Source of the DNA: Neolewinella litorea
Lineage (GTDB): Bacteria > Bacteroidota > Bacteroidia > Chitinophagales > Saprospiraceae
Reading direction: 5' to 3'
Assembly (NCBI RefSeq): GCF_004803465.1
Contig: NZ_SRSF01000013.1
Coordinates: forward strand, 1 to 64,000
Length of the DNA: 64,000 nucleotides
The notes beneath the pieces are model-generated. The model was not told the origin of the DNA and did no database searches. It saw nothing but the letters and a program-made list of their open reading frames with translations. A program made the position numbers and the translations under genes. Shown here piece after piece: positions 1-64,000 of this stretch (its first letter is position 1; each line of letters opens with the position of its first letter).

Positions 1-281
1 CATCACCCACCCGGTAAAACTCCTGCTGCTACAGATCCTTGAAGACCGCTACGAACGAGCCGCCACGGTGATCGTCTCCCAGCTACCCGTAGCCAAATGG
101 CACGCTTATCTGGACGAACCGACCGTAGCAGACGCCATCCTGGATCGCCTGATACCAAAGGCTCACCGGATCGAACTCAAGGGCAAAAGCCTACGCAAAC
201 GACCGGATCACCTATCTTTATAATCCATTAACGGCGCGAGTTATCCACAGGGGGGGTCAAAGCACCGGAATGGAGGGGTCA
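1..281 (+). mobile_element. Right end of an IS21-family insertion sequence
   Basis: The segment holds the C-terminal coding part of istB followed by a short noncoding end. That end contains two spaced GGGGTCA-like boxes (about 251-259 and 275-281) and finishes in CA, as expected for IS21-family termini (TG...CA). Directly after it, an open frame homologous to Cas4 begins in mid-protein, so the element sits inside cas4. The exact boundary at 281 is inferred from the terminal CA and from where Cas4 similarity resumes. The left end and istA lie outside the window. Confidence 0.75.
2..223 (+). CDS. istB: IstB-like ATP-binding protein, C-terminal fragment cut by the window edge
   Basis: Only the last 73 codons are present and the frame is open to the window start, so this is a truncation by the window and not necessarily a broken gene. 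The stretch [15 protein letters not shown] followed by [16 protein letters not shown] and SLRK is characteristic of the C-terminus of IstB, the AAA+ helper ATPase that works with the IstA transposase in IS21 transposition. It ends with TAA at 221-223, about 60 bases before the presumed IS end, the usual gene order for IS21 elements. Confidence 0.85.
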
Positions 282-708
282 GATAGATCGGAATACGCAG
301 TACGCCGGTAAACTAGTAGGCCAAACCGCCTACCCGCAAAGAGCCCAGCGGTACCGCGAACTCGTGATTGCCGGCAGCAAGATCGATCACTTCGACCCAA
401 AGAGTAAGATTGTGCGGGAAGTCAAGAAATCGAGCCGCAAACGGGATGCACACCGAGCGCAGGTGCTGTACTACCTCTACCTGCTCCGCCGGGAAGGCAT
501 TGAAGCCACCGGTCTGCTCGAATACCCCAGCGAACGGTATACTGAGGCCGTGGAATGGACGGCCGAGAGTGCTGCCACAATCGTCGCGTGGGAAGCTAAG
601 ATCACCGCGATCATTGGGTTGGACACCTGCCCGGAGGTCATTCGGGCCCGCTACTGCCGGCAGTGCAGCTACTATGAATTTTGTTACGTTGCCAACGATA
701 ACGGATGA
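282..708 (+). pseudogene. cas4: cas4 remnant (type I-B CRISPR adaptation exonuclease), 5' end removed by IS21
   Basis: Frame 1 is open from the IS junction and reads as Cas4 from roughly codon 30 onward: a GKLVG..YPQRAQRYREL segment, the nuclease Asp in KIDHFD, the E-x-K motif in REVKKS, and the C-terminal iron-sulfur cysteines (CPEV..., then CRQCSYYEFC). What is missing is the start and the N-terminal segment that in this family carries the first cluster cysteine (YYxxCxRKLW region). An internal GTG at 364 could restart translation, but the product would lack that cysteine. The stop overlaps the cas1 start (ATGA at 705-708). It is probably non-functional or altered; Cas4 normally helps choose PAM-compatible prespacers. 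Confidence 0.85.
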
Positions 709-1715
709 AACGCAGCTACTATATCTTTAACCCCGGCCGCCTGAGCCGACGCGATGACACCCTAAAACTGACGCCAATTGATTCTGCCGGTGACGCCAGT
801 GGCGCGGCACGCTACCTACCAGTGGAAACGGTCGAATCCCTATACGTCTTTGGTAGCTTGGACGCAAACAGTGCGGCCATGAATTTCCTGGGTAAGAAGC
901 ACGTCCCAGTCCACTTTTTCGACTACTACGAGCACTACACCGGTTCGTTTCAGCCCAAAGATTATTTACTGGCGGGCAAAATGCAGATTGAGCAAACGCG
1001 GGCCTACCTGACCAAGAAAAAGCGGCTGCACCTGGCGCGGATGTTCGTCGCCGCCTCGGCCCACAACTTGCTGCGTAACCTGCGTTACTACGCCAACCGG
1101 GGCCACGACACGCGGGCACAGATCGATCTGATCGAGGAGTACCGCACCGGTATCGAAGGGGTGACCGCGGTGGATGAGCTCATGGGTGTGGAGGGCAACT
1201 GCCGCCAGACCTACTATGACTCCTGGGATGCCTTCCTGCGCGATGGTTGGCGGATGGGCGGCCGTAGCCGCCGCCCGCCGGGTAATGAGGTCAATGCCCT
1301 AGTTAGTTTCGGTAACTCTCTGTGCTACGCCGCTTGCCTGGACCAACTCTACCACACCCAGCTGAACCCCACCATCAGTTTTCTACACGAACCCGGCTTT
1401 CGCCGGTATTCTCTGGCCCTGGACCTCGCTGAAATTTTCAAACCCGTTTTGGTAGACCGGCTGATCTTCCGGATGCTCAATAAGCTCGAACTGCAAACCA
1501 AGCACTTCGAGTACGTCGGCGGCGGATGCTTTCTGAAGGAAACCGGACGTAAGCTATATGTCCGCGCCTGGGACGAACGCCTGGGCCAGACCATCAAGGT
1601 TAAGGGCCTAAGCAAACCGGTAAGCTACAAACGGCTGATCCGGTTGGAAGCCTACAAAATCCAGAAATTCATTCTTGGCATTGACGCCGCCTACAAAGCT
1701 TACAAAGCCTACTGA
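705..1715 (+). CDS. cas1: CRISPR-associated endonuclease Cas1, subtype I-B type
   Basis: This is the integrase of the Cas1-Cas2 complex, which inserts new spacers at the leader end of the array. The 336-residue length fits the I-B family. The expected metal-binding residues are present: Glu195 in GNEVNALVSFGNSLCY, His228 in SFLHEPG and Asp240 in SLALDLAEIFKP. The ATG overlaps the cas4 stop by four bases and cas2 follows three bases after the stop, so the three were one transcription unit. The IS21 insertion in cas4 may have changed how this operon is expressed. No damage to the gene itself is visible. Confidence 0.97.
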   Translation: MKRSYYIFNPGRLSRRDDTLKLTPIDSAGDASGAARYLPVETVESLYVFGSLDANSAAMNFLGKKHVPVHFFDYYEHYTGSFQPKDYLLAGKMQIEQTRAYLTKKKRLHLARMFVAASAHNLLRNLRYYANRGHDTRAQIDLIEEYRTGIEGVTAVDELMGVEGNCRQTYYDSWDAFLRDGWRMGGRSRRPPGNEVNALVSFGNSLCYAACLDQLYHTQLNPTISFLHEPGFRRYSLALDLAEIFKPVLVDRLIFRMLNKLELQTKHFEYVGGGCFLKETGRKLYVRAWDERLGQTIKVKGLSKPVSYKRLIRLEAYKIQKFILGIDAAYKAYKAY

Positions 1716-1718
1716 GTC

Positions 1719-1979
1719 ATGTACGTAATCGCCGTTTACGACGTCCGCGCCGAGCGCACGGGCAAACTCCTCAAGCTCTGCCGCCGTTACTTGACCTGGA
1801 TACAAAACAGCGTCTTTGAAGGGGAAATTAGCCCGGTGCGTCTGAAGGAACTCAAAATTGAAGCTAAAAAACTAATGGTTGACGAGGACAGCCTCATTAT
1901 CTTCAGCAGCCGCGAGCCCCGCTGGCTGCAAAAAGACGTCATCGGCCACGAACGCAATTCAACGGATAACTTCTTCTGA
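1719..1979 (+). CDS. cas2: CRISPR-associated protein Cas2
   Basis: This 86-residue protein begins MYVIAVYDV, the first beta strand and conserved Asp of the Cas2 ferredoxin-like fold, and has the expected WIQNSVFEGE helix and a C-terminal SLIIFSS strand. Cas2 forms the structural core of the Cas1-Cas2 spacer-integration complex. It lies three bases after cas1 and about 210 bases before the first CRISPR repeat, the normal arrangement of an I-B adaptation module. There is no sign of frameshift or truncation. Confidence 0.96.
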   Translation: MYVIAVYDVRAERTGKLLKLCRRYLTWIQNSVFEGEISPVRLKELKIEAKKLMVDEDSLIIFSSREPRWLQKDVIGHERNSTDNFF

Positions 1980-2190
1980 TCCGTCGGTCGGACCAGTAGG
2001 TGGGTTCCGCAGCACCCCGGCCCCGCTTGAAAGCTGCAAAGTTCTTTGACAATCAGGGTTTTATGCCGTCCGTCGCTCCCCGGCATTTTTCGTATTTTTG
2101 AGCGTCGGTACGCTTACTCAGGCTGTCTTCGCGGTGAATCTCAAGCTAAGTGCTTGATTTACAATTAAGATAGCCCGGACAAGGGGATGG
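1980..2190 (+). promoter_or_regulatory. CRISPR leader with pre-crRNA promoter element
   Basis: This 211-base AT-richer stretch lies between cas2 and repeat 1. A perfect Bacteroidota -7 element, TAttTTTG, lies at 2093-2100, which would start transcription about 85 bases before the first repeat. That this is the leader side is supported by adjacency to cas2, by identical repeats at this end and degenerate repeats at the other, and by the ATTGAAA end of each repeat (the crRNA 5' handle in I-B) pointing away from it. No clear -33 TTG was found at the usual spacing. Confidence 0.7.
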
Positions 2191-5100
2191 CTCGTAATTG
2201 GATCAAGTTGGGATTGAAATGCTTGTACGCCAGCTGGCGACGTGAGGCCAATTGCACTCGTAATTGGATCAAGTTGGGATTGAAATGCAAATCTCCCATT
2301 TGCTATGATCGCCCAACCTTTCGTCTCGTAATTGGATCAAGTTGGGATTGAAATATCGGTACCGCCAGCGTCGAGATATCGCGCAGGGCTCGTAATTGGA
2401 TCAAGTTGGGATTGAAATCGTTCCACCACTCTTGGAACGGGTCGTAACTGCCGCTCGTAATTGGATCAAGTTGGGATTGAAATCGAATACGACCAAGCGT
2501 GTGCCGCGATTGACGCGCTGCTCGTAATTGGATCAAGTTGGGATTGAAATATGTAGAATTTGCCGATCTCCGGCTGGGGGGTTGTTCTCGTAATTGGATC
2601 AAGTTGGGATTGAAATTGGTATCGGTGCTGGTGCCGGACTTGTCGAGCACCCTCGTAATTGGATCAAGTTGGGATTGAAATTCCAAAGCGGGTGCGGCCT
2701 ATGTTCTGCCGGCGCGTCTCGTAATTGGATCAAGTTGGGATTGAAATTATGGGGCTGTATGGCTCGGTACTTCTTACCGTCGTCTCGTAATTGGATCAAG
2801 TTGGGATTGAAATGCGTGGAACACAGCCAACGTGACCACCTTCTCTTTCCTCGTAATTGGATCAAGTTGGGATTGAAATACAAGCGCAGCGCGGCACGCC
2901 ACCGCGGGCTGCTCGACTCGTAATTGGATCAAGTTGGGATTGAAATCCGGCCGTACAGTGATCGGTAGCCAGCCGCAGATCCCTCGTAATTGGATCAAGT
3001 TGGGATTGAAATTTGTATATGCCACCGTCGGCCCAATATCCTTGGGATCTCGTAATTGGATCAAGTTGGGATTGAAATTCGGGATCTATATCTCGCTCCA
3101 TCCTGAAATTCTTTCTCGTAATTGGATCAAGTTGGGATTGAAATTCTTCCGCGAAGCCCGACAGCCTCCGGTGTCCGGCGCTCGTAATTGGATCAAGTTG
3201 GGATTGAAATCTTCCTGTACCCCGTCGCAGGGGGCCACCACCCGGTCTCGTAATTGGATCAAGTTGGGATTGAAATAAGACAAAGGTTCGCCACTCGCTG
3301 CGCTTGGTTTCCTCGTAATTGGATCAAGTTGGGATTGAAATTCAACTGCTGGCGAACGTTGGATTTCACCATGTCGACTCGTAATTGGATCAAGTTGGGA
3401 TTGAAATATGATCGTTAGCCCCGCGCCGCTGTGCCGCCCAAGGCTCGTAATTGGATCAAGTTGGGATTGAAATCGCTGATAACCGTAGGTAGGGCAATGC
3501 ACGTCGACCGCTCGTAATTGGATCAAGTTGGGATTGAAATTGAAAGAAATATTCCGCCACAACCGTAACGGGTTCGGCTCGTAATTGGATCAAGTTGGGA
3601 TTGAAATAGTGTTCTGGCTGCTCCCTGACGCTGAACAACCGGCTCGTAATTGGATCAAGTTGGGATTGAAATAGTAAAATCAGGTGGACACAAGGCCCGT
3701 TCGGGTTGTCTCGTAATTGGATCAAGTTGGGATTGAAATACCTCCAGCGCGTGGTGCTCCCTCGTCCCTCCTTGGCTCGTAATTGGATCAAGTTGGGATT
3801 GAAATAACGTCCTATGCGGTCCGATTTCCTCGACTTCCTTCTCGTAATTGGATCAAGTTGGGATTGAAATCCGTAGGTAAGACCGGCCAGCGTTTTGGCG
3901 TCGCCGCTCGTAATTGGATCAAGTTGGGATTGAAATCGGATGCCAAAAAGATCACCCGCGCGGTCCGGGTTGCTCGTAATTGGATCAAGTTGGGATTGAA
4001 ATCCCTGTAACCGCGCAGTCTGACAACCCCGACGCGCACTCGTAATTGGATCAAGTTGGGATTGAAATCCGATGAAGGGGATGGTGATAATCTTATCCAT
4101 GAAACTCGTAATTGGATCAAGTTGGGATTGAAATCTTACTCCGAATTTGATTCGCCCGATCTCCCCGGCTCTCGTAATTGGATCAAGTTGGGATTGAAAT
4201 ATTTCTGCGCGGAAGATGCACCCGGAAAGGCCTTCGCTCGTAATTGGATCAAGTTGGGATTGAAATAACTATCGCCGTCCAATACATGGGGCAAAACCTC
4301 GGACTCGTAATTGGATCAAGTTGGGATTGAAATTGGGTGAACCTATTATAATCAACTCGGGCTATCGCTCTCGTAATTGGATCAAGTTGGGATTGAAATA
4401 CTTTGATGGCGGTACCGATTTTCAAGCCCACTATTCTCGTAATTGGATCAAGTTGGGATTGAAATAGAAGGAAGGACCCCGGCCGTTGACGCGGCCGGGG
4501 TTCTCGTAATTGGATCAAGTTGGGATTGAAATCCTTGTGCCGTGTCAGCAAGGCGGGACAAGTCCACTCGTAATTGGATCAAGTTGGGATTGAAATTTTA
4601 TTTTGAGGGGTAGAGCGAGTTGTTCAATAAGCCACTCGTAATTGGATCAAGTTGGGATTGAAATGCGAGACGATACTACTGTGTATGTTCTCAAACATGG
4701 CTCGTAATTGGATCAAGTTGGGATTGAAATCCGTATTCCACCCCGACACGTCCAGGAGGGTGAGCTCGTAATTGGATCAAGTTGGGATTGAAATCCGACG
4801 ACGGACTCAAGTCCCTCCTGTTTTGGATGGCTCGTAATTGGATCAAGTTGGGATTGAAATTGAGAGACGGGGTGGGTTAATGAACGTGCGGGGCGGTCTC
4901 GTAATTGGATCAAGTTGGGATTGAAATTTGGCACCAACGTGGGCCATTTGCAGGAGCGCGGAATCTCGTAATTGGATCAAGTTGGGATTGAAATCGCGGT
5001 GAGCGTTCCAGCGACGCTTTTTGCCGTCGCTCGTAATTGGATCAAGTTGGGATTGAAATCTTGCTCGAACTGGACACGCAAGGCGAGCTTGGCAACCTCG

Positions 5101-6846
5101 TAATTGGATCAAGTTGGGATTGAAATACACCAAGGTGGATTTCACCATCCGGTTCCGCAACCTCTCGTAATTGGATCAAGTTGGGATTGAAATAGGGAGA
5201 ACCCACGATTGTACCGTTTCCCTCCGCTCTCGTAATTGGATCAAGTTGGGATTGAAATCAATTTCCGCTCGTCGTACATCCGTGTTACGCTCCCCTCGTA
5301 ATTGGATCAAGTTGGGATTGAAATCCGTCACTGGCATAAATTCAGATCTGACGCTCCAACCTCGTAATTGGATCAAGTTGGGATTGAAATATGCCACGGT
5401 CGAAGTTGATGCGAACCGGGAAAGTCTCGTAATTGGATCAAGTTGGGATTGAAATAGAAGCGCATCACGTCGGTCAGCTTTTCGGAGTTGTCTCGTAATT
5501 GGATCAAGTTGGGATTGAAATAGGAACTTAAAAAACACTAGCCATGCCCCACTTCGCTCGTAATTGGATCAAGTTGGGATTGAAATTCCGCCAACGCGCC
5601 GCAGCGATTGCCACCGCCGCCTCTCGTAATTGGATCAAGTTGGGATTGAAATCGTAGTTACTCCGACGTTGGGGAGCGTTAGGAACTTCTCGTAATTGGA
5701 TCAAGTTAAGATTGAAATAAGGTGCTGTGGGCGGTGTTGTGCACCACCATATGTCTCGTAATTGGATCAAGTTGGGATTGAAATTGGGTAGGCTTGTTCT
5801 GCGATGATGGCTCCCGCGATCTCGTAATTGGATCAAGTTGGGATTGAAATAGGCCGACGTGCAACGGATGTACCCCGGCTCCACCCCTCGTAATTGGATC
5901 AAGTTGGGATTGAAATGAAAGACCATTACGGACGAATACCTGGGCACGCTGGCTCGTAATTGGATCAAGTTGGGATTGAAATCGGCTGAACCGGGCGGCA
6001 AAATGTAGGCGCGCGGCCTCGTAATTGGATCAAGTTGGGATTGAAATCCCTGTGACTGCCCAGTCCGATAACCCCGATGCGCAAACTCGTAATTGGATCA
6101 AGTTGGGATTGAAATGTGGGCTACTGCAAAGGGTCGCCGGATTCTACTGGCTCGTAATTGGATCAAGTTGGGATTGAAATTGGGGCAATCGTTTCGGGAA
6201 TGGGGTCCAGGCTGCCGCTCGTAATTGGATCAAGTTGGGATTGAAATATGGAACCGGTATCGTACGGGTCGAACGGGTGCCAGCCTCGTAATTGGATCAA
6301 GTTGGGATTGAAATTATAGTAGGTGTGCCAGCCGGAATTGTGAGCGTGCCTCGTAATTGGATCAAGTTGGGATTGAAATGACGGTGCCGCCCGCCCCCAA
6401 AAGCCGAAAAAACCCCTCGTAATTGGATCAAGTTGGGATTGAAATTGGGGTAATCGTTTCGGGGATGGGGTCCAGGCTGCCGGCTCGTAATTGGATCAAG
6501 TTGGGATTGAAATTACCTGAGTCCGACTGTTTTGGAACCACAAAACCCACTCGTAATTGGATCATGTTGGGGTTGAAATTTTCGGAAGAGGAGTACGACC
6601 GCAAACTGAAAAAACTCTCGTAATTGGATCAGGTTGGGATTGAAATTCTATCTACTGGAACACCCCGCAGCCCTGCGGGTAGCTCGTAATTGGATCAGGT
6701 TAAGATTGAAATACACGAAAGACAAAGATTATAAGGCGGTATTTCATGCTCGTAATTGGATCAGGTTGGGATTGAAATAGATAAAGCCGGGTGGTACCAC
6801 CGTGGGTAACCTCCTGCTCGTAATTGGATCAGGTTGGGATTGAAAC
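2191..6846 (+). CRISPR. Type I-B CRISPR array, 71 repeats and 70 spacers
   Basis: The 30-base repeat starts CTCGTAATTGGATC and ends GGGATTGAAAT; I counted 71 copies, the first at 2191-2220 and the last at 6817-6846. The spacers are 34-38 bases, mostly 36. Repeats are nearly all identical up to about 6500. Variants are repeat 54 (5689), repeat 67 (6550) and repeats 68-71 (6617, 6683, 6749, 6817), which carry CAGG instead of CAAG; the last also ends in C. Degeneration at the right end marks it as the old, leader-distal end. The ATTGAAA 3' end and the neighbouring cas4-cas1-cas2 indicate subtype I-B. All open frames crossing the array are artefacts of the repeat. Confidence 0.99.
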
Positions 6847-7005
6847 CGGCACCGAACAAGTCATACACCGACAATTGAGAAGGGGAGGAAACGTTGAACT
6901 CTACTTAATATAAGTACAAACATGTAGCTCAAAAGTAATTCAACCTAGTAGCCAGGTAATGTCCAACGTCTCCATGAATAAACCCCCACCAAACCCACAC
7001 CCCCT

Positions 7006-8391
7006 TCACTCACCCACCCCCACAGCAATCCCCTCCAATCCAGCCTCCAAAAAGTCTTGGTCCAGCCAGCGGCCGCGAATCATGACGCCGGCGGGGTGCT
7101 GCAGGTGGTCCATGTCCTCTAGGGGATTTCCGGATACCAGCATCAGGTCGGCCGAGGCGCCGGGCTCGACGGTGCCAAATTCACCGGCCCGGTCGAAGTA
7201 CTGTGCCGGGTGGACGGTACCCATCCGGAGGATATCGTAGGCGGACAGGCCGGCGGCCTGCAGGGCATCGATCTCGTGGTGGATGGAAAATCCGGGGACG
7301 TTGAAGACCTGGGGTGCATCGGAACCCAGCAACAGCAAACCCGTTTCGTTGAGCCGGCGGATGATCTCGCGGCGGGTCGCCATCATTTGTTCCCACTGTT
7401 CGCGGGTGTAGCCCGGGGCGGTGATGAGGTTGGTTTTGTTCTGCCGCCAGCTGAGCAGCGTACGGCCGGGCATGTACTTCATCTCGGGATCTCGCAGGTA
7501 CACCTCCGCCGGCTCGGGGGAGGCCCAGCGGGTGAAAAGGCTTTCGGTAGTGACTACCCACACCCGGTTCTCTTCCGTCAGCCGGATCAACTCCGGCAGC
7601 AGGTCCAGATCGATCAGGGGAGCAAAATTGTAGCCGAAGAAGCCGTTCTCTGCGGGATTGACCCCGGCGCTTTCCGGCACCAGTCCCTCCAGGTACCCGT
7701 CGACGTGATCGATGCTGGCGTATTGCAGCGACAGGGCGTGGCGGATGCCTACGTCGACCGGCACGTGTCCCGCAAAGTCGATCCCCACCGCATTGGCCGT
7801 AGCCACCAGTGTATCGAATACCTCCCGCTGAATTCCGGGGTGGATCTTCAGGAAGTCGTAGCCCGCTTCCTGCTGGGCGCGGACTTTGGTACGGGCCTCC
7901 TCCGGGGTCTGCACGGTATTGCCGTTCAGGGAGGGGCCGGAGGTGAAAATTCGCGGCCCCAGCACGCTTCCCTCGGCCACCGCGCGGCGCAGTTCGAGGT
8001 GGGCGGGGTGCCCCAGCATGCCGCGGACGGTGGTGATGCCATTGGCCAAGTAGAGGAACAGCGTCTCTTCAATTCGGTCGTCGCCCGCCTCGTCGGGGTG
8101 GGGGATGTGGGCGTGCATTTCGGCCAGTCCGGGCAGCAGGTACTGCCCCCTCCCGTCGATGACCTCCGCGAAGTCGGCGGTATCCACCTGGTCCATCGGC
8201 ACCACCCGGCTGATGCGGCCGTCGGCGACCACCACGGCGCGGTCGGGCAACACCCGGTCGTCCAGCATGGTGAGCACGTTGACGTCATAAATAACCAGCT
8301 CGTTGGAAGCATCGCTGGTTTCGGGCGGCGCGACGCGGGTGCAATGCGCCAGGAGAAGCGCAGAAAGCAGGTGGGCAAAGAGTACTTTCAT
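7006..8391 (-). CDS. Amidohydrolase-family lipoprotein (imidazolonepropionase/prolidase-like)
   Basis: This 461-residue metal-dependent hydrolase has an N-terminal lipoprotein signal with acceptor Cys17 (LLLAHC), so it is predicted to be membrane-anchored outside the cytoplasm. The amidohydrolase fold is shown by the HxH motif (MHAHIPHP, His93 and His95), a candidate carboxylated Lys182 (FLKIHPG), His209 (AGHVP), His229 (IDHVDG) and Asp358 (GSDAP), plus the family ending GASADLMLVSGNPLED. Such proteins cleave cyclic amides, dipeptides or related C-N bonds; the substrate cannot be read from sequence. It is transcribed away from the oxidoreductase gene at 8642 and stands alone on its strand. 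Confidence 0.85.
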   Translation of the reverse strand: MKVLFAHLLSALLLAHCTRVAPPETSDASNELVIYDVNVLTMLDDRVLPDRAVVVADGRISRVVPMDQVDTADFAEVIDGRGQYLLPGLAEMHAHIPHPDEAGDDRIEETLFLYLANGITTVRGMLGHPAHLELRRAVAEGSVLGPRIFTSGPSLNGNTVQTPEEARTKVRAQQEAGYDFLKIHPGIQREVFDTLVATANAVGIDFAGHVPVDVGIRHALSLQYASIDHVDGYLEGLVPESAGVNPAENGFFGYNFAPLIDLDLLPELIRLTEENRVWVVTTESLFTRWASPEPAEVYLRDPEMKYMPGRTLLSWRQNKTNLITAPGYTREQWEQMMATRREIIRRLNETGLLLLGSDAPQVFNVPGFSIHHEIDALQAAGLSAYDILRMGTVHPAQYFDRAGEFGTVEPGASADLMLVSGNPLEDMDHLQHPAGVMIRGRWLDQDFLEAGLEGIAVGVGE

Positions 8392-8641
8392 CGACGTTGG
8401 TTTACCTCTCCCGGAAAATAGGTATTTAATCCGGAGCGGTGTCGGCTGCTATACTGCTCTGCTTTGGTTTCATCGGCGGGCACCCTACCGGATTATAGTT
8501 GAAAAATTACCCACTTGCGAAGCCCGACCGCCGGCCGCGCATCAACTCCGGAGAAAAAGTATAGTTTAGGTACGCACAATGGCTCCCGAACAAGCCAGGC
8601 CGGAATCACTTCAACCAGCAACCAAGCACCAGACGATCAGC

Positions 8642-9793
8642 ATGTCCAAGAAAAAATCCTCCAACACCCGCCGCCAATTTCTCCGCCAGTCCGCCGCGGC
8701 AAGCGGACTGCTGTTCCTGCCCGGACTGATCGGCTGTAACCCCTCCGGCCCGGCTTCCGCCGGGGAGGACCCGGCACCCGCGCCCCGCCGCCCGCATCAG
8801 GACCGCAAACTGGGCATTGCCATTCTCGGACTGGGGGGCTACGCCAGCGGACAGATCGCCCCGGCCCTACAACTGACCGAGCACTGCGAACTGCGCGGAC
8901 TCATCACCGGCAGCCCCGAAAAGCTCCCCGAGTGGCAGCGGAAGTACAACATCAAGGAGGAGAACTCCTACACCTACGACACCATGGACGAGATTGCCGA
9001 CAACGACGAGATCGACGTCGTGTACGTGATCACCCCGACGGCCACCCACCGCGACTTCACCGTGCGGGCCGCCAATACCGGCAAGCACGTCTGGTGCGAA
9101 AAGCCCATGGCCATGACCCCCGAGGAGTGCCAGGAAATGATCGACGCCTGCAACCGCAACGGCGTAAAACTGGCCATCGGCTACCGCATGATGCACGAGC
9201 CCAATACCCGCAAGCTGATCGAACTCACGAAGGAAAAGGCCTACGGCCCCCTCACCGGTGCCCACGCCTACGCGGGCTACGCCGGCAGTCCGCCCCCGGC
9301 CGACTACTGGCGCGGACAGCGCGACATGGGCGGCGGGGCCCTCTACGACATGGGCGTGTACTCCGTGAACGGACTGGCCTACGGTACCCAACTGCAACCC
9401 GTAGCGGTGGTGAAGGCCGGACAACGCCGGCAGGATCGGCCCAACGGCGTGGACCTGACCACCACCTACACCCTGCGCTACCCGGACGGGATGACCGCCG
9501 AAGGCAAGACCAGCGTAGTGGAAGACTACAACGAACTGCACATCGAAGCGGAAAATGGCTGGTACGAGATGGACCCCATGCAGCCCTATACCGGCGTGAA
9601 GGGAAGCACTAGCGACGGTAAAGTGCTCGGGCCTCCAGTCCCCAATCAGCAGTCGATCCAGATGGACGACGACGCCCTCGCGATCCTGAACGGGACGGAA
9701 CTAATCGCCCCCGGCACCCTCGCGCAAAAGGACATTCGCGTGATCCGCGCCATCATCGAGAGCGCCGAAACGGGGAAGGAAGTGAAGATCTAG
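8642..9793 (+). CDS. Tat-exported Gfo/Idh/MocA-family oxidoreductase
   Basis: This is a 383-residue NAD(P)-dependent sugar oxidoreductase. The ATG at 8642 is preferred over the upstream in-frame ATG at 8579 because it places a twin-arginine signal at the N-terminus (TRRQFLRQ, Arg10-Arg11), followed by a hydrophobic stretch ending in a possible lipobox (LIGC, Cys32). The Rossmann motif ILGLGGYASG and the EKPMAMT motif, whose Lys is the family catalytic lysine, identify Gfo/Idh/MocA. Tat export with bound cofactor recalls periplasmic glucose-fructose oxidoreductase. It precedes mannonate dehydratase on the same strand by 146 bases, so a role in sugar or sugar-acid conversion is plausible; the substrate is unknown. 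Confidence 0.88.
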   Translation: MSKKKSSNTRRQFLRQSAAASGLLFLPGLIGCNPSGPASAGEDPAPAPRRPHQDRKLGIAILGLGGYASGQIAPALQLTEHCELRGLITGSPEKLPEWQRKYNIKEENSYTYDTMDEIADNDEIDVVYVITPTATHRDFTVRAANTGKHVWCEKPMAMTPEECQEMIDACNRNGVKLAIGYRMMHEPNTRKLIELTKEKAYGPLTGAHAYAGYAGSPPPADYWRGQRDMGGGALYDMGVYSVNGLAYGTQLQPVAVVKAGQRRQDRPNGVDLTTTYTLRYPDGMTAEGKTSVVEDYNELHIEAENGWYEMDPMQPYTGVKGSTSDGKVLGPPVPNQQSIQMDDDALAILNGTELIAPGTLAQKDIRVIRAIIESAETGKEVKI

Positions 9794-9939
9794 CCGGGTT
9801 GGGTCAGGGCCGTGATCGGGTGAGGCGGTAGCGAAAAGCAATCGATTGCCTTATTCGGGGTAGCGAAGCCCGAAAGCCCGCCGCTACGTCCGCCGGAAAC
9901 CCTACATTCGTAGATCGCAAACTGAAAACCCACCCTCCT

Positions 9940-11082
9940 ATGTATCCTACCTGGCGCTGGTACGGCCCGAAAGACCCCATCAGCATTGAAGAAGTATCGG
10001 CCCTGGACATCCGGGGCGTGGTCACCGCCCTGCACCACGTAGAGAACGGCGCCGTCTGGAGCCGCGAGGAGATCCGGCAGCGGAAGCGGGAACTCGGCAG
10101 CCTGCCCTGGTCGGTGGTGGAGAGCGTACCGGTACACGAGGGCATCAAGCAGAACGCGGACAATGCCCCCGACCTGATCGACAACTACTGCCGCACGCTG
10201 GAGAACCTCTCGGCCGAGGGCATCACCACCGTGTGCTACAACTTTATGCCGGTGCTGGACTGGACCCGCACCCGTCTGGCGGTGCCGGTGCCGGGGGGGA
10301 CGACGGTGGCATTGTACGGTCTGGACCTCATCGCCTTCGACATCTTCATGCTGGCCCGGCCCCACGCCGCGGACGATTATCCGGCGGAGCTCGTGGAGCT
10401 GGCCACCGACCACTACGAAAGCATGGAGCCGGAAGACCGGCAGGAAGTCATGGACAATATGCTCAAAGGGCTGCCCGGCTCGGAGGAAAGCTTCGATCTG
10501 GCCTCCTTCAAGGAATCCATCGAGCCCTACCTGCACATTCCCCGCTCCACCTTCAAGGAGAACCTGCAGCGCTTCCTCGAGGAAGTGGTGCCCGTGGCCA
10601 CGAAGGAGGGCATCAAGCTCACCATCCACCCCGACGATCCGCCGTGGTCGGTGGTGGGCCTCCCGCGCATTGTATCGACCATGGACGACCTGCAGGACGT
10701 CCTCGACATGGTCGACGAAAAAGCCAACGGAATCTGTCTGTGCACCGGCTCACTGGGCTCGCGGGAAGACAATGACCTGCCCGCGATGGCCAAAAAATTC
10801 CTGGACCGTATCCACTTCGTGCACCTGCGCAACGTAGCCCTAAAGCCGCACGCCAGTTTCGAAGAGAGCGGTCACCTGCAGGGCGACGTTGACATGGCGG
10901 CCGTGATGGGCGAACTCTTGCGCAGTAAAGCCGACGTACCCTACCGGCCGGATCACGGGTTCACGATCTTCGACGACCGCAAGCGCCGTACCAATCCTGG
11001 CTACAGCCTGTATGGCCGTATGCGCGGACTGGCGGAACTAGAGGGCCTGCGGTACGGGTTGCTGGCTAGTCGACGAGGGTAA
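9940..11082 (+). CDS. uxuA: Mannonate dehydratase
   Basis: This 380-residue enzyme is predicted to dehydrate D-mannonate to 2-keto-3-deoxy-D-gluconate in glucuronate catabolism. Diagnostic UxuA segments are the start YPTWRWYGP, VVTALHHV, the metal-site regions LTIHPDDPPWSVVGLPRI and GICLCTGSLGS, HFVHLRN, and the C-terminal YRPDHG followed by GYSLYGRM. The length matches the family (about 390). A variant -7 element, TAcaTTCG, sits at 9903-9910, 29 bases upstream. The last 17 bases overlap the convergent secreted-protein gene. The usual partners uxaC and uxuB are not in the window. Confidence 0.95.
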   Translation: MYPTWRWYGPKDPISIEEVSALDIRGVVTALHHVENGAVWSREEIRQRKRELGSLPWSVVESVPVHEGIKQNADNAPDLIDNYCRTLENLSAEGITTVCYNFMPVLDWTRTRLAVPVPGGTTVALYGLDLIAFDIFMLARPHAADDYPAELVELATDHYESMEPEDRQEVMDNMLKGLPGSEESFDLASFKESIEPYLHIPRSTFKENLQRFLEEVVPVATKEGIKLTIHPDDPPWSVVGLPRIVSTMDDLQDVLDMVDEKANGICLCTGSLGSREDNDLPAMAKKFLDRIHFVHLRNVALKPHASFEESGHLQGDVDMAAVMGELLRSKADVPYRPDHGFTIFDDRKRRTNPGYSLYGRMRGLAELEGLRYGLLASRRG

Positions 11083-13915
11083 CGGACCCCTTCACGGGCA
11101 CCTTCATTCCGTTGTTCAGGCGGACGTGCCCGACGTAGGCGAACACCCCGGAGGAGAGCAGTTGTCCGCGGTAGGTGCCGTCCCAGGCGGCCTCGGAGCC
11201 GTCCACGCTCTGGTAGATCAGTTCTCCCCAGCGATCGAAGATCATCAGGTCGGTCAATTCCCCGACGCCCGCTCCGAGGTGGATGCGGAATTCATCGTTG
11301 ACGTTGTCGTTGTTCGGGCTGAAGGCCGTCGGTGCGTACACGTTAGGCGTCTGGTCGACGCGGACCAGTACGCGGTCGGTCACCGTACACTGCTGCTCGG
11401 TGGTGTAGGTAACGCGGTATTCGGTGGTCACCGTGGGCGCTACGCTGAGGGTGGCGAAGCCTTCGTGGCAGTACCGGCAGTCGAGATTGCCCGCGGGGTT
11501 CCAGGAGAGATTTTCCCGCTTCAGTTCAGTACCCTCCGTTTCGATACTCAGGACGACGGAGTCACCCAGATTGATCATTACGTCGGCACCCAGGTCAATG
11601 ACGGGTGGGGCTTCCAGGCTCACTACTGAGGTGGTGGAAGTACAGCCGGCCGCGTCGCGGACCAGCAGGCGGTAGGTGCCACCGGGGAGGTTGGCAAAGC
11701 GGGGCTCGTCCTGTTCGGGGAAGCCCACCAGCTTGTAGCGGTAGGGGGCCTGGCCACCGGTGACGGAAACCTCGATCACGCCGCTTTCCGGGTCGGTGCA
11801 GTCGGCAAAGGAAGTGGCAAAGGTCGCCTCCAGGGGCGGTGCGCCCGCCACGACCGCCTCTTTCCGCAGCGTGCAGCCGTTGGCGTCCGTGATCTCTACG
11901 GTATAGCGTCCGGCGGGCAGGTTGGTGCGGCTCGAGAGGTTCTCGTTGAGCGGCTCGGGCGCGCCCTCGTAAAACCAGCGGTAGCGGAAGGGGCCGGTGC
12001 CGGTGACGGCATTGACGGCGATGTCGCCACCGCGCTGACAGGTGGCGGCCTGGGTCGTGAGTTCAGCGGTGAAGGATTCCGATTCCCCTACGGTGTAAGT
12101 ACGCGTGATGGGGCAGTGCGTGCCGTCGAGCAGCGTCACCGAGTAGGCACCCGGCCGGGAGACGGTCAGGGTGGCGGTACCGTCGCCCAGGGCTTGTCCG
12201 TCGGCATCCCGCCAGTCGAATTCCACGCTTTCGGCGTCGGGCAGGCTGAGCTGGATGGTGCCCGTACCGGTGCGGCAGGTGATGTCCTCGATCTCCACCG
12301 TGGGCTCGACAAAGGGCTCGCCGGCGTTGATGGTGATGGTGTGGTTTTCCATTCCGCATCCGTTGCCGAGGAAGGCCAGGATTTCCTCGACTTCACCGGC
12401 TACCACCTGCAGTTCTCCGTCGCGGGCGGTGAGAGGCTCCCCGGTTTCCTTGTTGCGGAAATAGTAGCGCGGCTCGTAGGCGTTGCTGGTGACGGTGATG
12501 GTCACGGTTTCCCCCACACAGGGCTCGACGGGCGACTGGGTGATGGTGTAGTCGAAGGGCAGGTCTTGCTTGACGACGATGGTTTCCGTGTGCTCCACGC
12601 AGGCTTCGCTTACCGTTACGCGGTAGGTGCCGGGTTCGGTCACTACCCGTTTGGGGCGCTCGCTGCCGTCCGCCCAACGGAAAGTGGCACCGGTGAATCG
12701 GCGCGGCGCCAGCACGATCGAGTCCTGATTGCTGCACAGGGCGATGGTATCGGCGAACAGGTCCGAGGCGACGGGGCGCTGGATCACTACGGGTTCGGTC
12801 AACGCGCAGCCGGCTGCCGTGGTTACCCGCAGCACGTAATTGCCATCGACGTCGGCACCGCCGGACAACTGCAGTACGCGGGAAGTTTCCCCGGGCAGGG
12901 CCACGCCATTGCGGTACCACTGGTAGCTGGCGGCGGGGGAGGCCGTGCCGGTGAGGGTGATGGTTTCGTCGCAGACGGTCAGTCCGTCGACCTGTACCGG
13001 ACCGGCCACGGGCTCGGCGAAGGCCGCGGGCTCATTCAGGATGAGATCGTCAATGAAGTAGTAGTTGCGGTAATTGCCGCCGTCGGGGCGGCCGTTGTCC
13101 GCGGCGCACGACCCACCGATGGCGAATCCGGCGTAGGTGCCCTGGGCAACGAAGTCGACCTGCTCGGCGGTCCAGCTGCCGGCCTTGCCGGAGACGGTCA
13201 CGTTGGCGATCAGTTCGTAGCCTTCGGCACCCGATTCTTCCGGACAGCCGTAAAAGGTTCCGAAGTTGAGCTGTTCGCAGTCGCGCACGCCGTAGATGCT
13301 GAGTTCGACGGTCTCGGGAGAGCGGACGTCAACTACGGTACCGTCTTCGGCCGCTTGCTGGGGCTCCATGAACCCGAGGGAAAAGGTCAACCGGTAGGGG
13401 CGTCCCGTTTCCATCACTTGGCCGTCGACGAGGCAGGCGGCCAGGTATTCGCGGTAGCGTTGGGTGATGCTGCCGTCGCCGTTTACGAACGAGGCATCGG
13501 GGGTATCCCGCACGCCCACCCAGAATCCGGCTACGCCCGTGCCGCTGGGCAGGGGGAGGGGCAGGGTAGAGGGGAAGTACGGGCCCGCATTGGTGAAGGT
13601 GAAGGCGTTCCAGGAATCCGTCGTCCCGAGTGAGGCGCGGCGCCAGCCGGTAAGGCAGTTGGCCTGGTTGACGGCATCGGGGCGGCCGCCGGGCTGACGG
13701 CTGGTGCAGCCGAACTGACCGGGGTCAAAGTCCTCCAGGGAAGGGTTGGGAAGCAGGGAAGTGAGAGTGGATGAAAGAGCGCAACTGCAGTTTTCTTTAT
13801 CGTTTAAATCTACCAGGCCGTCGCCATCGTCGTCGATGCCGTTAGAACAGTTTTCTTGTGCGGATAAAGAAGGACCAACTAATAAGAAGGTTAGCAGCAA
13901 CACCCCGGTCCTCAT
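11066..13915 (-). CDS. Large secreted protein with Ig/SprB-like repeats and gliding-motility-associated C-terminal (CHU_C) domain
   Basis: This 949-residue protein starts at the ATG that gives MRTGVLLLTFLLVGPSLSA, a clean signal peptide (an upstream GTG at 13942 is also in frame). An acidic calcium-binding-like stretch follows (NGIDDDGDGLVDLND, about residues 26-40). Next come a ~270-residue domain shared with the neighbouring paralogue and ending in YYFIDDLILN, several ~80-residue Ig/PKD-like modules, SprB-type repeats (TCQRGGDIAVNAVTGTGPFRYRW region), and a C-terminal module with PTAFSPNNDNVNDEF and FDRWGELIYQ. That last module is the type-B sorting/gliding-associated domain that directs type IX secretion. 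It is probably cell-surface or extracellular. The gene overlaps the end of uxuA by 17 bases, convergently. Confidence 0.9.
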   Translation of the reverse strand: MRTGVLLLTFLLVGPSLSAQENCSNGIDDDGDGLVDLNDKENCSCALSSTLTSLLPNPSLEDFDPGQFGCTSRQPGGRPDAVNQANCLTGWRRASLGTTDSWNAFTFTNAGPYFPSTLPLPLPSGTGVAGFWVGVRDTPDASFVNGDGSITQRYREYLAACLVDGQVMETGRPYRLTFSLGFMEPQQAAEDGTVVDVRSPETVELSIYGVRDCEQLNFGTFYGCPEESGAEGYELIANVTVSGKAGSWTAEQVDFVAQGTYAGFAIGGSCAADNGRPDGGNYRNYYFIDDLILNEPAAFAEPVAGPVQVDGLTVCDETITLTGTASPAASYQWYRNGVALPGETSRVLQLSGGADVDGNYVLRVTTAAGCALTEPVVIQRPVASDLFADTIALCSNQDSIVLAPRRFTGATFRWADGSERPKRVVTEPGTYRVTVSEACVEHTETIVVKQDLPFDYTITQSPVEPCVGETVTITVTSNAYEPRYYFRNKETGEPLTARDGELQVVAGEVEEILAFLGNGCGMENHTITINAGEPFVEPTVEIEDITCRTGTGTIQLSLPDAESVEFDWRDADGQALGDGTATLTVSRPGAYSVTLLDGTHCPITRTYTVGESESFTAELTTQAATCQRGGDIAVNAVTGTGPFRYRWFYEGAPEPLNENLSSRTNLPAGRYTVEITDANGCTLRKEAVVAGAPPLEATFATSFADCTDPESGVIEVSVTGGQAPYRYKLVGFPEQDEPRFANLPGGTYRLLVRDAAGCTSTTSVVSLEAPPVIDLGADVMINLGDSVVLSIETEGTELKRENLSWNPAGNLDCRYCHEGFATLSVAPTVTTEYRVTYTTEQQCTVTDRVLVRVDQTPNVYAPTAFSPNNDNVNDEFRIHLGAGVGELTDLMIFDRWGELIYQSVDGSEAAWDGTYRGQLLSSGVFAYVGHVRLNNGMKVPVKGSVTLVD

Positions 13916-13981
13916 CAAGAGGACAAACTGGGCGGTTGTCACAGTGTTGTGTTTAGTTCAATAGTGTTATAAAACGCAAAG

Positions 13982-14015
13982 CAAATATATCCGTAAAGAT
14001 ATACGCTTTACCCAA
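13982..14015 (-). promoter_or_regulatory. Promoter of the secreted-protein gene ending at 11066
   Basis: On the minus strand a perfect -7 element TAtaTTTG (13989 to 13982) follows a TTG (14015-14013) with a 23-base spacer, matching the Bacteroidota TTG / TAnnTTTG promoter pattern. It predicts a transcript starting near 13975 with a leader of about 60 bases before the ATG at 13915. This indicates that the two tandem secreted-protein genes are transcribed separately. Confidence 0.65.
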
Positions 14016-14064
14016 TAAAACAAGAACTAAATCACATGTTCACTCCCGCGGCGGAATATTTCCC

Positions 14065-16854
14065 TTACCGGGTAAGCAAAACGGTGCCCTTAACCTGGGT
14101 GGTGCCGCCCCGTAGCAGGCGCAGTTGGCCGTGGTAGAAATAAGTGCCGGTGCTCAGTGGTTGGCCGCCGAGTTGGGTGCCGTCCCAGGCGACTTGTTCC
14201 TCACTGGTTTCCCAGACGAGCCCGCCCCAGCGGTCGAATACCCGGAAGTTCTCCACGCCGGTGACGCCCACGTTGGGATACAATTCCAGCAGGTCGTTGG
14301 TGCCGTCGCCGTTCGGGCTGAAGGCGGTAGGTACGTAGGCGCGCACGGTATTGTCCACGTTCACGAGCAGGCTGTCGGTGTACACGCAGTCGTCCGGGGT
14401 GATGTATTCCACCGAGTACCAGGCGGTATTTTCCGGCGTGCTCACGGCGCGCAGCAGGCCATCGGGGAATTCCAGTTCCGCGTTGGAGTCCCAGAAGATG
14501 AGTGCTTCATCAGGATTGCTACCCTGCACCGCCAGTTCCAGCAGCATGGATTCGCCGTAGGTGATGCGCCGGTCGGCGACCAGCTCCACGCTTACCGGCT
14601 CCGGTAGGGTCACTTCCGTCTCTACGGGTGGTGCCGCGCAATTCAGGGCGTCGTAGACCTGTACCGTGTACCGGCCCGCTTCGAGTCCGCTGAGGCGGGG
14701 CGTGGTTTGTTCCGCCGCGCCGGCGATCGCGTAGGTGTAGGGAGCTACGCCACCGGTGACCTCAATTTCCAGGTCGGCGGTGATCGCCGGGGAACAACCC
14801 TCCAGTACCAGTTCGGCGCTGGCCTGCATGGGCTCCGGACCGTCAATGGTGAAATCCTGGGAGGTGAAGCAGCCATTCTGGTCGCTGACCTGCGTGACGT
14901 AGGTCCCGCGCGGCAGATCGGCCAGCACGGTGGTGCCTTGCGCCATCGGCGGCTGGTCGGCGGCCCCCCGCCACTGGATGGCGTAGGGTGGGGTGCCCCC
15001 GGAGGCCAGGGCGCTGGCCGATCCGTCGGCTCCGCAAGCCGCGTCGGTGGTCAGGATATCGAGGGAAAACTGGCGGTCTTCGACCGCGTAACTGACGCTG
15101 GTGGCACAGTTGGCCGATCCGGTGAGGGTCACCGTATAGGTTCCGGGCACATTTACCGGCAAGCGGCTTTCAGTGGAAGGGGGCAAATCTCCCTCGGGGC
15201 CGCTCCACGCATATTGATCCGGGACGGATCCGTTCGTGGTCAGTTGGATGGAACCAGTGGGACCCTGGCAGTTCAGGTCGGTAATCAGGGCCTCCGGTTT
15301 GAAACGGGGCAGGGCCGGAACTTCGATCTCATCGGAGTACATATTGCAGGACGAGATCAGGAGGGTCGAGATCGTGCTCACCTCCCCGGCCACCACGCGG
15401 ATCGGTGCGCTGCCGGATACGTAATGCGTCTCTTCATCGGATACCGTATACATCACCAGGGGGGCGTACCAGTCGGTTTCCAACCAAACATCGACGGTGT
15501 CTCCGGGGCAGGGTTTCTCCGGGCTCATCCGGAAGGTGTAGGAAATGTCGGGGGTTTCTACCACCTCGAAGGTCTCTACTTGTTCCAGGCAGGCGGAGTT
15601 GATGGTTACGGAGTAGGTGCCAGGTTTGGAAACCGGCAGGTAGCTGTACTTGCTGCCGTCGCTCCACTTAAAGGTTCCCGTCACCTGGTGGGTGGGGAAG
15701 ATGGTGGCCCCGCCCCCGGGACACAGCGCAATGGAGTCGGGGAAAAGATCCCCGATCACCGGCCGCTGGATCAGTACTTCCTCGGTGATCGCGCAGCCGG
15801 CTTCCGTAGCGATCCGCAGGGCGTAGGTGCCGTCCAGGTCATCCGATTGTTCCAGCGCCAGGGTGGGGGAGTTGCCGCCGGGCACTTCGGTGCCGTTGTG
15901 CAGCCACTGGTAGCTTGCGCCCGCGGCGGGCTGTCCGCGCAGGACGATCTCGTCGGTACACATGCTCTGTCCCTCTACGGAAACGGGTCCGGCAACGGGC
16001 TGGTCGAAGGCCTCGCGGCGGTTCAGGATGATGTCGTCGATGAAGTAGTAATTGCGGTAGTACTTACCGTCTTCCCGCGTAATGTCGCTGCCGCAGCTGC
16101 CGCCGATGGCGAAGCCCGCGTAATCGCCGGCGGCCACGAAGTCCACGCTCGTGAATGTCCAGCTGCCAGGCTCGCCGTCCACGGTAACGTTGGCGATAAG
16201 TTCGTAACCTTCCGCTTCGGCCTCCTCCGGGCAGCCGTAAAAGCTTCCGAAATCAAGTTGCCCGCACTCCTTCACCCCGTAGATGGCCAGTTCCACGCCT
16301 GATGGCGAGGCCAGGTCGATCTTGCGACCGAGAAACTTGTAGGTTTCGCGCTCCGCAAATCCCAGGTGGAAGGTCAGCCGGTAGTCCAGTCCGGCCTCGA
16401 TTTCCTTGCCCGGTTCGAAGCAGGCGGCGAGGTATTCGCGGTATCCCTTGGCCCAGGTACGGTTGCCGTTGCGGAACTGGTTGCCGTCGGTATCCCGGAT
16501 GCCTACCCAGAAGCCTGCCACGCTGGTGCCGCTGGGCAAAGGCTGCGGCAGTTGGCTCGGAAAGCCCGGACCGGCACTCGGCAGGGTGAAGGCATTCCAG
16601 GCGTCAGTGGTGCCCAGACTGACCCGCTGCCAGCCCACCAGACAGTTGGCCTGGTTGGTGTTGTCGGGTAGGCCGTTGGGTTGCCGCGACGCACAGCCTT
16701 CCTGACCGGCGGAGAACTGTTCCAGCGAGGGGTTGGGCAGCAGGGAGGCTACGGTGGAGGGGAGATTACAGCCTTCCTGACCCATAAGGGGAGCGGACAG
16801 GCACAGCACCAATAGGGCTACGCCAAGGCATAGGGGGGTATTTCGGAACAACAC
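14065..16854 (-). CDS. Second large secreted CHU_C-domain protein, paralogue of the 11066-13915 gene
   Basis: This 929-residue protein has the same architecture as its downstream neighbour: signal peptide (LFRNTPLCLGVALLVLCLSA...), the shared N-terminal domain (LLPNPSLEQFSAGQEGCASRQP, later NYYFIDDIILN), Ig/PKD-like and SprB-like modules (LTTDAACGADGSASALASGG), and the C-terminal PTAFSPNGDGTNDLLELYP and FDRWGGLVWE sorting domain. It lacks the acidic NGIDDDGDG insertion of the paralogue. The start is a GTG at 16854 (a TTG is the next codon). A near-consensus -7 element TGgcTTTG lies at 16881-16888, 26 bases upstream. It is probably exported by type IX secretion; its ligand is unknown. Confidence 0.9.
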   Translation of the reverse strand: MLFRNTPLCLGVALLVLCLSAPLMGQEGCNLPSTVASLLPNPSLEQFSAGQEGCASRQPNGLPDNTNQANCLVGWQRVSLGTTDAWNAFTLPSAGPGFPSQLPQPLPSGTSVAGFWVGIRDTDGNQFRNGNRTWAKGYREYLAACFEPGKEIEAGLDYRLTFHLGFAERETYKFLGRKIDLASPSGVELAIYGVKECGQLDFGSFYGCPEEAEAEGYELIANVTVDGEPGSWTFTSVDFVAAGDYAGFAIGGSCGSDITREDGKYYRNYYFIDDIILNRREAFDQPVAGPVSVEGQSMCTDEIVLRGQPAAGASYQWLHNGTEVPGGNSPTLALEQSDDLDGTYALRIATEAGCAITEEVLIQRPVIGDLFPDSIALCPGGGATIFPTHQVTGTFKWSDGSKYSYLPVSKPGTYSVTINSACLEQVETFEVVETPDISYTFRMSPEKPCPGDTVDVWLETDWYAPLVMYTVSDEETHYVSGSAPIRVVAGEVSTISTLLISSCNMYSDEIEVPALPRFKPEALITDLNCQGPTGSIQLTTNGSVPDQYAWSGPEGDLPPSTESRLPVNVPGTYTVTLTGSANCATSVSYAVEDRQFSLDILTTDAACGADGSASALASGGTPPYAIQWRGAADQPPMAQGTTVLADLPRGTYVTQVSDQNGCFTSQDFTIDGPEPMQASAELVLEGCSPAITADLEIEVTGGVAPYTYAIAGAAEQTTPRLSGLEAGRYTVQVYDALNCAAPPVETEVTLPEPVSVELVADRRITYGESMLLELAVQGSNPDEALIFWDSNAELEFPDGLLRAVSTPENTAWYSVEYITPDDCVYTDSLLVNVDNTVRAYVPTAFSPNGDGTNDLLELYPNVGVTGVENFRVFDRWGGLVWETSEEQVAWDGTQLGGQPLSTGTYFYHGQLRLLRGGTTQVKGTVLLTR

Positions 16855-17016
16855 AGAAAGAGATGTATATGAGAGACGGACAAAGCCACCGACGATCCGA
16901 AAAACTTAAAAAAGTGGATCGCGGCGCGAAAAACTATCCCCTTAACTGTTCCTAGTGCCCGGAAATTATGTGAAGGCACAATTTCCCTCCCCGCCCCCTC
17001 CCGGTGGCCCGCCCGC

Positions 17017-17751
17017 CTAGCCGTTCAGCTTGATGTAACCCCCGTCGATCGGGAAGTCGGTCCCCGTGATGAACGCCGCTTCGTCGGAGCAAAGGTAGGC
17101 GGCCAGGTAGGCCACCTCCTCGGGCTTGCCCATGCGACCGATGGGCTGGGTGGCCGACAGCCGCTCGAACATTTCCGCCTCACGACCGGCGTAGTTGCTG
17201 GCCAGATACTGGTCCACGAAGGGCGTATGCACGCGGGCCGGGGAAATGCTGTTGCAGCGTACGCCGAAAGACAGGTAGTCCTTGGCGATGGAGTAGGTCA
17301 TGGTGAGGACCGCTCCCTTGGACATGCTGTAAGCGAACCGCTCCGCAATGCCGATCGTCGAGGCGATAGAGGCCATGTTGATAATCACCCCACGGGATTC
17401 CTTGAGGTACCCGATCGCCGCCAGGGCGCAATTGTAAACACCTTTGACGTTTACGGCAAACAGCCGATCCATATCTACCTCCCGAGTCTGCTCGAGCGTC
17501 CCGATGAAGCCGATGCCGGCGTTGTTGATGAGAATGTCGAGCCGGCCCGCTTCTCTGGCAATCCGGTCGATGGTTTGCTTTACTGCATCCTGATCCGTGA
17601 CGTCGCAACGGTGGGTATCCTCACCTCCGGCATCGAGGTCGAGTACGTGGACGCGCGCCCCGCGCTCGCGCAGCACCTCGGTGATGGAGCGACCGATGCC
17701 GCTGTTGCCGCCGGTGACAATGGCGATTTTGCCGGAGAGGGAATGTATCAT
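17017..17751 (-). CDS. Short-chain dehydrogenase/reductase
   Basis: This 244-residue classical SDR has the NAD(P)-binding TGGNSGIG motif (residues 13-20), DILINNAG (72-79), catalytic Ser128 (NMAS) and the YSMSK motif (Tyr141, Lys145), and ends in ITGTDFPIDGGY. The ATG at 17751 (MIHSLSGKIAIVTGG) is chosen over an upstream in-frame start at 17814, which would add 21 residues unlike the family. The aspartates in LDLDAGG after the second beta strand suggest NAD preference. Overall it resembles sugar-acid SDRs such as 2-keto-3-deoxy-L-fuconate dehydrogenase, which would suit the mannonate dehydratase upstream, but substrate assignment is inference. Confidence 0.88.
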   Translation of the reverse strand: MIHSLSGKIAIVTGGNSGIGRSITEVLRERGARVHVLDLDAGGEDTHRCDVTDQDAVKQTIDRIAREAGRLDILINNAGIGFIGTLEQTREVDMDRLFAVNVKGVYNCALAAIGYLKESRGVIINMASIASTIGIAERFAYSMSKGAVLTMTYSIAKDYLSFGVRCNSISPARVHTPFVDQYLASNYAGREAEMFERLSATQPIGRMGKPEEVAYLAAYLCSDEAAFITGTDFPIDGGYIKLNG

Positions 17752-17907
17752 GCTTAGGGCGTTGCGGTACTGACCGGGCCGCGCGGTGGCGGCCGGCCGC
17801 AGCCAGCACGCCACGATGCGGTCGTTAGTCGAAGGTAAATTACCCTTGGCGGAGCACCAAGCATTTTCGCTTACGCTATCCTCCTTGCCGTCTCAGCTGG
17901 CGGAGTC

Positions 17908-19890
17908 TTACCCATTCGGCTGGTCCGTCTTGCGGAATTCCCACCGGCGGAAAGCTTCGATGGCCTCGTATTCGGTAAGTCCCAACTGATTGTACAGCCG
18001 GGCGGTTTCGCGGTTGCGCTGTTCGGCACGCTGCCAGAATTCCCGGTGGTCCTCACCCTGGAACATGGCGCCGTCTTTCTGGCTCTGGTGGAAGAAGATG
18101 GCGTTGCGCTTGGCCTCCACCTGGGCCGGACTGAGGGGTACGGCCATTTCGATCTCATGGATCGGCCATTCCTGCCAGGCACCGCGGTAGAGCCACAACC
18201 AGGTGTCCGCTATGGTCTCCGGCCGTTCGTTCTCCAATTGCTCCAGCGCCCGGAAGATGGCATCCAGGCACACCTTGTGGGTGCCGTGCGGATCGGCGAG
18301 GTCGCCGGCGGCGAATATCTGGTGGGGCTGGACCTTTTCGATCAGATCGCGCACCAGGCGAATGTCTTCCCGGCCAAGGTCGTCCTTGATGCTTTTGCCG
18401 GTTTCGTAGAACGGCATGTTCAGGAAGTGGATGTGGTCGTCTTCGAGACCTACGAAACGGGCTCCCGCGATCGCCTCTCCCCGACGGATCAATCCTTTAA
18501 TGGTACGGACGTCGAGAGAGTCCGGCTCCGACTTCTTGCGGTTGTCGTTCAGCTCCTGGATGATGAAATCCAGTCGGGCGTTTCCGGCCCCGAGGTTTTG
18601 GTTCAGGTCGCGGGCAAATTCCGCGAAGCGCAGGGCGTCGGCGTCCGACACGGCGATGTTGCCGCTGGTCTGGTAGGCCACGTGTACGTCGTGGCCCTGT
18701 TCCACCAGTCGGGCGAAGGTGCCGCCCATGGAGATGACGTCGTCGTCGGGGTGGGGGCTGAACAGGATCACCCGCTTGCGGGCCGGGTCACGGCGTTCGG
18801 GCCGCTGGCTGTCGTCCACGTTGGGCTTACCGCCGGGCCAGCCGGTGATCGTATGCTGCAGTTGGTTGAACATCCGGATGTTGAGGTCGTAGGCCGACCC
18901 GTGCAGGGCCAGCAGGTCCGACATGCCGTTGCTGTTGTAATCCCGTTCCGTCAATTTCAGGATGGGCTTGTCCACGTGGCGGCTTAGCCAGATGATGGCC
19001 TTGCGCTCCAGGATGTCGGTCCATTCACACGGCCCCACCAGCCAGGGCGTATTGAAGCGGCGCAGGTCGGCGCTCGACTCCTCGTCGAGCAGCACCGTCA
19101 CATTGGGGTGGTCCTGCAGGTAAGTGGCCGGAATATCGGAGGTGCGCTCCCCCTCGATGGTTTTCTGGATAATCTCCGCCTTCTTGTGCCCCCAGGCAAG
19201 CAGGACGATGCGGCGGGCCTGACTGATGGTCTGGATTCCCATCGTAATGGCACGCGTGGGCACGTTTGATATCCCCTGGAAATCACTGGCCGCATCCACG
19301 CGCGTCAGGTGATCGAGGGTGATGAGGCGGGTGAGCGAGCGGGAATGGGAGCCCGGTTCGTTAAAGCCTACGTGGCCCGTCCGGCCGATACCGAGCAGCT
19401 GGAAGTCGAGTCCGCCCACTTCCTTGATCCGGGCCTCGTATTCCATGCAGTGCTCGTAGACGTCCGCCAGGGGGATGTTGCCCTTGGGAATGTTGATGTT
19501 TTTCGGCTTGACGTTGACGTGATTGAACAGGTGTTCGTGCATGAAGTACCAGTAGGAATGCCGGCTTCCCCGGGGCAATTCAAAGTACTCATCCAGGTTG
19601 AAGGTGATCACGTGCGAAAAATCCAGTCCTTCCTCGCGGTGCAGGCGCACCAGTTCCGCGTAGACCCGAATCGGAGAAGAACCCGTGGCCAGTCCCAGTA
19701 CGCACTGCTCGCCGCGTCCGGCCTTGGCCCGCATCAGGTCCGCGATCTCGTGGGCGACGGCGATGGAGGCCTTGGCTGAGTCGCGGAATACCTCCACGTG
19801 CATTTTTTCGTAGCGGGTTACATCGGTGCTTCCGACGTGGCGGTAGCTGATGTCTACATTGGGTTTATCGTGGATCGACAGGTCTAACAT
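17908..19890 (-). CDS. NagB-like glucosamine-6-phosphate deaminase fused to a PIG-L-type deacetylase domain
   Basis: This 660-residue two-domain protein starts at ATG 19890 (MLDLSIHDKPN). The first ~290 residues are NagB-like: LATGSSPIRVYAEL, FNLDEYFELP and GIGRTGHVGFNEPGS. The second half carries a PIG-L/LmbE zinc site, VILFSPHPDDDVISMGG with a distal HGTHKVCLD. It would join amino-sugar phosphate deamination with N-deacetylation, fitting GlcNAc or peptidoglycan sugar turnover. Where classical NagB has GNDGH, this protein has GRTGH, so the usual catalytic Asp is Thr. From memory, fused Bacteroidota homologues share this. A -7-like TAtcTTTT lies at 19908-19915. Confidence 0.9.
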   Translation of the reverse strand: MLDLSIHDKPNVDISYRHVGSTDVTRYEKMHVEVFRDSAKASIAVAHEIADLMRAKAGRGEQCVLGLATGSSPIRVYAELVRLHREEGLDFSHVITFNLDEYFELPRGSRHSYWYFMHEHLFNHVNVKPKNINIPKGNIPLADVYEHCMEYEARIKEVGGLDFQLLGIGRTGHVGFNEPGSHSRSLTRLITLDHLTRVDAASDFQGISNVPTRAITMGIQTISQARRIVLLAWGHKKAEIIQKTIEGERTSDIPATYLQDHPNVTVLLDEESSADLRRFNTPWLVGPCEWTDILERKAIIWLSRHVDKPILKLTERDYNSNGMSDLLALHGSAYDLNIRMFNQLQHTITGWPGGKPNVDDSQRPERRDPARKRVILFSPHPDDDVISMGGTFARLVEQGHDVHVAYQTSGNIAVSDADALRFAEFARDLNQNLGAGNARLDFIIQELNDNRKKSEPDSLDVRTIKGLIRRGEAIAGARFVGLEDDHIHFLNMPFYETGKSIKDDLGREDIRLVRDLIEKVQPHQIFAAGDLADPHGTHKVCLDAIFRALEQLENERPETIADTWLWLYRGAWQEWPIHEIEMAVPLSPAQVEAKRNAIFFHQSQKDGAMFQGEDHREFWQRAEQRNRETARLYNQLGLTEYEAIEAFRRWEFRKTDQPNG

Positions 19891-19979
19891 TATGCTTGGG
19901 TTAATGAGCTGAAAAGATACTCCCTCTGGAACTTTTGACCGCCCCGGGAAGTAGCAGAGCCCTGCCACGCTCGGCCAAC

Positions 19980-20837
19980 TTAGTAAGTAATTACGAAGCC
20001 TACGCTTCCCGCCCCGTCACGGTAACCGCCCCCCAGGGTGAGGCGGCTGCGGTGGTTGCGCGCCCAGTTCTTGTGCAGGTGGGGCACCATCACGCCAAAG
20101 AAGGCGCCTACTCCCATTCCTACAACGGTATCGGTAGGAAAATGCTTGAGCGCGCGGACCCGCTGCACGGCCACGAAGGCGGGGGGCAGACTGGCCAGGG
20201 TAAAGGCGATGGCCCGCTGCCGTCCGGTCCACTGCGGATTGTAATCCGACAATACCTTGGTAAAGAAAAAGGTACCAACGGCCGTAGTGCTCACGTGCCC
20301 GCTGAAGAAACTGTTGCGATTGTTGCCGGCCTGCCGGTCCTCATAACTGAGTTCATCGTAGTAGGCCACGGGGCGGTACCGGTCCACGAACAGGGGACCT
20401 ATCGGACTGAAGGCATAAGTTGCCGCCGAGAGTGCGTGGGCCTCGAGGTACAGCACGCCGATGTCGAGCCAGTCCTTGCGGAACTTCCGATCCACAAACA
20501 GCGCAAAGGGCAGCAGTACGGAGCCGTTGAAGAAGTAGTCGCTGGCCTCCTCGCTGCGGAAGCGGTTGAGCGCATCCTGCTCCAGTCCCCAGCGATCCAG
20601 GCGCCCCACCTTGGTGGTTTCCAGCCGGAGCAGGGTCTCGTCGCTGATCTCATCCTTGCTCCGCAGGGCGTCGATGCCGGTGGTGGCCCCCACCATGACG
20701 GCCAATCCGCCCAGCCCCTCGTAAAGGGTCTTTACCCGGTAGACCGATTCGGTTTCGGGGTCGACGCCGTCGGTCAGCTGCGCCGGCAATAGGGTAGGGA
20801 GAAAGAGAAAAAGGAAGGGGAGAAGGAGTCGGAGCAT
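19980..20837 (-). CDS. PAP2-superfamily phosphatase, exported (copy 1)
   Basis: This 285-residue protein has an N-terminal signal sequence (LLLPFLFLFLPTLLPAQ) and the type-2 phosphatidic-acid phosphatase motifs: an RYRP segment for motif 1, SFFSGHVS for motif 2, and RVRALKHFPTDTVVG for motif 3 with the catalytic His and Asp. It probably removes phosphate from lipid or isoprenoid phosphates at the envelope. The neighbouring gene at 20888-21745 is a clear paralogue of the same length on the same strand, 50 bases upstream, so the pair looks like a tandem duplication and may be co-transcribed. Confidence 0.87.
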   Translation of the reverse strand: MLRLLLPFLFLFLPTLLPAQLTDGVDPETESVYRVKTLYEGLGGLAVMVGATTGIDALRSKDEISDETLLRLETTKVGRLDRWGLEQDALNRFRSEEASDYFFNGSVLLPFALFVDRKFRKDWLDIGVLYLEAHALSAATYAFSPIGPLFVDRYRPVAYYDELSYEDRQAGNNRNSFFSGHVSTTAVGTFFFTKVLSDYNPQWTGRQRAIAFTLASLPPAFVAVQRVRALKHFPTDTVVGMGVGAFFGVMVPHLHKNWARNHRSRLTLGGGYRDGAGSVGFVITY

Positions 20838-20887
20838 GGGTTGTTGTTAGCGTGGTATCCTAACCGACAACCACGGTTCCGGTTTGC

Positions 20888-21745
20888 TCAGTACTGCAAC
20901 ACCAGGGTTAGTCCGCCCGCGCCGCCGCCGTATACCGGGTTGAGGGTCAGGCGACTACGGTGGCGGGCCTTCCACCATTTGTGCAGGCTGGGAATGCCAA
21001 TGCCGCTGATGGCCCCGACGCCCAGGCCGATCAGGGTGTCGGTGGGATAGTGTTTGAGCCCGCGCACCCGCAGCCAGCCTCCGATGGCGGAAGGAACGGT
21101 GGCCCCCACGTAGAGCAGGGCCCGCTGTCCACCGGTCAGATCGGGGTTGTAATCGTCGATCATCCGGGCGAAGAAGTAGAAGCCGGTGGACATGGTCGAG
21201 ACGTGCCCGCTGAACATGCTGTTCCACTCGTTGCCGTGGGTCCGCTCCTCGTAAGGAAATTCCTCGTAGTAGGATTTCGGGCGGATCCGGTCCACCAGCG
21301 TAGGTCCGAAAGGCGCGTAGCCGTAGAAAAGTCCCTGCAGGGTCTGCGCCTCCAGGTACATCAGCGTGATGTCGAACCAATCGCGGCGGTACTTTTTCCA
21401 GATGAATAATCCGAAGGGCAGCACCTGTCCGGTATTGAAGAAGTAATCGCTTTGGATGATGGCCTGCTTGTGCTTGTCCACGTCCTGCCGCAGCGCAACG
21501 CGGTCAAAACCGTTCACGTCCTCCGGTCGCAGCGCCAGAAGGGTCTCGCGCGGAATTTCCGGCTTGTCCTGCAGGGAGAGCAAGCGCTGCTGGCTCGCGT
21601 ATGCCCCCACCGCGATGGCCGGGACGCTGACGGCCGGATTGACCGCGTATAGCTCCGAAGAGCGGAAAATGGAATCGAGCCGCAGGCCCTGAGCCGTCAC
21701 GAGGCAGCTCAGAAACAGCAGGAAACAAACGTACAGGGTGCGCAT
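20888..21745 (-). CDS. PAP2-superfamily phosphatase, exported (copy 2)
   Basis: This 285-residue paralogue of the preceding phosphatase has equivalent motifs: RIRPKSYY, MFSGHVSTMSTGF and RVRGLKHYPTDTLIG. The start at 21745 gives MRTLYVCFLLFLSCLVTAQ, a signal peptide; an upstream in-frame codon would add 31 residues with no family support. Both copies keep the catalytic His and Asp, so both are probably active. Divergence between the copies is substantial, which suggests an old duplication with possible substrate specialisation. The preceding gene on this strand (DUF6909-like) ends about 94 bases upstream of this start. Confidence 0.87.
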   Translation of the reverse strand: MRTLYVCFLLFLSCLVTAQGLRLDSIFRSSELYAVNPAVSVPAIAVGAYASQQRLLSLQDKPEIPRETLLALRPEDVNGFDRVALRQDVDKHKQAIIQSDYFFNTGQVLPFGLFIWKKYRRDWFDITLMYLEAQTLQGLFYGYAPFGPTLVDRIRPKSYYEEFPYEERTHGNEWNSMFSGHVSTMSTGFYFFARMIDDYNPDLTGGQRALLYVGATVPSAIGGWLRVRGLKHYPTDTLIGLGVGAISGIGIPSLHKWWKARHRSRLTLNPVYGGGAGGLTLVLQY

Positions 21746-21838
21746 GTAGAAAAGGTTGTCCGCCCCGCTTATCGGGTTGGGCGTGTAGGGGTGTGGAGGA
21801 CGAACAACTGCCAGTTCCAAAGCCGGGATGCGACCCAC

Positions 21839-23542
21839 TCAGGACTGAAAGATGCTCTTGAGGATCTCAACCGTAATTAGGTAAGTAGGTTTGACGCCGT
21901 CCACGCCGAGGCTCCCGCTGGCCAGGGTGTGACCGGTCACCAGCGGGTTGTCGCTGGCGTAGTAGGCGTAGCGCAGTTTGAGGTCCGGATTGACGCTTTT
22001 GCGGATGTGCGTCGCGGCCTGGATTGCCTTCTGGTAGTGTGCACCCTCCATTTCCAGACCCACCGCCTTCCAGCTGCTCTCCAGGAAGTACTCCAGGATC
22101 TGGCGGTTCTGCAGGCTGGTCCCGAGTACGGTGACCATGGGTCCGCAGTAAACGCCCAGGCCGTGGCCCTCGAATTGCGCGGCGGTGAAGCTGTTCTTGA
22201 AGGGGTAGTTGTCGGCCGTCCCCTCGAAAATGTGGGCATTGGGGATCATCAGGTCACCCTTGATGCCCTCCAGGATGCCGGCCTTGCCCATCACGTTGAT
22301 GCTTTCCACGGGCATCTCGTACACCTCGTCGGTACCGCTGGGGTGGTAGGGCCGCAGCAGTTCATCCATACTCTCGTATGCCTGTTCTCCGAAGGCGTAG
22401 TCCATCACCAGGATCACCGGCGCGGTGTCGGGCGTGGGGGCCGGGGCGTACTCCAGTTCCGGGCTGATCACTTTCGGGTCGAAAGCGGCGGTATCGAAAA
22501 GTTGTACCCCGATGTTGCTGCCACTGGTGTCGACGATCTCGATCATGCCGTTCTTCAGGGCCAGTTTGGTCACCATTTCGCGCAGTTGCCGCCCTTCGGG
22601 CTGGGACAGGGAGCGGGCCACGTCGTAGACGGACCGTCCGGCGCGCAATTTTTGGGCGGTCGCCGCGGGTGCAAAAAGTGCGTTCATAACGCTGTGGAGG
22701 TTGGCACTGACCACGTGGAGTGGCCGACCGAGCAGTCCGCGCTCCAGCAGGACCTCCTTGACTGCGCTGGCCCAGAGTTCACCGAAGTAATGGTGGCCGG
22801 TCTTTTCGCGCAGGGTACTGGAAAACGAAACCTCGCGGTCGTTGTCGTTTTCAATTTCCTCCTTTGCCAGCAGCCCCAGCCAGTAGGTGACGTGGAAGAG
22901 CGAATTGACCATCTCCTCTTCGGCGAACCGGCGGCAGGCGTCCACGATCTCGTCGTAGGTGCGGCCCAGCAGGCTGCTCAGGTAGGTGTAGGCGGTCTCG
23001 ATCTTGAATTCCTCACCCTTCTTTTCCCGCTCTACGATCTCGGCCAGGAGTTGCCACTCCCGCTTTTGCCGCCCCTTGCTGTCCAGGCTGTTGCGGTAAA
23101 TCTTGTTGGCCTCCGCGTACAGGAAGGTGAGGTGCGTCAGGATGTCGTAGATGTCGCTGCGGCCCCGCGTCATCTCGATGTACATCTCGTGGGTGTCGAT
23201 GCGGTAGGCCTCCCGCCGGCGCTTGGGCGGTACGATGGGGGTGAAATGACTGTTCTCGTAACCTTCCCGGGTGATCAGCCGGATGAACCGGCACTCCTCG
23301 ATCCCTTTGGGCAGGCGCTGGAAGACGTAGTGCAGCCCATTAAGTTCCACCCGCTCGGTATCGGTGATGGAACCGTAAATCTCTGGTCGCAGGATCATCA
23401 GGTTATCCATCAGCGTCTTGCCGCTCATGCCACCGGGCTTGTAGCTGCCGCGGATGAGCAAGTGGCGCATCGCGATGTATAGCCGTTGGACGGCGGCTCG
23501 GCTTTCCTGGGCGCGGGTACGGTTCTGGGGAAGTTGAATCAT
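21839..23542 (-). CDS. DUF6909-like protein with a nucleoside-phosphorylase-like C-terminal region
   Basis: This 567-residue, probably cytoplasmic protein has no signal peptide. The N-terminal ~340 residues are charged and mostly helical and resemble only uncharacterised Bacteroidota proteins (DUF6909, from memory). The C-terminal part has features of the purine/uridine phosphorylase fold: KGDLMIPNAHIFEG, YCGPMVTVLGTSL, GLEMEGAHYQKAI (EMEGAHY at 497-503) and a YYASDNP segment (527-533), matching the EMEGAA and SD(N/K) active-site motifs of MTAN/PNP-like enzymes. A role in nucleoside or nucleotide cleavage is therefore possible but untested. A perfect TAccTTTG element ends five bases before the ATG, implying a leaderless mRNA. 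Confidence 0.7.
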   Translation of the reverse strand: MIQLPQNRTRAQESRAAVQRLYIAMRHLLIRGSYKPGGMSGKTLMDNLMILRPEIYGSITDTERVELNGLHYVFQRLPKGIEECRFIRLITREGYENSHFTPIVPPKRRREAYRIDTHEMYIEMTRGRSDIYDILTHLTFLYAEANKIYRNSLDSKGRQKREWQLLAEIVEREKKGEEFKIETAYTYLSSLLGRTYDEIVDACRRFAEEEMVNSLFHVTYWLGLLAKEEIENDNDREVSFSSTLREKTGHHYFGELWASAVKEVLLERGLLGRPLHVVSANLHSVMNALFAPAATAQKLRAGRSVYDVARSLSQPEGRQLREMVTKLALKNGMIEIVDTSGSNIGVQLFDTAAFDPKVISPELEYAPAPTPDTAPVILVMDYAFGEQAYESMDELLRPYHPSGTDEVYEMPVESINVMGKAGILEGIKGDLMIPNAHIFEGTADNYPFKNSFTAAQFEGHGLGVYCGPMVTVLGTSLQNRQILEYFLESSWKAVGLEMEGAHYQKAIQAATHIRKSVNPDLKLRYAYYASDNPLVTGHTLASGSLGVDGVKPTYLITVEILKSIFQS

Positions 23543-23547
23543 GCGCG

Positions 23548-23555
23548 CAAAGGTA
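23548..23555 (-). promoter_or_regulatory. -7 promoter element TAccTTTG of the gene 21839-23542
   Basis: This is a perfect Bacteroidota -7 element on the minus strand, separated by only five bases (23543-23547) from the start codon at 23542. With transcription starting about 5-7 bases after the element, the mRNA would begin at or next to the AUG. Confidence 0.6.
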
Positions 23556-23556
23556 A

Positions 23557-24678
23557 TTACCGACGCGTGCTTGCCCGGAAATGGTGCGGTTGACTGCCGG
23601 GCGGGATAACTTCGGCGGTGGCCCCGCGCAGCTGGTCGTAGAACAGGACCCCGGTGGTACTGCTGATGGTAGCCAGCTCGTCGTAGAAGCGCTGCACGTA
23701 GCGGTAAAGAATCTTACGCTCGGTGGTGGAGATGAGGTCGAAGTCCTCGATGAGTGACAGCAGTTCGCGACGGTGGCCGCGGAAATCCTGGCTCACCCGG
23801 CGCAGTACCCGGTCGCTTTGCCCGTAGCCCAGATAAACCCGGTGGTAGATGCTTTGCTGACCGTGGTCGCTGGCCGGCGTGGCGTAGGGGGCACCCACCC
23901 AGCCGCTGAAATCGAAGTCGTAGCCCACCGGCACCAGTTCCCCTTCCGGCCGCTGTACGATTTTTACGTTGCGGTCCATGGCCAGGCTCCAGTCGGCATT
24001 GCCGATCAGGTACTGAAACAAGGCGTGGGTAGCCTCGGCCTCCGGATCGAAGCGCTCGGCATCGACCGAGGAAAGGGTGTCTACTTCATGGCCACCCGCG
24101 CGCGCCGCCATCTCGTCCGTATCCTCGATGATGAAGGCCCAGGCCGTCTGGTCGGGGTGCCCGCCGCCCAGGTCGCGAAGGGTCAGCCGCAGCAGTTGGG
24201 TGCGGTAGTGCGCCGCGGGGCTCAGCAGGGCGTAGGCGCGGTAGGCCAGGTACTCCTTGAGGAGGAGGGTAGTGGCCAGGCTGTCCTCGAAGCAGGTATT
24301 GACGAGCTTGAACTTGTCGTGCTCGGCCAAACCGGCGGCGCGCAATTCCTTTTTGGAGAAGTTGAGCTTCAGCGGCGGGGTGGAGCAGCGCGTGCGGCGG
24401 AACTTACCCCGCAGCGAAACCTCGACCCCGAGGTGGCGGGTACTACCCGAGCTGTCGGCGTAGGTGAAGGTGGCGGGCTGGTCGTGACGCGTATCGTTTA
24501 GTAGGCTGTCGACCGGCACGGTAAGCACTATGTCGACCACCTCGGTGGCGGACGGACGGTGCAGGCGGTCGAAAAGCGACTGCGCGCCGAGCTGGGCACC
24601 CGACAGGAAGAGCAGCAAAAACGCGATCAACAGGGTGAGCGGGGGAGATTGATATCTTGGCATACGAAGTAGGATCAT
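23557..24678 (-). CDS. Exported CotH-kinase-like protein
   Basis: This 373-residue protein has an N-terminal signal sequence (LLIAFLLLFLSGAQLGAQ). Segments reminiscent of the CotH atypical kinase family are VEVSLRGKFRRTRCSTPPLKLNF, LKEYLAYRAYALLSP, LIGNADWSLAMDRNVKIV and VPVGYDFDFSGWVG; the last two correspond to the family's catalytic-loop Asp/Asn and DFD-like metal site. CotH proteins phosphorylate extracellular proteins; here the target is unknown. The stop is two bases past the -7 element of the next gene, so the genes are tightly packed but separately promoted. The call rests on remembered motifs and is moderate. Confidence 0.6.
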   Translation of the reverse strand: MILLRMPRYQSPPLTLLIAFLLLFLSGAQLGAQSLFDRLHRPSATEVVDIVLTVPVDSLLNDTRHDQPATFTYADSSGSTRHLGVEVSLRGKFRRTRCSTPPLKLNFSKKELRAAGLAEHDKFKLVNTCFEDSLATTLLLKEYLAYRAYALLSPAAHYRTQLLRLTLRDLGGGHPDQTAWAFIIEDTDEMAARAGGHEVDTLSSVDAERFDPEAEATHALFQYLIGNADWSLAMDRNVKIVQRPEGELVPVGYDFDFSGWVGAPYATPASDHGQQSIYHRVYLGYGQSDRVLRRVSQDFRGHRRELLSLIEDFDLISTTERKILYRYVQRFYDELATISSTTGVLFYDQLRGATAEVIPPGSQPHHFRASTRR

Positions 24679-24953
24679 ATGCCCCGGTAACGACGTAAAC
24701 GACGACTGGTTGCGGTCTAAAAAACCGAATTAATATTGGTTTTACGTATCTTGTCGGGCGACTCGGAGAAGGAATATCGGCATGGGTCGCTGTCGGAAAA
24801 TATACGTTGGTTTTCCGTGCCGCGACTTGGTTTATGCCCTTACCCTCCCGCCTTTCCGCCAAATGCCCGCTGTCGGGGCAAAGACGCACGCGTAACTAAC
24901 AAATCCCCGACTTTAACATTTAAGTTTTAGCCCTTTCACCAATTACCACCAAA

Positions 24954-26126
24954 ATGACTGCAAATACGATCTCGCCGTCCACCACCTCGGCGAGCGAAGA
25001 ACAGCTGGAACTGATCCGGCAAAGCGCCGCGGATTTCGCGCGCACCAACATCTTCCCCCACGTAATGGAGTGGGATGAGAAGCAGCACTTTCCCCGCGAC
25101 CTTTTCCGCCAAATGGGCGAGTACGGCTTCATGGGTGTGCTGGTTCCTGAAGAGTACGGCGGTAGCGGACTGAGCTACGCCGAATACATCACGGTCATTG
25201 ACGAAGTTGCCCAGGTATGCGGCAGCATCGGACTGAGCCTGGCCGCCCACAACTCCCTTTGCACCAACCACATCCTGATGTTCGGCAGCGAGGCCCAGAA
25301 GCAGAAGTACCTGCCGGCCCTGGCCAGCGGAGAGCACCTGGGCGCCTGGGGACTCACGGAGCCCAACACCGGCTCCGACGCCGGTCGCATGCGCACCGTA
25401 GCCGAAAAGCAGCCCGACGGCGGATACATCCTCAACGGAGCGAAGAACTTCATTACCCACGGCATCAGCGGTGAGGTAGCCGTCGTAATCGCCCGCACCG
25501 GCGAACTGCTCGACAGCCACGGCATGACGGCCTTCATCGTGGAGAGGGGCGACGAAGGTTTCCGTGGCGGCAAGAAGGAAGACAAGCTCGGCATGCGCGC
25601 CAGTGAAACGGCCGAGATCATCCTGGAAAACTGCTACCTGCCCGCCGACCGCATCCTCGGGGAAGTGGGCGAAGGCTTCATCCATAGCATGAAGATCCTC
25701 GACGGAGGCCGCATCAGCATCGCGGCCCTGAGCCTGGGCATCGCCAAGGGGGCCATGAAAGCCGCCCTGGCCTACAGCAAGGAACGCGAGCAATTCGGGA
25801 AGGCCATCAGCCGCTTCCAGTCCATCGCCTTCAAGCTGGCCGACATGGCTACCGAGATCGAGGCCGCCGAACTGCTTACCCGCAATGCCGGCCGCCTGAA
25901 GGATGCCGGTCAGCCCGTTACCCGCGAGTCGGCCATGGCCAAGCTCTTCGCCTCGGAAACGAGCGTACGGGTCGCCAACGAGGCCGTACAGATCTTCGGC
26001 GGCTACGGCTTCACGAAGGAATACCCCGCCGAGAAGTACTACCGCGACTGCAAACTCTGCACCATCGGCGAAGGAACTTCCGAGATTCAGCGTCTCGTTA
26101 TCAGCCGCGACCTGCTCAGGGACTAA
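24954..26126 (+). CDS. Acyl-CoA dehydrogenase
   Basis: This 390-residue FAD-dependent enzyme introduces the trans-2 double bond in acyl-CoAs (beta-oxidation or branched-chain amino-acid breakdown). The family signatures are complete: [66 protein letters not shown], and the catalytic Glu373 in [14 protein letters not shown], placed as in short-chain/butyryl-type enzymes. It starts with ATG at 24954 after a 275-base AT-richer gap; a TAagTTTT at 24921-24928 could be its -7 element. UbiA follows 35 bases downstream on the same strand. Confidence 0.95.
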
Positions 26127-26161
26127 GTCCGGAAAGCAGCCACTAGCGTATCTTGCCGACC

Positions 26162-27094
26162 ATGGAGCGTTTGCCCTTATTTGATCTCTTCCGGCTCGTC
26201 AGGATACAGAACCTTGTGGTTGTTGCGCTGACGCAAATCCTGATTTACTACCGCATCATCCTGCCGGCCCTCGACGCCGAAGGGATCGCGGGCGTACTGC
26301 GCCCCTGGAAGTTCTTTGAGTTGTGCCTGGTTACCGTGGCCATCACGGCCTCCGGATACCTGATCAATGACCTGCGCGACGTGCGCATCGACGCGATCAA
26401 CCACCCCGGCAAGAATATGGTGTTGAAGGTCGGCCGGCAGAACGTCCAGTGGCTCTTCTCCGCCATCGTGTTCGTCGGTTACCTCTTCGCCTTTCTCCTG
26501 GCCCTGCGGCTGAACGAACGGCAGCTGCTGTTCCTGTTCCCCCTGGCCATCGGCATACTGGCCCTCTACAGCGCCACCCTCAAGAAGCTGCCCTTCGTGG
26601 GCAATTTCCTGGTGGCGCTGTACTGTGCCGGGGTGCCGGGGATTCTGGTACTTACCGAACGCCGCGCGCTTTCCCGGCTCGCCGAGGCCAATCCCGGGCT
26701 GGCCGCCGACACCTTGCGCGTGTGCTTTCTGTTTATGGTCTTTGCCTTCGTGGCTACCCTCCTGCGTGAGTTGGTCAAGGACCTGGAGGACCTCCGCGGC
26801 GACCGACAGGAGGGTCGGCGCACCCTGCCCGTATTGCTTGGTGTGGCTACGAGCCGCCGCCTGGCCATCGTGCTCGGCATCATGGTCATAATCTCCATCC
26901 TCAGCCCCGTATTTCTCGGCTGGCCGGCCTTCATGCAGCCGCCAATGCTGGTGTGCATTACCCTGCTGCTGCTGGCCGTGATCGTCATCGTCGCCCAACT
27001 GGCCCGCGGCCACCAACAGGTCGACTATCACCGGCTCAGTACCCAGATCAAATTTCTCCTCATCGGTGGCCTGGGCTTACTGATCTTTTTCTGA
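26162..27094 (+). CDS. UbiA-family prenyltransferase
   Basis: This 310-residue integral membrane protein with about eight hydrophobic segments has two Asp-rich motifs: SGYLINDLRDVRIDAINHP (Asn69, Asp70, Asp73, Asp77), which binds the prenyl diphosphate, and KDLEDLRGDRQEGRRTLP. The start is ATG 26162 (MERLPLFDLF); a TTG three codons upstream is also open. Such enzymes attach polyprenyl chains to quinone precursors, glycerol phosphate or other acceptors. Bacteroidota homologues are often labelled geranylgeranylglycerol-phosphate transferase-like, but the acceptor cannot be read here. It lies directly before the WbpD-like gene with a one-base gap. Confidence 0.88.
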   Translation: MERLPLFDLFRLVRIQNLVVVALTQILIYYRIILPALDAEGIAGVLRPWKFFELCLVTVAITASGYLINDLRDVRIDAINHPGKNMVLKVGRQNVQWLFSAIVFVGYLFAFLLALRLNERQLLFLFPLAIGILALYSATLKKLPFVGNFLVALYCAGVPGILVLTERRALSRLAEANPGLAADTLRVCFLFMVFAFVATLLRELVKDLEDLRGDRQEGRRTLPVLLGVATSRRLAIVLGIMVIISILSPVFLGWPAFMQPPMLVCITLLLLAVIVIVAQLARGHQQVDYHRLSTQIKFLLIGGLGLLIFF

Positions 27095-27095
27095 T

Positions 27096-27668
27096 ATGGA
27101 TTACTACGTGCACCCGACCGCCGTCGTGGATGCGGGCGCCAGGATCGGCACCGGTTGCCGGATTTGGCATTTCAGTCACCTGATGCCGGAATGCGAGATC
27201 GGTCCCGATTGCAACCTCGGGCAGAACGTTTTCGTAGCGCAGGGGGTGCGGCTCGGCAGCGGGTGCAAGGTGCAGAACAACGTCAGCCTGTATTCGGGGC
27301 TCCGGATTGGGAGCAACGTATTCATCGGGCCGTCCGCAGTATTTACCAACGTGCGCAACCCGCGCGCCGCCGTCAACCGGCGGGGGGAATACGCCACGAC
27401 CGTGGTCGAGGACGGCGTCACCATCGGGTCTAATGCTACCATCCTTTGCGGTCTTACCCTGTCTGAATACGCTTTCGTCGGGGCCGGGGCGGTGGTCACC
27501 CATGACGTTCCCCCCTACGCCCTGGTGGTTGGAACCCCCGCCCGGCAGATCGGTTGGATGAGCGCCGCCGGGAACCGCCTGCAATTTGATGTACGTGGCC
27601 GGGCGGTGTGCCCCGATTCCGGGACGTATTCCCTCGCCGACGGGGTAGTGACCCACGACGGGGACTAG
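27096..27668 (+). CDS. Left-handed beta-helix acetyltransferase (WbpD-like)
   Basis: This 190-residue protein is built of hexapeptide repeats (HPTAVVDAGARIGTGCRIWHFSHLMPEC, IGPDCNLGQNVFV, GCKVQNNVSLYSGLRIGSNVFIGPSAVFTN) typical of UDP-2-acetamido-3-amino-2,3-dideoxyglucuronate N-acetyltransferases. Such enzymes make precursors of acetamido-uronic sugars for surface polysaccharide. It begins one base after the ubiA stop, and the next gene encodes a WbpB-like dehydrogenase, the step two reactions earlier in the same pathway. The WbpE aminotransferase of that pathway is not in the window. Confidence 0.87.
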   Translation: MDYYVHPTAVVDAGARIGTGCRIWHFSHLMPECEIGPDCNLGQNVFVAQGVRLGSGCKVQNNVSLYSGLRIGSNVFIGPSAVFTNVRNPRAAVNRRGEYATTVVEDGVTIGSNATILCGLTLSEYAFVGAGAVVTHDVPPYALVVGTPARQIGWMSAAGNRLQFDVRGRAVCPDSGTYSLADGVVTHDGD

Positions 27669-27720
27669 ACGACGCCACCCGTCCTCGCTTCTTCGCCGCT
27701 CCTTACCTTCGCGCCCCACC

Positions 27721-28752
27721 ATGAAGATTCGCTTTGCCATCGTCGGTCTCGGTCACATCGGACGTCGACACGCCACCCTCGTAGCCGCCCACCCCGGAGC
27801 GAAACTGGTGGCCGTTTGTGACCCCCTCGACCGGCAGGAGCTGACCTGGCCCGACGGCGTCCCGGAGGTCTCCCATTTTAAGGACCTCGCCAAACTGCTG
27901 CAGGGATCGGACTTCGACGTAGCCTGTATTTGCACGCCCAACGGGCTACACGCTGCCCAGGCCGTCGCCTGCCTCGCGGCGGGTCGCCACGTCGTGGTGG
28001 AAAAACCCCTGGCGCTGTCCGTGGCCGAGTGCGACGCCATCATCGCCGCCGCGCACCGTTACGACCGGCGGGTCTTTGGGGTCATGCAGAACCGCTACAG
28101 CCCCGCCTCCGCCTGGCTGAAGGAGGTGATCGACTCCGGAGGTTTGGGCCGCGTGCTGCAGGTCCACCTCGACTGCTTCTGGAACCGCGACGGACGGTAC
28201 TATCTCCGGTCCGACGGGAAGCCGCACGCCTGGCACGGTGATCCGGCCCTCGACGGCGGCGTCCTCTTTACCCAGTTTGCCCATTTCCTGGACCTGCTGT
28301 GCTGGACCTTTGACGGCGTAAGCGTGGAGCACGCCCGCATGGTAAACCAGTGCCACTGCGAAATTCACCCCTTCGCGGATACCGGTATGGTGCATTTCTC
28401 CCTGCCCGGTGGCGGAGTGGGCACGCTAAACTTCAGCACGGTGGTATGGGACCGCAACTTTGAATCCACCTTTACCGTCATCGGCAGCCGGGGCACCATA
28501 AAACTCGGCGGGCAGTACATGAACGAGGTGCGGTATTGCCACGCGGAGCAGTTCACGGCACCCGCGCTCCCGCCCGGACCTGCCTCCAATAACTACGGGC
28601 CCTATCAGGGCTCGGCGGCCAATCACCACTTCGTGATCGAAAATGTGGTGGACGTCCTGAATGGACGGGCCGAGGTAGCGACCACTGCCGCTGAGGGGCG
28701 GGCCGTAGTGGACCTCATCGAACGCATCCATCGGGCATCACAGCCAGACTAA
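27721..28752 (+). CDS. Gfo/Idh/MocA oxidoreductase, WbpB/WlbA-like
   Basis: This 343-residue NAD-dependent oxidoreductase, without a signal peptide, has the Rossmann start RFAIVGLGHIGRRHATLV, VACICTPNGLHAAQA and the EKPLALS motif with the family lysine. The middle segment WNRDGRYYLRSDGKPHAWHGDPALDGGVLFTQFAHFLDLLCW is characteristic of UDP-GlcNAcA 3-dehydrogenases (WbpB/WlbA). It follows the WbpD-like acetyltransferase by 52 bases, with a variant -7 element TAccTTCG at 27704-27711, so it may also have its own promoter. The last 15 bases overlap the convergent DUF3293-type gene. Confidence 0.87.
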   Translation: MKIRFAIVGLGHIGRRHATLVAAHPGAKLVAVCDPLDRQELTWPDGVPEVSHFKDLAKLLQGSDFDVACICTPNGLHAAQAVACLAAGRHVVVEKPLALSVAECDAIIAAAHRYDRRVFGVMQNRYSPASAWLKEVIDSGGLGRVLQVHLDCFWNRDGRYYLRSDGKPHAWHGDPALDGGVLFTQFAHFLDLLCWTFDGVSVEHARMVNQCHCEIHPFADTGMVHFSLPGGGVGTLNFSTVVWDRNFESTFTVIGSRGTIKLGGQYMNEVRYCHAEQFTAPALPPGPASNNYGPYQGSAANHHFVIENVVDVLNGRAEVATTAAEGRAVVDLIERIHRASQPD

Positions 28753-29172
28753 ATCGGGGGTTCCGCCCCGTTGGCCTTCTACTACGGCGTGTTGCTGATA
28801 TATGCGCCCTATGGCGTAGGCCTGTTCCCGGGGTACATCGAGGAGGCAAACGCCCAGCTCCTCCGGCCATCCCCCTTCCGGATCGCTGCCGGAGGCCGCC
28901 GTGAAGCTGAAGTTTCTGGCCTCCAGCAAGTGCAAAAGGGTGGCGTGCCGTTCCGCGTTTACGGCGGCCGGCAGTGGGGTGGAGTAGGGGTTGTAGGCGG
29001 TGAGGATCAGGTAGTGGTGGTGGCCCCGCTCGGTTAGCCAGGCGTCAAAATCAGGGTGTGGCTCGTCTATTTTAAGGTCGAAACCGTTCACTACGTAGAC
29101 GGCATTGCGGTAGGCCCGCGCCAGTTGTTCGTCGGGGGAAGGTGTAGACTGATCCGGGGGAGGGGGTGGCAT
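28738..29172 (-). CDS. DUF3293-like protein
   Basis: This 144-residue soluble protein of unknown function is recognised by AYRNAVYVV, ITLTAYNPYS-type segments (here YLILTAYNPYST) and GWPEELGVCLLDVPREQAYAIGRIYQQHAVV, which match the DUF3293 pattern as I remember it. The ATG at 29172 (MPPPPPDQS) is preferred; an in-frame ATG at 29241 would run through the yidC promoter region. It is divergent from yidC and overlaps the end of the WbpB-like gene by 15 bases, convergently. Nothing shows what it does. Confidence 0.7.
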   Translation of the reverse strand: MPPPPPDQSTPSPDEQLARAYRNAVYVVNGFDLKIDEPHPDFDAWLTERGHHHYLILTAYNPYSTPLPAAVNAERHATLLHLLEARNFSFTAASGSDPEGGWPEELGVCLLDVPREQAYAIGRIYQQHAVVEGQRGGTPDLVWL

Positions 29173-29186
29173 AACGTATTGCTGTG

Positions 29187-29194
29187 TACCTTTG
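29187..29194 (+). promoter_or_regulatory. -7 promoter element TAccTTTG of yidC
   Basis: This is a perfect Bacteroidota -7 element 62 bases before the yidC ATG, predicting a leader of about 55 nucleotides. It overlaps the start region of the divergent DUF3293-like gene. No TTG at the standard -33 spacing was seen. Confidence 0.55.
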
Positions 29195-29256
29195 CGGCCC
29201 CTAAAGAACCGGGCTGCGGCCGTCGGGTTGCCCCTTTTCATTTAAAAGACCCTGCT

Positions 29257-31146
29257 ATGGAGATGGACAGAACTTCCATCATCGGTATCGTCCTCATCAT
29301 GCTGCTCTTCCTGGGGTGGCAGTATGTGGCCGCTCCGAGTGCCGCGGAGATTGAACTGGAGCAGCGCTACCAGGATTCCATCGCCGCCCTCAGCGAAACC
29401 CAACTGCGTGCCCCGGAAGAACGGGAAGGGGAACCCGTGACGGTCGACCCATCCTCCCTTACCGACTCCGCCCGGGTGGCGCAGTACGGCGGCCGATTTG
29501 GTGCCTTTGCCGCTTCCGCGGTGGGAACCGACGAAGATGTGGTGCTGGAAAATAACCTGATCAAACTTACCCTCTCCACCAAGGGAGGTAGCATCCGCCA
29601 GGCTGAGTTGAAGAACTACGACAAGGTGGTGGAACAACATGGTAAGGAAGAAGTACACCTGCCCCTGTTGCTTCTGGAGGACGAGCAGAACAAGTTCGAG
29701 TACATCCTGCCCGTCAACGGCGTGGCGGGAGAGGGCGTACGCACCAGCGACCTTTACTTCACCCCCACCGTCGAAGGCAATACCGTCATCCTGCGGGCTG
29801 CGGTCGACGGCGGTGGTTACCTGGAGCAGAAATACACCCTGCCCGACGATACCTACCTGATCGACTACGACGTACGCTTCGAAAGGCTCAACAACGTATT
29901 GGCCAACACCAATGGCACCGTCCAGCTCTACTGGGAGAACCACCTCGACAAGATCGAGAACAACAGCCAGTACGAGGCCAACTACTCCACCCTGTACTAC
30001 AAGCCGGTGGACGACGACACCGACTACTGCTCCTGCACCAGCGACGATACCGAGGAACTCGACGACCAGCCCCTCAAATGGGTGGCCGGCAGCCAGCAGT
30101 TCTTCACCTCGGCCCTGATTGCCGACGACCGCTTCAGCAGCGCGGTGCTCACCACGATCGCCGATACCGACCGGTTGCAGGACGACGAGCTCAAGGTGCT
30201 CATCTCCAATCTGAACCTGCCCGTCGGCAACTCTCCTTCGGAGACCTTCGGTATGTCGTTTTACGTTGGCCCGAACGAATTCGAGCGCCTGCGGGCGATT
30301 GGCTACGACCTTTCGGACGTGATCAGTTTCGGCTCTTCGATCTTCGGTTCCATCAACCGGTGGATTATCCGGCCACTGTTCAACTTCCTGTCGGGTTTCA
30401 TCGGCAATATGGGCATCGCCATCCTCGTGCTGACGCTGCTGGTTAAGATGCTCGTCTACCCCCTCACCTACAAGATGCTGGTGAGCCAGTCCAAGATGCA
30501 GGTGCTCAAGCCCGAGATCGACAAGCTGAAGGCCAAGCACAAGGATGACGCGCAGGCCGCGCAGATGGAGACCATGAAGCTGTACCAGGAATACGGGGCA
30601 AGCCCGCTGGGCGGCTGTCTGCCGATGGTCTTGCAGATGCCGATCTGGTTCGCGCTGTACCGCTTCTTCCCGGCCTCCATCACTTTCCGGCAGGAGAACT
30701 TCCTGTGGGCCAATGACCTGAGTACCTACGACAGCGTGCTGCGGCTTCCGGAGTGGATCCCCTTCATGCAGGGGCACCTGAGCCTGTTCGCCGTGCTGTG
30801 GGCCGTCACGACGGTCATCTACGCCTACTACAACAGCCGGCACATGGACTACAGCGCCCAGCCCATGATGAAGTACTTCCAGTACATCATGCCGCTGGCG
30901 TTCCTGGGCTTCTTCAACAGTTTTGCCGCCGGACTGACGGCATACCTGTTCTTCAGCAACGTCTTCAATATCCTGCAGACCCTCATTACGAAGAACTTCA
31001 TCATAGACAACGAGAAGCTGCGGGCTAAACTGGACGCCAACAAAAAGAAACCCAAGAAGAAGTCGGGCTTCAGTGCCCGCCTCCAGGAGGCCCTCAAGGA
31101 ACAGCAGCGCGCGCAGGCCGCCGCCCAGGCCAAGAAGGGCAAGTAG
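29257..31146 (+). CDS. yidC: Membrane protein insertase YidC
   Basis: This 629-residue inner-membrane protein folds and inserts membrane proteins, alone or with SecYEG. The N-terminal membrane anchor (residues 6-24, IIGIVLIMLLFLGWQYVAA) is followed by a large periplasmic beta domain (about 80-350) and a conserved C-terminal insertase core: GNMGIAILVLTLLVKMLVYPLTYK, the charged cytoplasmic hairpin KPEIDKLKAKHKDDAQ, GCLPMVLQMPIWFALYRFF, and further hydrophobic segments, with a Lys-rich tail. The ATG at 29257 is chosen because it directly precedes the anchor; the frame is open for 67 codons upstream without homology. Confidence 0.97.
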   Translation: MEMDRTSIIGIVLIMLLFLGWQYVAAPSAAEIELEQRYQDSIAALSETQLRAPEEREGEPVTVDPSSLTDSARVAQYGGRFGAFAASAVGTDEDVVLENNLIKLTLSTKGGSIRQAELKNYDKVVEQHGKEEVHLPLLLLEDEQNKFEYILPVNGVAGEGVRTSDLYFTPTVEGNTVILRAAVDGGGYLEQKYTLPDDTYLIDYDVRFERLNNVLANTNGTVQLYWENHLDKIENNSQYEANYSTLYYKPVDDDTDYCSCTSDDTEELDDQPLKWVAGSQQFFTSALIADDRFSSAVLTTIADTDRLQDDELKVLISNLNLPVGNSPSETFGMSFYVGPNEFERLRAIGYDLSDVISFGSSIFGSINRWIIRPLFNFLSGFIGNMGIAILVLTLLVKMLVYPLTYKMLVSQSKMQVLKPEIDKLKAKHKDDAQAAQMETMKLYQEYGASPLGGCLPMVLQMPIWFALYRFFPASITFRQENFLWANDLSTYDSVLRLPEWIPFMQGHLSLFAVLWAVTTVIYAYYNSRHMDYSAQPMMKYFQYIMPLAFLGFFNSFAAGLTAYLFFSNVFNILQTLITKNFIIDNEKLRAKLDANKKKPKKKSGFSARLQEALKEQQRAQAAAQAKKGK

Positions 31147-31212
31147 GAACCCCGGGCCGGGAGTCAACCTCTGCCACCGGAAATGGCTTCTGCTGATGTA
31201 CAAGCCTTTACC

Positions 31213-32019
31213 ATGACCCGTTACGCAACCGGATTCCTCTTCTTTGTTCTGACCTTTTTCTCCTGTTCCCGCCAACCGGTAGGCGTGACCGGCCCGCCCA
31301 ACCGCGCCCTGCCGCCGCCCTCCGTCACCGACCCGGCCCAGCCCGATCCGGTAGTGCAGGACGCCATCGCCGACCGTCCGGAAGCGGAAACCGTGGAGGG
31401 CCAGGCCCCTGGCATAGAGAACGCAGAGGCCATCCCCGACGCCGCTGCCGTGAAGGCCCGCCGCCGGGAGGAAGTACGTGCCCGCCGGCAGGCCATCGAG
31501 CAACCCCCCATCGAGTCAAATAAAACCGCCAAGATCGAGAACCAGGCCAGCGTGGGGCAGGCCACCATTGTCGACGAGGGCTACCGGGAAGAGGTGGCCG
31601 CCGACGCTACCGAAGCTCCCCTGATGTCCTTCCGTAAATCAAACTGCTACGGCGACTGCGAGGCCTATACCTTCGACCTGAAATCAGGTGGCATGACCTC
31701 CCTGCTGGTCGACCAGGGAAAGATCGCCCAGGGACTCTATAACCGGCAACTTTACTCGGTGGATTACGCGGACCTGAACCGGTCGATCGACAGCCTTCGG
31801 CAGCTTGACCTGGCTCCGGTGTATCCGGTCGACGAGGAAATACCGGCGGATATTCCTTACCGTTATCTTTCGATTCCAGATCGCGACGGCAATCCGCGCG
31901 AGGTGAAGGTGTACTACGGTGCCCCGCCCGCCCTGGAACGCTTCATGGACCGACTGGAAGTCCTCATCGACGAGCAGGCCTGGGAACGGGCCAGCCAACA
32001 ACCAAGAAATAAGAACTAA
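31213..32019 (+). CDS. Lipoprotein with DUF6438-like domain
   Basis: This 268-residue protein starts at ATG 31213, giving a lipoprotein signal with acceptor Cys18 (LTFFSC). Residues 20-130 are Pro/Ala/Glu-rich and low in complexity, probably a flexible linker. The C-terminal ~130 residues contain FRKSNCYGDCEAYTFDL, the Cys-x-x-x-Cys pattern of DUF6438, then strand-rich sequence ending near RFMDRLEVLIDEQAW. Its function is unknown; location is predicted at the inner or outer membrane facing the periplasm. It lies between yidC (66-base gap) and ettA (22-base gap), all co-directional. Confidence 0.72.
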   Translation: MTRYATGFLFFVLTFFSCSRQPVGVTGPPNRALPPPSVTDPAQPDPVVQDAIADRPEAETVEGQAPGIENAEAIPDAAAVKARRREEVRARRQAIEQPPIESNKTAKIENQASVGQATIVDEGYREEVAADATEAPLMSFRKSNCYGDCEAYTFDLKSGGMTSLLVDQGKIAQGLYNRQLYSVDYADLNRSIDSLRQLDLAPVYPVDEEIPADIPYRYLSIPDRDGNPREVKVYYGAPPALERFMDRLEVLIDEQAWERASQQPRNKN

Positions 32020-32041
32020 CTGATTTTATACACCACCCATT

Positions 32042-33724
32042 ATGGCAGAAAATAAGGTAATCTTCTCGATGGAGCGGGTCTCCAAGACCTTCCCCGGAGC
32101 GAACAAGAAAGTGCTCAACAACATCTGGCTCAGCTTCTTTTACGGCGCCAAGATTGGCGTGCTGGGCCTCAACGGCAGCGGCAAATCGACCCTACTGAAG
32201 ATCATCGCCGGCGTAGACAAGAACTACGAAGGCAACGTGGTATTCGACCGCAACTACAAGATTGGCTACTTGGAACAGGAGCCCACCCTCGACCCCACCA
32301 AAACGGTGCGGGAGATTGTGGAGGAAGGCGTACAGGAGACTGTCGACCTGATGAAGGAGTACGAGGCCGTCAACCTGAAGTTCAGCGAGCCCATGACCGA
32401 CGACGAGATGAACAAGCTCATCGAACGACAGGGTGAACTGATGGAGGAACTCGAAAACCGTAACGCCTGGGAATTGGAGAACCGCATCGATACGGCCCTG
32501 GAAGCCCTCCGCTGTCCGCCCGATGAGGCCAAGGTAGACGTACTGTCCGGTGGTGAACGCCGGCGCACGGCACTGGCCCGCCTGTTGCTCAGCAACCCGG
32601 ATATCCTGCTCCTGGACGAGCCCACCAACCACCTCGATGCCGAATCCGTAGACTGGCTGGAGCAGTACCTGCAGAATTTCCCCGGTACCGTCATCGCCGT
32701 TACCCACGATCGTTACTTCCTGGACAACGTGGCCGGCTGGATTCTCGAACTGGACCGTGGCGAAGGCATTCCCTGGGAAGGCAACTACTCCAGCTGGCTG
32801 GAACAGAAATCCCAGCGCCTCGCTCAGGAGGAAAAGCAGGAAAGCAAACGGCAGAAGACCCTCAAGCGGGAGCTCGAGTGGATCCGTATGGCCCCCAAGG
32901 CCAAACAGAGCAAGGGTAAGGCCCGCCTGAGCGCCTACGACAAGCTGGTCGGGGAAGAGGGCCGCGAGCGCGAGAAGAACCTGGAAATTTACATTCCACC
33001 CGGACCGCGCCTGGGCGACGTAGTCATCGAAGTCAAGAACCTGAAGAAAGGCTTCGGCGACCGGGTGCTCTTCGACGACGCCACCTTCACCATTCCCAAG
33101 AACGCGATCGTTGGTATCCTCGGACCCAACGGCGTGGGTAAATCCACCTTCTTCCGTTTACTGGTCAACGAACAGAAGCCCGATGACGGCGAGATCAAGA
33201 TCGGCGACACGGTGGAGATCAGCTACGTGGACCAAGGCCACGCCCAGCTCAAGGATGCCAATAAAACGATCTACGACGTAGTGAGCCAGGGTCACGACAT
33301 GATCGAGGTGGGCAATACCTCAGTCAACGCCCGAGCTTACCTGAGCCGTTTCAACTTTGCCGGGGCCGACCAGCAGAAAAAAGTAGGGATGCTCTCCGGG
33401 GGCGAACGCAACCGCCTGCAACTGGCCATGACGCTGCGCGAAGGCGGCAACGTCCTGCTGCTCGACGAGCCGACCAACGATATCGATATCAACACCCTGC
33501 GTGCGCTGGAGGACGCTCTCGACAGCTTTGCGGGCTGCGTTCTGGTGATCAGTCACGACCGCTGGTTCATCGACCGACTGGCCACCCACATCCTCAGCTT
33601 TGAGGATGAGGGCAACATCCGCTTCTTTGAGGGCAACTACAGCCAATACGAGGCTGCTAAAAAAGCCGAGCTGGGAGACGTAACCCCCCGGCGTCCGCGC
33701 TTCAAGAACGTGATCAATCGATAG
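32042..33724 (+). CDS. ettA: Energy-dependent translational throttle protein EttA (ABC-F)
   Basis: This 560-residue cytoplasmic protein has two ATP-binding cassettes and no membrane segments. The first cassette has Walker A GLNGSGKST (42-50), signature LSGGERRR and DEPTNHLDAES; the second has GPNGVGKST, LSGGERNR and DEPTNDIDINTL. Between them is the arm and charged linker typical of EttA (SQRLAQEEKQESKRQKTLKRELEW, then KAKQSKGKARLSAYDKL). EttA binds the ribosomal E site and gates the first elongation step according to the ATP/ADP ratio. The last 11 bases overlap the convergent cytochrome gene. Confidence 0.96.
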   Translation: MAENKVIFSMERVSKTFPGANKKVLNNIWLSFFYGAKIGVLGLNGSGKSTLLKIIAGVDKNYEGNVVFDRNYKIGYLEQEPTLDPTKTVREIVEEGVQETVDLMKEYEAVNLKFSEPMTDDEMNKLIERQGELMEELENRNAWELENRIDTALEALRCPPDEAKVDVLSGGERRRTALARLLLSNPDILLLDEPTNHLDAESVDWLEQYLQNFPGTVIAVTHDRYFLDNVAGWILELDRGEGIPWEGNYSSWLEQKSQRLAQEEKQESKRQKTLKRELEWIRMAPKAKQSKGKARLSAYDKLVGEEGREREKNLEIYIPPGPRLGDVVIEVKNLKKGFGDRVLFDDATFTIPKNAIVGILGPNGVGKSTFFRLLVNEQKPDDGEIKIGDTVEISYVDQGHAQLKDANKTIYDVVSQGHDMIEVGNTSVNARAYLSRFNFAGADQQKKVGMLSGGERNRLQLAMTLREGGNVLLLDEPTNDIDINTLRALEDALDSFAGCVLVISHDRWFIDRLATHILSFEDEGNIRFFEGNYSQYEAAKKAELGDVTPRRPRFKNVINR

Positions 33725-34127
33725 TATCCAGAATGTACCACTCTATGTCTTCGAGGGGCGGCCGCCGGCCGCTCTCCTCGGGGGCGTAGTAGGTCGCCAG
33801 GTAATCCAGGATGGGCCCTTCCTGCGCGCCGAGATCCCAAAGCCCCTGCTTTTCCTGCATCCAGTGGATCATCTCCAGCCAGCCTTCCCGCGTGGCCCGG
33901 TTCTGGGTCACCAGTTTAGCGCTGTGGCAGGCCAGGCAATTCCCCTTGACTAGCAGGTAATCGCCCTCGGCGATCAGTCCGGTATCCATGTCCAGCCCAT
34001 CCACGATGCGTGAGGGTTTAGCCACGGTGGGTTGGGGTTCCGGTTCCCGGTCGAATAGCAGGTAGCCCACTCCCGCGAGGGCGATCAGGGCAACCAGGAT
34101 AAGGACGTAGCGCAGTTTTCGGCTCAT
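33714..34127 (-). CDS. Membrane-anchored monohaem cytochrome c (SorB-like)
   Basis: This 137-residue protein has an N-terminal membrane anchor (YVLILVALIALAGVGYLLF, about residues 7-25) and a single haem site CLACH (Cys64, Cys67, His68), with Met candidates for the sixth ligand in EMIHWMQEKQGLW. The start at ATG 34127 is preferred; an upstream in-frame codon would run into the neighbouring gene. It follows the molybdopterin subunit by five bases, the arrangement of SorAB-type sulfite dehydrogenases in which the cytochrome takes electrons from the molybdenum subunit. The pairing is inference from position. Confidence 0.85.
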   Translation of the reverse strand: MSRKLRYVLILVALIALAGVGYLLFDREPEPQPTVAKPSRIVDGLDMDTGLIAEGDYLLVKGNCLACHSAKLVTQNRATREGWLEMIHWMQEKQGLWDLGAQEGPILDYLATYYAPEESGRRPPLEDIEWYILDTID

Positions 34128-34132
34128 GTTGC

Positions 34133-35350
34133 TCACACTACTTTTACGGCAATGCGGTGACAGGCATTGTTCAGGTAGCCGCGCGGGTTCCAGCCCGGCA
34201 GTACCATTGGCTGCGCGCGGCCGTCGGCGTCGGTGGCCCGGGCCCAAACCTCGTAGTAGCCGGCCTGGGGGAAGGTCACTTCGGCGGTAAATCGCTGCCA
34301 GGCGAAGCGGTTGGCCGGGGACTGGAGCCGACAGCGCGACCAGGTGCTGCCGAAGTCAATGCTGTAGTCCATACGGGCAACCTCCGAACTGCCGCACCAG
34401 GCGTGGCCGCCGACCGACAGCGGTACCCCCTGTTCGATGACGGCGCCCGTCCGGGGTGAAGTGATGAGCGATTTTACCGGCATCTCCAGGATAATACACA
34501 TGTCCTCGTCGTCGACCGCGGTGCCCGGCGCCACCGGTTCACAGGGAACGCGGTAAGATTGTCCCTCCATTTTCTCGCCATCGTGTACGCGGTCACGCAC
34601 CGCGATCTCCGAGAGCCATTTTCCGGAACAGCTGGCCGGGTACCCCCCGAAGACCAGCCGTAGCGGGTATCCGTTGAGCAGGGGCAGGGGCTCATCATTG
34701 AGAGCCCAGGCGATGAGGCTTTCGTCTTCCAGTGCTTTGCTGATGGGCACGCCCCGGGAAATGGGAACCTTATCCGGGTCGCCACTCAGGTGCGTATCCT
34801 TGCCGTAGTAGCCGATGTAAACGGCTTTGCGGGGGTCGTATTTCGCGGCTTCCAGCACATCACGCAGACGCACGCCGGTCCAGCGGGGACATCCCACCGC
34901 GCCGTTGCCCCACTGGTTGCCCTTGGCGGGCGGACTGAACTCTTTACGGCCGTTGCCACCGCACTCCAGCGTGATCTGGTAGGTATGGGTGGGAAAGCGG
35001 CGGCGCAGTTCCGCGAGCGTGAAGGTCACGGGTTCGGGTACCGCTTCCCCCGTGATTCTGAGGGTCCAGTCGTCGGGCCAGGTGGTGGGAGTCTCAGGGA
35101 GCCCGCGGGGGACCAGCCCGTTGTTGCGGACGAACATCAGGGCGGCGGGCGTAACGCTGTCGTTCAAAAGATGGGGCGGAGTTTCGGCGTTGACCGGGCG
35201 GTCGTTAAGCACGGTAAGTCCGGGGTGCTTGCCGGGAAGCGGGTCCGCGTCGTCGAGGCCCAGCAAGGTAATGCCGGCGGGCAGGCGGGCGGCGTAGACG
35301 ACGGGCAGACCGGCCAGCGTGAGGAATTTTCGTCGATTGAGAGAGGGCAG
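34133..35350 (-). CDS. Sulfite dehydrogenase-like molybdopterin oxidoreductase with Tat signal; start codon uncertain
   Basis: The sulfite-oxidase fold is shown by ITLECGGNGRKEF (molybdenum-ligand Cys), CPRWTGVRLRDVLEAA, SGKWLSEIAVRD, and the C-terminal dimerisation domain with YEVWARATDADGR and WNPRGYLNNACHRI. The first ordinary start is a TTG at 35266, but in the same frame upstream lies NRRKFLTLAGLP, a textbook twin-arginine signal, so translation must begin earlier. Between that signal and the upstream stop (35392-35390) there is no ATG, GTG or TTG. Candidates are CTG 35350 (used here), ATC 35353 and ATT 35386. It is probably exported with its cofactor and works with the cytochrome c encoded five bases downstream. 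Confidence 0.8.
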   Translation of the reverse strand: MPSLNRRKFLTLAGLPVVYAARLPAGITLLGLDDADPLPGKHPGLTVLNDRPVNAETPPHLLNDSVTPAALMFVRNNGLVPRGLPETPTTWPDDWTLRITGEAVPEPVTFTLAELRRRFPTHTYQITLECGGNGRKEFSPPAKGNQWGNGAVGCPRWTGVRLRDVLEAAKYDPRKAVYIGYYGKDTHLSGDPDKVPISRGVPISKALEDESLIAWALNDEPLPLLNGYPLRLVFGGYPASCSGKWLSEIAVRDRVHDGEKMEGQSYRVPCEPVAPGTAVDDEDMCIILEMPVKSLITSPRTGAVIEQGVPLSVGGHAWCGSSEVARMDYSIDFGSTWSRCRLQSPANRFAWQRFTAEVTFPQAGYYEVWARATDADGRAQPMVLPGWNPRGYLNNACHRIAVKVV

Positions 35351-35447
35351 GATGGAAGGATTTTGGGCGTGGACAAGATAATCAATCCGTCAGATGGGCA
35401 ACGCGGCATCCATAAGTGGAACGCGTATCTTCGCCGAAAATCAAGCT

Positions 35448-35627
35448 GTGAAGAAATCCCTGGCCCTGGTCTTTACGCTGGTGGGTGCCATTGCCCTGGC
35501 CGCCGGCGTCCTAGCCATTTTTAACCCCGGTCAACTTGCCCTAGGACAAAACGCCTGGGGCGTGGCGATCGTCGGGGTCATATTTTTCATCACCGGTATG
35601 GGTCTCTTGCGCTCCGTTGCCGAGTAG
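35448..35627 (+). CDS. Small two-segment membrane protein, unknown function
   Basis: This 59-residue protein starts at GTG 35448 (product MKKSLALVFTLVG...). Two hydrophobic stretches, about residues 4-26 and 35-54, separated by NPGQLALGQNAWG, suggest a hairpin in the inner membrane. An ATG at 35394 is in frame but would add charged residues before the positive KK that normally starts such proteins. A near-consensus -7 element TAtcTTCG lies at 35426-35433, which also favours the GTG. It is divergent from the sulfite dehydrogenase gene and 30 bases before a hydrolase gene. I do not recognise the family. Confidence 0.6.
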   Translation: MKKSLALVFTLVGAIALAAGVLAIFNPGQLALGQNAWGVAIVGVIFFITGMGLLRSVAE

Positions 35628-35657
35628 TCTGGTACCGGGCATCTATCGCCCTCCTTC

Positions 35658-36443
35658 ATGAACTGGATCAAACGGATCATTCTCTTTCTGCTCGTTGCCT
35701 ACGCGATCCTTTGCGCGGGCCTGTACGCGTTTCAGGAGAGCGTGATCTTCCGTCCGCGCCAGTTGCCGGCCGACTACGAATTCGGGGTGGGGGAGGAAAT
35801 GACCCTGCATACCCCCGACGGGGTGCCATTGAACGTGCTGGCCTTTCAAAAGCCCGGGGCGGAGGGCGCTATCCTGTTCCTGCACGGCAATCGCGGCAGC
35901 AACCGCCGCAGCCTGCGGCAAACCGAAGGATTGGTGGACGCCGCGTACGACCTCTACCTGTTCGATTACCGCGGGTACGGCAAAAGTGGCGGCGCCATTG
36001 TCTCGGAGGAACAGCTGTTCGCCGACGCCCAGATCGTATACGATTCCCTGCGGGCACGCTACGCTGAGGAGAACATAATTGTCGTAGGCTACTCGCTCGG
36101 TACCGGTATGGCCAGCTACCTGGCGGCCAACAATCATCCCAGGCACTGCGTACTGGCGGCCCCCTACGCGAGCATCACGGCGATGAAGAACCTGTGGCTG
36201 TGGATGGTCCCGGATTTCATTCTGAAGTATCCGCTGAATACCCGCGAAAACGTGGCGCGCGCCAATTGTCCGGTGACGGTGCTGCACGGCCAGCAGGATG
36301 AACTGATCCCCTTTGCCATGGCCGAAGAGATCAAGGAAGCGGCGCCGGAGCGCGTAGAACTCATACCCCTACCGTCGTCGGGGCACCGGGGTGTTATATT
36401 AGACCCTCTGTTCACCGAAACAGTACTGCGGCTCATCAAGTGA
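35658..36443 (+). CDS. Membrane-anchored alpha/beta hydrolase (BEM46/ABHD-like)
   Basis: This 261-residue protein has an N-terminal membrane anchor (residues 5-24) and an alpha/beta-hydrolase fold: FLHGNRGS for the oxyanion region, LFDYRGYGKSGG, nucleophile Ser146 in VVGYSLGTG, an acid candidate in HGQQDELIP, and the catalytic His in LPSSGHRG. The pattern of anchor plus DYRGYGKS resembles the ABHD13/BEM46 group of serine hydrolases. The substrate is unknown. The pullulanase gene begins 25 bases after its stop, so they may be co-transcribed. Confidence 0.85.
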   Translation: MNWIKRIILFLLVAYAILCAGLYAFQESVIFRPRQLPADYEFGVGEEMTLHTPDGVPLNVLAFQKPGAEGAILFLHGNRGSNRRSLRQTEGLVDAAYDLYLFDYRGYGKSGGAIVSEEQLFADAQIVYDSLRARYAEENIIVVGYSLGTGMASYLAANNHPRHCVLAAPYASITAMKNLWLWMVPDFILKYPLNTRENVARANCPVTVLHGQQDELIPFAMAEEIKEAAPERVELIPLPSSGHRGVILDPLFTETVLRLIK

Positions 36444-36468
36444 GCCCTGCCTGCTCAAATCCATCTCC

Positions 36469-38475
36469 TTGAGAGTTCTACTGCTAGTCTGCTTAATTCT
36501 GCCCTGCTTGACCTGTTCCGACCCCCGGCCCCAGTACGATACGCTGGAAGATTATCCCGTATACCCCTACGCCGACCTGGGCGTCACCTATACCCCCGCT
36601 TCCACGACCTTCAAGTTGTGGTCACCGGCCGCCCAGGACGCCCGCGTAAAGCTGTACGCGGACGACCAACCCGGCACGTCGGCCCACGCCACGCTCGACA
36701 TGAAGGAAGTTGACCGCGCCTGGACGGCCACCCTCCCGGAAGATCTGGATGGGACCTACTACACCTTCCAGATCAAACGCAACGGCCGCTGGTTGGCCGA
36801 AGCCACCGACCCCTACGCCCGCGCCGTCGGCACGAACGGACTGCGTGGCCAAATTGTCGACCTCTTTGACACCGATCCTCCGGGCTGGGCCAATGACCAC
36901 CGTCCGGCCATGGGCCTGCCCACCGACGCCGTCATTTACGAATTGCACGTGCGCGACTTCAGTATCGACCCGGAGTCAGGCATCCGAAACAAGGGCAAGT
37001 TTCTGGGGCTGACCGAACGGGGAACGACGACCCCCGCCGGTGATACCACCGGACTGAGTCACCTGATCGAACTCGGCGTCACTCACGTACACCTGCTGCC
37101 GAGTTTCGATTTTCTGAGCCTGGATGAGTCCAGACCCGATTCCGCCCAGTACAACTGGGGCTACGACCCGCAGAATTATAACGTGCCGGAGGGCAGCTAC
37201 TCAACGGATCCGGCGGACGGCAAGGTGCGCATCCGGGAGTTCAAGCAAATGGTCAAAGCCCTGCACGATGCCGGAATACGGGTGATCATGGACGTCGTGT
37301 ACAACCACACGGGCAGCACCGACAACAGCAACTTCCAGTTGTTGGTCCCGGACTACTTCTACCGATTCCAGGAAGACGGCACCTTCAGCAACGCCAGCGG
37401 CTGCGGGAACGAAATCGCCAGTGAACGGCCGATGGTGCGCAAATACATTCGCGAGTCCCTTGAATATTGGGTAGACGAATACCACGTCGACGGCTTCCGC
37501 TTCGATCTTATGGGGATTCACGACATCGCCACCATGAATGACATCAGCGAAACCCTGCGCAGCATCGATCCCACCATCCTGCTCTACGGCGAGGGTTGGA
37601 CGGCGGGCGACAGCCCCCTGAAGGAAAGCCTGCGGGCGATCAAGGCCAATACCTCCAGCCTAATCCAAATAGCGGCCTTCAGCGACGACCTGCGTGATGC
37701 CCTTAAGGGGAGCGTCTTCGAGCACGAAGAAAGGGGTTTCGTCAGCGGAGCCGACGACCTTGCGGAGTCCGTCCGCTTCGGAATCGTGGGCGCCACCCCG
37801 CACCCCCAGATCGACTACGACAGCATCAATTACAGTGATTCTCCCTGGGCCCCCGAGCCCACGCAGTGCGTCAACTACGTCAGCTGCCACGACAACCACA
37901 CCCTGTGGGACCGCCTGGAGATCAGCAACCCCCGCGACCCGGCCTGGCTCCGGGAACGGATGCAACGACTCGCGCTGGCCACCGTTCTGACATCCCAGGG
38001 CATTCCCTTCCTGCACGCCGGGACCGAGTTCCTGCGCTCGAAAGGGGGCGATGAAAACAGCTACAAGAGCAGCGACGAAGTCAATGCCATCCGGTGGTCG
38101 GGTAAACGCGAACACGCCGATACCTACCACTACGTGCGCGATCTGATCGCGCTGCGCAAGGCCCACCCGGCTTTCCGGATGGGAAAGAGTGCCCTGATCG
38201 CCCGTCACCTCACCTTTACGGAATCGGATTCGGACGACGGTCAACTTATCAGCTACCGCATACAGGATGCTCCCGGCGACCAGTGGTCGGATATCTTCGT
38301 GGTACTGAACGGCGATCCCGCAACCCGACGTATCGAACTGCCCGCGGGCAGCTGGCGACAGGTGGTGGATGGCGCTAAGGTAGATCCCACCGGCCTCCAG
38401 CGATCTCCATCGGAAGGGGAAACCGAAGTAGCCGGGGTCAGTGCCAACGTCTTTGTCCGTCAGGTGAGTCGGTAA
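36469..38475 (+). CDS. pulA: Type I pullulanase (GH13), probably surface lipoprotein
   Basis: This 668-residue alpha-1,6-glucosidase is predicted to debranch pullulan, glycogen or starch. It has a signal sequence with a possible acceptor Cys16 (imperfect lipobox), an N-terminal carbohydrate-binding/E-set domain (about 30-130, TTFKLWSPAAQ), and a GH13 barrel with the pullulanase hallmark YNWGYDP (228-234). Catalytic residues are Asp346 in DGFRFDLMG, Glu375 in YGEGW and Asp475 in SCHDNHTL. The start is TTG at 36469, the only codon that gives the complete signal peptide. There is a 25-base gap from the hydrolase and convergent spacing of four bases to the next gene. Confidence 0.93.
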   Translation: MRVLLLVCLILPCLTCSDPRPQYDTLEDYPVYPYADLGVTYTPASTTFKLWSPAAQDARVKLYADDQPGTSAHATLDMKEVDRAWTATLPEDLDGTYYTFQIKRNGRWLAEATDPYARAVGTNGLRGQIVDLFDTDPPGWANDHRPAMGLPTDAVIYELHVRDFSIDPESGIRNKGKFLGLTERGTTTPAGDTTGLSHLIELGVTHVHLLPSFDFLSLDESRPDSAQYNWGYDPQNYNVPEGSYSTDPADGKVRIREFKQMVKALHDAGIRVIMDVVYNHTGSTDNSNFQLLVPDYFYRFQEDGTFSNASGCGNEIASERPMVRKYIRESLEYWVDEYHVDGFRFDLMGIHDIATMNDISETLRSIDPTILLYGEGWTAGDSPLKESLRAIKANTSSLIQIAAFSDDLRDALKGSVFEHEERGFVSGADDLAESVRFGIVGATPHPQIDYDSINYSDSPWAPEPTQCVNYVSCHDNHTLWDRLEISNPRDPAWLRERMQRLALATVLTSQGIPFLHAGTEFLRSKGGDENSYKSSDEVNAIRWSGKREHADTYHYVRDLIALRKAHPAFRMGKSALIARHLTFTESDSDDGQLISYRIQDAPGDQWSDIFVVLNGDPATRRIELPAGSWRQVVDGAKVDPTGLQRSPSEGETEVAGVSANVFVRQVSR

Positions 38476-38479
38476 CCGT

Positions 38480-40024
38480 TCAGCGCCGGGGCGGGACCCC
38501 GCCCCCTACCACCCGGTCGGTCCCCAGGTAGCGATTTTCTGCCGTCTGGTACCAATGCCGGACAGCTGGCAGCCGAAGCCCGGCCACTTCCGTTTCGTCC
38601 TCCAGTAGAATGTACTCACCCGTCCCCGGACCCTCCGCGGCGTGATAAAAGCGGTAACCGCTCAGGGCGAAGGTCTCGGGGTCAAAAAGGAAGAACCACA
38701 CGTCGCCACCGGCTTCGGGGGTGTAGCGGACTTCCAACTCCAACAGCTCCCGACCGTCATACCATACCCGGTGGACCTGGGGCTGAAGGAGCGTACCCGG
38801 ATCGGTCAGTTTCATAGGGAGACCCCACAGGTAGCCGTAATAGTCGCGCAGCACCTGGGTCCGTTCCCGGGTGAGGTGCCGGGCCCGTCGCAGAGAATCC
38901 GGCAGAGCCGACTGCCCCAGGTAGGTGTACCTAAAATCGTTTCCGGTCAGGCCCAGGGTGAAGCGTTCGCCACCCGATTGTTGCTCGATAGAAAAATAGC
39001 TGGCAACGGGAGACAGCGTAAACTCCGTCAGGCGGGTATCGTCGCCCGGTCGTGATTCCGCCAGCGTCAAGGTATAGGCCAGTTTTCCCCAGTTACCGCC
39101 CGGATCGTGGTAGGCGATGCTGCGCGCCAGGAGGCTGTCGGGCGAAAAATCGACCGGCCTCCGTGTCCACTCCCGCAAGGTGTGTTCGTTCATGCGTACG
39201 TAATGATCGTTGCCGGCATCCCGGGCGAGGGCCAGGCTCGTTCGCAGCAGTTCGAACGCCAGCGAATCGTTGCCGATTTCACGTTCGATAAGTGCCTGGC
39301 GCCGCGTGCGCCCGAACTGTGGTCCCGTGGCCGCGGCCCAGCGGTCGATCCAGCGCTTGGCTTCCGGCAGGTTGCCGGTCTCGAGGTAATAGCGCGCGGC
39401 CTCGTAATAGTCGTTGGGATCCTGGGCGGGAGAAAGGTGACTGGCCGCTTCCCGGGCTACGCGGGCGTCGGTGTCGACCGCGACAGGCAGGCGAACGCGG
39501 TACCACTCCCATTCAAGTACTAGCTCCGCACCACCATGGCCCACATTCATCCACCGGTATTCGAGGGTTTCCGTACGCTGGTCTAATCGCTCGGCGGAGG
39601 TTTCCACGCGCAATACGTCGTCTGCCGCGGTGTAGCCTTGTGCTCCCCAGCGGTCGGTTTTACTGTTCAGAATCCAGGTCCAGTTGCCATCCTGTCGGGG
39701 GATGACGTACAGGGAATAGGTTCCTGCACCGATCGGATATTCCGCGATCGTGACGGGGGTGGAAAAATGCAGTAATGAATTTTCGTTCGCGCCCGCCCGC
39801 CATACCTCATCGTAGGGGATGAGGTGACCGAAGATGAGCCGGTTGCGTACCGATGGCCGGTGGTAGCTTACCGTCATATCCGTGTAGCCGACGGTCACCG
39901 CGACGGAGGCCGCCTGGCTAGCGGGGGGTGCCGCGAACTGGGTGGTAGCCCGGGCGGGGAGCAGCAAAAAAAGCAGTACAGGCAAAAAATGCCCGATCCA
40001 GGCTGGAAACTGAGGGGTATGCAT
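38480..40024 (-). CDS. Exported DUF2911 protein fused to a DUF6503-like domain
   Basis: This 514-residue protein has an N-terminal signal sequence (FLPVLLFLLLPARATTQ). Residues ~35-170 match DUF2911: VTVGYTDMTVSYHRPSVRNRLIFGHLIPYDEVWRAGANENSLL and AGTYSLYVIPRQDGNWTWILNS. A ~120-residue helical linker follows (about 180-290), then a C-terminal beta-rich region of roughly 220 residues resembling DUF6503/LolA-like lipid-carrier folds (FTLSPVASYFS, VHRVWYDGRELLELEVRY, LFDPETFALSGYRFY). Function is unknown. TAacTTAG at 40029-40036, four bases before the ATG, may be its promoter. It converges with the pullulanase gene. Confidence 0.68.
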   Translation of the reverse strand: MHTPQFPAWIGHFLPVLLFLLLPARATTQFAAPPASQAASVAVTVGYTDMTVSYHRPSVRNRLIFGHLIPYDEVWRAGANENSLLHFSTPVTIAEYPIGAGTYSLYVIPRQDGNWTWILNSKTDRWGAQGYTAADDVLRVETSAERLDQRTETLEYRWMNVGHGGAELVLEWEWYRVRLPVAVDTDARVAREAASHLSPAQDPNDYYEAARYYLETGNLPEAKRWIDRWAAATGPQFGRTRRQALIEREIGNDSLAFELLRTSLALARDAGNDHYVRMNEHTLREWTRRPVDFSPDSLLARSIAYHDPGGNWGKLAYTLTLAESRPGDDTRLTEFTLSPVASYFSIEQQSGGERFTLGLTGNDFRYTYLGQSALPDSLRRARHLTRERTQVLRDYYGYLWGLPMKLTDPGTLLQPQVHRVWYDGRELLELEVRYTPEAGGDVWFFLFDPETFALSGYRFYHAAEGPGTGEYILLEDETEVAGLRLPAVRHWYQTAENRYLGTDRVVGGGVPPRR

Positions 40025-40055
40025 GCGCCTAAGTTACGCGAGGGGTGACATTCGT

Positions 40056-40985
40056 CTATCTCCCGTTGACGAACGCCAGGGCACGCTCGTCCATTCCGTT
40101 ATAGTCCTTGCCCCGCAGGGAAAAGCCTACGTGCCCGCCCTGGCGGGGTTGCTCCACCGTGATGAGGTCATGGCGGCGGGCCAGGTCCACCGGCGTGCAG
40201 GCGTCCGGTACGATGGGATCGTTAAGGGCGTTGACGATCAGGACGGGCACGGTGGTTCCGTCCACGTAGTGGCCGGAAGAGAGGTAGCGGTAGTAGGCAT
40301 CCAGATCGTCGTACCCGCCGATTACGGCGGAAAAAGCCCGGTCAAAATCCCGCCAGACCGAGACGCGGTCCAGTGCGCTAAGGTCGACCAGGCCAGGGTA
40401 CTGGGCCTCCTTGGCGGCGATCTTGGCGGACAACGAACGGAAGAATTTGCGCTTGTAGACCCAGTTGTCAGGGCGCTCGAGACTATCCACGCTGTGCTGG
40501 ATAAAGCAGGGTGCCGAAAACGCTACGCCGTGAGTAACCTGCGGGGGTAGGGATTTGCCCAGCGTACCCAGGTACTTCAGGGTCAGGTTGCCGCCCATGC
40601 TGTAACCGACGAGCACGATTTGGTCGTAGCGCCCGGTAGCGACGGCGTGATCGACGACGGTTTCCAGGTCTTCGCTCTGTCCGTGGGAATAGAGTTTGCG
40701 CGTACGGTTCATCTCTCCGGAGCAGCTGCGGCAATTCCAGGCCAGCGCGTGCCAGCCGTGTCGGGCGAAGTAGTGGGCCGCGCTGGCGATGTAGGCCCGC
40801 TGGCTGTCGCCCTCCAAGCCATGGCTCAGGATTACCAGTTGCCGGCTGTCGGAGCGGTCCAGCCAGTCGAGATCCAGAAAATCGCCGTCCGGGGTGTCGA
40901 TACGCTCACGTCGATAGTCGATGGCAACCTGAGCGAAAAGGTGGGGCACGATGGTTTGGTAATGGCCGGTGAATCGTTGGATCAT
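40056..40985 (-). CDS. YheT-like alpha/beta hydrolase
   Basis: This 309-residue cytoplasmic hydrolase matches the YheT/ABHD1-3 family: LSHGLEGDSQRAYI, the WNCRSCSGEMNRTRKLYSHGQSEDL segment, nucleophile Ser129 in VLVGYSMGGNLTLKYLG, the acid in LNDPIVPD and the His in GGHVGF. The ATG at 40985 (MIQRFTGHYQ) aligns with the family start; upstream in-frame codons at 41075 and 41126 would add unrelated sequence. The biochemical substrate of bacterial YheT proteins is not established. It is divergent from the gene at 41114. Confidence 0.88.
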   Translation of the reverse strand: MIQRFTGHYQTIVPHLFAQVAIDYRRERIDTPDGDFLDLDWLDRSDSRQLVILSHGLEGDSQRAYIASAAHYFARHGWHALAWNCRSCSGEMNRTRKLYSHGQSEDLETVVDHAVATGRYDQIVLVGYSMGGNLTLKYLGTLGKSLPPQVTHGVAFSAPCFIQHSVDSLERPDNWVYKRKFFRSLSAKIAAKEAQYPGLVDLSALDRVSVWRDFDRAFSAVIGGYDDLDAYYRYLSSGHYVDGTTVPVLIVNALNDPIVPDACTPVDLARRHDLITVEQPRQGGHVGFSLRGKDYNGMDERALAFVNGR

Positions 40986-41113
40986 AGGAATTAAGCGCAG
41001 GCGGGGGGTTATGGCGGAGCGGGTGCAATGGAAACCAAAGGAGCGCCGGGTAGTTTGGTTGGGGAAGAAGGGCATACGTCCTTTTGCGTTGTGATGGCCA
41101 AAATTCCAGTCCC

Positions 41114-41722
41114 GTGAAGTACCCACTCCTATTGCTGTTCGCCCTGTTGCTCGGCACCCGCGCGCCGGCGCAAACCCTTTCCTCTTCTACCTACGGCGAA
41201 ACCGTTTCCGACCATGCGCTGGAAGCGAAGCGGATCCACCATCAGAAGCGGGCCATGCTGCTCCTCGGCGGCTGGGCGGTGGGCAATATCGGACTGGGTC
41301 TGGCACTGCGCGGAAGCCGGGTAGGGGAGGCCCGGCGCTTCCACGAGATGAACGCGATCTGGAACACGGTAAACCTCGGCATCGCTGCCCTGGGCTACCT
41401 CTCGGTGGCCCGCGAGGACCCTGCTGCGCTGGATGCATTCGGGAGCCTGGCGGAGAACCACGGCTTGCAAAAGGTGCTGCTCTTCAACGCGGGGCTGGAC
41501 GTCGCCTACGTGGTGGGCGGCATGTACCTGCGGGAAAGAGCGCGCCGCCCGGACGTCGACGCGGATCGGCTCCGGGGCTACGGCAACAGCGTCCTGCTGC
41601 AGGGAGGATTTCTGCTTGTTTTCGACCTGGTCAACTACTGCATTGCCGCCGGGCGGGACGCCGACTACGCGCCGCTGCTGGGGCCCACCTCCGAAGGGAT
41701 CGGTCTGACGCTTGGCTTTTGA
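41114..41722 (+). CDS. Exported or membrane protein of unknown function (DUF6992-like)
   Basis: This 202-residue protein starts at GTG 41114, which gives a signal sequence (KYPLLLLFALLLGTRAPAQ). Afterwards there are about four hydrophobic segments: MLLLGGWAVGNIGLGLAL, NAIWNTVNLGIAALGYL, LLFNAGLDVAYVVGGMYL and VLLQGGFLLVFDLVNYCIAA, with conserved-looking Gly-Trp and Asn-Asp positions. I recall similar Bacteroidota proteins under DUF6992, but am not certain. A strong hairpin follows the stop and separates it from the convergent gene. Confidence 0.6.
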   Translation: MKYPLLLLFALLLGTRAPAQTLSSSTYGETVSDHALEAKRIHHQKRAMLLLGGWAVGNIGLGLALRGSRVGEARRFHEMNAIWNTVNLGIAALGYLSVAREDPAALDAFGSLAENHGLQKVLLFNAGLDVAYVVGGMYLRERARRPDVDADRLRGYGNSVLLQGGFLLVFDLVNYCIAAGRDADYAPLLGPTSEGIGLTLGF

Positions 41723-41733
41723 CAAACAAAAGC

Positions 41734-41761
41734 GCCCCGCGCCGGGAGTCCGGGGCGGGGC
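41734..41761 (-). terminator. Rho-independent terminator for the gene 41791-42846, possibly bidirectional
   Basis: A GC-rich hairpin has arms GCCCCGC.GCCGG and CCGG.GCGGGGC: 11 pairs, one mismatch and a four-base loop. On the minus strand it is followed by GCTTTTGTTTG, a good U-tract. On the plus strand only an AT-rich GATAAATAA follows. It sits between two convergent stops (41722 and 41791). Confidence 0.75.
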
Positions 41762-41790
41762 GATAAATAACAGTAGGTTAGGCGTTTACC

Positions 41791-42846
41791 CTAGCGTTCC
41801 GAAGAGGCTGAGGTGTTCATTTCTTTGTTCTGGCGAACCAGGTTATTGAGGATGGATTCGGCCGTATCGAAGTACGAATAGACGAGCTCCTTTTGCTCGG
41901 TGAGCATGAGGTCGGGACGGATGCCATCGGCGATCTCTTGCAGCTTTGCAATGGATTCCTGGGGAGCATCAAAGCGCTCGGCGGCAATTTCCCGGAAGAG
42001 TCCGGCGGTGCGGCTCAGGGCTTCAGCGGCGTAGTCGGCGTGCTGGTCACTTTGCCAGTCGCGCTGCATGGCGGCGGCCTTTTCGAGGATCAGTCCCTTG
42101 GTGGCAGTAAAGTTGCCTACGGAGATTCCTTCGGCGTTCTTCATGGCTTCCACGGCGTTGAGCAGCTTGGTCAGTCCGTCGGAGATAAATTGGTGGTCGA
42201 GGGATACCGAGCCGTCAATATTGACCGATTTCCACTGGTTAAAGGCGTCCAGTTCGCGCTGGTAGGCCACGTAATTAGGCTCGAGCACGACCAGGGTGGG
42301 GACGCTGCGGAGAAGGCGGATGCGGTCGACACGGTCCTGAAAGGCTTCGTCAAGCGAGATGAAGCGCAGGGCGTTCAGCGGTCCGATCTCGTCTTCGAGC
42401 CGGTCGAAGTAGTCTTTCTTCAGATCCATGGCGGCAATGTCGAGTTCCCAGTATTCTTCGATAAATTCGCCGGTTTCGGAGCGTTCATCCTCGATGCTGT
42501 CGTCTTCGGCCATCTCTTCGTGGTACTTCTTGATGAGGTTGCGGCGACGGGCGGTGATGGCTTCCTTGTCGCGCTGGTAATCGTTGAAGATGGGATCAAA
42601 ATCATTGATCTCTTCCTCAGTGAGTTCCAGGGCCTCGATCACCGTCTTGCGGAAATCGATCGTCAGGCGGGTATTCATCATGCGCTCAAAGGCACTGTTG
42701 TCCAGTTCTGGCTGATCGATATCGGCCTGCATTCCGGGTTTGGCCATCTTGTCCTGAGAGCGGTCAATGCGCTGATCGATCTCCTCCTGGGCAAAGGCCG
42801 GTAGGCTGAGGGCGAAAGCAAAAAGGAAGATCAACAGGTTTTTCAT
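41791..42846 (-). CDS. Exported acidic helical protein of unknown function
   Basis: This 351-residue protein has a cleavable signal (KNLLIFLFAFALSLPAFAQ); an ATG six codons upstream is in frame but less likely. The mature part is rich in Glu, Asp, Lys and Arg and almost entirely helical. ALELTEEEINDFDPIFNDYQRDKEAITARRRNLIKKY resembles the CpxP/Spy-like helical chaperone pattern of Bacteroidota, but the link is weak. It ends just before a clear terminator and is divergent from the large sensor kinase. Function is not assigned. Confidence 0.65.
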   Translation of the reverse strand: MKNLLIFLFAFALSLPAFAQEEIDQRIDRSQDKMAKPGMQADIDQPELDNSAFERMMNTRLTIDFRKTVIEALELTEEEINDFDPIFNDYQRDKEAITARRRNLIKKYHEEMAEDDSIEDERSETGEFIEEYWELDIAAMDLKKDYFDRLEDEIGPLNALRFISLDEAFQDRVDRIRLLRSVPTLVVLEPNYVAYQRELDAFNQWKSVNIDGSVSLDHQFISDGLTKLLNAVEAMKNAEGISVGNFTATKGLILEKAAAMQRDWQSDQHADYAAEALSRTAGLFREIAAERFDAPQESIAKLQEIADGIRPDLMLTEQKELVYSYFDTAESILNNLVRQNKEMNTSASSER

Positions 42847-43058
42847 TCGGGTTGGGGTAATCATATTTAATATATTGTTTTTCAGTGTGTTAATTCACTT
42901 GATCTACTATGTAACAAGAGCACCCGGGGGCATTGTTCGGTACCTTTCCCGCTTTCCGGGTGGGGGGAATTGGTCGGCCGGCACCCCGACCGTACCTTGC
43001 GGATAACTTGTCTCTTCCGAAACTCGTTACCTTTCGAAACCCATCGGCGGCGTATTCC

Positions 43059-46000
43059 GTGAAAGCTTTCTCCACCCTGCTCCTGCTCTTCCTGGTCACC
43101 ACCCTGGGCGGGCAGGCCATGCGCATCGAATACTTCACGGTGACCGACGGCCTGAGCACCCGGGACATCAATGACCTGCACATCGGCGACGACGGCTACC
43201 TGTGGGTAGCGACGATGGACGGACTGAATCGCTTCGACGGGCACGGCTTCGTCTCCTTCGGGCAGGGCCTCGGTAATGAGCCCGGCCTGAGCCGCGGGGC
43301 TATCGAGTCGGTGCGGGCCGACAACGACGGGCACCTGATTCTTACCTTCAACGATTTCTACGGATACTTCGACCGTTTTGATCCGCGTGACTTTTCGGTC
43401 GAGCAGGTACACATCGTCCCGAGTACGGGCGTGGTCGGTTTTCCCCGGACGATCGTGACGGACCAGTTCGGGCGCACCTTCGTGGTGGCCATCGGGCAGG
43501 CCGGTACGATCATCTACGAGTATACCAACAAGGGCTTCCAGGCTATTTACCAACAGCCCGACGACGGGTGGCTCACCTTCGCACCGCGGATCGAGTTGCT
43601 GCCCCTGAGCAACGGACAATTCTTGCTCTACGACGACGAGCACGGTTTCCGACACCTTTCCGCGAACGGCGACCTGCTCAACACCTTCTTCCCCCCCCGG
43701 AAAGGCCAGCGGCGGCTGTACACTATGGCCGAGGGACCGGACGGATACGTCTACCTGAGTTTTCGCGACGGTTACCCCCTGTACCGGTGGTCGCCCCAGA
43801 CGGTAGGCGACCCGCTGCCCGTACCCGATCTGGATTCCGGACTGCATTATACCAGCATTTTCCGCGACGAATTGGGGCAGTTGTTGCTGCTGGGTACGGA
43901 AGACATACTCGGCAAGCAGTACCCCGACGAGTACTACCTGGTGGATACCGCCGGCCGTTTCCAGTTCTTCGAACGGGAACTGCCGACCAACCGCCTGGTG
44001 ACCAGCATCGCGGCGGTAAACTTCAACGAAACGGCCTACCTGGGTCTGCGCGAGGGCCTCGGGGTGATGGAGCGCTACGTCAAGTCGATCGGGAACTACC
44101 TCAACGACAATACCAACGAACTTTACCACAGTCCCGTGCAGGGCATCGCCGAGGATTCCGCCGGTACGGTGTACGTGGCCGACGCCAGTGGTTCGATTTA
44201 CACCATGGCCAGAAACAGCACGGATTTGGTACCCTTACCGTTGCAGGATTCCACGGGGACACGCGTAGAAATGCGGGAGATTCGGCAGCTCATCTACGAC
44301 CGGATCCGCAATGCTATCTGGGGCGTGGCCCAGCCGACCGGAATGGGCAAGGGCGGACTGCTACTGCGCTACAACGTCGGCACCGGGATCACCGAGACCT
44401 ATGCCTCCACCTATCCCCTTATGTGCCTGGCCATGAACCCGCAGGGCACCATTTACCTGGGTGCCACCGACCCCCGGAAGGTGGGCTTGCTGCTGCAGTA
44501 CGATGAGCGGACCGGCGGCTTCGCCGAACTCGTGGATCACGAAAGCAATGCCGTACGCCTGCGGGGCTTGCGCATCCGGTACCTCTACCATTCGCGCGGC
44601 GGACAACTCCTGCTCGGAACCCGGCAAAAGGGACTGATCGGGTACGATCCGGCAACCGGACGCTCCACGGTATACAGCCAGCTTGATTCTACCGAACAGG
44701 CCACGGAGATGAACGCCCTGACCATCAACTGCATCTACGAGGACGTGGGGGGGAAGTGGTGGCTGGGCACCGACGGTGGCCTGCGCATCATCGACCCCAT
44801 CAGCGGCACCGAGCGGAGCTACGGCCGGCAGGACGGCCTGAGCAGCAACACCGTTGTGGGCATCGTTCCGGATTCCACCGGCGGGTACTGGCTCTCTACC
44901 CACAACGGCCTCGTCCACCTGCCCGACGACCTCGACAACGGAACTTTCCGGCGCTACTACATGGAAGACGGACTGGCCACCGACGACTTCAACCCCTATT
45001 CATTCCTGCGCGACCGCAGCGGCCGCTACTTTTTCGGGGGGGACAACGGGCTATCCGTCTTCCGCGACGATGACCTCAGCGTGGAGTCGGCCGGCTCGGA
45101 CGTGATGATCACCGAAGTAGTGATCTACGGCCGGGGGGAGAACCGCACCCTTAGCCGGAACCTAGACCAACTCACCGACATCGAGGTGAAGGCCAGCGAG
45201 AAGAGCATCGCTGTATCCTTTGCACTGCCCGTCGGCCAGCGCCCCAGCCTCACCCAGTTGCGCGTCAAACTCGACGGCTTCAACGAGAAATGGCGCGAAC
45301 TGCGCAATGAGCGTACGGTACGCTACAACAACCTGCCTTCCGGCAACTATAAGTTGCTCGTCCAGGCTGCGGGAGCCAACGGCAACTACGGTGACCAGAT
45401 GCTGACCCTCAACATTCGGGTGCGGCAGTACCTCATTGAGCGCACGTGGTTCCAGTTTCTGATCGCTACGGTGATCGTAGGCCTGTTCTTCTTTATACTG
45501 CAGGCCAAGCTGCGGGAACGACTGCGCAACGAGCAGCTGCGCACCCAACTGAGCAGCGATATTCACGACGAAGTGAGTGGTTTGCTGGCCGGCATTACCC
45601 TGCAGGCCGAGTTGCTACAGAACCGGACGGACGATGAGAAAATGCGCACCCGCTTGCAGACGGTCGGGGAGGCGGGCCGTAATGCCATGTCCAAGATGAG
45701 CGACGTGATCTGGAGCATCGACAGCCGCCGCGACAACATCGGTAACCTGCTGCAACGTATGCAGGAACACGCCGACGAAGTACTGCTGCCACTGGACATC
45801 CGCTACGATTTTTCCGCCAAGGGATTCAACATCGAGCGGGAACTCCCGGGCAACGTACGGCAGGACCTTTACTTTATCTACAAGGAAGCAATCAACAACA
45901 TCGCTCGACACAGCAATGCGACCTACGTCGAAATTGAGCTCGAGCAGTATGCCCAGACCTTCGAGATGTTTATCCGCGACAACGGTAAAGGGAAACAGAG

Positions 46001-46157
46001 CGAGGAGTTCCCGGTCTACACCAGTACCCGTTTCACGCCCAAGAAAGGGCAGGGGAAAGACAACATGCGAATGCGCGCCCAGCGGCTGCGGGCCGAGCTT
46101 ACCATTGACGACCGCGCCGGCTACACCCTGACCTTACGTATGCGTCGGCTGGCGTAA
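43059..46157 (+). CDS. Propeller-type two-component sensor histidine kinase
   Basis: This 1032-residue sensor has a signal peptide (GTG 43059, KAFSTLLLLFLVTTLGGQA), then a periplasmic double beta-propeller of two-component-regulator repeats (e.g. GLSTRDINDLHIGDDGYLWVAT, GLSSNTVVGIVPDSTGGYWLST) to about residue 690. A Y_Y_Y domain follows (YNNLPSGNYKLLVQA), then one membrane segment (798-815), a HisKA_3-type dimerisation domain with phospho-acceptor His836 (SSDIHDEVSG) and a HATPase domain (EAINNIARHSNAT, DNGKGK). No DNA-binding domain or response regulator is attached or adjacent, so it would need a partner elsewhere. TAccTTTC at 43028-43035 is a probable -7 element. A LytTR- or NarL-type partner is likely. 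Confidence 0.92.
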   Translation: MKAFSTLLLLFLVTTLGGQAMRIEYFTVTDGLSTRDINDLHIGDDGYLWVATMDGLNRFDGHGFVSFGQGLGNEPGLSRGAIESVRADNDGHLILTFNDFYGYFDRFDPRDFSVEQVHIVPSTGVVGFPRTIVTDQFGRTFVVAIGQAGTIIYEYTNKGFQAIYQQPDDGWLTFAPRIELLPLSNGQFLLYDDEHGFRHLSANGDLLNTFFPPRKGQRRLYTMAEGPDGYVYLSFRDGYPLYRWSPQTVGDPLPVPDLDSGLHYTSIFRDELGQLLLLGTEDILGKQYPDEYYLVDTAGRFQFFERELPTNRLVTSIAAVNFNETAYLGLREGLGVMERYVKSIGNYLNDNTNELYHSPVQGIAEDSAGTVYVADASGSIYTMARNSTDLVPLPLQDSTGTRVEMREIRQLIYDRIRNAIWGVAQPTGMGKGGLLLRYNVGTGITETYASTYPLMCLAMNPQGTIYLGATDPRKVGLLLQYDERTGGFAELVDHESNAVRLRGLRIRYLYHSRGGQLLLGTRQKGLIGYDPATGRSTVYSQLDSTEQATEMNALTINCIYEDVGGKWWLGTDGGLRIIDPISGTERSYGRQDGLSSNTVVGIVPDSTGGYWLSTHNGLVHLPDDLDNGTFRRYYMEDGLATDDFNPYSFLRDRSGRYFFGGDNGLSVFRDDDLSVESAGSDVMITEVVIYGRGENRTLSRNLDQLTDIEVKASEKSIAVSFALPVGQRPSLTQLRVKLDGFNEKWRELRNERTVRYNNLPSGNYKLLVQAAGANGNYGDQMLTLNIRVRQYLIERTWFQFLIATVIVGLFFFILQAKLRERLRNEQLRTQLSSDIHDEVSGLLAGITLQAELLQNRTDDEKMRTRLQTVGEAGRNAMSKMSDVIWSIDSRRDNIGNLLQRMQEHADEVLLPLDIRYDFSAKGFNIERELPGNVRQDLYFIYKEAINNIARHSNATYVEIELEQYAQTFEMFIRDNGKGKQSEEFPVYTSTRFTPKKGQGKDNMRMRAQRLRAELTIDDRAGYTLTLRMRRLA

Positions 46158-46169
46158 TACCGCTAGCCC

Positions 46170-47222
46170 CTACATCCCCGGTAGCCACGCCAAACAGGTA
46201 GGACTGGGAACCTTGCGTACGACGTGATTCAGCCGCAGTCCACCGCCCGCACCGATCTGAAACACGCCGATGCTGTGGTCCTTTAGGTTGGCCGATAACA
46301 ACCACTCATTGTCCGGGCTCAATAAAATGTCCCGTGGGCGTACCCCACCGCTGGGTACCGTATCCCGCAGTTGCAGGCTGGTTTTGGCCAGGTCGAGCCG
46401 CAGGGCGGAAATGACGCTGTAGTTTCTCTCGCTGGTGTAAATGTTCTTTCCCGCCCGATCGATCCGGATGGCGGCACCACTGGTGCCTTCCACCGCGCGC
46501 TCCGGTAGAGAGGGAAGGTCCAGGACCAATTTCGGAGCCGATTCGCGTAGGTCAATCAAGGCCACGCGCCCGCGGTACTCAAAATTGACCATCAGGTATT
46601 CCCCGGAGGGGTGCAGGGCCAGGTGCCGGGGACCGGCGCCAGCTGGGAAGTCAACCGCCAGGTCGGGCCGTTGGGTAAGTCGCCCGTCGGCCGCCCGGTC
46701 AAACACCCGCAGACAGTCCGAACCCAGGTCGCTCAGGTAAACCCGTGAGCGGGACGTATCGAATACGGCACAATGTGCGTGCGGCGCGCGGTTCTTTTCC
46801 TCCAGTTCGATGCGTTGCAGCGGCTCCCCGATGCTTCCGTCGGGTTCCAGCGAAAAGACGTGTACCGATCCGCTGGTGTAGCAACTAGCGATCAACGTAC
46901 GATCGGCCAGTGCCACGTGACAGGGGTGATCGCCGTGGAGCCCGGCGTCGCTCAGTTGTTCAAAAACGACCTTGTTCCCCTTGCCGCGCTGCAGCCGGAA
47001 GGCGGTTACGCCCGGGTGTTCTTCGTTCAGGCACTCGCGCACGCCGTAGACGATCTTCCGGGAGGGATCGGTGCAGAGATAGCTCGGGTTGGTGGTCCTG
47101 GCGTGGCCGCGGTATTCGAGGCTGCCGTCCCTGGGCGAAAAGTCATAGGCGGAGATACCGCTGGCTTTACCCGGGGCGTCCTCGGACATGGTGACGGTGT
47201 AACCGCCTACGATCAATAGCAT
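46170..47222 (-). CDS. Lactonase-family seven-bladed beta-propeller protein (6-phosphogluconolactonase-like)
   Basis: This 350-residue protein, without a signal peptide, starts MLLIVGGYTVTMSEDAPGKASGI and shows repeated blades: NPSYLCTDPSRKIVYGVRE, DHPCHVALADRTLIASCYTSGSVHVFSL, HAHCAVFDTSRSRVYLSDLGSDCLRVF, GPRHLALHPSGEYLMVNFEY, and RPRDILLSPDNEWLLSANLKDHSIGVF. These are signatures of the Pgl (YbhE-type) lactonase family, which hydrolyses 6-phosphogluconolactone or other lactones. The exact substrate is inferred from family only. It is convergent with the sensor kinase (12-base gap), and the AAA+ gene lies upstream on the same strand with a 24-base gap. Confidence 0.9.
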   Translation of the reverse strand: MLLIVGGYTVTMSEDAPGKASGISAYDFSPRDGSLEYRGHARTTNPSYLCTDPSRKIVYGVRECLNEEHPGVTAFRLQRGKGNKVVFEQLSDAGLHGDHPCHVALADRTLIASCYTSGSVHVFSLEPDGSIGEPLQRIELEEKNRAPHAHCAVFDTSRSRVYLSDLGSDCLRVFDRAADGRLTQRPDLAVDFPAGAGPRHLALHPSGEYLMVNFEYRGRVALIDLRESAPKLVLDLPSLPERAVEGTSGAAIRIDRAGKNIYTSERNYSVISALRLDLAKTSLQLRDTVPSGGVRPRDILLSPDNEWLLSANLKDHSIGVFQIGAGGGLRLNHVVRKVPSPTCLAWLPGM

Positions 47223-47246
47223 AGTAGTGCGTTTCGGCCGGGTGGG

Positions 47247-48728
47247 CTACCGAAAATCGATATCCTCGCCCCCAAACATATCGGCCAGGATATCCCGGAA
47301 GTTCAGACTATTGTGCAGGGCTTCCTTATTCAGTACCTCCATCTCGGCCAGACCCTGGAGTACGAGCTCCATGTAGAGGTAAGTCTCGGCTTCCGACAGT
47401 TTCTCATCGATGTGACCGGTGACGAACTTGCGCAGGCCGGCAACTTTATCCAGCGCCTCGCGGTAATCCTGGTTACTCCCGTCGTTGAGCAATTCAACCA
47501 CGTGGCCGCCGCTGAAGAAGGCGCGAATGATACCGTAGGGATCGCTCTCCCCCCGGCCGTCGGCCGCCACGTCTCCCGGATCGGGGAAATGGGCGAGGAA
47601 TGAGGTCTTGATGGACTGACCCAGCAACTTCATTGCTACGCCATAGGCGCCTTCCTGTTCTCCTTCGTAGACCAGCTCCACCTTGCCGGTGATGGCCGGT
47701 ACCACCCCCCAGAAATCGGTGATGCGGGCCACGGTGTGCTCGTCGCCGTTGATCAGTGATCTTCTCTCGGCGGTCGAGACCAGGTTCTCCAGGGCCGTAA
47801 TACTCAGGCGGGCGGACACCCCGGACTTCTCGTCGATGTACTCGCTGTCGCGGGCAGCAAATGAAAGTTGCTCGAGCATGACGTTGAGCAACTCCGGTAC
47901 CTCCACGCGGTCACGCTGCTCGTCGGCCAGCGTTGCTTCCTGCGCCGTGATGCTCCGGGCGATCTCCACGGTCTTTGGATAGTGGGTGAGGATCTGGCTT
48001 TCGATGCGGTCCTTAAGCGGGGTGATGATGCTGCCGCGGTTGGTGTAGTCTTCGGGGTTGGCCGTGAACAAGAACTGGATGTCGAGAGGGAGGCGCAGCT
48101 TGAAGCCACGGATCTGAATATCCCCTTCCTGCAGGATGTTGAACAGCGATACCTGGATGCGGGCCTGCAGGTCGGGCAGTTCGTTGATCACGAAGATGCC
48201 CCGGTGTGCCCGCGGTACCAGGCCGTAGTGGATTACCCGCTCATCGGCGTAGGTGAGGCGGAGGGTCGCGGCCTTGATGGGGTCGACATCCCCGATCAGG
48301 TCGGCCACCGACACGTCGGGCGTAGCCAGTTTCTCCACGTAGCGGTCGCTGCGGTGCCACCAGTCGATGGGCGTGTCGTCGCCCATTTCCTTGATCAGGT
48401 CGGAAGAAAAGCGGCTGATCGGCGCCAGGGGGTCGTCGTTGAGTTCGCTGCCGGCTACCACGGGGACGTATTCATCCAGGAGGTTGACCAACAGACGGGC
48501 AATACGGGTTTTGGCCTGCCCCCGGAGCCCCAACAGCAGAACACTGTGGCGGCTCAGGATGGCCCGCTGCATATCCGGCAGCACCGTATCGTCAAAGCCG
48601 AGAATGCCGGGAAAAACTTCTTCTTTCTGCTGTAAACGCTGAATCAGGTTGTCGCGAAGCTCCTGCTTTACACTGCGGGGGGTGTAGCCGGACGCTTTCA
48701 GCTCACCGAGGGTTTTGGCCTGGGCCAT
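47247..48728 (-). CDS. Magnesium-chelatase/MoxR-like AAA+ ATPase
   Basis: This 493-residue cytoplasmic ATPase has Walker A GLRGQAKT (67-74) and a Walker B-like FVINELPDL, with Asn182 where most AAA+ proteins have Asp. The long segments IHYGLVPRAHRGIFVINELPDLQARIQVSLFNILQEGDIQIRG and FTANPEDYTNRGSIITPLKDRIESQILTHYP identify the ChlI/MoxR group annotated as magnesium chelatase or sigma-54-interacting regulator. Such ATPases usually work with a von Willebrand factor A partner on metal insertion or protein remodelling; no such partner is in the window. The next downstream gene is the lactonase. Confidence 0.87.
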   Translation of the reverse strand: MAQAKTLGELKASGYTPRSVKQELRDNLIQRLQQKEEVFPGILGFDDTVLPDMQRAILSRHSVLLLGLRGQAKTRIARLLVNLLDEYVPVVAGSELNDDPLAPISRFSSDLIKEMGDDTPIDWWHRSDRYVEKLATPDVSVADLIGDVDPIKAATLRLTYADERVIHYGLVPRAHRGIFVINELPDLQARIQVSLFNILQEGDIQIRGFKLRLPLDIQFLFTANPEDYTNRGSIITPLKDRIESQILTHYPKTVEIARSITAQEATLADEQRDRVEVPELLNVMLEQLSFAARDSEYIDEKSGVSARLSITALENLVSTAERRSLINGDEHTVARITDFWGVVPAITGKVELVYEGEQEGAYGVAMKLLGQSIKTSFLAHFPDPGDVAADGRGESDPYGIIRAFFSGGHVVELLNDGSNQDYREALDKVAGLRKFVTGHIDEKLSEAETYLYMELVLQGLAEMEVLNKEALHNSLNFRDILADMFGGEDIDFR

Positions 48729-48960
48729 AGATAGCTTGGTTGTCGTGGGGAAAATTGTTAAACGGCTGGCGCTACGATTGGTTGCACCCCATGCGGGCTA
48801 CCTGGCGCCGCCCCGGCGACCAGACAAAATTCACCCATTATTTCGACGGTTTCGGCGACGCCCGGTACCGCAAAGTGGCCCAAAATGGCTGATTCCCTCA
48901 GTGTCGAAGTGTGCCAATTATAGAACAAAATCCTGCGCCTACGAGGAAAGAAAAAAATTA

Positions 48961-48991
48961 TTGCGTATTGTTGAAAAAAAACGTATATTTA
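48961..48991 (+). promoter_or_regulatory. Promoter of the small membrane-protein gene at 49027
   Basis: A TTG at 48961-48963 and TAtaTTTA at 48984-48991 are separated by exactly 20 bases, matching the Bacteroidota -33/-7 pattern apart from the last base. The region is strikingly A/T-rich (long A tracts) compared with the GC-rich surroundings. Predicted transcription starts near 48998, about 29 bases before the ATG. Confidence 0.65.
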
Positions 48992-49026
48992 GTTAATTTT
49001 ATAACTGACTACAAAACTATAGCACT

Positions 49027-49137
49027 ATGGATACTTTTGCTTTAGCCCTGATCTGTATGCTGATCCTGGCAACCCTATTCCTCATCGGATACACCGTTTA
49101 CCGTCTCATTGTCGGTATCTCCACCCCTGCTCACTAA
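49027..49137 (+). CDS. Small single-span membrane protein (36 residues), unknown
   Basis: A 37-codon frame starts at ATG 49027: MDTFALALICMLILATLFL, then IGYTVYRLIVGISTPAH and a TAA stop at 49135-49137. Residues 4-28 form one continuous hydrophobic segment, with a short Tyr/Arg-containing C-terminal tail. Support for a real gene comes from the promoter at 48961-48991, the short leader, and the structured element after the stop at 49184-49231. I do not recognise a family. It stands alone between divergent and convergent neighbours. Confidence 0.55.
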   Translation: MDTFALALICMLILATLFLIGYTVYRLIVGISTPAH

Positions 49138-49183
49138 ACCTCGATCTATCACAGCATCTCTACTAAACCGATTTAGTTTTATC

Positions 49184-49231
49184 AAACCGGGAACGCCGCA
49201 CGCCGAAAGGCGGGTGGTCAGTTCCCGGTTT
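49184..49231 (+). terminator. Perfect 11-bp hairpin enclosing a GNRA-capped inner hairpin (terminator or structured RNA element)
   Basis: The outer arms AAACCGGGAAC (49184-49194) and GTTCCCGGTTT (49221-49231) are exact complements. Inside lies CGCC-GAAA-GGCG (49201-49212), a four-pair stem with a GAAA tetraloop. It follows the 36-codon gene by 46 bases. The plus strand continues TGTCATTT, a weak U-tract; the minus strand has none. A terminator for the small gene is the simplest reading, but the nested GNRA fold is more elaborate than usual. Confidence 0.6.
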
Positions 49232-49258
49232 GTCATTTGGCCCCTTCCCGGTCGTTTA

Positions 49259-49801
49259 TTACGCCGATTCCCACTTGATCTCCTCCACCCCAGCCGTATG
49301 AGCCAGATAGCGTGACAGTACGAACAGGTAATCGCTTAGGCGATTCAGGTATACGATCACCGCCGGGTCTACACCCTCTACTTCTACGGACCTCCGCTCC
49401 GCCCGCCGGCATACGGTGCGGGCCAGGTGAGCGAAACTTACCGGCGGGCTTCCCCCCGGCAGTACAAAATGGGTCATGCGCGGCAGGGCGGCATCCATTT
49501 CATCCATAAATTCCTCCAGCTGCGTCGCCGCCGATTCCGGTACGCGGTAGCCTCCATCCGGTCGGTCGTCGGCCAGGGCGGCGCCGAGCGCGAAGAGTGT
49601 CTTTTGTTGTTCCAGGATCTGGGCGCGTACGCGGGTGCCGGGCTCGGTGGAAGGGCCGACGTGGTCCCGCAGCAGGCCCAGACAGGCGTTCAATTCGTCA
49701 ATGGTACCGTAGGCTTCTACCCGGGGATCGGACTTGCTGACCCGGCGCCCACTGAACAATCCGGTTTCGCCACGGTCCCCGGTTCGGGTATAGATTTTCA
49801 T
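49259..49801 (-). CDS. Cob(I)yrinic acid a,c-diamide adenosyltransferase, PduO type
   Basis: This 180-residue enzyme transfers the adenosyl group of ATP to reduced corrinoid, making adenosylcobalamin. Family motifs are [18 protein letters not shown] (ATP-binding N-terminus), [31 protein letters not shown], and the C-terminal [14 protein letters not shown] and [17 protein letters not shown]. The ATG at 49801 is used; it overlaps the lpxD stop (49798) by four bases, so both are translated from one mRNA. A functional link to lipid A synthesis is not obvious; the pairing looks like simple operon packing. Confidence 0.93.
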
Positions 49802-50829
49802 CGGTCGGCCTGGTTTTCCAGCCGGGCGATGCGCTTGTACAGCTCCGGCAGGCGGGTGAAGAGAATGGAGCTCTTGATCCAGTCGCGGTAATTGTAGGCG
49901 GGAGAACCGGCCAGTGATTGGTCGGTCTCGCGGATGTGACGGGCTACCCCCGATTGCGCTTGAATATTGGTGCCATCGGCAATAGTGAGGTGCCCGGCGA
50001 ATCCGACCTGCCCGCCAATCCGGCAATTGGCACCGATCTTCGTGGAGCCGGCCACGCCCGCCTGGGCGGCAATGACCGTGTTGTTCCCGATCTCGACGTT
50101 GTGGCCGATCTGAATCAGGTTGTCGAGTTTTACGCCCCGCCGGATGAGGGTTGATCCCATGGTGGCGCGATCAATGGTGGTATTGGCCCCGATTTCGACG
50201 TCGTCCTCGATGACGACGTTGCCCACCTGCGGAATCTTTCGGTAGTGGTTATCGCCGTCCGGCAGGAAGCCAAAGCCGTCGGCTCCGATCACCACGTTGG
50301 AATGCACGATACAGTCGTTGCCGATGACGCATCCGCGCAGGATGCGGGCACCGGGATAAATGGTGCAGTTCTCTCCTATCCGGACGTTCGGTCCGATGAA
50401 CACCTGATCCAGCACCACCGTGCCCGCGCCGATCCGGGCCCCCTTGCTAATCACGGTGAACTTGCCGATGCGGACCTTCTCGCCGAGCTGGGCCCCGTCC
50501 TCTACCGAGGCGTGCTGGCTGATTTGCCGTACGGTGCGGGCCGCCTCGTCCTGTTGGTAAATCTCCAGCAGGCTGCGGACGGTTTCGTACACGTTCTCTA
50601 CGCGGAGCAGGGTGGCGGGCACCTGTTCCTTGGGCCGAAATTCGTGACTCACCAGAACGGCGGCGGCCTCCGTACCGTATAGGTGATGCTCGTAGGCCGG
50701 GTTGGCCAGAAAGGTGATGTGGCCCTTGCCGGCCTCCTCTATCCGGGCCGGACCGGTGATTAACACCTCGGCGTCGCCCTCAACGACGGCACCGATCATC
50801 TGGGCTAGGGCCGCGGCGGATATTTGCAT
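49798..50829 (-). CDS. lpxD: UDP-3-O-acylglucosamine N-acyltransferase LpxD
   Basis: This 343-residue enzyme adds the N-linked hydroxy-acyl chain in lipid A biosynthesis. It shows the N-terminal uridine-binding domain ([35 protein letters not shown]), a long left-handed beta-helix of hexapeptide repeats ([63 protein letters not shown]), the catalytic His in [11 protein letters not shown], and a C-terminal helix. The length is normal. It lies between the 95-residue protein gene (20-base gap) and the adenosyltransferase gene, all on the minus strand. It indicates a Gram-negative outer membrane with lipid A. Confidence 0.96.
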
Positions 50830-50849
50830 GGTGGGATAGGGTGGAAGCG

Positions 50850-51137
50850 TTAAATGATGGAGGGCAGGGCATCGGCGTCGTCGGCGGCCGGCGGATCGAT
50901 GCGCCGGAGCACCTCGGCCTGGATCCGCTGCATCTGTTCAAACTGTTGCAAGACCGCGGCGCGAAAAGCCTCGTCTACGTAGGTCCGTAGATGGCCCATA
51001 TTGCTGAGTCGTTCCCCTTTGCGGAAGCGGTAGATCTGGGTTACCCCCCCGAGTTCGAACTGAACTGGGTACCGACCGTCGTTTTCAAAGACGGTGATTT
51101 GCATTCGGGGATCCGGCAGTCTACCGATAATGCGCAT
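50850..51137 (-). CDS. Conserved hypothetical protein, 95 residues
   Basis: This is a small soluble protein starting at ATG 51137. A beta-rich first half ([30 protein letters not shown]) is followed by a helical second half ([25 protein letters not shown]) and an acidic Ala/Asp tail. No signal peptide or known catalytic motif is visible and I do not recognise the family. It is the first gene of a unit with lpxD and the adenosyltransferase, preceded by a perfect -7 element. Confidence 0.6.
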
Positions 51138-51154
51138 GGTGAAAAGGCTTTCGG

Positions 51155-51162
51155 CAAAAGTA
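51155..51162 (-). promoter_or_regulatory. -7 element TActTTTG for the 51137-lpxD-adenosyltransferase operon
   Basis: This is a perfect TAnnTTTG on the minus strand, 17 bases before the ATG at 51137, predicting a very short leader of about ten bases. It is divergent from the rfbD promoter at 51224-51231. Confidence 0.55.
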
Positions 51163-51223
51163 GGTAAAGCTTAGGCAATCCGTCTTGCCGGGGATCTACC
51201 ACCCGGGAAGTCGACCAATCCGT

Positions 51224-51231
51224 TACTTTTG
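51224..51231 (+). promoter_or_regulatory. -7 element TActTTTG of rfbD, six bases before the start codon
   Basis: This perfect TAnnTTTG is followed by only CGGCCA before the ATG at 51238, so the transcript should start at or within a base or two of the start codon. Confidence 0.6.
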
Positions 51232-51237
51232 CGGCCA

Positions 51238-52104
51238 ATGAACAGAATTATGATAACGGGGGCCGGCGGACAGTTGGGTCAGAAACTGATCGGCGCGGCC
51301 AAGGCACTGCCGCACGACTGGCGCATCTTCGCCTACAACCGCTCCACCCTAGATATTACTCGGTCGGAAGACATCCAGGCGGCCCTGGCCGAGGCACGAC
51401 CCGACATATGCTTTAACGCCGCCGCCTACACGGCCGTCGACCGGGCCGAGGCGGAACCCGAAAAAGCCCACGCCATCAACGTAGACGGCGCGGGCCGTCT
51501 CGCCGCCGCCTGCCATACCGCGGGTACCGCCTTCGTGCACTTCAGTTCCGACTACGTCTACGCCGACGGTTGTAACCGGCCGTTGCTGGAAACCGATCCC
51601 ACCCTAGGCACCAGCGTCTACGCGCGCACCAAATTGGAAGGGGAGCAGGAAGTGATGCTCCGTCACCCCGAAGCTTACGTCATGCGCACCAGCTGGGTCT
51701 ACGCCGAGTACGGACAAAACTTCGTGCGTACCATGCTCCGCCTGGGGCGGGAGCGGCCGGAACTGGCCATCGTAGCCGATCAGATCGGTTCGCCCACCTA
51801 CGCCGCTGACCTTGCCGCCGCGGCCATGAAGCTGGCTATCTCCGGCGAGGCCCCGGGATTGTACAATTACGCCAACAGTGGGGTCTGCTCCTGGTACGAC
51901 CTGGCCAAGGCCGTTCACGAAATCGCGGGCATCGACTGTCAGGTCAGGCCTATCACGACCAGCCAGTATCCTACGCCGGCGAAGCGACCGGCCTACAGCG
52001 TATTAAATACCCAGAAGATCTCCTCCATCATCGGTACGCCCCGCCACTGGCGCGCCGCGCTCGTCGAGTGCATGGCCAAGATCCGGGCGCGGGAAGAAGG
52101 CTGA
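51238..52104 (+). CDS. rfbD: dTDP-4-dehydrorhamnose reductase
   Basis: This 288-residue extended-SDR enzyme carries out the last step of dTDP-L-rhamnose synthesis. The NADPH motif ITGAGGQLGQKL is at the N-terminus, followed by CFNAAAYTAVDRAEAEPEKAHAINVDGAGRLAAAC, the substrate strand FSSDYVY, the catalytic Tyr-x-x-x-Lys in YARTKLEGE, MRTSWVYAEYGQNFVRTML, and DQIGSPTYAADLA. The start is ATG 51238 (MNRIMITGAGG). The other rfb genes are not in the window. argB converges on it with a one-base gap. Confidence 0.95.
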   Translation: MNRIMITGAGGQLGQKLIGAAKALPHDWRIFAYNRSTLDITRSEDIQAALAEARPDICFNAAAYTAVDRAEAEPEKAHAINVDGAGRLAAACHTAGTAFVHFSSDYVYADGCNRPLLETDPTLGTSVYARTKLEGEQEVMLRHPEAYVMRTSWVYAEYGQNFVRTMLRLGRERPELAIVADQIGSPTYAADLAAAAMKLAISGEAPGLYNYANSGVCSWYDLAKAVHEIAGIDCQVRPITTSQYPTPAKRPAYSVLNTQKISSIIGTPRHWRAALVECMAKIRAREEG

Positions 52105-52105
52105 A

Positions 52106-52873
52106 TCAGTGCTGGCGAATCCGGGTGCCGGCTCCTTCGCGGAGGGCTGCCAGGTTGCCAATGACCACCTCCCGAACGCCAGCATTGATGGCGGCGAAGG
52201 CGTTGTCCAACTTCGGTATCATACCGGCGGAAATCACCCCTTTCTCCCGGTAGTTGGCGTAGCTGTCGGGATTGAGTAAAGTGATTACCGATGCGGGATC
52301 GTTGATGTCGCGCAGCACGCCGGGCAGTTCGAAGCAGTATTGCAGGCTTACTTCATGGCCCACCGCGGCCAGGGCCTTTGCCACTTCGTTGGCGATCGTG
52401 TCGGCGTTGGTATTCAGGAGTTGCCCGCGCCGGTCGTGGGTAATCGGGCAGAGTACCGGGCGCAAGCCGAGCCGCAGCAAACCGTCGAGCAAGGCACCGT
52501 TCACCGCCAGGACATCGCCGGCATAGCCGTAATCGACCTTGCCCACCGGACGCTTGCGGGCCAGGACGGCGTTGCCGTCGGCACCGCTCAGACCGATGGC
52601 ATTATTGCCGCGGGATTGCAATTGGGCAACGATCTCCTTATTGATCGAGCCGGCGAAGACCATGGTCACGATCTCAAGCGTGGTCTGATCCGTAATTCGG
52701 CGCCCGTCGATCATGCGCGGCGCGTGACCCAGTTCGGAAAGCACCTGATCGGCCCGCCGCCCGCCACCGTGTACCAGCAGGGAAGGGGTGAGGCCTTCGG
52801 CTATAAAGTCAAGGGCCTCGTGGAGGGTAGCCGGGTTATTGATGATGTTGCCACCGATCTTGTAGACTATCAT
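52106..52873 (-). CDS. argB: Acetylglutamate kinase (or acyl-glutamate kinase)
   Basis: This 255-residue amino-acid kinase starts IVYKIGGNIINNP (Lys of the phosphate loop) and has PSLLVHGGGRRADQVL, ITDQTTLEIVTMVFAGSINKEIVAQLQ, NAIGLSGADGN, LLNTNADTIANEVAKAL and KGVISAGMIPKLDNAFAAINAGV, the standard ArgB segments for arginine biosynthesis. Some Bacteroidota use N-succinyl rather than N-acetyl intermediates, so the acyl group is not certain. It follows the TraB-type gene by only five bases and no other arg gene is nearby. Confidence 0.92.
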   Translation of the reverse strand: MIVYKIGGNIINNPATLHEALDFIAEGLTPSLLVHGGGRRADQVLSELGHAPRMIDGRRITDQTTLEIVTMVFAGSINKEIVAQLQSRGNNAIGLSGADGNAVLARKRPVGKVDYGYAGDVLAVNGALLDGLLRLGLRPVLCPITHDRRGQLLNTNADTIANEVAKALAAVGHEVSLQYCFELPGVLRDINDPASVITLLNPDSYANYREKGVISAGMIPKLDNAFAAINAGVREVVIGNLAALREGAGTRIRQH

Positions 52874-52878
52874 ACCGG

Positions 52879-53850
52879 CTATTCGTATACCGGCTCAACC
52901 GAAATGCCCTGCGCGCGCAGCAAGGCGATCACTCCGTGCTCACCCCCGAGGTGACCGGCGCCGACCGCATACATGGTAGGGGCGGTAGCGAGGCGTTCGA
53001 TGATTTCAGGCACCCATGTCTGGTTGCGGCGGATGACCAGAAGCTCTTCAAAGTTGCCGTATCCCTGGCTTTCGGAGGTGATCAGCTGCGACATCTCCGC
53101 TACGGCGCGGGCCTTGTACATGGCTACCATCTGCTGCAACTGCCCCCCGCCCTCGGCCAGTCCCTCATCCATATCCGCGGCAATGGACTGGTACAGCATG
53201 TCAGCCTGTACCTGGTAGGGAATACTGTCGAACAGGCTAAGCTGGAACTCCAACGACTCCAGGCCGCCGACCGCCTTATCTCCGGCCCGGGCCACCTTGG
53301 CCAGCTCAGTCTCGTAATTTTTCATGCCACCCTCCCCGGTGCCGCCGCCGAAGGGGTTGCCGCCCGTCAGGTCCTGACCGACCATTGCGGACAAGAACAT
53401 GGGTTTCATATTCTTGAACATGAAAAAGGGCAGGCCACTCTGGTTGAAGTAATTGGCCACGCTGTCGTACCGGCTGGGGGTAAGCAAATCCTCCAGGGTG
53501 GTGTCGTTGCGCATGGTTAGCTTGTCCATCAAGCCCAGCAAAACGGCCGGGTTCTGCATCTCGCTGGGGTCGATCTCGAAAAGCACGGCCTCAACGTCGT
53601 TCATGGAGCGGACCACGGAGCCGTCGAGAAAGTAATCAGCCTCCGGGATGATGTGAATCGTACCGAACAGGTAACTCGGCGCAAGGTCACCATCTGCGCT
53701 GATGCGCCAGAGCAGACTGGTATCCTCGGCAGTGGGGGCCAGAAATGCGGTGTTAGCTTCCGCCGTTGCGGTGGCCTGCGCGGAGATGGCCGCCACCGGC
53801 ACGACTACGACCAGGGCCAGCAGGGAGAAAAGGGAAAGGTAGGAACGCAT
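52879..53850 (-). CDS. Exported TraB/GumN-family protein
   Basis: This 323-residue protein has a signal sequence (RSYLSLFSLLALVVVVPVAAISAQ). The TraB/GumN fold is recognised by SYLFGTIHIIPEADYF with GTIH at 63-66, EAVLFEIDPSEM, the mid-protein GGLESLEFQLSLFDSIP, and the C-terminal YAVGAGHLGGEHGVIALLRAQGISVEPV. Members are thought to be metal-dependent proteases (Tiki/TraB-like), based on the GxxH and Glu/His motifs; activity here is inference. The ATG at 53850 is used. argB begins five bases after its stop. Confidence 0.88.
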   Translation of the reverse strand: MRSYLSLFSLLALVVVVPVAAISAQATATAEANTAFLAPTAEDTSLLWRISADGDLAPSYLFGTIHIIPEADYFLDGSVVRSMNDVEAVLFEIDPSEMQNPAVLLGLMDKLTMRNDTTLEDLLTPSRYDSVANYFNQSGLPFFMFKNMKPMFLSAMVGQDLTGGNPFGGGTGEGGMKNYETELAKVARAGDKAVGGLESLEFQLSLFDSIPYQVQADMLYQSIAADMDEGLAEGGGQLQQMVAMYKARAVAEMSQLITSESQGYGNFEELLVIRRNQTWVPEIIERLATAPTMYAVGAGHLGGEHGVIALLRAQGISVEPVYE

Positions 53851-54076
53851 GGAACTTCGTCAAACGGCGGCAACGTGCCGCCGCGAATAAAAAGCCTGGC
53901 ACCGCGAAAAGTTGATGACCCCAGCCGGGCCGACAGGGCCATCAAGCCTGGCGTACGCTGCCCGACTATGTTGAACCACAGAACGCGGCCCCCGGCCGCC
54001 AGCCCTGCACCCGCGACCGCGCCCACCCAGATTCGAGAGATCGCGGGATGGCGGAGCGAATAGTAATTCCGGAGCG

Positions 54077-54084
54077 TACCTTTG
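54077..54084 (+). promoter_or_regulatory. -7 element TAccTTTG of the DoxX-like gene, five bases before the start codon
   Basis: This perfect TAnnTTTG is followed by CGCAA and then the ATG at 54090. It supports that start over the upstream in-frame codon at 54048 and implies a leaderless transcript. Confidence 0.6.
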
Positions 54085-54089
54085 CGCAA

Positions 54090-54512
54090 ATGCAAGACAT
54101 CTTCGACCTGATTGGACGGATACTGCTGTCGTTCATCTTCTTTTTTGAAGCGTACGACTACTTCGCCTTCGAGCAACTCAACCGGCGGGCGATGACGATC
54201 TACGGAATAACGTGGAACCAGGATTTCCTGCTCTACGGCGCCATTTTCCTGTTGCTGTTTGGCGGTCTCATGGTCCTGCTCGGCTACCGAATGCGGTTGG
54301 GGGCCATCATGTTGCTCATCTACTGGGTGCCGCTCACCTTCATCGTACACGACTTCTGGGAGGAGGTGCCGGGTACCGAGGATTACCGCCTGCAGAGCCT
54401 CTTCTTCATGAAGAACCTGGCCATCATGGGTGGTCTACTCCTGGCGGCTACCCACGTGAGCGGCCGCTACCGGCTCCGACGGCTGTTTGCCACCACTCGG
54501 GTGCGGGGCTAG
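54090..54512 (+). CDS. DoxX-family membrane protein
   Basis: This 140-residue protein has four hydrophobic helices (DLIGRILLSFIFFFEAYDYF, FLLYGAIFLLLFGGLMVLLGY, LGAIMLLIYWVPLTFIVHDFW, FFMKNLAIMGGLLLAATHVSG). The GRILLSFIF start and the HDFW / QSLFFMKNLAIMGGLL end are DoxX hallmarks. The role of DoxX-like proteins is varied (quinone-linked or oxidative-stress functions); no specific role is visible. The start at 54090 is fixed by the promoter element and by family length. The last four bases overlap the convergent crotonase gene. Confidence 0.85.
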   Translation: MQDIFDLIGRILLSFIFFFEAYDYFAFEQLNRRAMTIYGITWNQDFLLYGAIFLLLFGGLMVLLGYRMRLGAIMLLIYWVPLTFIVHDFWEEVPGTEDYRLQSLFFMKNLAIMGGLLLAATHVSGRYRLRRLFATTRVRG

Positions 54513-55276
54513 CGCAGGGAGCTTACAAACATCTCCATCATTTTCTTGAACACCGGATCGTCAAAGTCCTCGGCGATCACGTCAACCATTCCTTGCATCT
54601 CGTGATCGACGGCCTGCAGCAGGCCCCTGCGTAGGTATCGCTTGGTGCGACGGAAGACCGGGGGGTGGACCCGCATCAGGGTCCGGCACTGGGCCACGGC
54701 CCGGGGGATGACCTGATCCACCTCTACGGATTCGTTAACCAGGCCGATGTGCAAAGCCTGGTCGCTGTTGTACATCCGGGCCGATTGTACGTCGGCCCAG
54801 GCCCCCGCCTCGCCGCGGTAGTAGGCGTAGATGTCCGCCATCATGCGCGGAATCTGGAGGCTCATGTTGAATTCATTCATGCCCACCGTGTGCTTCTCGC
54901 CGCGCGCCATAATGCGGTAGTCGGCCGTCAGGGCCAGGATGGTGCCCCCCGCCGGCGCGAAGCCCGTAACGGCAGCGACGAACGGCTTGTCAAACCGGAC
55001 CATAGTCTGCAGTGCGGCGAGGTAGGTGTGAAAGAATTCGCGCAAGCCCTCGCGATTGGAGGTGGCCAGCGTCATCACGTTGAGGCCGGCGCAGAAGCGG
55101 TTGGGCTGCCCCGCCAGGACCACGCCATCTACCGTGGCGTCGGACCCGAGTTCAAGAAAGGCGGTCTTCAGGTCGCGCGATAATGCGGTATCGATGGCGT
55201 TTACCTTGCCGTGGTCCAGGGTGATGGTGGCGAGGCGGTCTTCGATAGAGACGGTGAGGGTAGAATATTCGGGCAT
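54509..55276 (-). CDS. Crotonase-family enzyme, ECI1-like delta3,delta2-enoyl-CoA isomerase
   Basis: This 255-residue crotonase has TLDHGKVNAIDTAL, the oxyanion-hole segment GQPNRFCAGLNVMTL and a second loop GFAPAGGTILALTADYRIMA. In this loop the hydratase Glu of the GGGCELA motif is absent. By contrast GMNEFNMSL keeps the Glu of the GLNE motif, as in mitochondrial delta3,delta2-enoyl-CoA isomerase (ECI1). An isomerase that shifts double bonds during unsaturated fatty-acid oxidation is therefore more likely than a hydratase. A general acyl-CoA role suits the acyl-CoA dehydrogenase elsewhere in the window. The assignment rests on remembered alignments. Confidence 0.8.
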   Translation of the reverse strand: MPEYSTLTVSIEDRLATITLDHGKVNAIDTALSRDLKTAFLELGSDATVDGVVLAGQPNRFCAGLNVMTLATSNREGLREFFHTYLAALQTMVRFDKPFVAAVTGFAPAGGTILALTADYRIMARGEKHTVGMNEFNMSLQIPRMMADIYAYYRGEAGAWADVQSARMYNSDQALHIGLVNESVEVDQVIPRAVAQCRTLMRVHPPVFRRTKRYLRRGLLQAVDHEMQGMVDVIAEDFDDPVFKKMMEMFVSSLR

Positions 55277-55413
55277 GGGCGGGGGGAATGGCGGTTATGG
55301 GGTAAATTTAACGGAACCAGGCGGAGAGTGGGGTAGTGCGGCCGCCTACCAATCCCCGCCGCCTCGTAAACCTTCCCCCCAAAACAGTTGTCCTAGCAAC
55401 AAAGTCTTCGATC

Positions 55414-56577
55414 ATGCCCATTTATCACCACCTCGGCCAGCTTCCGCCGAAACGACACACGCAGTTTCGGAAGCCGGACGGCTCGTTGTACCACGAGCAG
55501 CTGTTCGGCACCGTCGGGTTCGACGGGATGTCCTCGCTCATGTACCACGCCCACCGGCCTACGCAGGTACAGGAGATCCGGGGGAAGACCGATCTCAGCC
55601 CCAAGATCGCCGAGGAGAAGACCATCACCGCCCGCAAACTCATCGGCTTTGACGTGGCGCCCGAAGACGATTTCCTGCAAGCCCGCAAGCCCCTGCTCGT
55701 GAATAACGACGTGCAGGTCGGGGTGGCTGCGCCCCGGGAAAGCCTCCGCGACTATTTCTACAAAAACGCGGATGCTGACGAGTTGCTCTTCATACACCGG
55801 GGCACCGGCACGCTGCGTACTTTCTTGGGTAACATTCCTTTCGAGTACGGCGATTACCTGCTGATCCCGCGTGGCGTTATCTACCAAATCGATTTTGACG
55901 GACCGGACAACCGGATACTGTACGCCGAGTCCACCGACCCGATCTATACCCCAAAGCGTTACCGCAACCATTTTGGGCAACTACTTGAGCACTCGCCGTT
56001 TACGGAACGCGACTACAAGTTGCCTCGCGACCTGGAGACTCACGATGAGACCGGGGAATTCACGATCAAGATCAAAAAGCAGGGGATGCTGCACGAGCTC
56101 GTTTACGCGACCCACCCCTTTGACGTGGTGGGCTGGGACGGCTACAACTTTCCTTATGGCTTCAGCATCCACAACTTCGAGCCCATTACCGGTCGCGTGC
56201 ACCAGCCACCGCCCGTTCACCAGACCTTCGAGACCAAATCGTTCGTGGTCTGTTCCTTTTGTCCGCGGCTCTACGATTACCATCCGAAGGCCATTCCCGC
56301 GCCCTACAATCACAGCAACATCGACTCCGACGAGGTACTTTACTACGTCGACGGCGACTTTATGAGCCGCACGGGCATCGGTCCGGGCTACCTGACGCTC
56401 CACCCCGGCGGGATTCCCCACGGGCCGCACCCGGGCACCTACGAGGGCAGCATCGGCAAAAAATCCACCGAAGAGCTGGCGGTAATGATCGACACCTTCC
56501 GCCCGCTGAAAGTGACGGAGGAGGCGGCGAGCATCGACGACGGCAAGTACTACAAATCCTGGCTGCCGCATGATTAA
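55414..56577 (+). CDS. hmgA: Homogentisate 1,2-dioxygenase
   Basis: This 387-residue iron enzyme opens the ring of homogentisate to maleylacetoacetate in tyrosine degradation. It has PIYHHLGQLPPKRHTQFRKPDGSLYHEQLFGTVGFDGMSS, IHRGTGTLRTFLGNIPFEYGDYLLIPRGV, VVGWDGYNFPYGFSIHNFEPITGRVHQPPPVHQTFET, and the iron-site end YVDGDFMSRTGIGPGYLTLHPGGIPHGPHPGTYEGS. The ATG at 55414 is chosen over an upstream GTG at 55336. The fumarylacetoacetase gene overlaps its end by eight bases, so both steps are translationally linked. Confidence 0.95.
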   Translation: MPIYHHLGQLPPKRHTQFRKPDGSLYHEQLFGTVGFDGMSSLMYHAHRPTQVQEIRGKTDLSPKIAEEKTITARKLIGFDVAPEDDFLQARKPLLVNNDVQVGVAAPRESLRDYFYKNADADELLFIHRGTGTLRTFLGNIPFEYGDYLLIPRGVIYQIDFDGPDNRILYAESTDPIYTPKRYRNHFGQLLEHSPFTERDYKLPRDLETHDETGEFTIKIKKQGMLHELVYATHPFDVVGWDGYNFPYGFSIHNFEPITGRVHQPPPVHQTFETKSFVVCSFCPRLYDYHPKAIPAPYNHSNIDSDEVLYYVDGDFMSRTGIGPGYLTLHPGGIPHGPHPGTYEGSIGKKSTEELAVMIDTFRPLKVTEEAASIDDGKYYKSWLPHD

Positions 56578-57754
56578 GCTGCTTACCATTCCTCCCGATT
56601 CCGACTTTACACTCGCTAATCTTCCCTTCGGCATTTTTTCCACGCCCGACCGGCCACGTCGGGCGGGCATAGCGGTGGGCGACGACATCCTGGATCTGGC
56701 CATGTTGGGCGAGTCCGGCATTTTCGATTTTGATGCTGCGGTGCTTAATCGACCGGTGCTCAATGATTTCATCACGTTGGGTAAATCCGTTACTTCAAGG
56801 GCGCGGTCGCAGGTGCAAGGCTGGTTGGAAAAGGAGCAGGGTAGTCCGGTTCAGGCCCGACACCTGGTACCGATGGCGGAAGCAACCCTTCACCTTCCGG
56901 TGCAGATCGGCGATTACACCGACTTCTATTCGAGTATCGAGCACGCCACCAATGTGGGCAGAATGTTCCGTGATCCCGAGAAGGCACTTTTGCCCAACTG
57001 GCGCCACCTGCCGGTGGGCTATCACGGTCGGGCCTCTTCCATCGTCGTCAGTGGCACGCCGGTGCGTCGGCCGGTCGGACAGCTTATGCCTTCCGATTCC
57101 AATCACCCGGTTTTTGAGCCCACGCGGCGACTGGACTTCGAACTCGAGATGGCTTTCGTGGTGGGCAAGGACTCCGAACTTGGCCGCCCCATTTCCGTCG
57201 GCGAGGCGGAGGAATATATCTTCGGCATGCTGCTCTTTAACGACTGGTCGGCCCGCGATATCCAGCGGTGGGAGTACGTACCCCTCGGCCCTTTCCTGGG
57301 CAAGAGTTTTGCCTCCTCGGTGTCCCCCTGGATCGTGCCGCTGGAGGCCCTGGCCCCCTTCCGCGTGGCCGGACCGGAACAGACGCCGGGCGTATTGCCG
57401 TACCTGCAGTCCGGGGGTGCCAACAATTACGACATCGACTTGCAAGTGCGCGTCAACGAAACGACGGTCTGTCGGTCCAACTTCCGGTACATGTACTGGA
57501 ACATGCAGCAGCAACTGGCCCACCACACCAGCAACGGCTGCAACGTACGGGTGGGCGACCTCATGGCCTCGGGCACGATATCGGGGCAGACCCCGGATTC
57601 CTACGGCTCCCTGCTCGAATTGACCGAGAACGGGACGCGGGGCAGCTTTCTGCGCGACGGTGATACCGTTACCATGACCGGTCATTCCGGTTCGGGAAGC
57701 AGCCGCGTTGGATTCGGTTCGGTGGTCGGGCGCATCCTGCCCGCACGTAACTGA
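56570..57754 (+). CDS. fahA: Fumarylacetoacetase
   Basis: This 394-residue hydrolase cleaves fumarylacetoacetate to fumarate and acetoacetate, the last step of tyrosine degradation. Signatures are IGDYTDFYSSIEHATNVGRMFRDPEKALLPNW (metal Asp and catalytic His), LPVGYHGRASSIVVSGTPVRRPVGQ, RRLDFELEMAFVVG (metal Glu), LFNDWSARDIQRWEYVPLGPFLGKSFASSVSPWIV and LMASGTISGQTPDSYGSLLELTENG. It overlaps hmgA by eight bases. The maleylacetoacetate isomerase normally between the two is not in the window. A flavin-reductase gene follows 32 bases later. Confidence 0.96.
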   Translation: MIKLLTIPPDSDFTLANLPFGIFSTPDRPRRAGIAVGDDILDLAMLGESGIFDFDAAVLNRPVLNDFITLGKSVTSRARSQVQGWLEKEQGSPVQARHLVPMAEATLHLPVQIGDYTDFYSSIEHATNVGRMFRDPEKALLPNWRHLPVGYHGRASSIVVSGTPVRRPVGQLMPSDSNHPVFEPTRRLDFELEMAFVVGKDSELGRPISVGEAEEYIFGMLLFNDWSARDIQRWEYVPLGPFLGKSFASSVSPWIVPLEALAPFRVAGPEQTPGVLPYLQSGGANNYDIDLQVRVNETTVCRSNFRYMYWNMQQQLAHHTSNGCNVRVGDLMASGTISGQTPDSYGSLLELTENGTRGSFLRDGDTVTMTGHSGSGSSRVGFGSVVGRILPARN

Positions 57755-57786
57755 TTATATTTTCATCCCAACCCCAAACTGAATCA

Positions 57787-58659
57787 ATGACCCTCGACCC
57801 CAACGCACTGGATACCCGCGATCTCTATGCCTGCCTGTCTACCGCTGTTGCCCCACGCCCCATCGCCTTCGCTTCCACTATTGACGCGGAGGGGCGGGTT
57901 AATCTGAGTCCCTTTAGCTACTTCAACGTTTTCAGTACCACGCCGCCGATCCTGGTTTTTTCGCCGATCCGCCGGGGCCGCGACGGCTCCGCCAAGGACA
58001 CCCTCAACAACGTCCACGCCGTGCCGGAAGTCGTCATCAACATCGTCAACTTCGCGATGGTGGAGCAGATGTCCCTTACCAGCACCGAATACGATACGGG
58101 AGTCAATGAGTTTGAAAAGGGAGGATTTACCGAAGTGCCGAGCGAATGCGTGCGTCCGCCGCGGGTTAAGGAATCGCCGGTTTCCTTCGAATGCCGTGTC
58201 GATCAGGTCATTGCACTAGGTGACGGCGGAGGAGCCGGCAACCTTGTAGTGGCCCGGGTGGTGAGGATTCACATTGACGAAAGCGTGCTCGACGCTGACG
58301 GCAAGCTCGATACCCGCAAGCTCGATCTCGTGGCCCGTATGGGCGGCAACGACTACTGCCGCGCCACGCCGGACAACCTTTTCGAAATTCCGAAGCCGCT
58401 GCGCACCCTTGGGCAGGGAGTCGATCAACTGCCCGCCCACATCCGGACAAGCACCGTTCTGACCGGCAACAACCTCGGTCGCCTGGGAAACCTGGAAAAA
58501 ATGCCTAATTCCGAGCTCGTCGAGCAGGTGGCGATGCGGGAAGAGGTAATCCAGGCCCGCGCCGCCGGAACAGAGGCCGTACACGAACTGGCCAGAAAGT
58601 ACCTCGAAAGCGGAGAGGCCGACGAAGCACTGGCTATCCTGCTGCACGCGGGCGAATAG
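57787..58659 (+). CDS. Flavin reductase-like FMN-binding protein
   Basis: This 290-residue protein has an N-terminal FMN-binding split-barrel (about 10-200): VAPRPIAFASTIDAEGRVNLSPFSYFNVFSTTPPILVFSP, KDTLNNV.AVPEVVINIV and the distal ARVVRIHIDESVL. A C-terminal helical extension of about 70 residues follows (LVEQVAMREEVIQARAAGTEAVHELARKYLESGEADEALAILL) that is not part of the core fold. Such proteins reduce flavin for partner oxygenases. It follows fahA by 32 bases, so a place in aromatic-compound breakdown is likely but unproven. A TAtaTTTT near 57757 may be a promoter element. Confidence 0.87.
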   Translation: MTLDPNALDTRDLYACLSTAVAPRPIAFASTIDAEGRVNLSPFSYFNVFSTTPPILVFSPIRRGRDGSAKDTLNNVHAVPEVVINIVNFAMVEQMSLTSTEYDTGVNEFEKGGFTEVPSECVRPPRVKESPVSFECRVDQVIALGDGGGAGNLVVARVVRIHIDESVLDADGKLDTRKLDLVARMGGNDYCRATPDNLFEIPKPLRTLGQGVDQLPAHIRTSTVLTGNNLGRLGNLEKMPNSELVEQVAMREEVIQARAAGTEAVHELARKYLESGEADEALAILLHAGE

Positions 58660-58678
58660 CCCGAGCCATTTGGGTTGC

Positions 58679-58686
58679 TACCTTTG
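58679..58686 (+). promoter_or_regulatory. -7 element TAccTTTG of the thioesterase gene, six bases before the start codon
   Basis: This perfect TAnnTTTG is followed by CCGGCC and ATG 58693. It supports that start over the upstream in-frame codon at 58675, which lies inside the element's upstream flank, and implies a leaderless mRNA. Confidence 0.6.
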
Positions 58687-58692
58687 CCGGCC

Positions 58693-59115
58693 ATGAAAAT
58701 TACCCAAGACGACTTCTCGACGCTCCACCGCTTTCCTGTCCACTGGGGCGATATGGACAGTGCCAAACACGTAAATAACCTCGTGTACTTGCGGTGGGCG
58801 GAGACCGCCCGCGTGATCTACTTCACGGCTATCGGCGTGAATGCGGACTTTGCGCCGGGAGCCACGGGGGCCATCCTTGCCTACCAGGATTGCAAGTATA
58901 CCTTCCCCATGACCTATCCGGATACCGCCCTGGTAGGGGTGCGCACCGCCGATATCAGCGACGACCGGTTCACGATGGAAACCGCCATTTTTTCCGAAAC
59001 CCACGGGCGGCTTGCAGCAGTGACCCGGCAGGTCATCGTACCCTACGACTACGGTAAATTACAGAAGGCCCCCATGCCCGAAGAGTGGCTGGAGAACATT
59101 GCACGCCTGGGCTAG
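58693..59115 (+). CDS. Acyl-CoA thioesterase, hot-dog fold (4HBT-like)
   Basis: This 140-residue hot-dog protein has the 4-hydroxybenzoyl-CoA thioesterase signature VHWGDMDSAKHVNNLVYLRWAETAR, with the catalytic Asp in WGDMD, and strands ILAYQDCKYTFPMTYPDTALVGVR and METAIFSETHGRLAAVTRQVIVPYD. It hydrolyses short or aromatic acyl-CoA thioesters; the substrate is not defined. It follows the flavin-reductase gene by 33 bases but has its own perfect promoter element. The start at ATG 58693 gives the usual family length. A terminator hairpin follows downstream. Confidence 0.9.
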   Translation: MKITQDDFSTLHRFPVHWGDMDSAKHVNNLVYLRWAETARVIYFTAIGVNADFAPGATGAILAYQDCKYTFPMTYPDTALVGVRTADISDDRFTMETAIFSETHGRLAAVTRQVIVPYDYGKLQKAPMPEEWLENIARLG

Positions 59116-59142
59116 CCGGAACTTCGGTAGGACCCCGCCTGA

Positions 59143-59174
59143 AATAAAAAAGGACCGCTACCTCAGTAGCGGCC
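59143..59174 (-). terminator. Rho-independent terminator for the DUF4136 gene
   Basis: A seven-pair stem CCGCTAC/GTAGCGG (59155-59161 and 59166-59172) has a four-base loop. On the minus strand it is followed by CC and a run of six T (complement of the A run ending at 59151). It sits between the convergent stops at 59115 and 59206 and may also serve the thioesterase gene. Confidence 0.8.
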
Positions 59175-59205
59175 CCGAATAGGTTTATTTAGCTAGATCT
59201 GGGTA

Positions 59206-59811
59206 TCAACGGGCGCGGTTCCCTTTGATGGGGTATTCTTCAAAAATATCGTCAACCAGGGCAACGATCTCGTCGGTGGTAGAACCACTGTAAATCGCGT
59301 CGGAGCTGATCCCCTTCCATACCGTGTTTTTGGTGGCCCGGTCGATCAGACTGACGATCAGGGTACCTTCGGTGTACTGGTAGGTATCGGTGTCATAACC
59401 GACGACGTTCCCGTAGTTATAGAAGTCGTTAAAGTAGTAATTGTTGTAGTAGGGGCTAACTGTACTTACGCCATAACTTCCGTAGGGGTAGGTGGCGTAG
59501 ACTGGGTCGGTGGTGGTTTCCGTTTCCCGGTCCTTTTTGACGCTGATCAGCACCAGCAGATCCGGGTTGTCGCGGTTCAGCTTATAGCCCTGGTCTTGCA
59601 TTTGGGTGTTGACCGTCTCGACGATGCGCTGGTTGACTTCATCCTGATTCACATTGCTGTTTCGTAGTTCAATGTCCGCGTTCGGCAGGTAGGCGAAAGT
59701 CTGATACTGGCTCAGGTCGGCCTCGGTAGGTTGGGCGGTGGTTACTTGCGGGCCACAACTGACGAGCAGGGCAGCGATAAGGACCACTAGGATTGAGGTA
59801 ATGTACTTCAT
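59206..59811 (-). CDS. DUF4136 lipoprotein
   Basis: This 201-residue protein starts at ATG 59811 with a lipoprotein signal (MKYITSILVVLIAALLVSC, acceptor Cys19). The DUF4136 pattern follows: DLSQYQTFAYLPNADIE, VNQRIVETVNTQMQDQGYKLNRDNPDLLVLISV, a Tyr/Asn-rich central loop (YYNNYYFNDFYNYGN), and TEGTLIVSLIDRATKNTVWKGISSDAI. It probably sits in the envelope facing the periplasm; its function is unknown. An upstream in-frame codon at 59958 would cross the hsp20 terminator and is rejected. Confidence 0.88.
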   Translation of the reverse strand: MKYITSILVVLIAALLVSCGPQVTTAQPTEADLSQYQTFAYLPNADIELRNSNVNQDEVNQRIVETVNTQMQDQGYKLNRDNPDLLVLISVKKDRETETTTDPVYATYPYGSYGVSTVSPYYNNYYFNDFYNYGNVVGYDTDTYQYTEGTLIVSLIDRATKNTVWKGISSDAIYSGSTTDEIVALVDDIFEEYPIKGNRAR

Positions 59812-59916
59812 GGGTTGGTTTTTCGGGTTTAGGGTTAAAAGGGTCATTCGGTGTGTCTTTGGAACACGTAAAACGGCTAGGGTGTTCTGAATCAGGCGGT
59901 TATGTCGGAGGTCCGG

Positions 59917-59956
59917 AAAAAAGCAGCGGCGGCACCCCCGATCGGGGTGCCGCCGC
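59917..59956 (-). terminator. Strong rho-independent terminator of hsp20
   Basis: A perfect 13-pair GC-rich stem (GCGGCGGCACCCC at 59926-59938 with GGGGTGCCGCCGC at 59944-59956) has a five-base loop. On the minus strand it is followed by TGC and six T (59922-59917). It lies 30 bases beyond the hsp20 stop. Confidence 0.9.
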
Positions 59957-59985
59957 ATTCCAATGATGGATGACTTACATCGGTA

Positions 59986-60423
59986 CTAGTTGATTTCGAT
60001 GTGGCGGGGCGGCTTTTCCCGGGCATTTTCCTGCTTGGGCAGGACGAGGCGCAGGATGCCGTCTTCGTAGGTAGCCTCGATCTGGTCGTCGTCTACTACC
60101 TGGTTGTTGAGGTTGAAGGAACGCTGGAAGGACTGATAGCTGAACTCACGGCGGGAATACTTGCCGTCCTCTTTTTCTTCCTTTTCATTCCGGACCTCAC
60201 TGCGGATGGTCAGCACGTTGTTGTGCAGTTCGATGGCAAAATCATCCTTTTTCATTCCGGGCGCTGCCATCTCCACGATAAATTCGTCGCCCGTCTCTTT
60301 TACATTAACGGACGGTAGGGTAGTGGTGGTGCTGGAGAAGTTGCGGTTGCGCCAGTCGAAAAGGCTATTCCAGTCGTCATCTAAAAACCTGGAGACGGCT
60401 GGCAGTACTGAATTACTACGCAT
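59986..60423 (-). CDS. Small heat-shock protein, Hsp20/alpha-crystallin family
   Basis: This 145-residue ATP-independent holdase has an alpha-crystallin domain from about residue 38 (LPSVNVKETGDEFIVEMAAPGMKKDDFAIELHNNVLTI) to YEDGILRLVLPK, and the C-terminal I-x-I motif (HIEIN) that mediates oligomerisation. The short N-terminal arm contains FLDDDWNSLFDW. The ATG at 60423 is preceded after four bases by AAtcTTTG, a near-consensus -7 element. Further upstream is a pair of 8-base direct repeats 21 bases apart. A strong terminator follows. Confidence 0.95.
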   Translation of the reverse strand: MRSNSVLPAVSRFLDDDWNSLFDWRNRNFSSTTTTLPSVNVKETGDEFIVEMAAPGMKKDDFAIELHNNVLTIRSEVRNEKEEKEDGKYSRREFSYQSFQRSFNLNNQVVDDDQIEATYEDGILRLVLPKQENAREKPPRHIEIN

Positions 60424-60501
60424 GGCTCAAAGATTTAGGGTTAACAATGAAATGCCACTGTGGGATAAGCAAACGCCGTGCAATATTCGTAAAACTGACG
60501 G

Positions 60502-60530
60502 TTTGACAGTATTTAAGGTAGATTTGACAG
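60502..60530. promoter_or_regulatory. Pair of TTTGACAG direct repeats 21 bp apart, upstream of hsp20
   Basis: TTTGACAG occurs at 60502-60509 and again at 60523-60530, start-to-start distance exactly 21 bases (two helical turns), within an AT-rich island. The repeats lie about 80-107 bases upstream of the hsp20 start and about 130-160 bases before the divergent helicase gene. The layout suggests a binding site for a dimeric regulator, or two -33 TTTG-type boxes; which gene it serves is unknown. Confidence 0.45.
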
Positions 60531-60662
60531 TTTAGGCTCGACTGCATCCACCAGGCCGCCGCACGCTTTCCCTATAGAGCCGATATAGTTGAATCATGCC
60601 GTTCCGGCAGCAACCCCGACCGTCGGCAGAACTTTCCGGCGGGCCAGGAATTCATCATCCAT

Positions 60663-62558
60663 ATGACAGATTTACAGCAAGCCGAGATTGCGGAACTCCG
60701 CCGCCTGACCGACCTGGAACGGCAAGAAGAGCGACGCCTTCATCTCGAGGTGATCCAGGCGATGCCACTGGTGCAGCGGGTGGACAAGGGCTACAGTTGG
60801 TATCCCCTGCAGGTGGTGGAGTCAGGATACGGGATCGGCGAGCGACCCTACGTAGTCGTTACCCGGGAGGGGGAGGAGGCCCACCAGTTCCGGGCGGGCA
60901 CATCGGTCAACCTCTTCACTACCCAGTCGGAAGTGCGCGCTCCGCAGCGCACGGGAGTGATCCAGTACGTGAAGAAAGATCGCATGAAGGTCATCCTTGG
61001 CGGCGAAGACCCCCCGAGCTGGCTGCAGCGCGGCGGAGTGGGCGTCGACCTGATGTTCGATGAGCGAACGTACGTGGAGATGGACAAGGCCATGGAGCAT
61101 CTGGCCACCGCCCGGGGCAACCGTACGGCGGAACTCCGCGACGTGATTATGGGCGTGCGCCCGGCGGAATACCAACCGGTAGGGCCGGAGCGGGTAGCAC
61201 ACCTCACCGAACTCAACGACAGTCAGCGGGAAGCAGTCCGGGAAATCCTTGGGGCGAGCCACCTTAGCCTGATCCACGGACCTCCCGGTACCGGCAAGAC
61301 CACCACCCTGGTGGCGGCCGTCGGAGAACTCATCAAGACCGAGACCACCGTGCTGTTTTGCGCACCCAGCAACAGTGCCGCAGACCTGGTCACCCTCCGC
61401 ATGGCCGCCCGTGGCATCCGGGTCGTGCGCACGGGCAATATCAGTCGCGTCGAGGACGACGTCATGCGGCATACGCTGGAGGTGCAGATCGCGGAGCACC
61501 CCGACACCAAACAGGTCAAGAAACTTCGGCTGGAAGCGGCCGAACTGCGCCGAAAGGCTAAACGTATGCGAGGCGGGCGCGACAAGGGTATGACCTTCGC
61601 GGAAGCCGGGCGTCTCAGCGGGTGGGCCCGACAACTGGAAGACCACCTGCTCGACTACGTCCTGGATGCGGCCGACGTAATCGTGTGTACCCTGGTCGGA
61701 GCGGCGGCTTCGGTGCTCGGCGACCGGACGTTCAAAACCTGCATAATCGACGAGGCGGCCCAGGCCCTGGAGCCCGCCACCTGGATTCCCATCAACAAGG
61801 CCAATCGGGTCGTGCTGGCCGGAGATCCCTTCCAGTTGCCTCCAACGGTCAAGAGCAAAGAGGCAGAACGGCTGGGATTCGGCGTTACGCTGCTCGAAAA
61901 AGCCTTGGAGCGGCACGGCCGCAACGCCCTGCTGGAAGTACAGTACCGGATGAACGAGCGCATCATGGGCTTCAGCAACCAGTATTTCTATGCGGGGAAG
62001 CTGCGCGCGGCCCCTGAAGTAGCGGAGCGCACGCTGCCGGGCGTGACCCTGTCGGAAAGCGTGGTATTTATCGACACCGCCGGCACGGGCTTCGAGGAAA
62101 GCCTCCACCCCCAGTTCAAAAGCAGGTACAACGAGGGCGAGATCGGGATACTCATCGAGCACCTGCTACAACTGCGAAGCAGTATCCCCCCTGAGTATCC
62201 ACTACCTCGGGTGGCCGTGGTTAGTCCCTACCGCGAACAGGCCGTACGCGTGGAGAATGCTTTGGAGGAGATCGGGTCATTGTCGGACCTCGACATCACG
62301 GTCAATACCATCGACGGGTTTCAGGGGCGGGAACGGGCGGTCGTCTACCTGACCCTGGTCAGAAGCAACCACCGGGCCGAGATCGGATTTCTGAACGACT
62401 ACCGACGGATGAACGTGGCCCTCACCCGCGCCAAGATGCAGCTGGTGGTGATCGGCGACAGTGCCACGATTGGGAACGATCCCTTTTTCGCGGGATTTTT
62501 GGCCTACGTTGAGCGGCAGGGTACCTATCAGACCGCCTGGGAGTACATGGGTACCTAG
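60663..62558 (+). CDS. IGHMBP2/UPF1-type superfamily 1 DNA/RNA helicase
   Basis: This 631-residue helicase has an N-terminal beta-barrel region (about 40-130) and two RecA-like domains: LTELNDSQREAVREIL, Walker A GPPGTGKTTT (about 205-214), CAPSNSAADLV, the DEAAQ Walker B (about 363-367), LAGDPFQLPPTV, EVQYRMNERIMGFSNQYFY, VVSPYREQA, INTIDGFQGRERAVVYLTLVRSN-type motif V, and the final RRMNVALTRAKMQLVVIGD. It belongs to the IGHMBP2-like SF1B group, which unwinds nucleic acids 5' to 3' in eukaryotic members; the bacterial role is not settled. It is divergent from hsp20. Confidence 0.93.
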   Translation: MTDLQQAEIAELRRLTDLERQEERRLHLEVIQAMPLVQRVDKGYSWYPLQVVESGYGIGERPYVVVTREGEEAHQFRAGTSVNLFTTQSEVRAPQRTGVIQYVKKDRMKVILGGEDPPSWLQRGGVGVDLMFDERTYVEMDKAMEHLATARGNRTAELRDVIMGVRPAEYQPVGPERVAHLTELNDSQREAVREILGASHLSLIHGPPGTGKTTTLVAAVGELIKTETTVLFCAPSNSAADLVTLRMAARGIRVVRTGNISRVEDDVMRHTLEVQIAEHPDTKQVKKLRLEAAELRRKAKRMRGGRDKGMTFAEAGRLSGWARQLEDHLLDYVLDAADVIVCTLVGAAASVLGDRTFKTCIIDEAAQALEPATWIPINKANRVVLAGDPFQLPPTVKSKEAERLGFGVTLLEKALERHGRNALLEVQYRMNERIMGFSNQYFYAGKLRAAPEVAERTLPGVTLSESVVFIDTAGTGFEESLHPQFKSRYNEGEIGILIEHLLQLRSSIPPEYPLPRVAVVSPYREQAVRVENALEEIGSLSDLDITVNTIDGFQGRERAVVYLTLVRSNHRAEIGFLNDYRRMNVALTRAKMQLVVIGDSATIGNDPFFAGFLAYVERQGTYQTAWEYMGT

Positions 62559-62569
62559 TTGACGTTTTC

Positions 62570-62603
62570 TTGCCAAAAACCGGCCCCGGGTAGAGTAGCT
62601 TTG
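62570..62603 (+). promoter_or_regulatory. Promoter of the FKBP lipoprotein gene
   Basis: A TTG at 62570-62572 and a perfect TAgcTTTG at 62596-62603 are separated by 23 bases, matching the Bacteroidota pattern. The predicted leader is about 13 bases, to ATG 62623. Confidence 0.6.
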
Positions 62604-62622
62604 TCCTTCCAAATTTAAGATA

Positions 62623-63108
62623 ATGACCCTACGCCTGATATCCCCCCTCCTGCTCGTTCTGTTAATGGCGGGCTGCAGCAAAGACCAAGACGCTACGAAC
62701 CCACCCGTTTGCGAGGAGGGCCTCATTTCCGTGGAAGCTTACGCAGCAGCGGATACTGTGACCTACACTGAGCTTGACGAAACCGGCTTGCTGTACCGCA
62801 TTCTGGAGCCAGGTTCGGCGGAGCGCCCCACCCTGAGTAGTGAAGTGACCGTCAACTACGTCGGCTCCGTCACGAACGGACGAGTCTTCGATCAGTCGCG
62901 CAACGGCCCCGTTACCTTTCCCCTGTCAAACCTGATCAAGGGGTGGCAACTCGGTATTCCCCTGGTGGGGCGTGGCGGAAAGATTCGTCTGCTCATCCCT
63001 TCCGGCCTGGGTTACGGCAGTCAGGGCAGTTGTCGCTTTGGGCAGTGCTCGATTTGTCCGGATTCGGATCTCGTATTTGATATTGAATTGGTTGATTTTG
63101 CGGGGTAG
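62623..63108 (+). CDS. FKBP-type peptidyl-prolyl isomerase lipoprotein
   Basis: This 161-residue protein has a lipoprotein signal (LLLVLLMAGC, acceptor Cys18) and a C-terminal FKBP domain (about 55-160): VTVNYVGSVTNGRVFDQSRNGPVTFPLSNLIKGWQLGIPLVGRGGKIRLLIPSGLGYGSQG and DLVFDIELVDF. The active-site Tyr, Phe-Asp and Trp positions are present. It would catalyse prolyl isomerisation in the periplasm. An insertion SCRFGQCSICPD near the C-terminus adds three cysteines in the loop where most FKBPs are short. A lipoprotein-type deformylase gene follows 83 bases later. Confidence 0.93.
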   Translation: MTLRLISPLLLVLLMAGCSKDQDATNPPVCEEGLISVEAYAAADTVTYTELDETGLLYRILEPGSAERPTLSSEVTVNYVGSVTNGRVFDQSRNGPVTFPLSNLIKGWQLGIPLVGRGGKIRLLIPSGLGYGSQGSCRFGQCSICPDSDLVFDIELVDFAG

Positions 63109-63191
63109 CCGGACTTAGCCTGCCCGCTTTACCACATTGTACGGCATTCGGGTTCCCGGCCTTGCACCTGCGGGCCCGCCAAAACCAAGTT

Positions 63192-63851
63192 ATGTTGATT
63201 CGATACTGTTCTTATCTGCTCTCTTCGCTGCTCATGGCTTCCTGCGCTACCCCTGGTCGCATTTCAGGGCCCAGGGCGGTGGGTACAGGTTTTACGCCGG
63301 AGCAACGGGAAATGATCATGGCCGCCGGGGCCGACGAGCCAATGCGGGTCTGGAAGATCACGAACTACGCCGACTCGCTGCTGCTGCGGTCGCAAAGCGA
63401 GGACGTGCGCGTGGACGATAAAGATCCCGTGCTACAGCGGTTCGTCAGTCGACTGTACGCTACGGTGACGGATAGCGCGTCTTTAGGGCTTGGTATTGCC
63501 GCTCCGCAGGTAGGCATTTTGAAGAACATCATCTGGGTACAGCGGCTGGATAAGGAGGACTTGCCGTTTGAGGTTTACCTGAACCCCCGCATCCGGCAGT
63601 ACTCCGAAAAGAAGCAACTCAACCGGGAAGGATGCCTGTCGATCCCTAATCGCCGCGATACCTGCTCGCGCGCCTACGCCATCCTGATGGAGTACGACCG
63701 ACTCGATGGCAGCCACCACGTTGAGATGGTGGAGGATTTCACCTCCGTGATCTTTCAGCACGAGGTCGATCACCTCAACGGTATCCTGTTTCTCGATCAC
63801 CTTGCCGCAGAGCGCAAGGACGCCGAGCACGTGCCGGTGGGGAAGGAGTAG
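63192..63851 (+). CDS. Peptide deformylase homologue with a lipoprotein signal
   Basis: This 219-residue protein contains all three deformylase motifs: GLGIAAPQ (99-106), EGCLS with metal ligand Cys148, and QHEVDH with His190, Glu191 and His194. An active metal site is therefore likely. Unusually, ATG 63192 gives an N-terminal hydrophobic segment ending LLMASC with acceptor Cys18, a lipoprotein signal, and a ~45-residue extension before the usual N-terminal helix. Ordinary deformylase is cytoplasmic and acts on nascent chains, so an envelope location is odd. The housekeeping def gene is presumably elsewhere. Confidence 0.85.
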   Translation: MLIRYCSYLLSSLLMASCATPGRISGPRAVGTGFTPEQREMIMAAGADEPMRVWKITNYADSLLLRSQSEDVRVDDKDPVLQRFVSRLYATVTDSASLGLGIAAPQVGILKNIIWVQRLDKEDLPFEVYLNPRIRQYSEKKQLNREGCLSIPNRRDTCSRAYAILMEYDRLDGSHHVEMVEDFTSVIFQHEVDHLNGILFLDHLAAERKDAEHVPVGKE

Positions 63852-63855
63852 GTGG

Positions 63856-63912
63856 TGGCAGACGTCGGACGTGTCAGTTGTGGCAAATTGGCAGACGTCG
63901 GACGTCTGCCAA
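63856..63912. repeat. REP-like palindromic repeat, two copies
   Basis: The second copy (63888-63912) is a near-perfect palindrome with 11-base arms TTGGCAGACGT and ACGTCTGCCAA around CGG. The first copy (63856-63876) has the same GGCAGACGTCGGACG core but a broken right arm (GTGTCA). They are spaced 32 bases apart, directly after the deformylase stop. Such GACGTCGGACGTC palindromes look like dispersed intergenic repeats; genome-wide copy number is unknown from this window. The remaining bases to 64000 show no convincing gene. Confidence 0.6.
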
Positions 63913-64000
63913 AATGTCTTTCCTGGAAAATGCTAGGGTTTTCCTGCATTCCTGCCAAATCATTCGCGTAATTCTCTTTCGAAATCACCGATGGCAAGCC

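Follow-up and report, generated by a model that had tools for sequence, protein, structure and literature searches.

The window analyzed here, the first 64,000 nucleotides of contig C5 in the 4.4 Mb, 39-contig genome of Neolewinella litorea, opens on the right end of an IS21-type insertion element and leads into the adaptation genes and repeat array of a CRISPR system, all on the forward strand. The element end (1-299) comprises the end of an IstB-like open reading frame (ORF; Pfam IstB_IS21, 1.2e-17) and a terminal repeat ending in ...GGAATACGCA. It is followed by the 3′ part of cas4 (300-708, with the listed ORF beginning at 364), which covers positions 53-159 of the 160 in the Pfam Cas_Cas4 profile and scores 56.3 bits against TIGR00372, under the cut-off of 65. 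Type I-B cas1 (705-1715; TIGR03641 Cas1b, 2.3e-121, over the cut-off; PADLOC Cas1b) and cas2 (1719-1979; Pfam CRISPR_Cas2, 5.8e-19; PADLOC Cas2b, 6.2e-39) come next and adjoin the array.

The array (2191-6846) consists of 71 repeats of 30 bp with the consensus CTCGTAATTGGATCAAGTTGGGATTGAAAT and 70 spacers of 34-38 nt. Of the 71 repeats, 65 are identical; repeat 54 differs, as do the five that close the array at its right end (67-71). Because cas1-cas2 stand to the left of the array, the interval between cas2 and the first repeat (1980-2190, forward strand) is the probable leader, a placement to which the variant repeats at the end away from cas2 also point. The newest spacers would then lie on the cas1-cas2 side; with that side taken as the leader side, spacer 59 is probably the older and spacer 28 the newer of the pair discussed below. 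A search for a 24-base core of the repeat, with up to three mismatches allowed, detected it in 1 of 21 genus genomes, that of the host, and the repeat is therefore patchy within the genus. This CRISPR system may have been acquired recently; alternatively, the repeats of congeners may be different ones. By eye, spacer 35 (4466-4502) carries a strong inverted repeat that is rich in GC and has TT after it, resembling a transcription terminator, and may stem from an intergenic region of an invader.

Type I-B genes and the insertion in cas4

The start of contig C12 holds the interference genes, in the form of cas6, a WYL regulator, cas8b, cas7, cas5, and cas3. PADLOC recognizes the Cas8b large subunit (1.3e-54, residues 2-644), which has no match in Pfam or NCBIfam profile searches, as well as Cas5b (2e-25), Cas7b (1.4e-37), Cas3b (2.3e-206), and Cas6b (8.7e-57). 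Among NCBIfam models, Cas6 and cas3_core exceed their cut-offs; Cas5h (88 versus 97 bits) and Csh2 (64.9 versus 171.55 bits) fall below theirs. Taken with these genes, the array and cas1-cas2 on C5 identify the system as type I-B. It resembles other type I-B systems in its full gene set, with an intact-looking cas3 and Cascade complement, and in a repeat that terminates in ATTGAAAT; it differs in that cas4 appears to be split by an insertion element. While cas4 is usual in type I-B, subtype naming does not require it. No intact cas4 was found, its halves lying on contigs C12 and C5, with the 5′ part on C12 matching positions 2-32 of the Cas4 profile.

Three right ends of the element (on C5, C3, and C7) have GGAATACGCA in common, and three left ends (on C12, C1, and C4) have TGGATATTCC in common. 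The six bases GTACGC border both ends of the cas4 insertion and were recognized by eye as a 6-bp target duplication. GACGAG flanks both sides of a second insertion, whose left end lies on C4 and right end on C7, and the remaining ends on C1 and C3 have no common flank. Given element ends and GTACGC flanks between the cas4 halves, cas4 is very probably interrupted by the IS21-type element, which would also account for the contig break. The element separates the interference genes on C12 from cas1-cas2 and the array on C5.

Two pairs of related spacers

Spacer 28 (4003-4038, 36 nt) and spacer 59 (6048-6085, 38 nt) share their first base and align from it without gaps at 30 of 36 positions, the latter extending two bases further at its 3′ end. 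The mismatches, at positions 7, 10, 13, 19, 22, and 31, comprise five transitions and one transversion (G/C at position 13). In forward frame +1, all six are silent, and both spacers encode PVTAQSDNPDA over the 36 nt; on direct reading, the two additional bases in spacer 59 finish a codon for Q. Realignment and translation thereby reproduced what the initial annotation had reported of the spacer coordinates, the alignment and mismatch positions, and the synonymy of the two spacers. Its statement that they were acquired about 30 events apart requires correction, as the figure counts the spacers retained between 28 and 59, not acquisition events.

There is no doubt that spacers 28 and 59 are related. 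When 70 random 36-mers were drawn from window positions 7001-64000 in each of 2,000 sets, the best same-offset identity was 24 of 34, compared with 28 of 34 for this pair and 32 of 34 for a second pair, spacers 61 and 65. The chance that all six mismatches of 28/59 fall in one codon phase is P = 0.0014. Among 40,000 simulated copies of spacer 28, each with six random substitutions of which half were transitions, 117 retained an identical, stop-free peptide in any of the six frames. Since the array holds two similar pairs, one of which is silent, a fair correction is roughly twofold, to about 0.6%.

The initial annotation took the strand and reading frame of the target as given by this pattern. 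The forward assignment is indeed favored, and it is less certain than was claimed, because a reverse-strand frame over the same codons differs at only one amino acid (Cys/Trp). Codon usage, with 14 long ORFs of the window taken as genes by length for reference, scores the forward frame at 0.2 and −0.7 for the two spacers and the rival reverse frame at −8.5 and −9.6. Another reverse frame (reverse 2) scores −0.9 for spacer 59, by codon usage as good as the forward frame, and −3.3 for spacer 28; in it the two spacers differ at six residues. Because the codon usage of an invader may differ from that of its host, these scores are support rather than proof, and the forward strand and frame are favored on the basis of the one transversion and codon usage together.

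The second pair and the common 5′ ends of both pairs were absent from the initial annotation. Spacers 61 (6181-6217, 37 nt) and 65 (6446-6483, 38 nt), both on the forward strand, begin at the same base and are identical at 35 of 37 positions, with mismatches at positions 6 and 19. Translation in all frames yielded no identical peptide, so this pair gives no support for a coding source. The frame that codon usage favors for it is reverse 0 (3.0 and 4.3), with two residue differences between the spacers. Spacers 3 and 34 (2355-2388 and 4400-4435, on opposite strands) have a 13-mer in common, as do spacers 18 and 45 (3342-3377 and 5127-5163). At least two such 13-mer pairs occurred in 19 of 2,000 random sets, and the array has three including 61/65; the targets of its spacers may therefore overlap further.

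Both variant pairs align at offset 0 and have unequal lengths (36/38 and 37/38 nt). With starts free to vary by up to 20 bases in either direction, two exact coincidences of start would be expected with a probability near 0.0006. A start fixed by a protospacer-adjacent motif (PAM), combined with an imprecise distal cut, would produce the common starts and differing ends of both pairs. Spacers of atypical length in a type I-F system were reported to map mostly to canonical PAMs (PMC5059440). Across the 31 repeats between spacers 28 and 59 (repeats 29-59, 930 nt) there are two substitutions, both in repeat 54, and the neighboring spacers 27 and 29 versus 58 and 60 are absent from the list of similar pairs. 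The unequal lengths, unrelated neighbors, and near-clean intervening repeats indirectly favor independent acquisition over a copy made within the array.

Searches for the source of the spacers

The check proposed by the initial annotation, a search with the encoded peptide, returned no credible target in the viral, phage, and genome collections searched. In viral contigs, the full degenerate PVTAQSDNPDA pattern had no matches, and neither did the VTAQSDNP and QSDNPDAQ patterns. The AQSDNPDA pattern, with Thr admitted for Ser, matched one viral contig, L023, in which a short ORF makes up the frame; no spacer match above 64% was found in the 9.7 kb examined, and the hit was attributed to chance. 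Among genome contigs, the peptide pattern retrieved one locus (L024) reading TAQTDNPDA, by eye an SLH-domain-like protein of a clostridial metagenome-assembled genome, to which spacer 28 is 67% identical; this too was judged a chance match. The peptide occurs in the host genome only in spacers 28 and 59. The QSDNPDA pattern (Ser/Thr) is present in 6 of 398 family genomes including the host, and the matches in the other five lie by eye in unrelated proteins or short frames.

Nucleotide searches gave a similar picture. The whole array compared with phages and plasmids retrieved 3 and 9 records, respectively, only at E values of 1 to 5, and spacers 59, 28, and 65 searched singly against phages retrieved 8, 1, and 3 records at E 0.5 or worse. 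Among the best for spacer 59 was a tail gene of Pectobacterium phage MA11, which by its annotation is out of the proposed frame. All spacers joined and searched against the 398 family genomes found nine besides the host at E ≤ 0.01 and no credible target, the first loci of all nine having been compared with the spacers and seven examined for ORFs; a search of 396 order genomes at E ≤ 0.002 retrieved the host alone. Sensitivity in these genome searches is limited, as at most two candidates per genome were scored among the matches listed.

Spacers 28 and 59 as a pair, searched against 388 family genomes, retrieved six besides the host (E 0.002-0.05 per genome), none with a match spanning the full spacer. 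Three of the six (L084, L086, and L088) read TAQS in the proposed frame. L088, from a congener, has VTAQSD in what by eye appears to be a secreted metalloprotease; L086 has two long open frames; and at L084, next to a stretch read as N, one of three open frames gives ITAQSYNPDP. None of the three resembles a phage gene, L088 being the one read at length. With TAQS occurring in ordinary cellular DNA (L086 and L088), the motif is not by itself viral. Spacers 61 and 65 as a pair retrieved 18 of the 388 family genomes besides the host (E 0.0006-0.05), of which three were examined and none was convincing; in viral contigs, one mixed DNA pattern and two peptide patterns for these spacers returned 0, 0, and 0 matches. 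As the collections searched yielded no credible protospacer, the invader, its gene, and the PAM are unproven.

A separate observation concerns spacer 69 (6713-6748), which aligns over 36 positions at 89% identity, with two compensating gaps, to a 42-kb phage contig (G004:C55) binned with a genome of the same family as the host. The match falls in a portal protein gene (L026 1503-1537; L035 8059-8093), and two related phage contigs match the spacer less well. That portal gene is a candidate target of spacer 69, an unproven lead based on sequence similarity.

Origin of the paired spacers

The initial annotation held that the array had sampled the same conserved gene from two diverged relatives of one invader. 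The silent pattern, the codon usage, and the near-clean repeats between the spacers are best read as a sign that both come from homologous coding DNA subject to purifying selection; that the host met two diverged relatives of one invader goes a step further and is suggested by the same data. We consider it probable that one coding stretch from two such relatives was captured separately at the same PAM-fixed start. This explanation would involve an invader family with approximately 83% nucleotide identity over the 28/59 stretch and a 5′ PAM that would fix the spacer start, with spacer 59 presumably captured earlier and spacer 28 later.

A single invader carrying two paralogues, or two intragenic repeats, that differ silently at the PVTAQSDNPDAQ stretch would give an equal silent pattern and an equal local PAM context, such that the two cases look alike. 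However, pair 61/65 would require the same arrangement once more, and two such units within a single phage genome would be rarer than homologous genes shared among related phages, leaving this source unlikely. The second capture could also have been a priming event in which spacer 59 weakly bound the newer relative despite six mismatches and drove reacquisition of the same site. The shared site and strand, the probably greater age of spacer 59, and the intact-looking cas3 and Cascade set speak for such a refresh, which is also compatible with capture from diverged relatives, as that explanation names no trigger of the second capture. It is nonetheless very unlikely as stated, because a target with six mismatches may stay unbound and the protospacers gained by priming are generally different ones in the vicinity of the primed site.

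Spacers can be duplicated when repeats recombine, and one spacer might have been copied within the array and then drifted. Such drift would have placed six changes in a 36-nt spacer against two in the 930 nt of repeats in between, without duplicating the flanking spacers and with a difference in length, and in an untranslated array it would not be expected to be silent (117 of 40,000 simulated copies); this origin is close to refuted. Hardly more credible is the idea that the spacers are related and their silent pattern arose by chance, the source being noncoding or read in another frame. The differences number only six, all but one residue is unchanged in the reverse frame as well, and pair 61/65 is silent in no frame; against this stand a simulated frequency of about 0.3% per pair, with two pairs available, and the preference of codon usage for the forward frame over its reverse.

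Cas4 helps to choose PAMs in other systems. If it does so here, present-day spacer acquisition may be impaired by the interruption of cas4, and pairs 28/59 and 61/65 may date from an earlier state in which capture was PAM-anchored. The 2,415 spacer pairs of the array include two same-site pairs, which corresponds to an effective pool of approximately 1,200 protospacers (334 to 9,971), a size to be expected if the source were a single phage lineage, a few of them, or capture hotspots. It is conceivable, and in our estimation quite unlikely, that the array was drawn from an unusually small set of sites that were revisited as the invader diverged, with older mismatched spacers steering recapture.

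Related observations have been made in other systems. A study of Octopus Spring Synechococcus describes silent or conservative variants of a lysozyme/lysin gene in virome reads matched to spacers (Heidelberg 2009, PMC2612747), with some reads 70% identical to a spacer and 75-100% identical in peptide. As with 28/59, one phage coding stretch is seen in silent or conservative versions. The difference is that virome reads were compared there with one spacer, whereas here both versions are spacers of one array, known from spacers alone. That study also raises, as one possibility, that the target space is so large that generating the same spacer twice is unlikely (PMC2612747). Near-identical repeated spacers have also been reported from Bifidobacterium lactis genomes (PMC12915315), whose systems are of types I-E and I-G as opposed to I-B; in the part of that report available, spacers are classed by seed mismatches and a silent codon pattern is unmentioned. 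Within a partial coverage of the literature, we recognized no report of one array holding two spacers that differ by silent codon changes. The 28/59 pair is a neat case of a known phenomenon, not a new kind of system.

An array alone, without a sequenced phage, can show the coding frame, the selection acting on a target, and the PAM-anchored end of capture. Should the invaders be found, the two pairs would place in order the repeated encounters of this host with one phage lineage, and would provide a test of the effect, favorable or adverse, that an old, mismatched spacer has on renewed capture at its own site.
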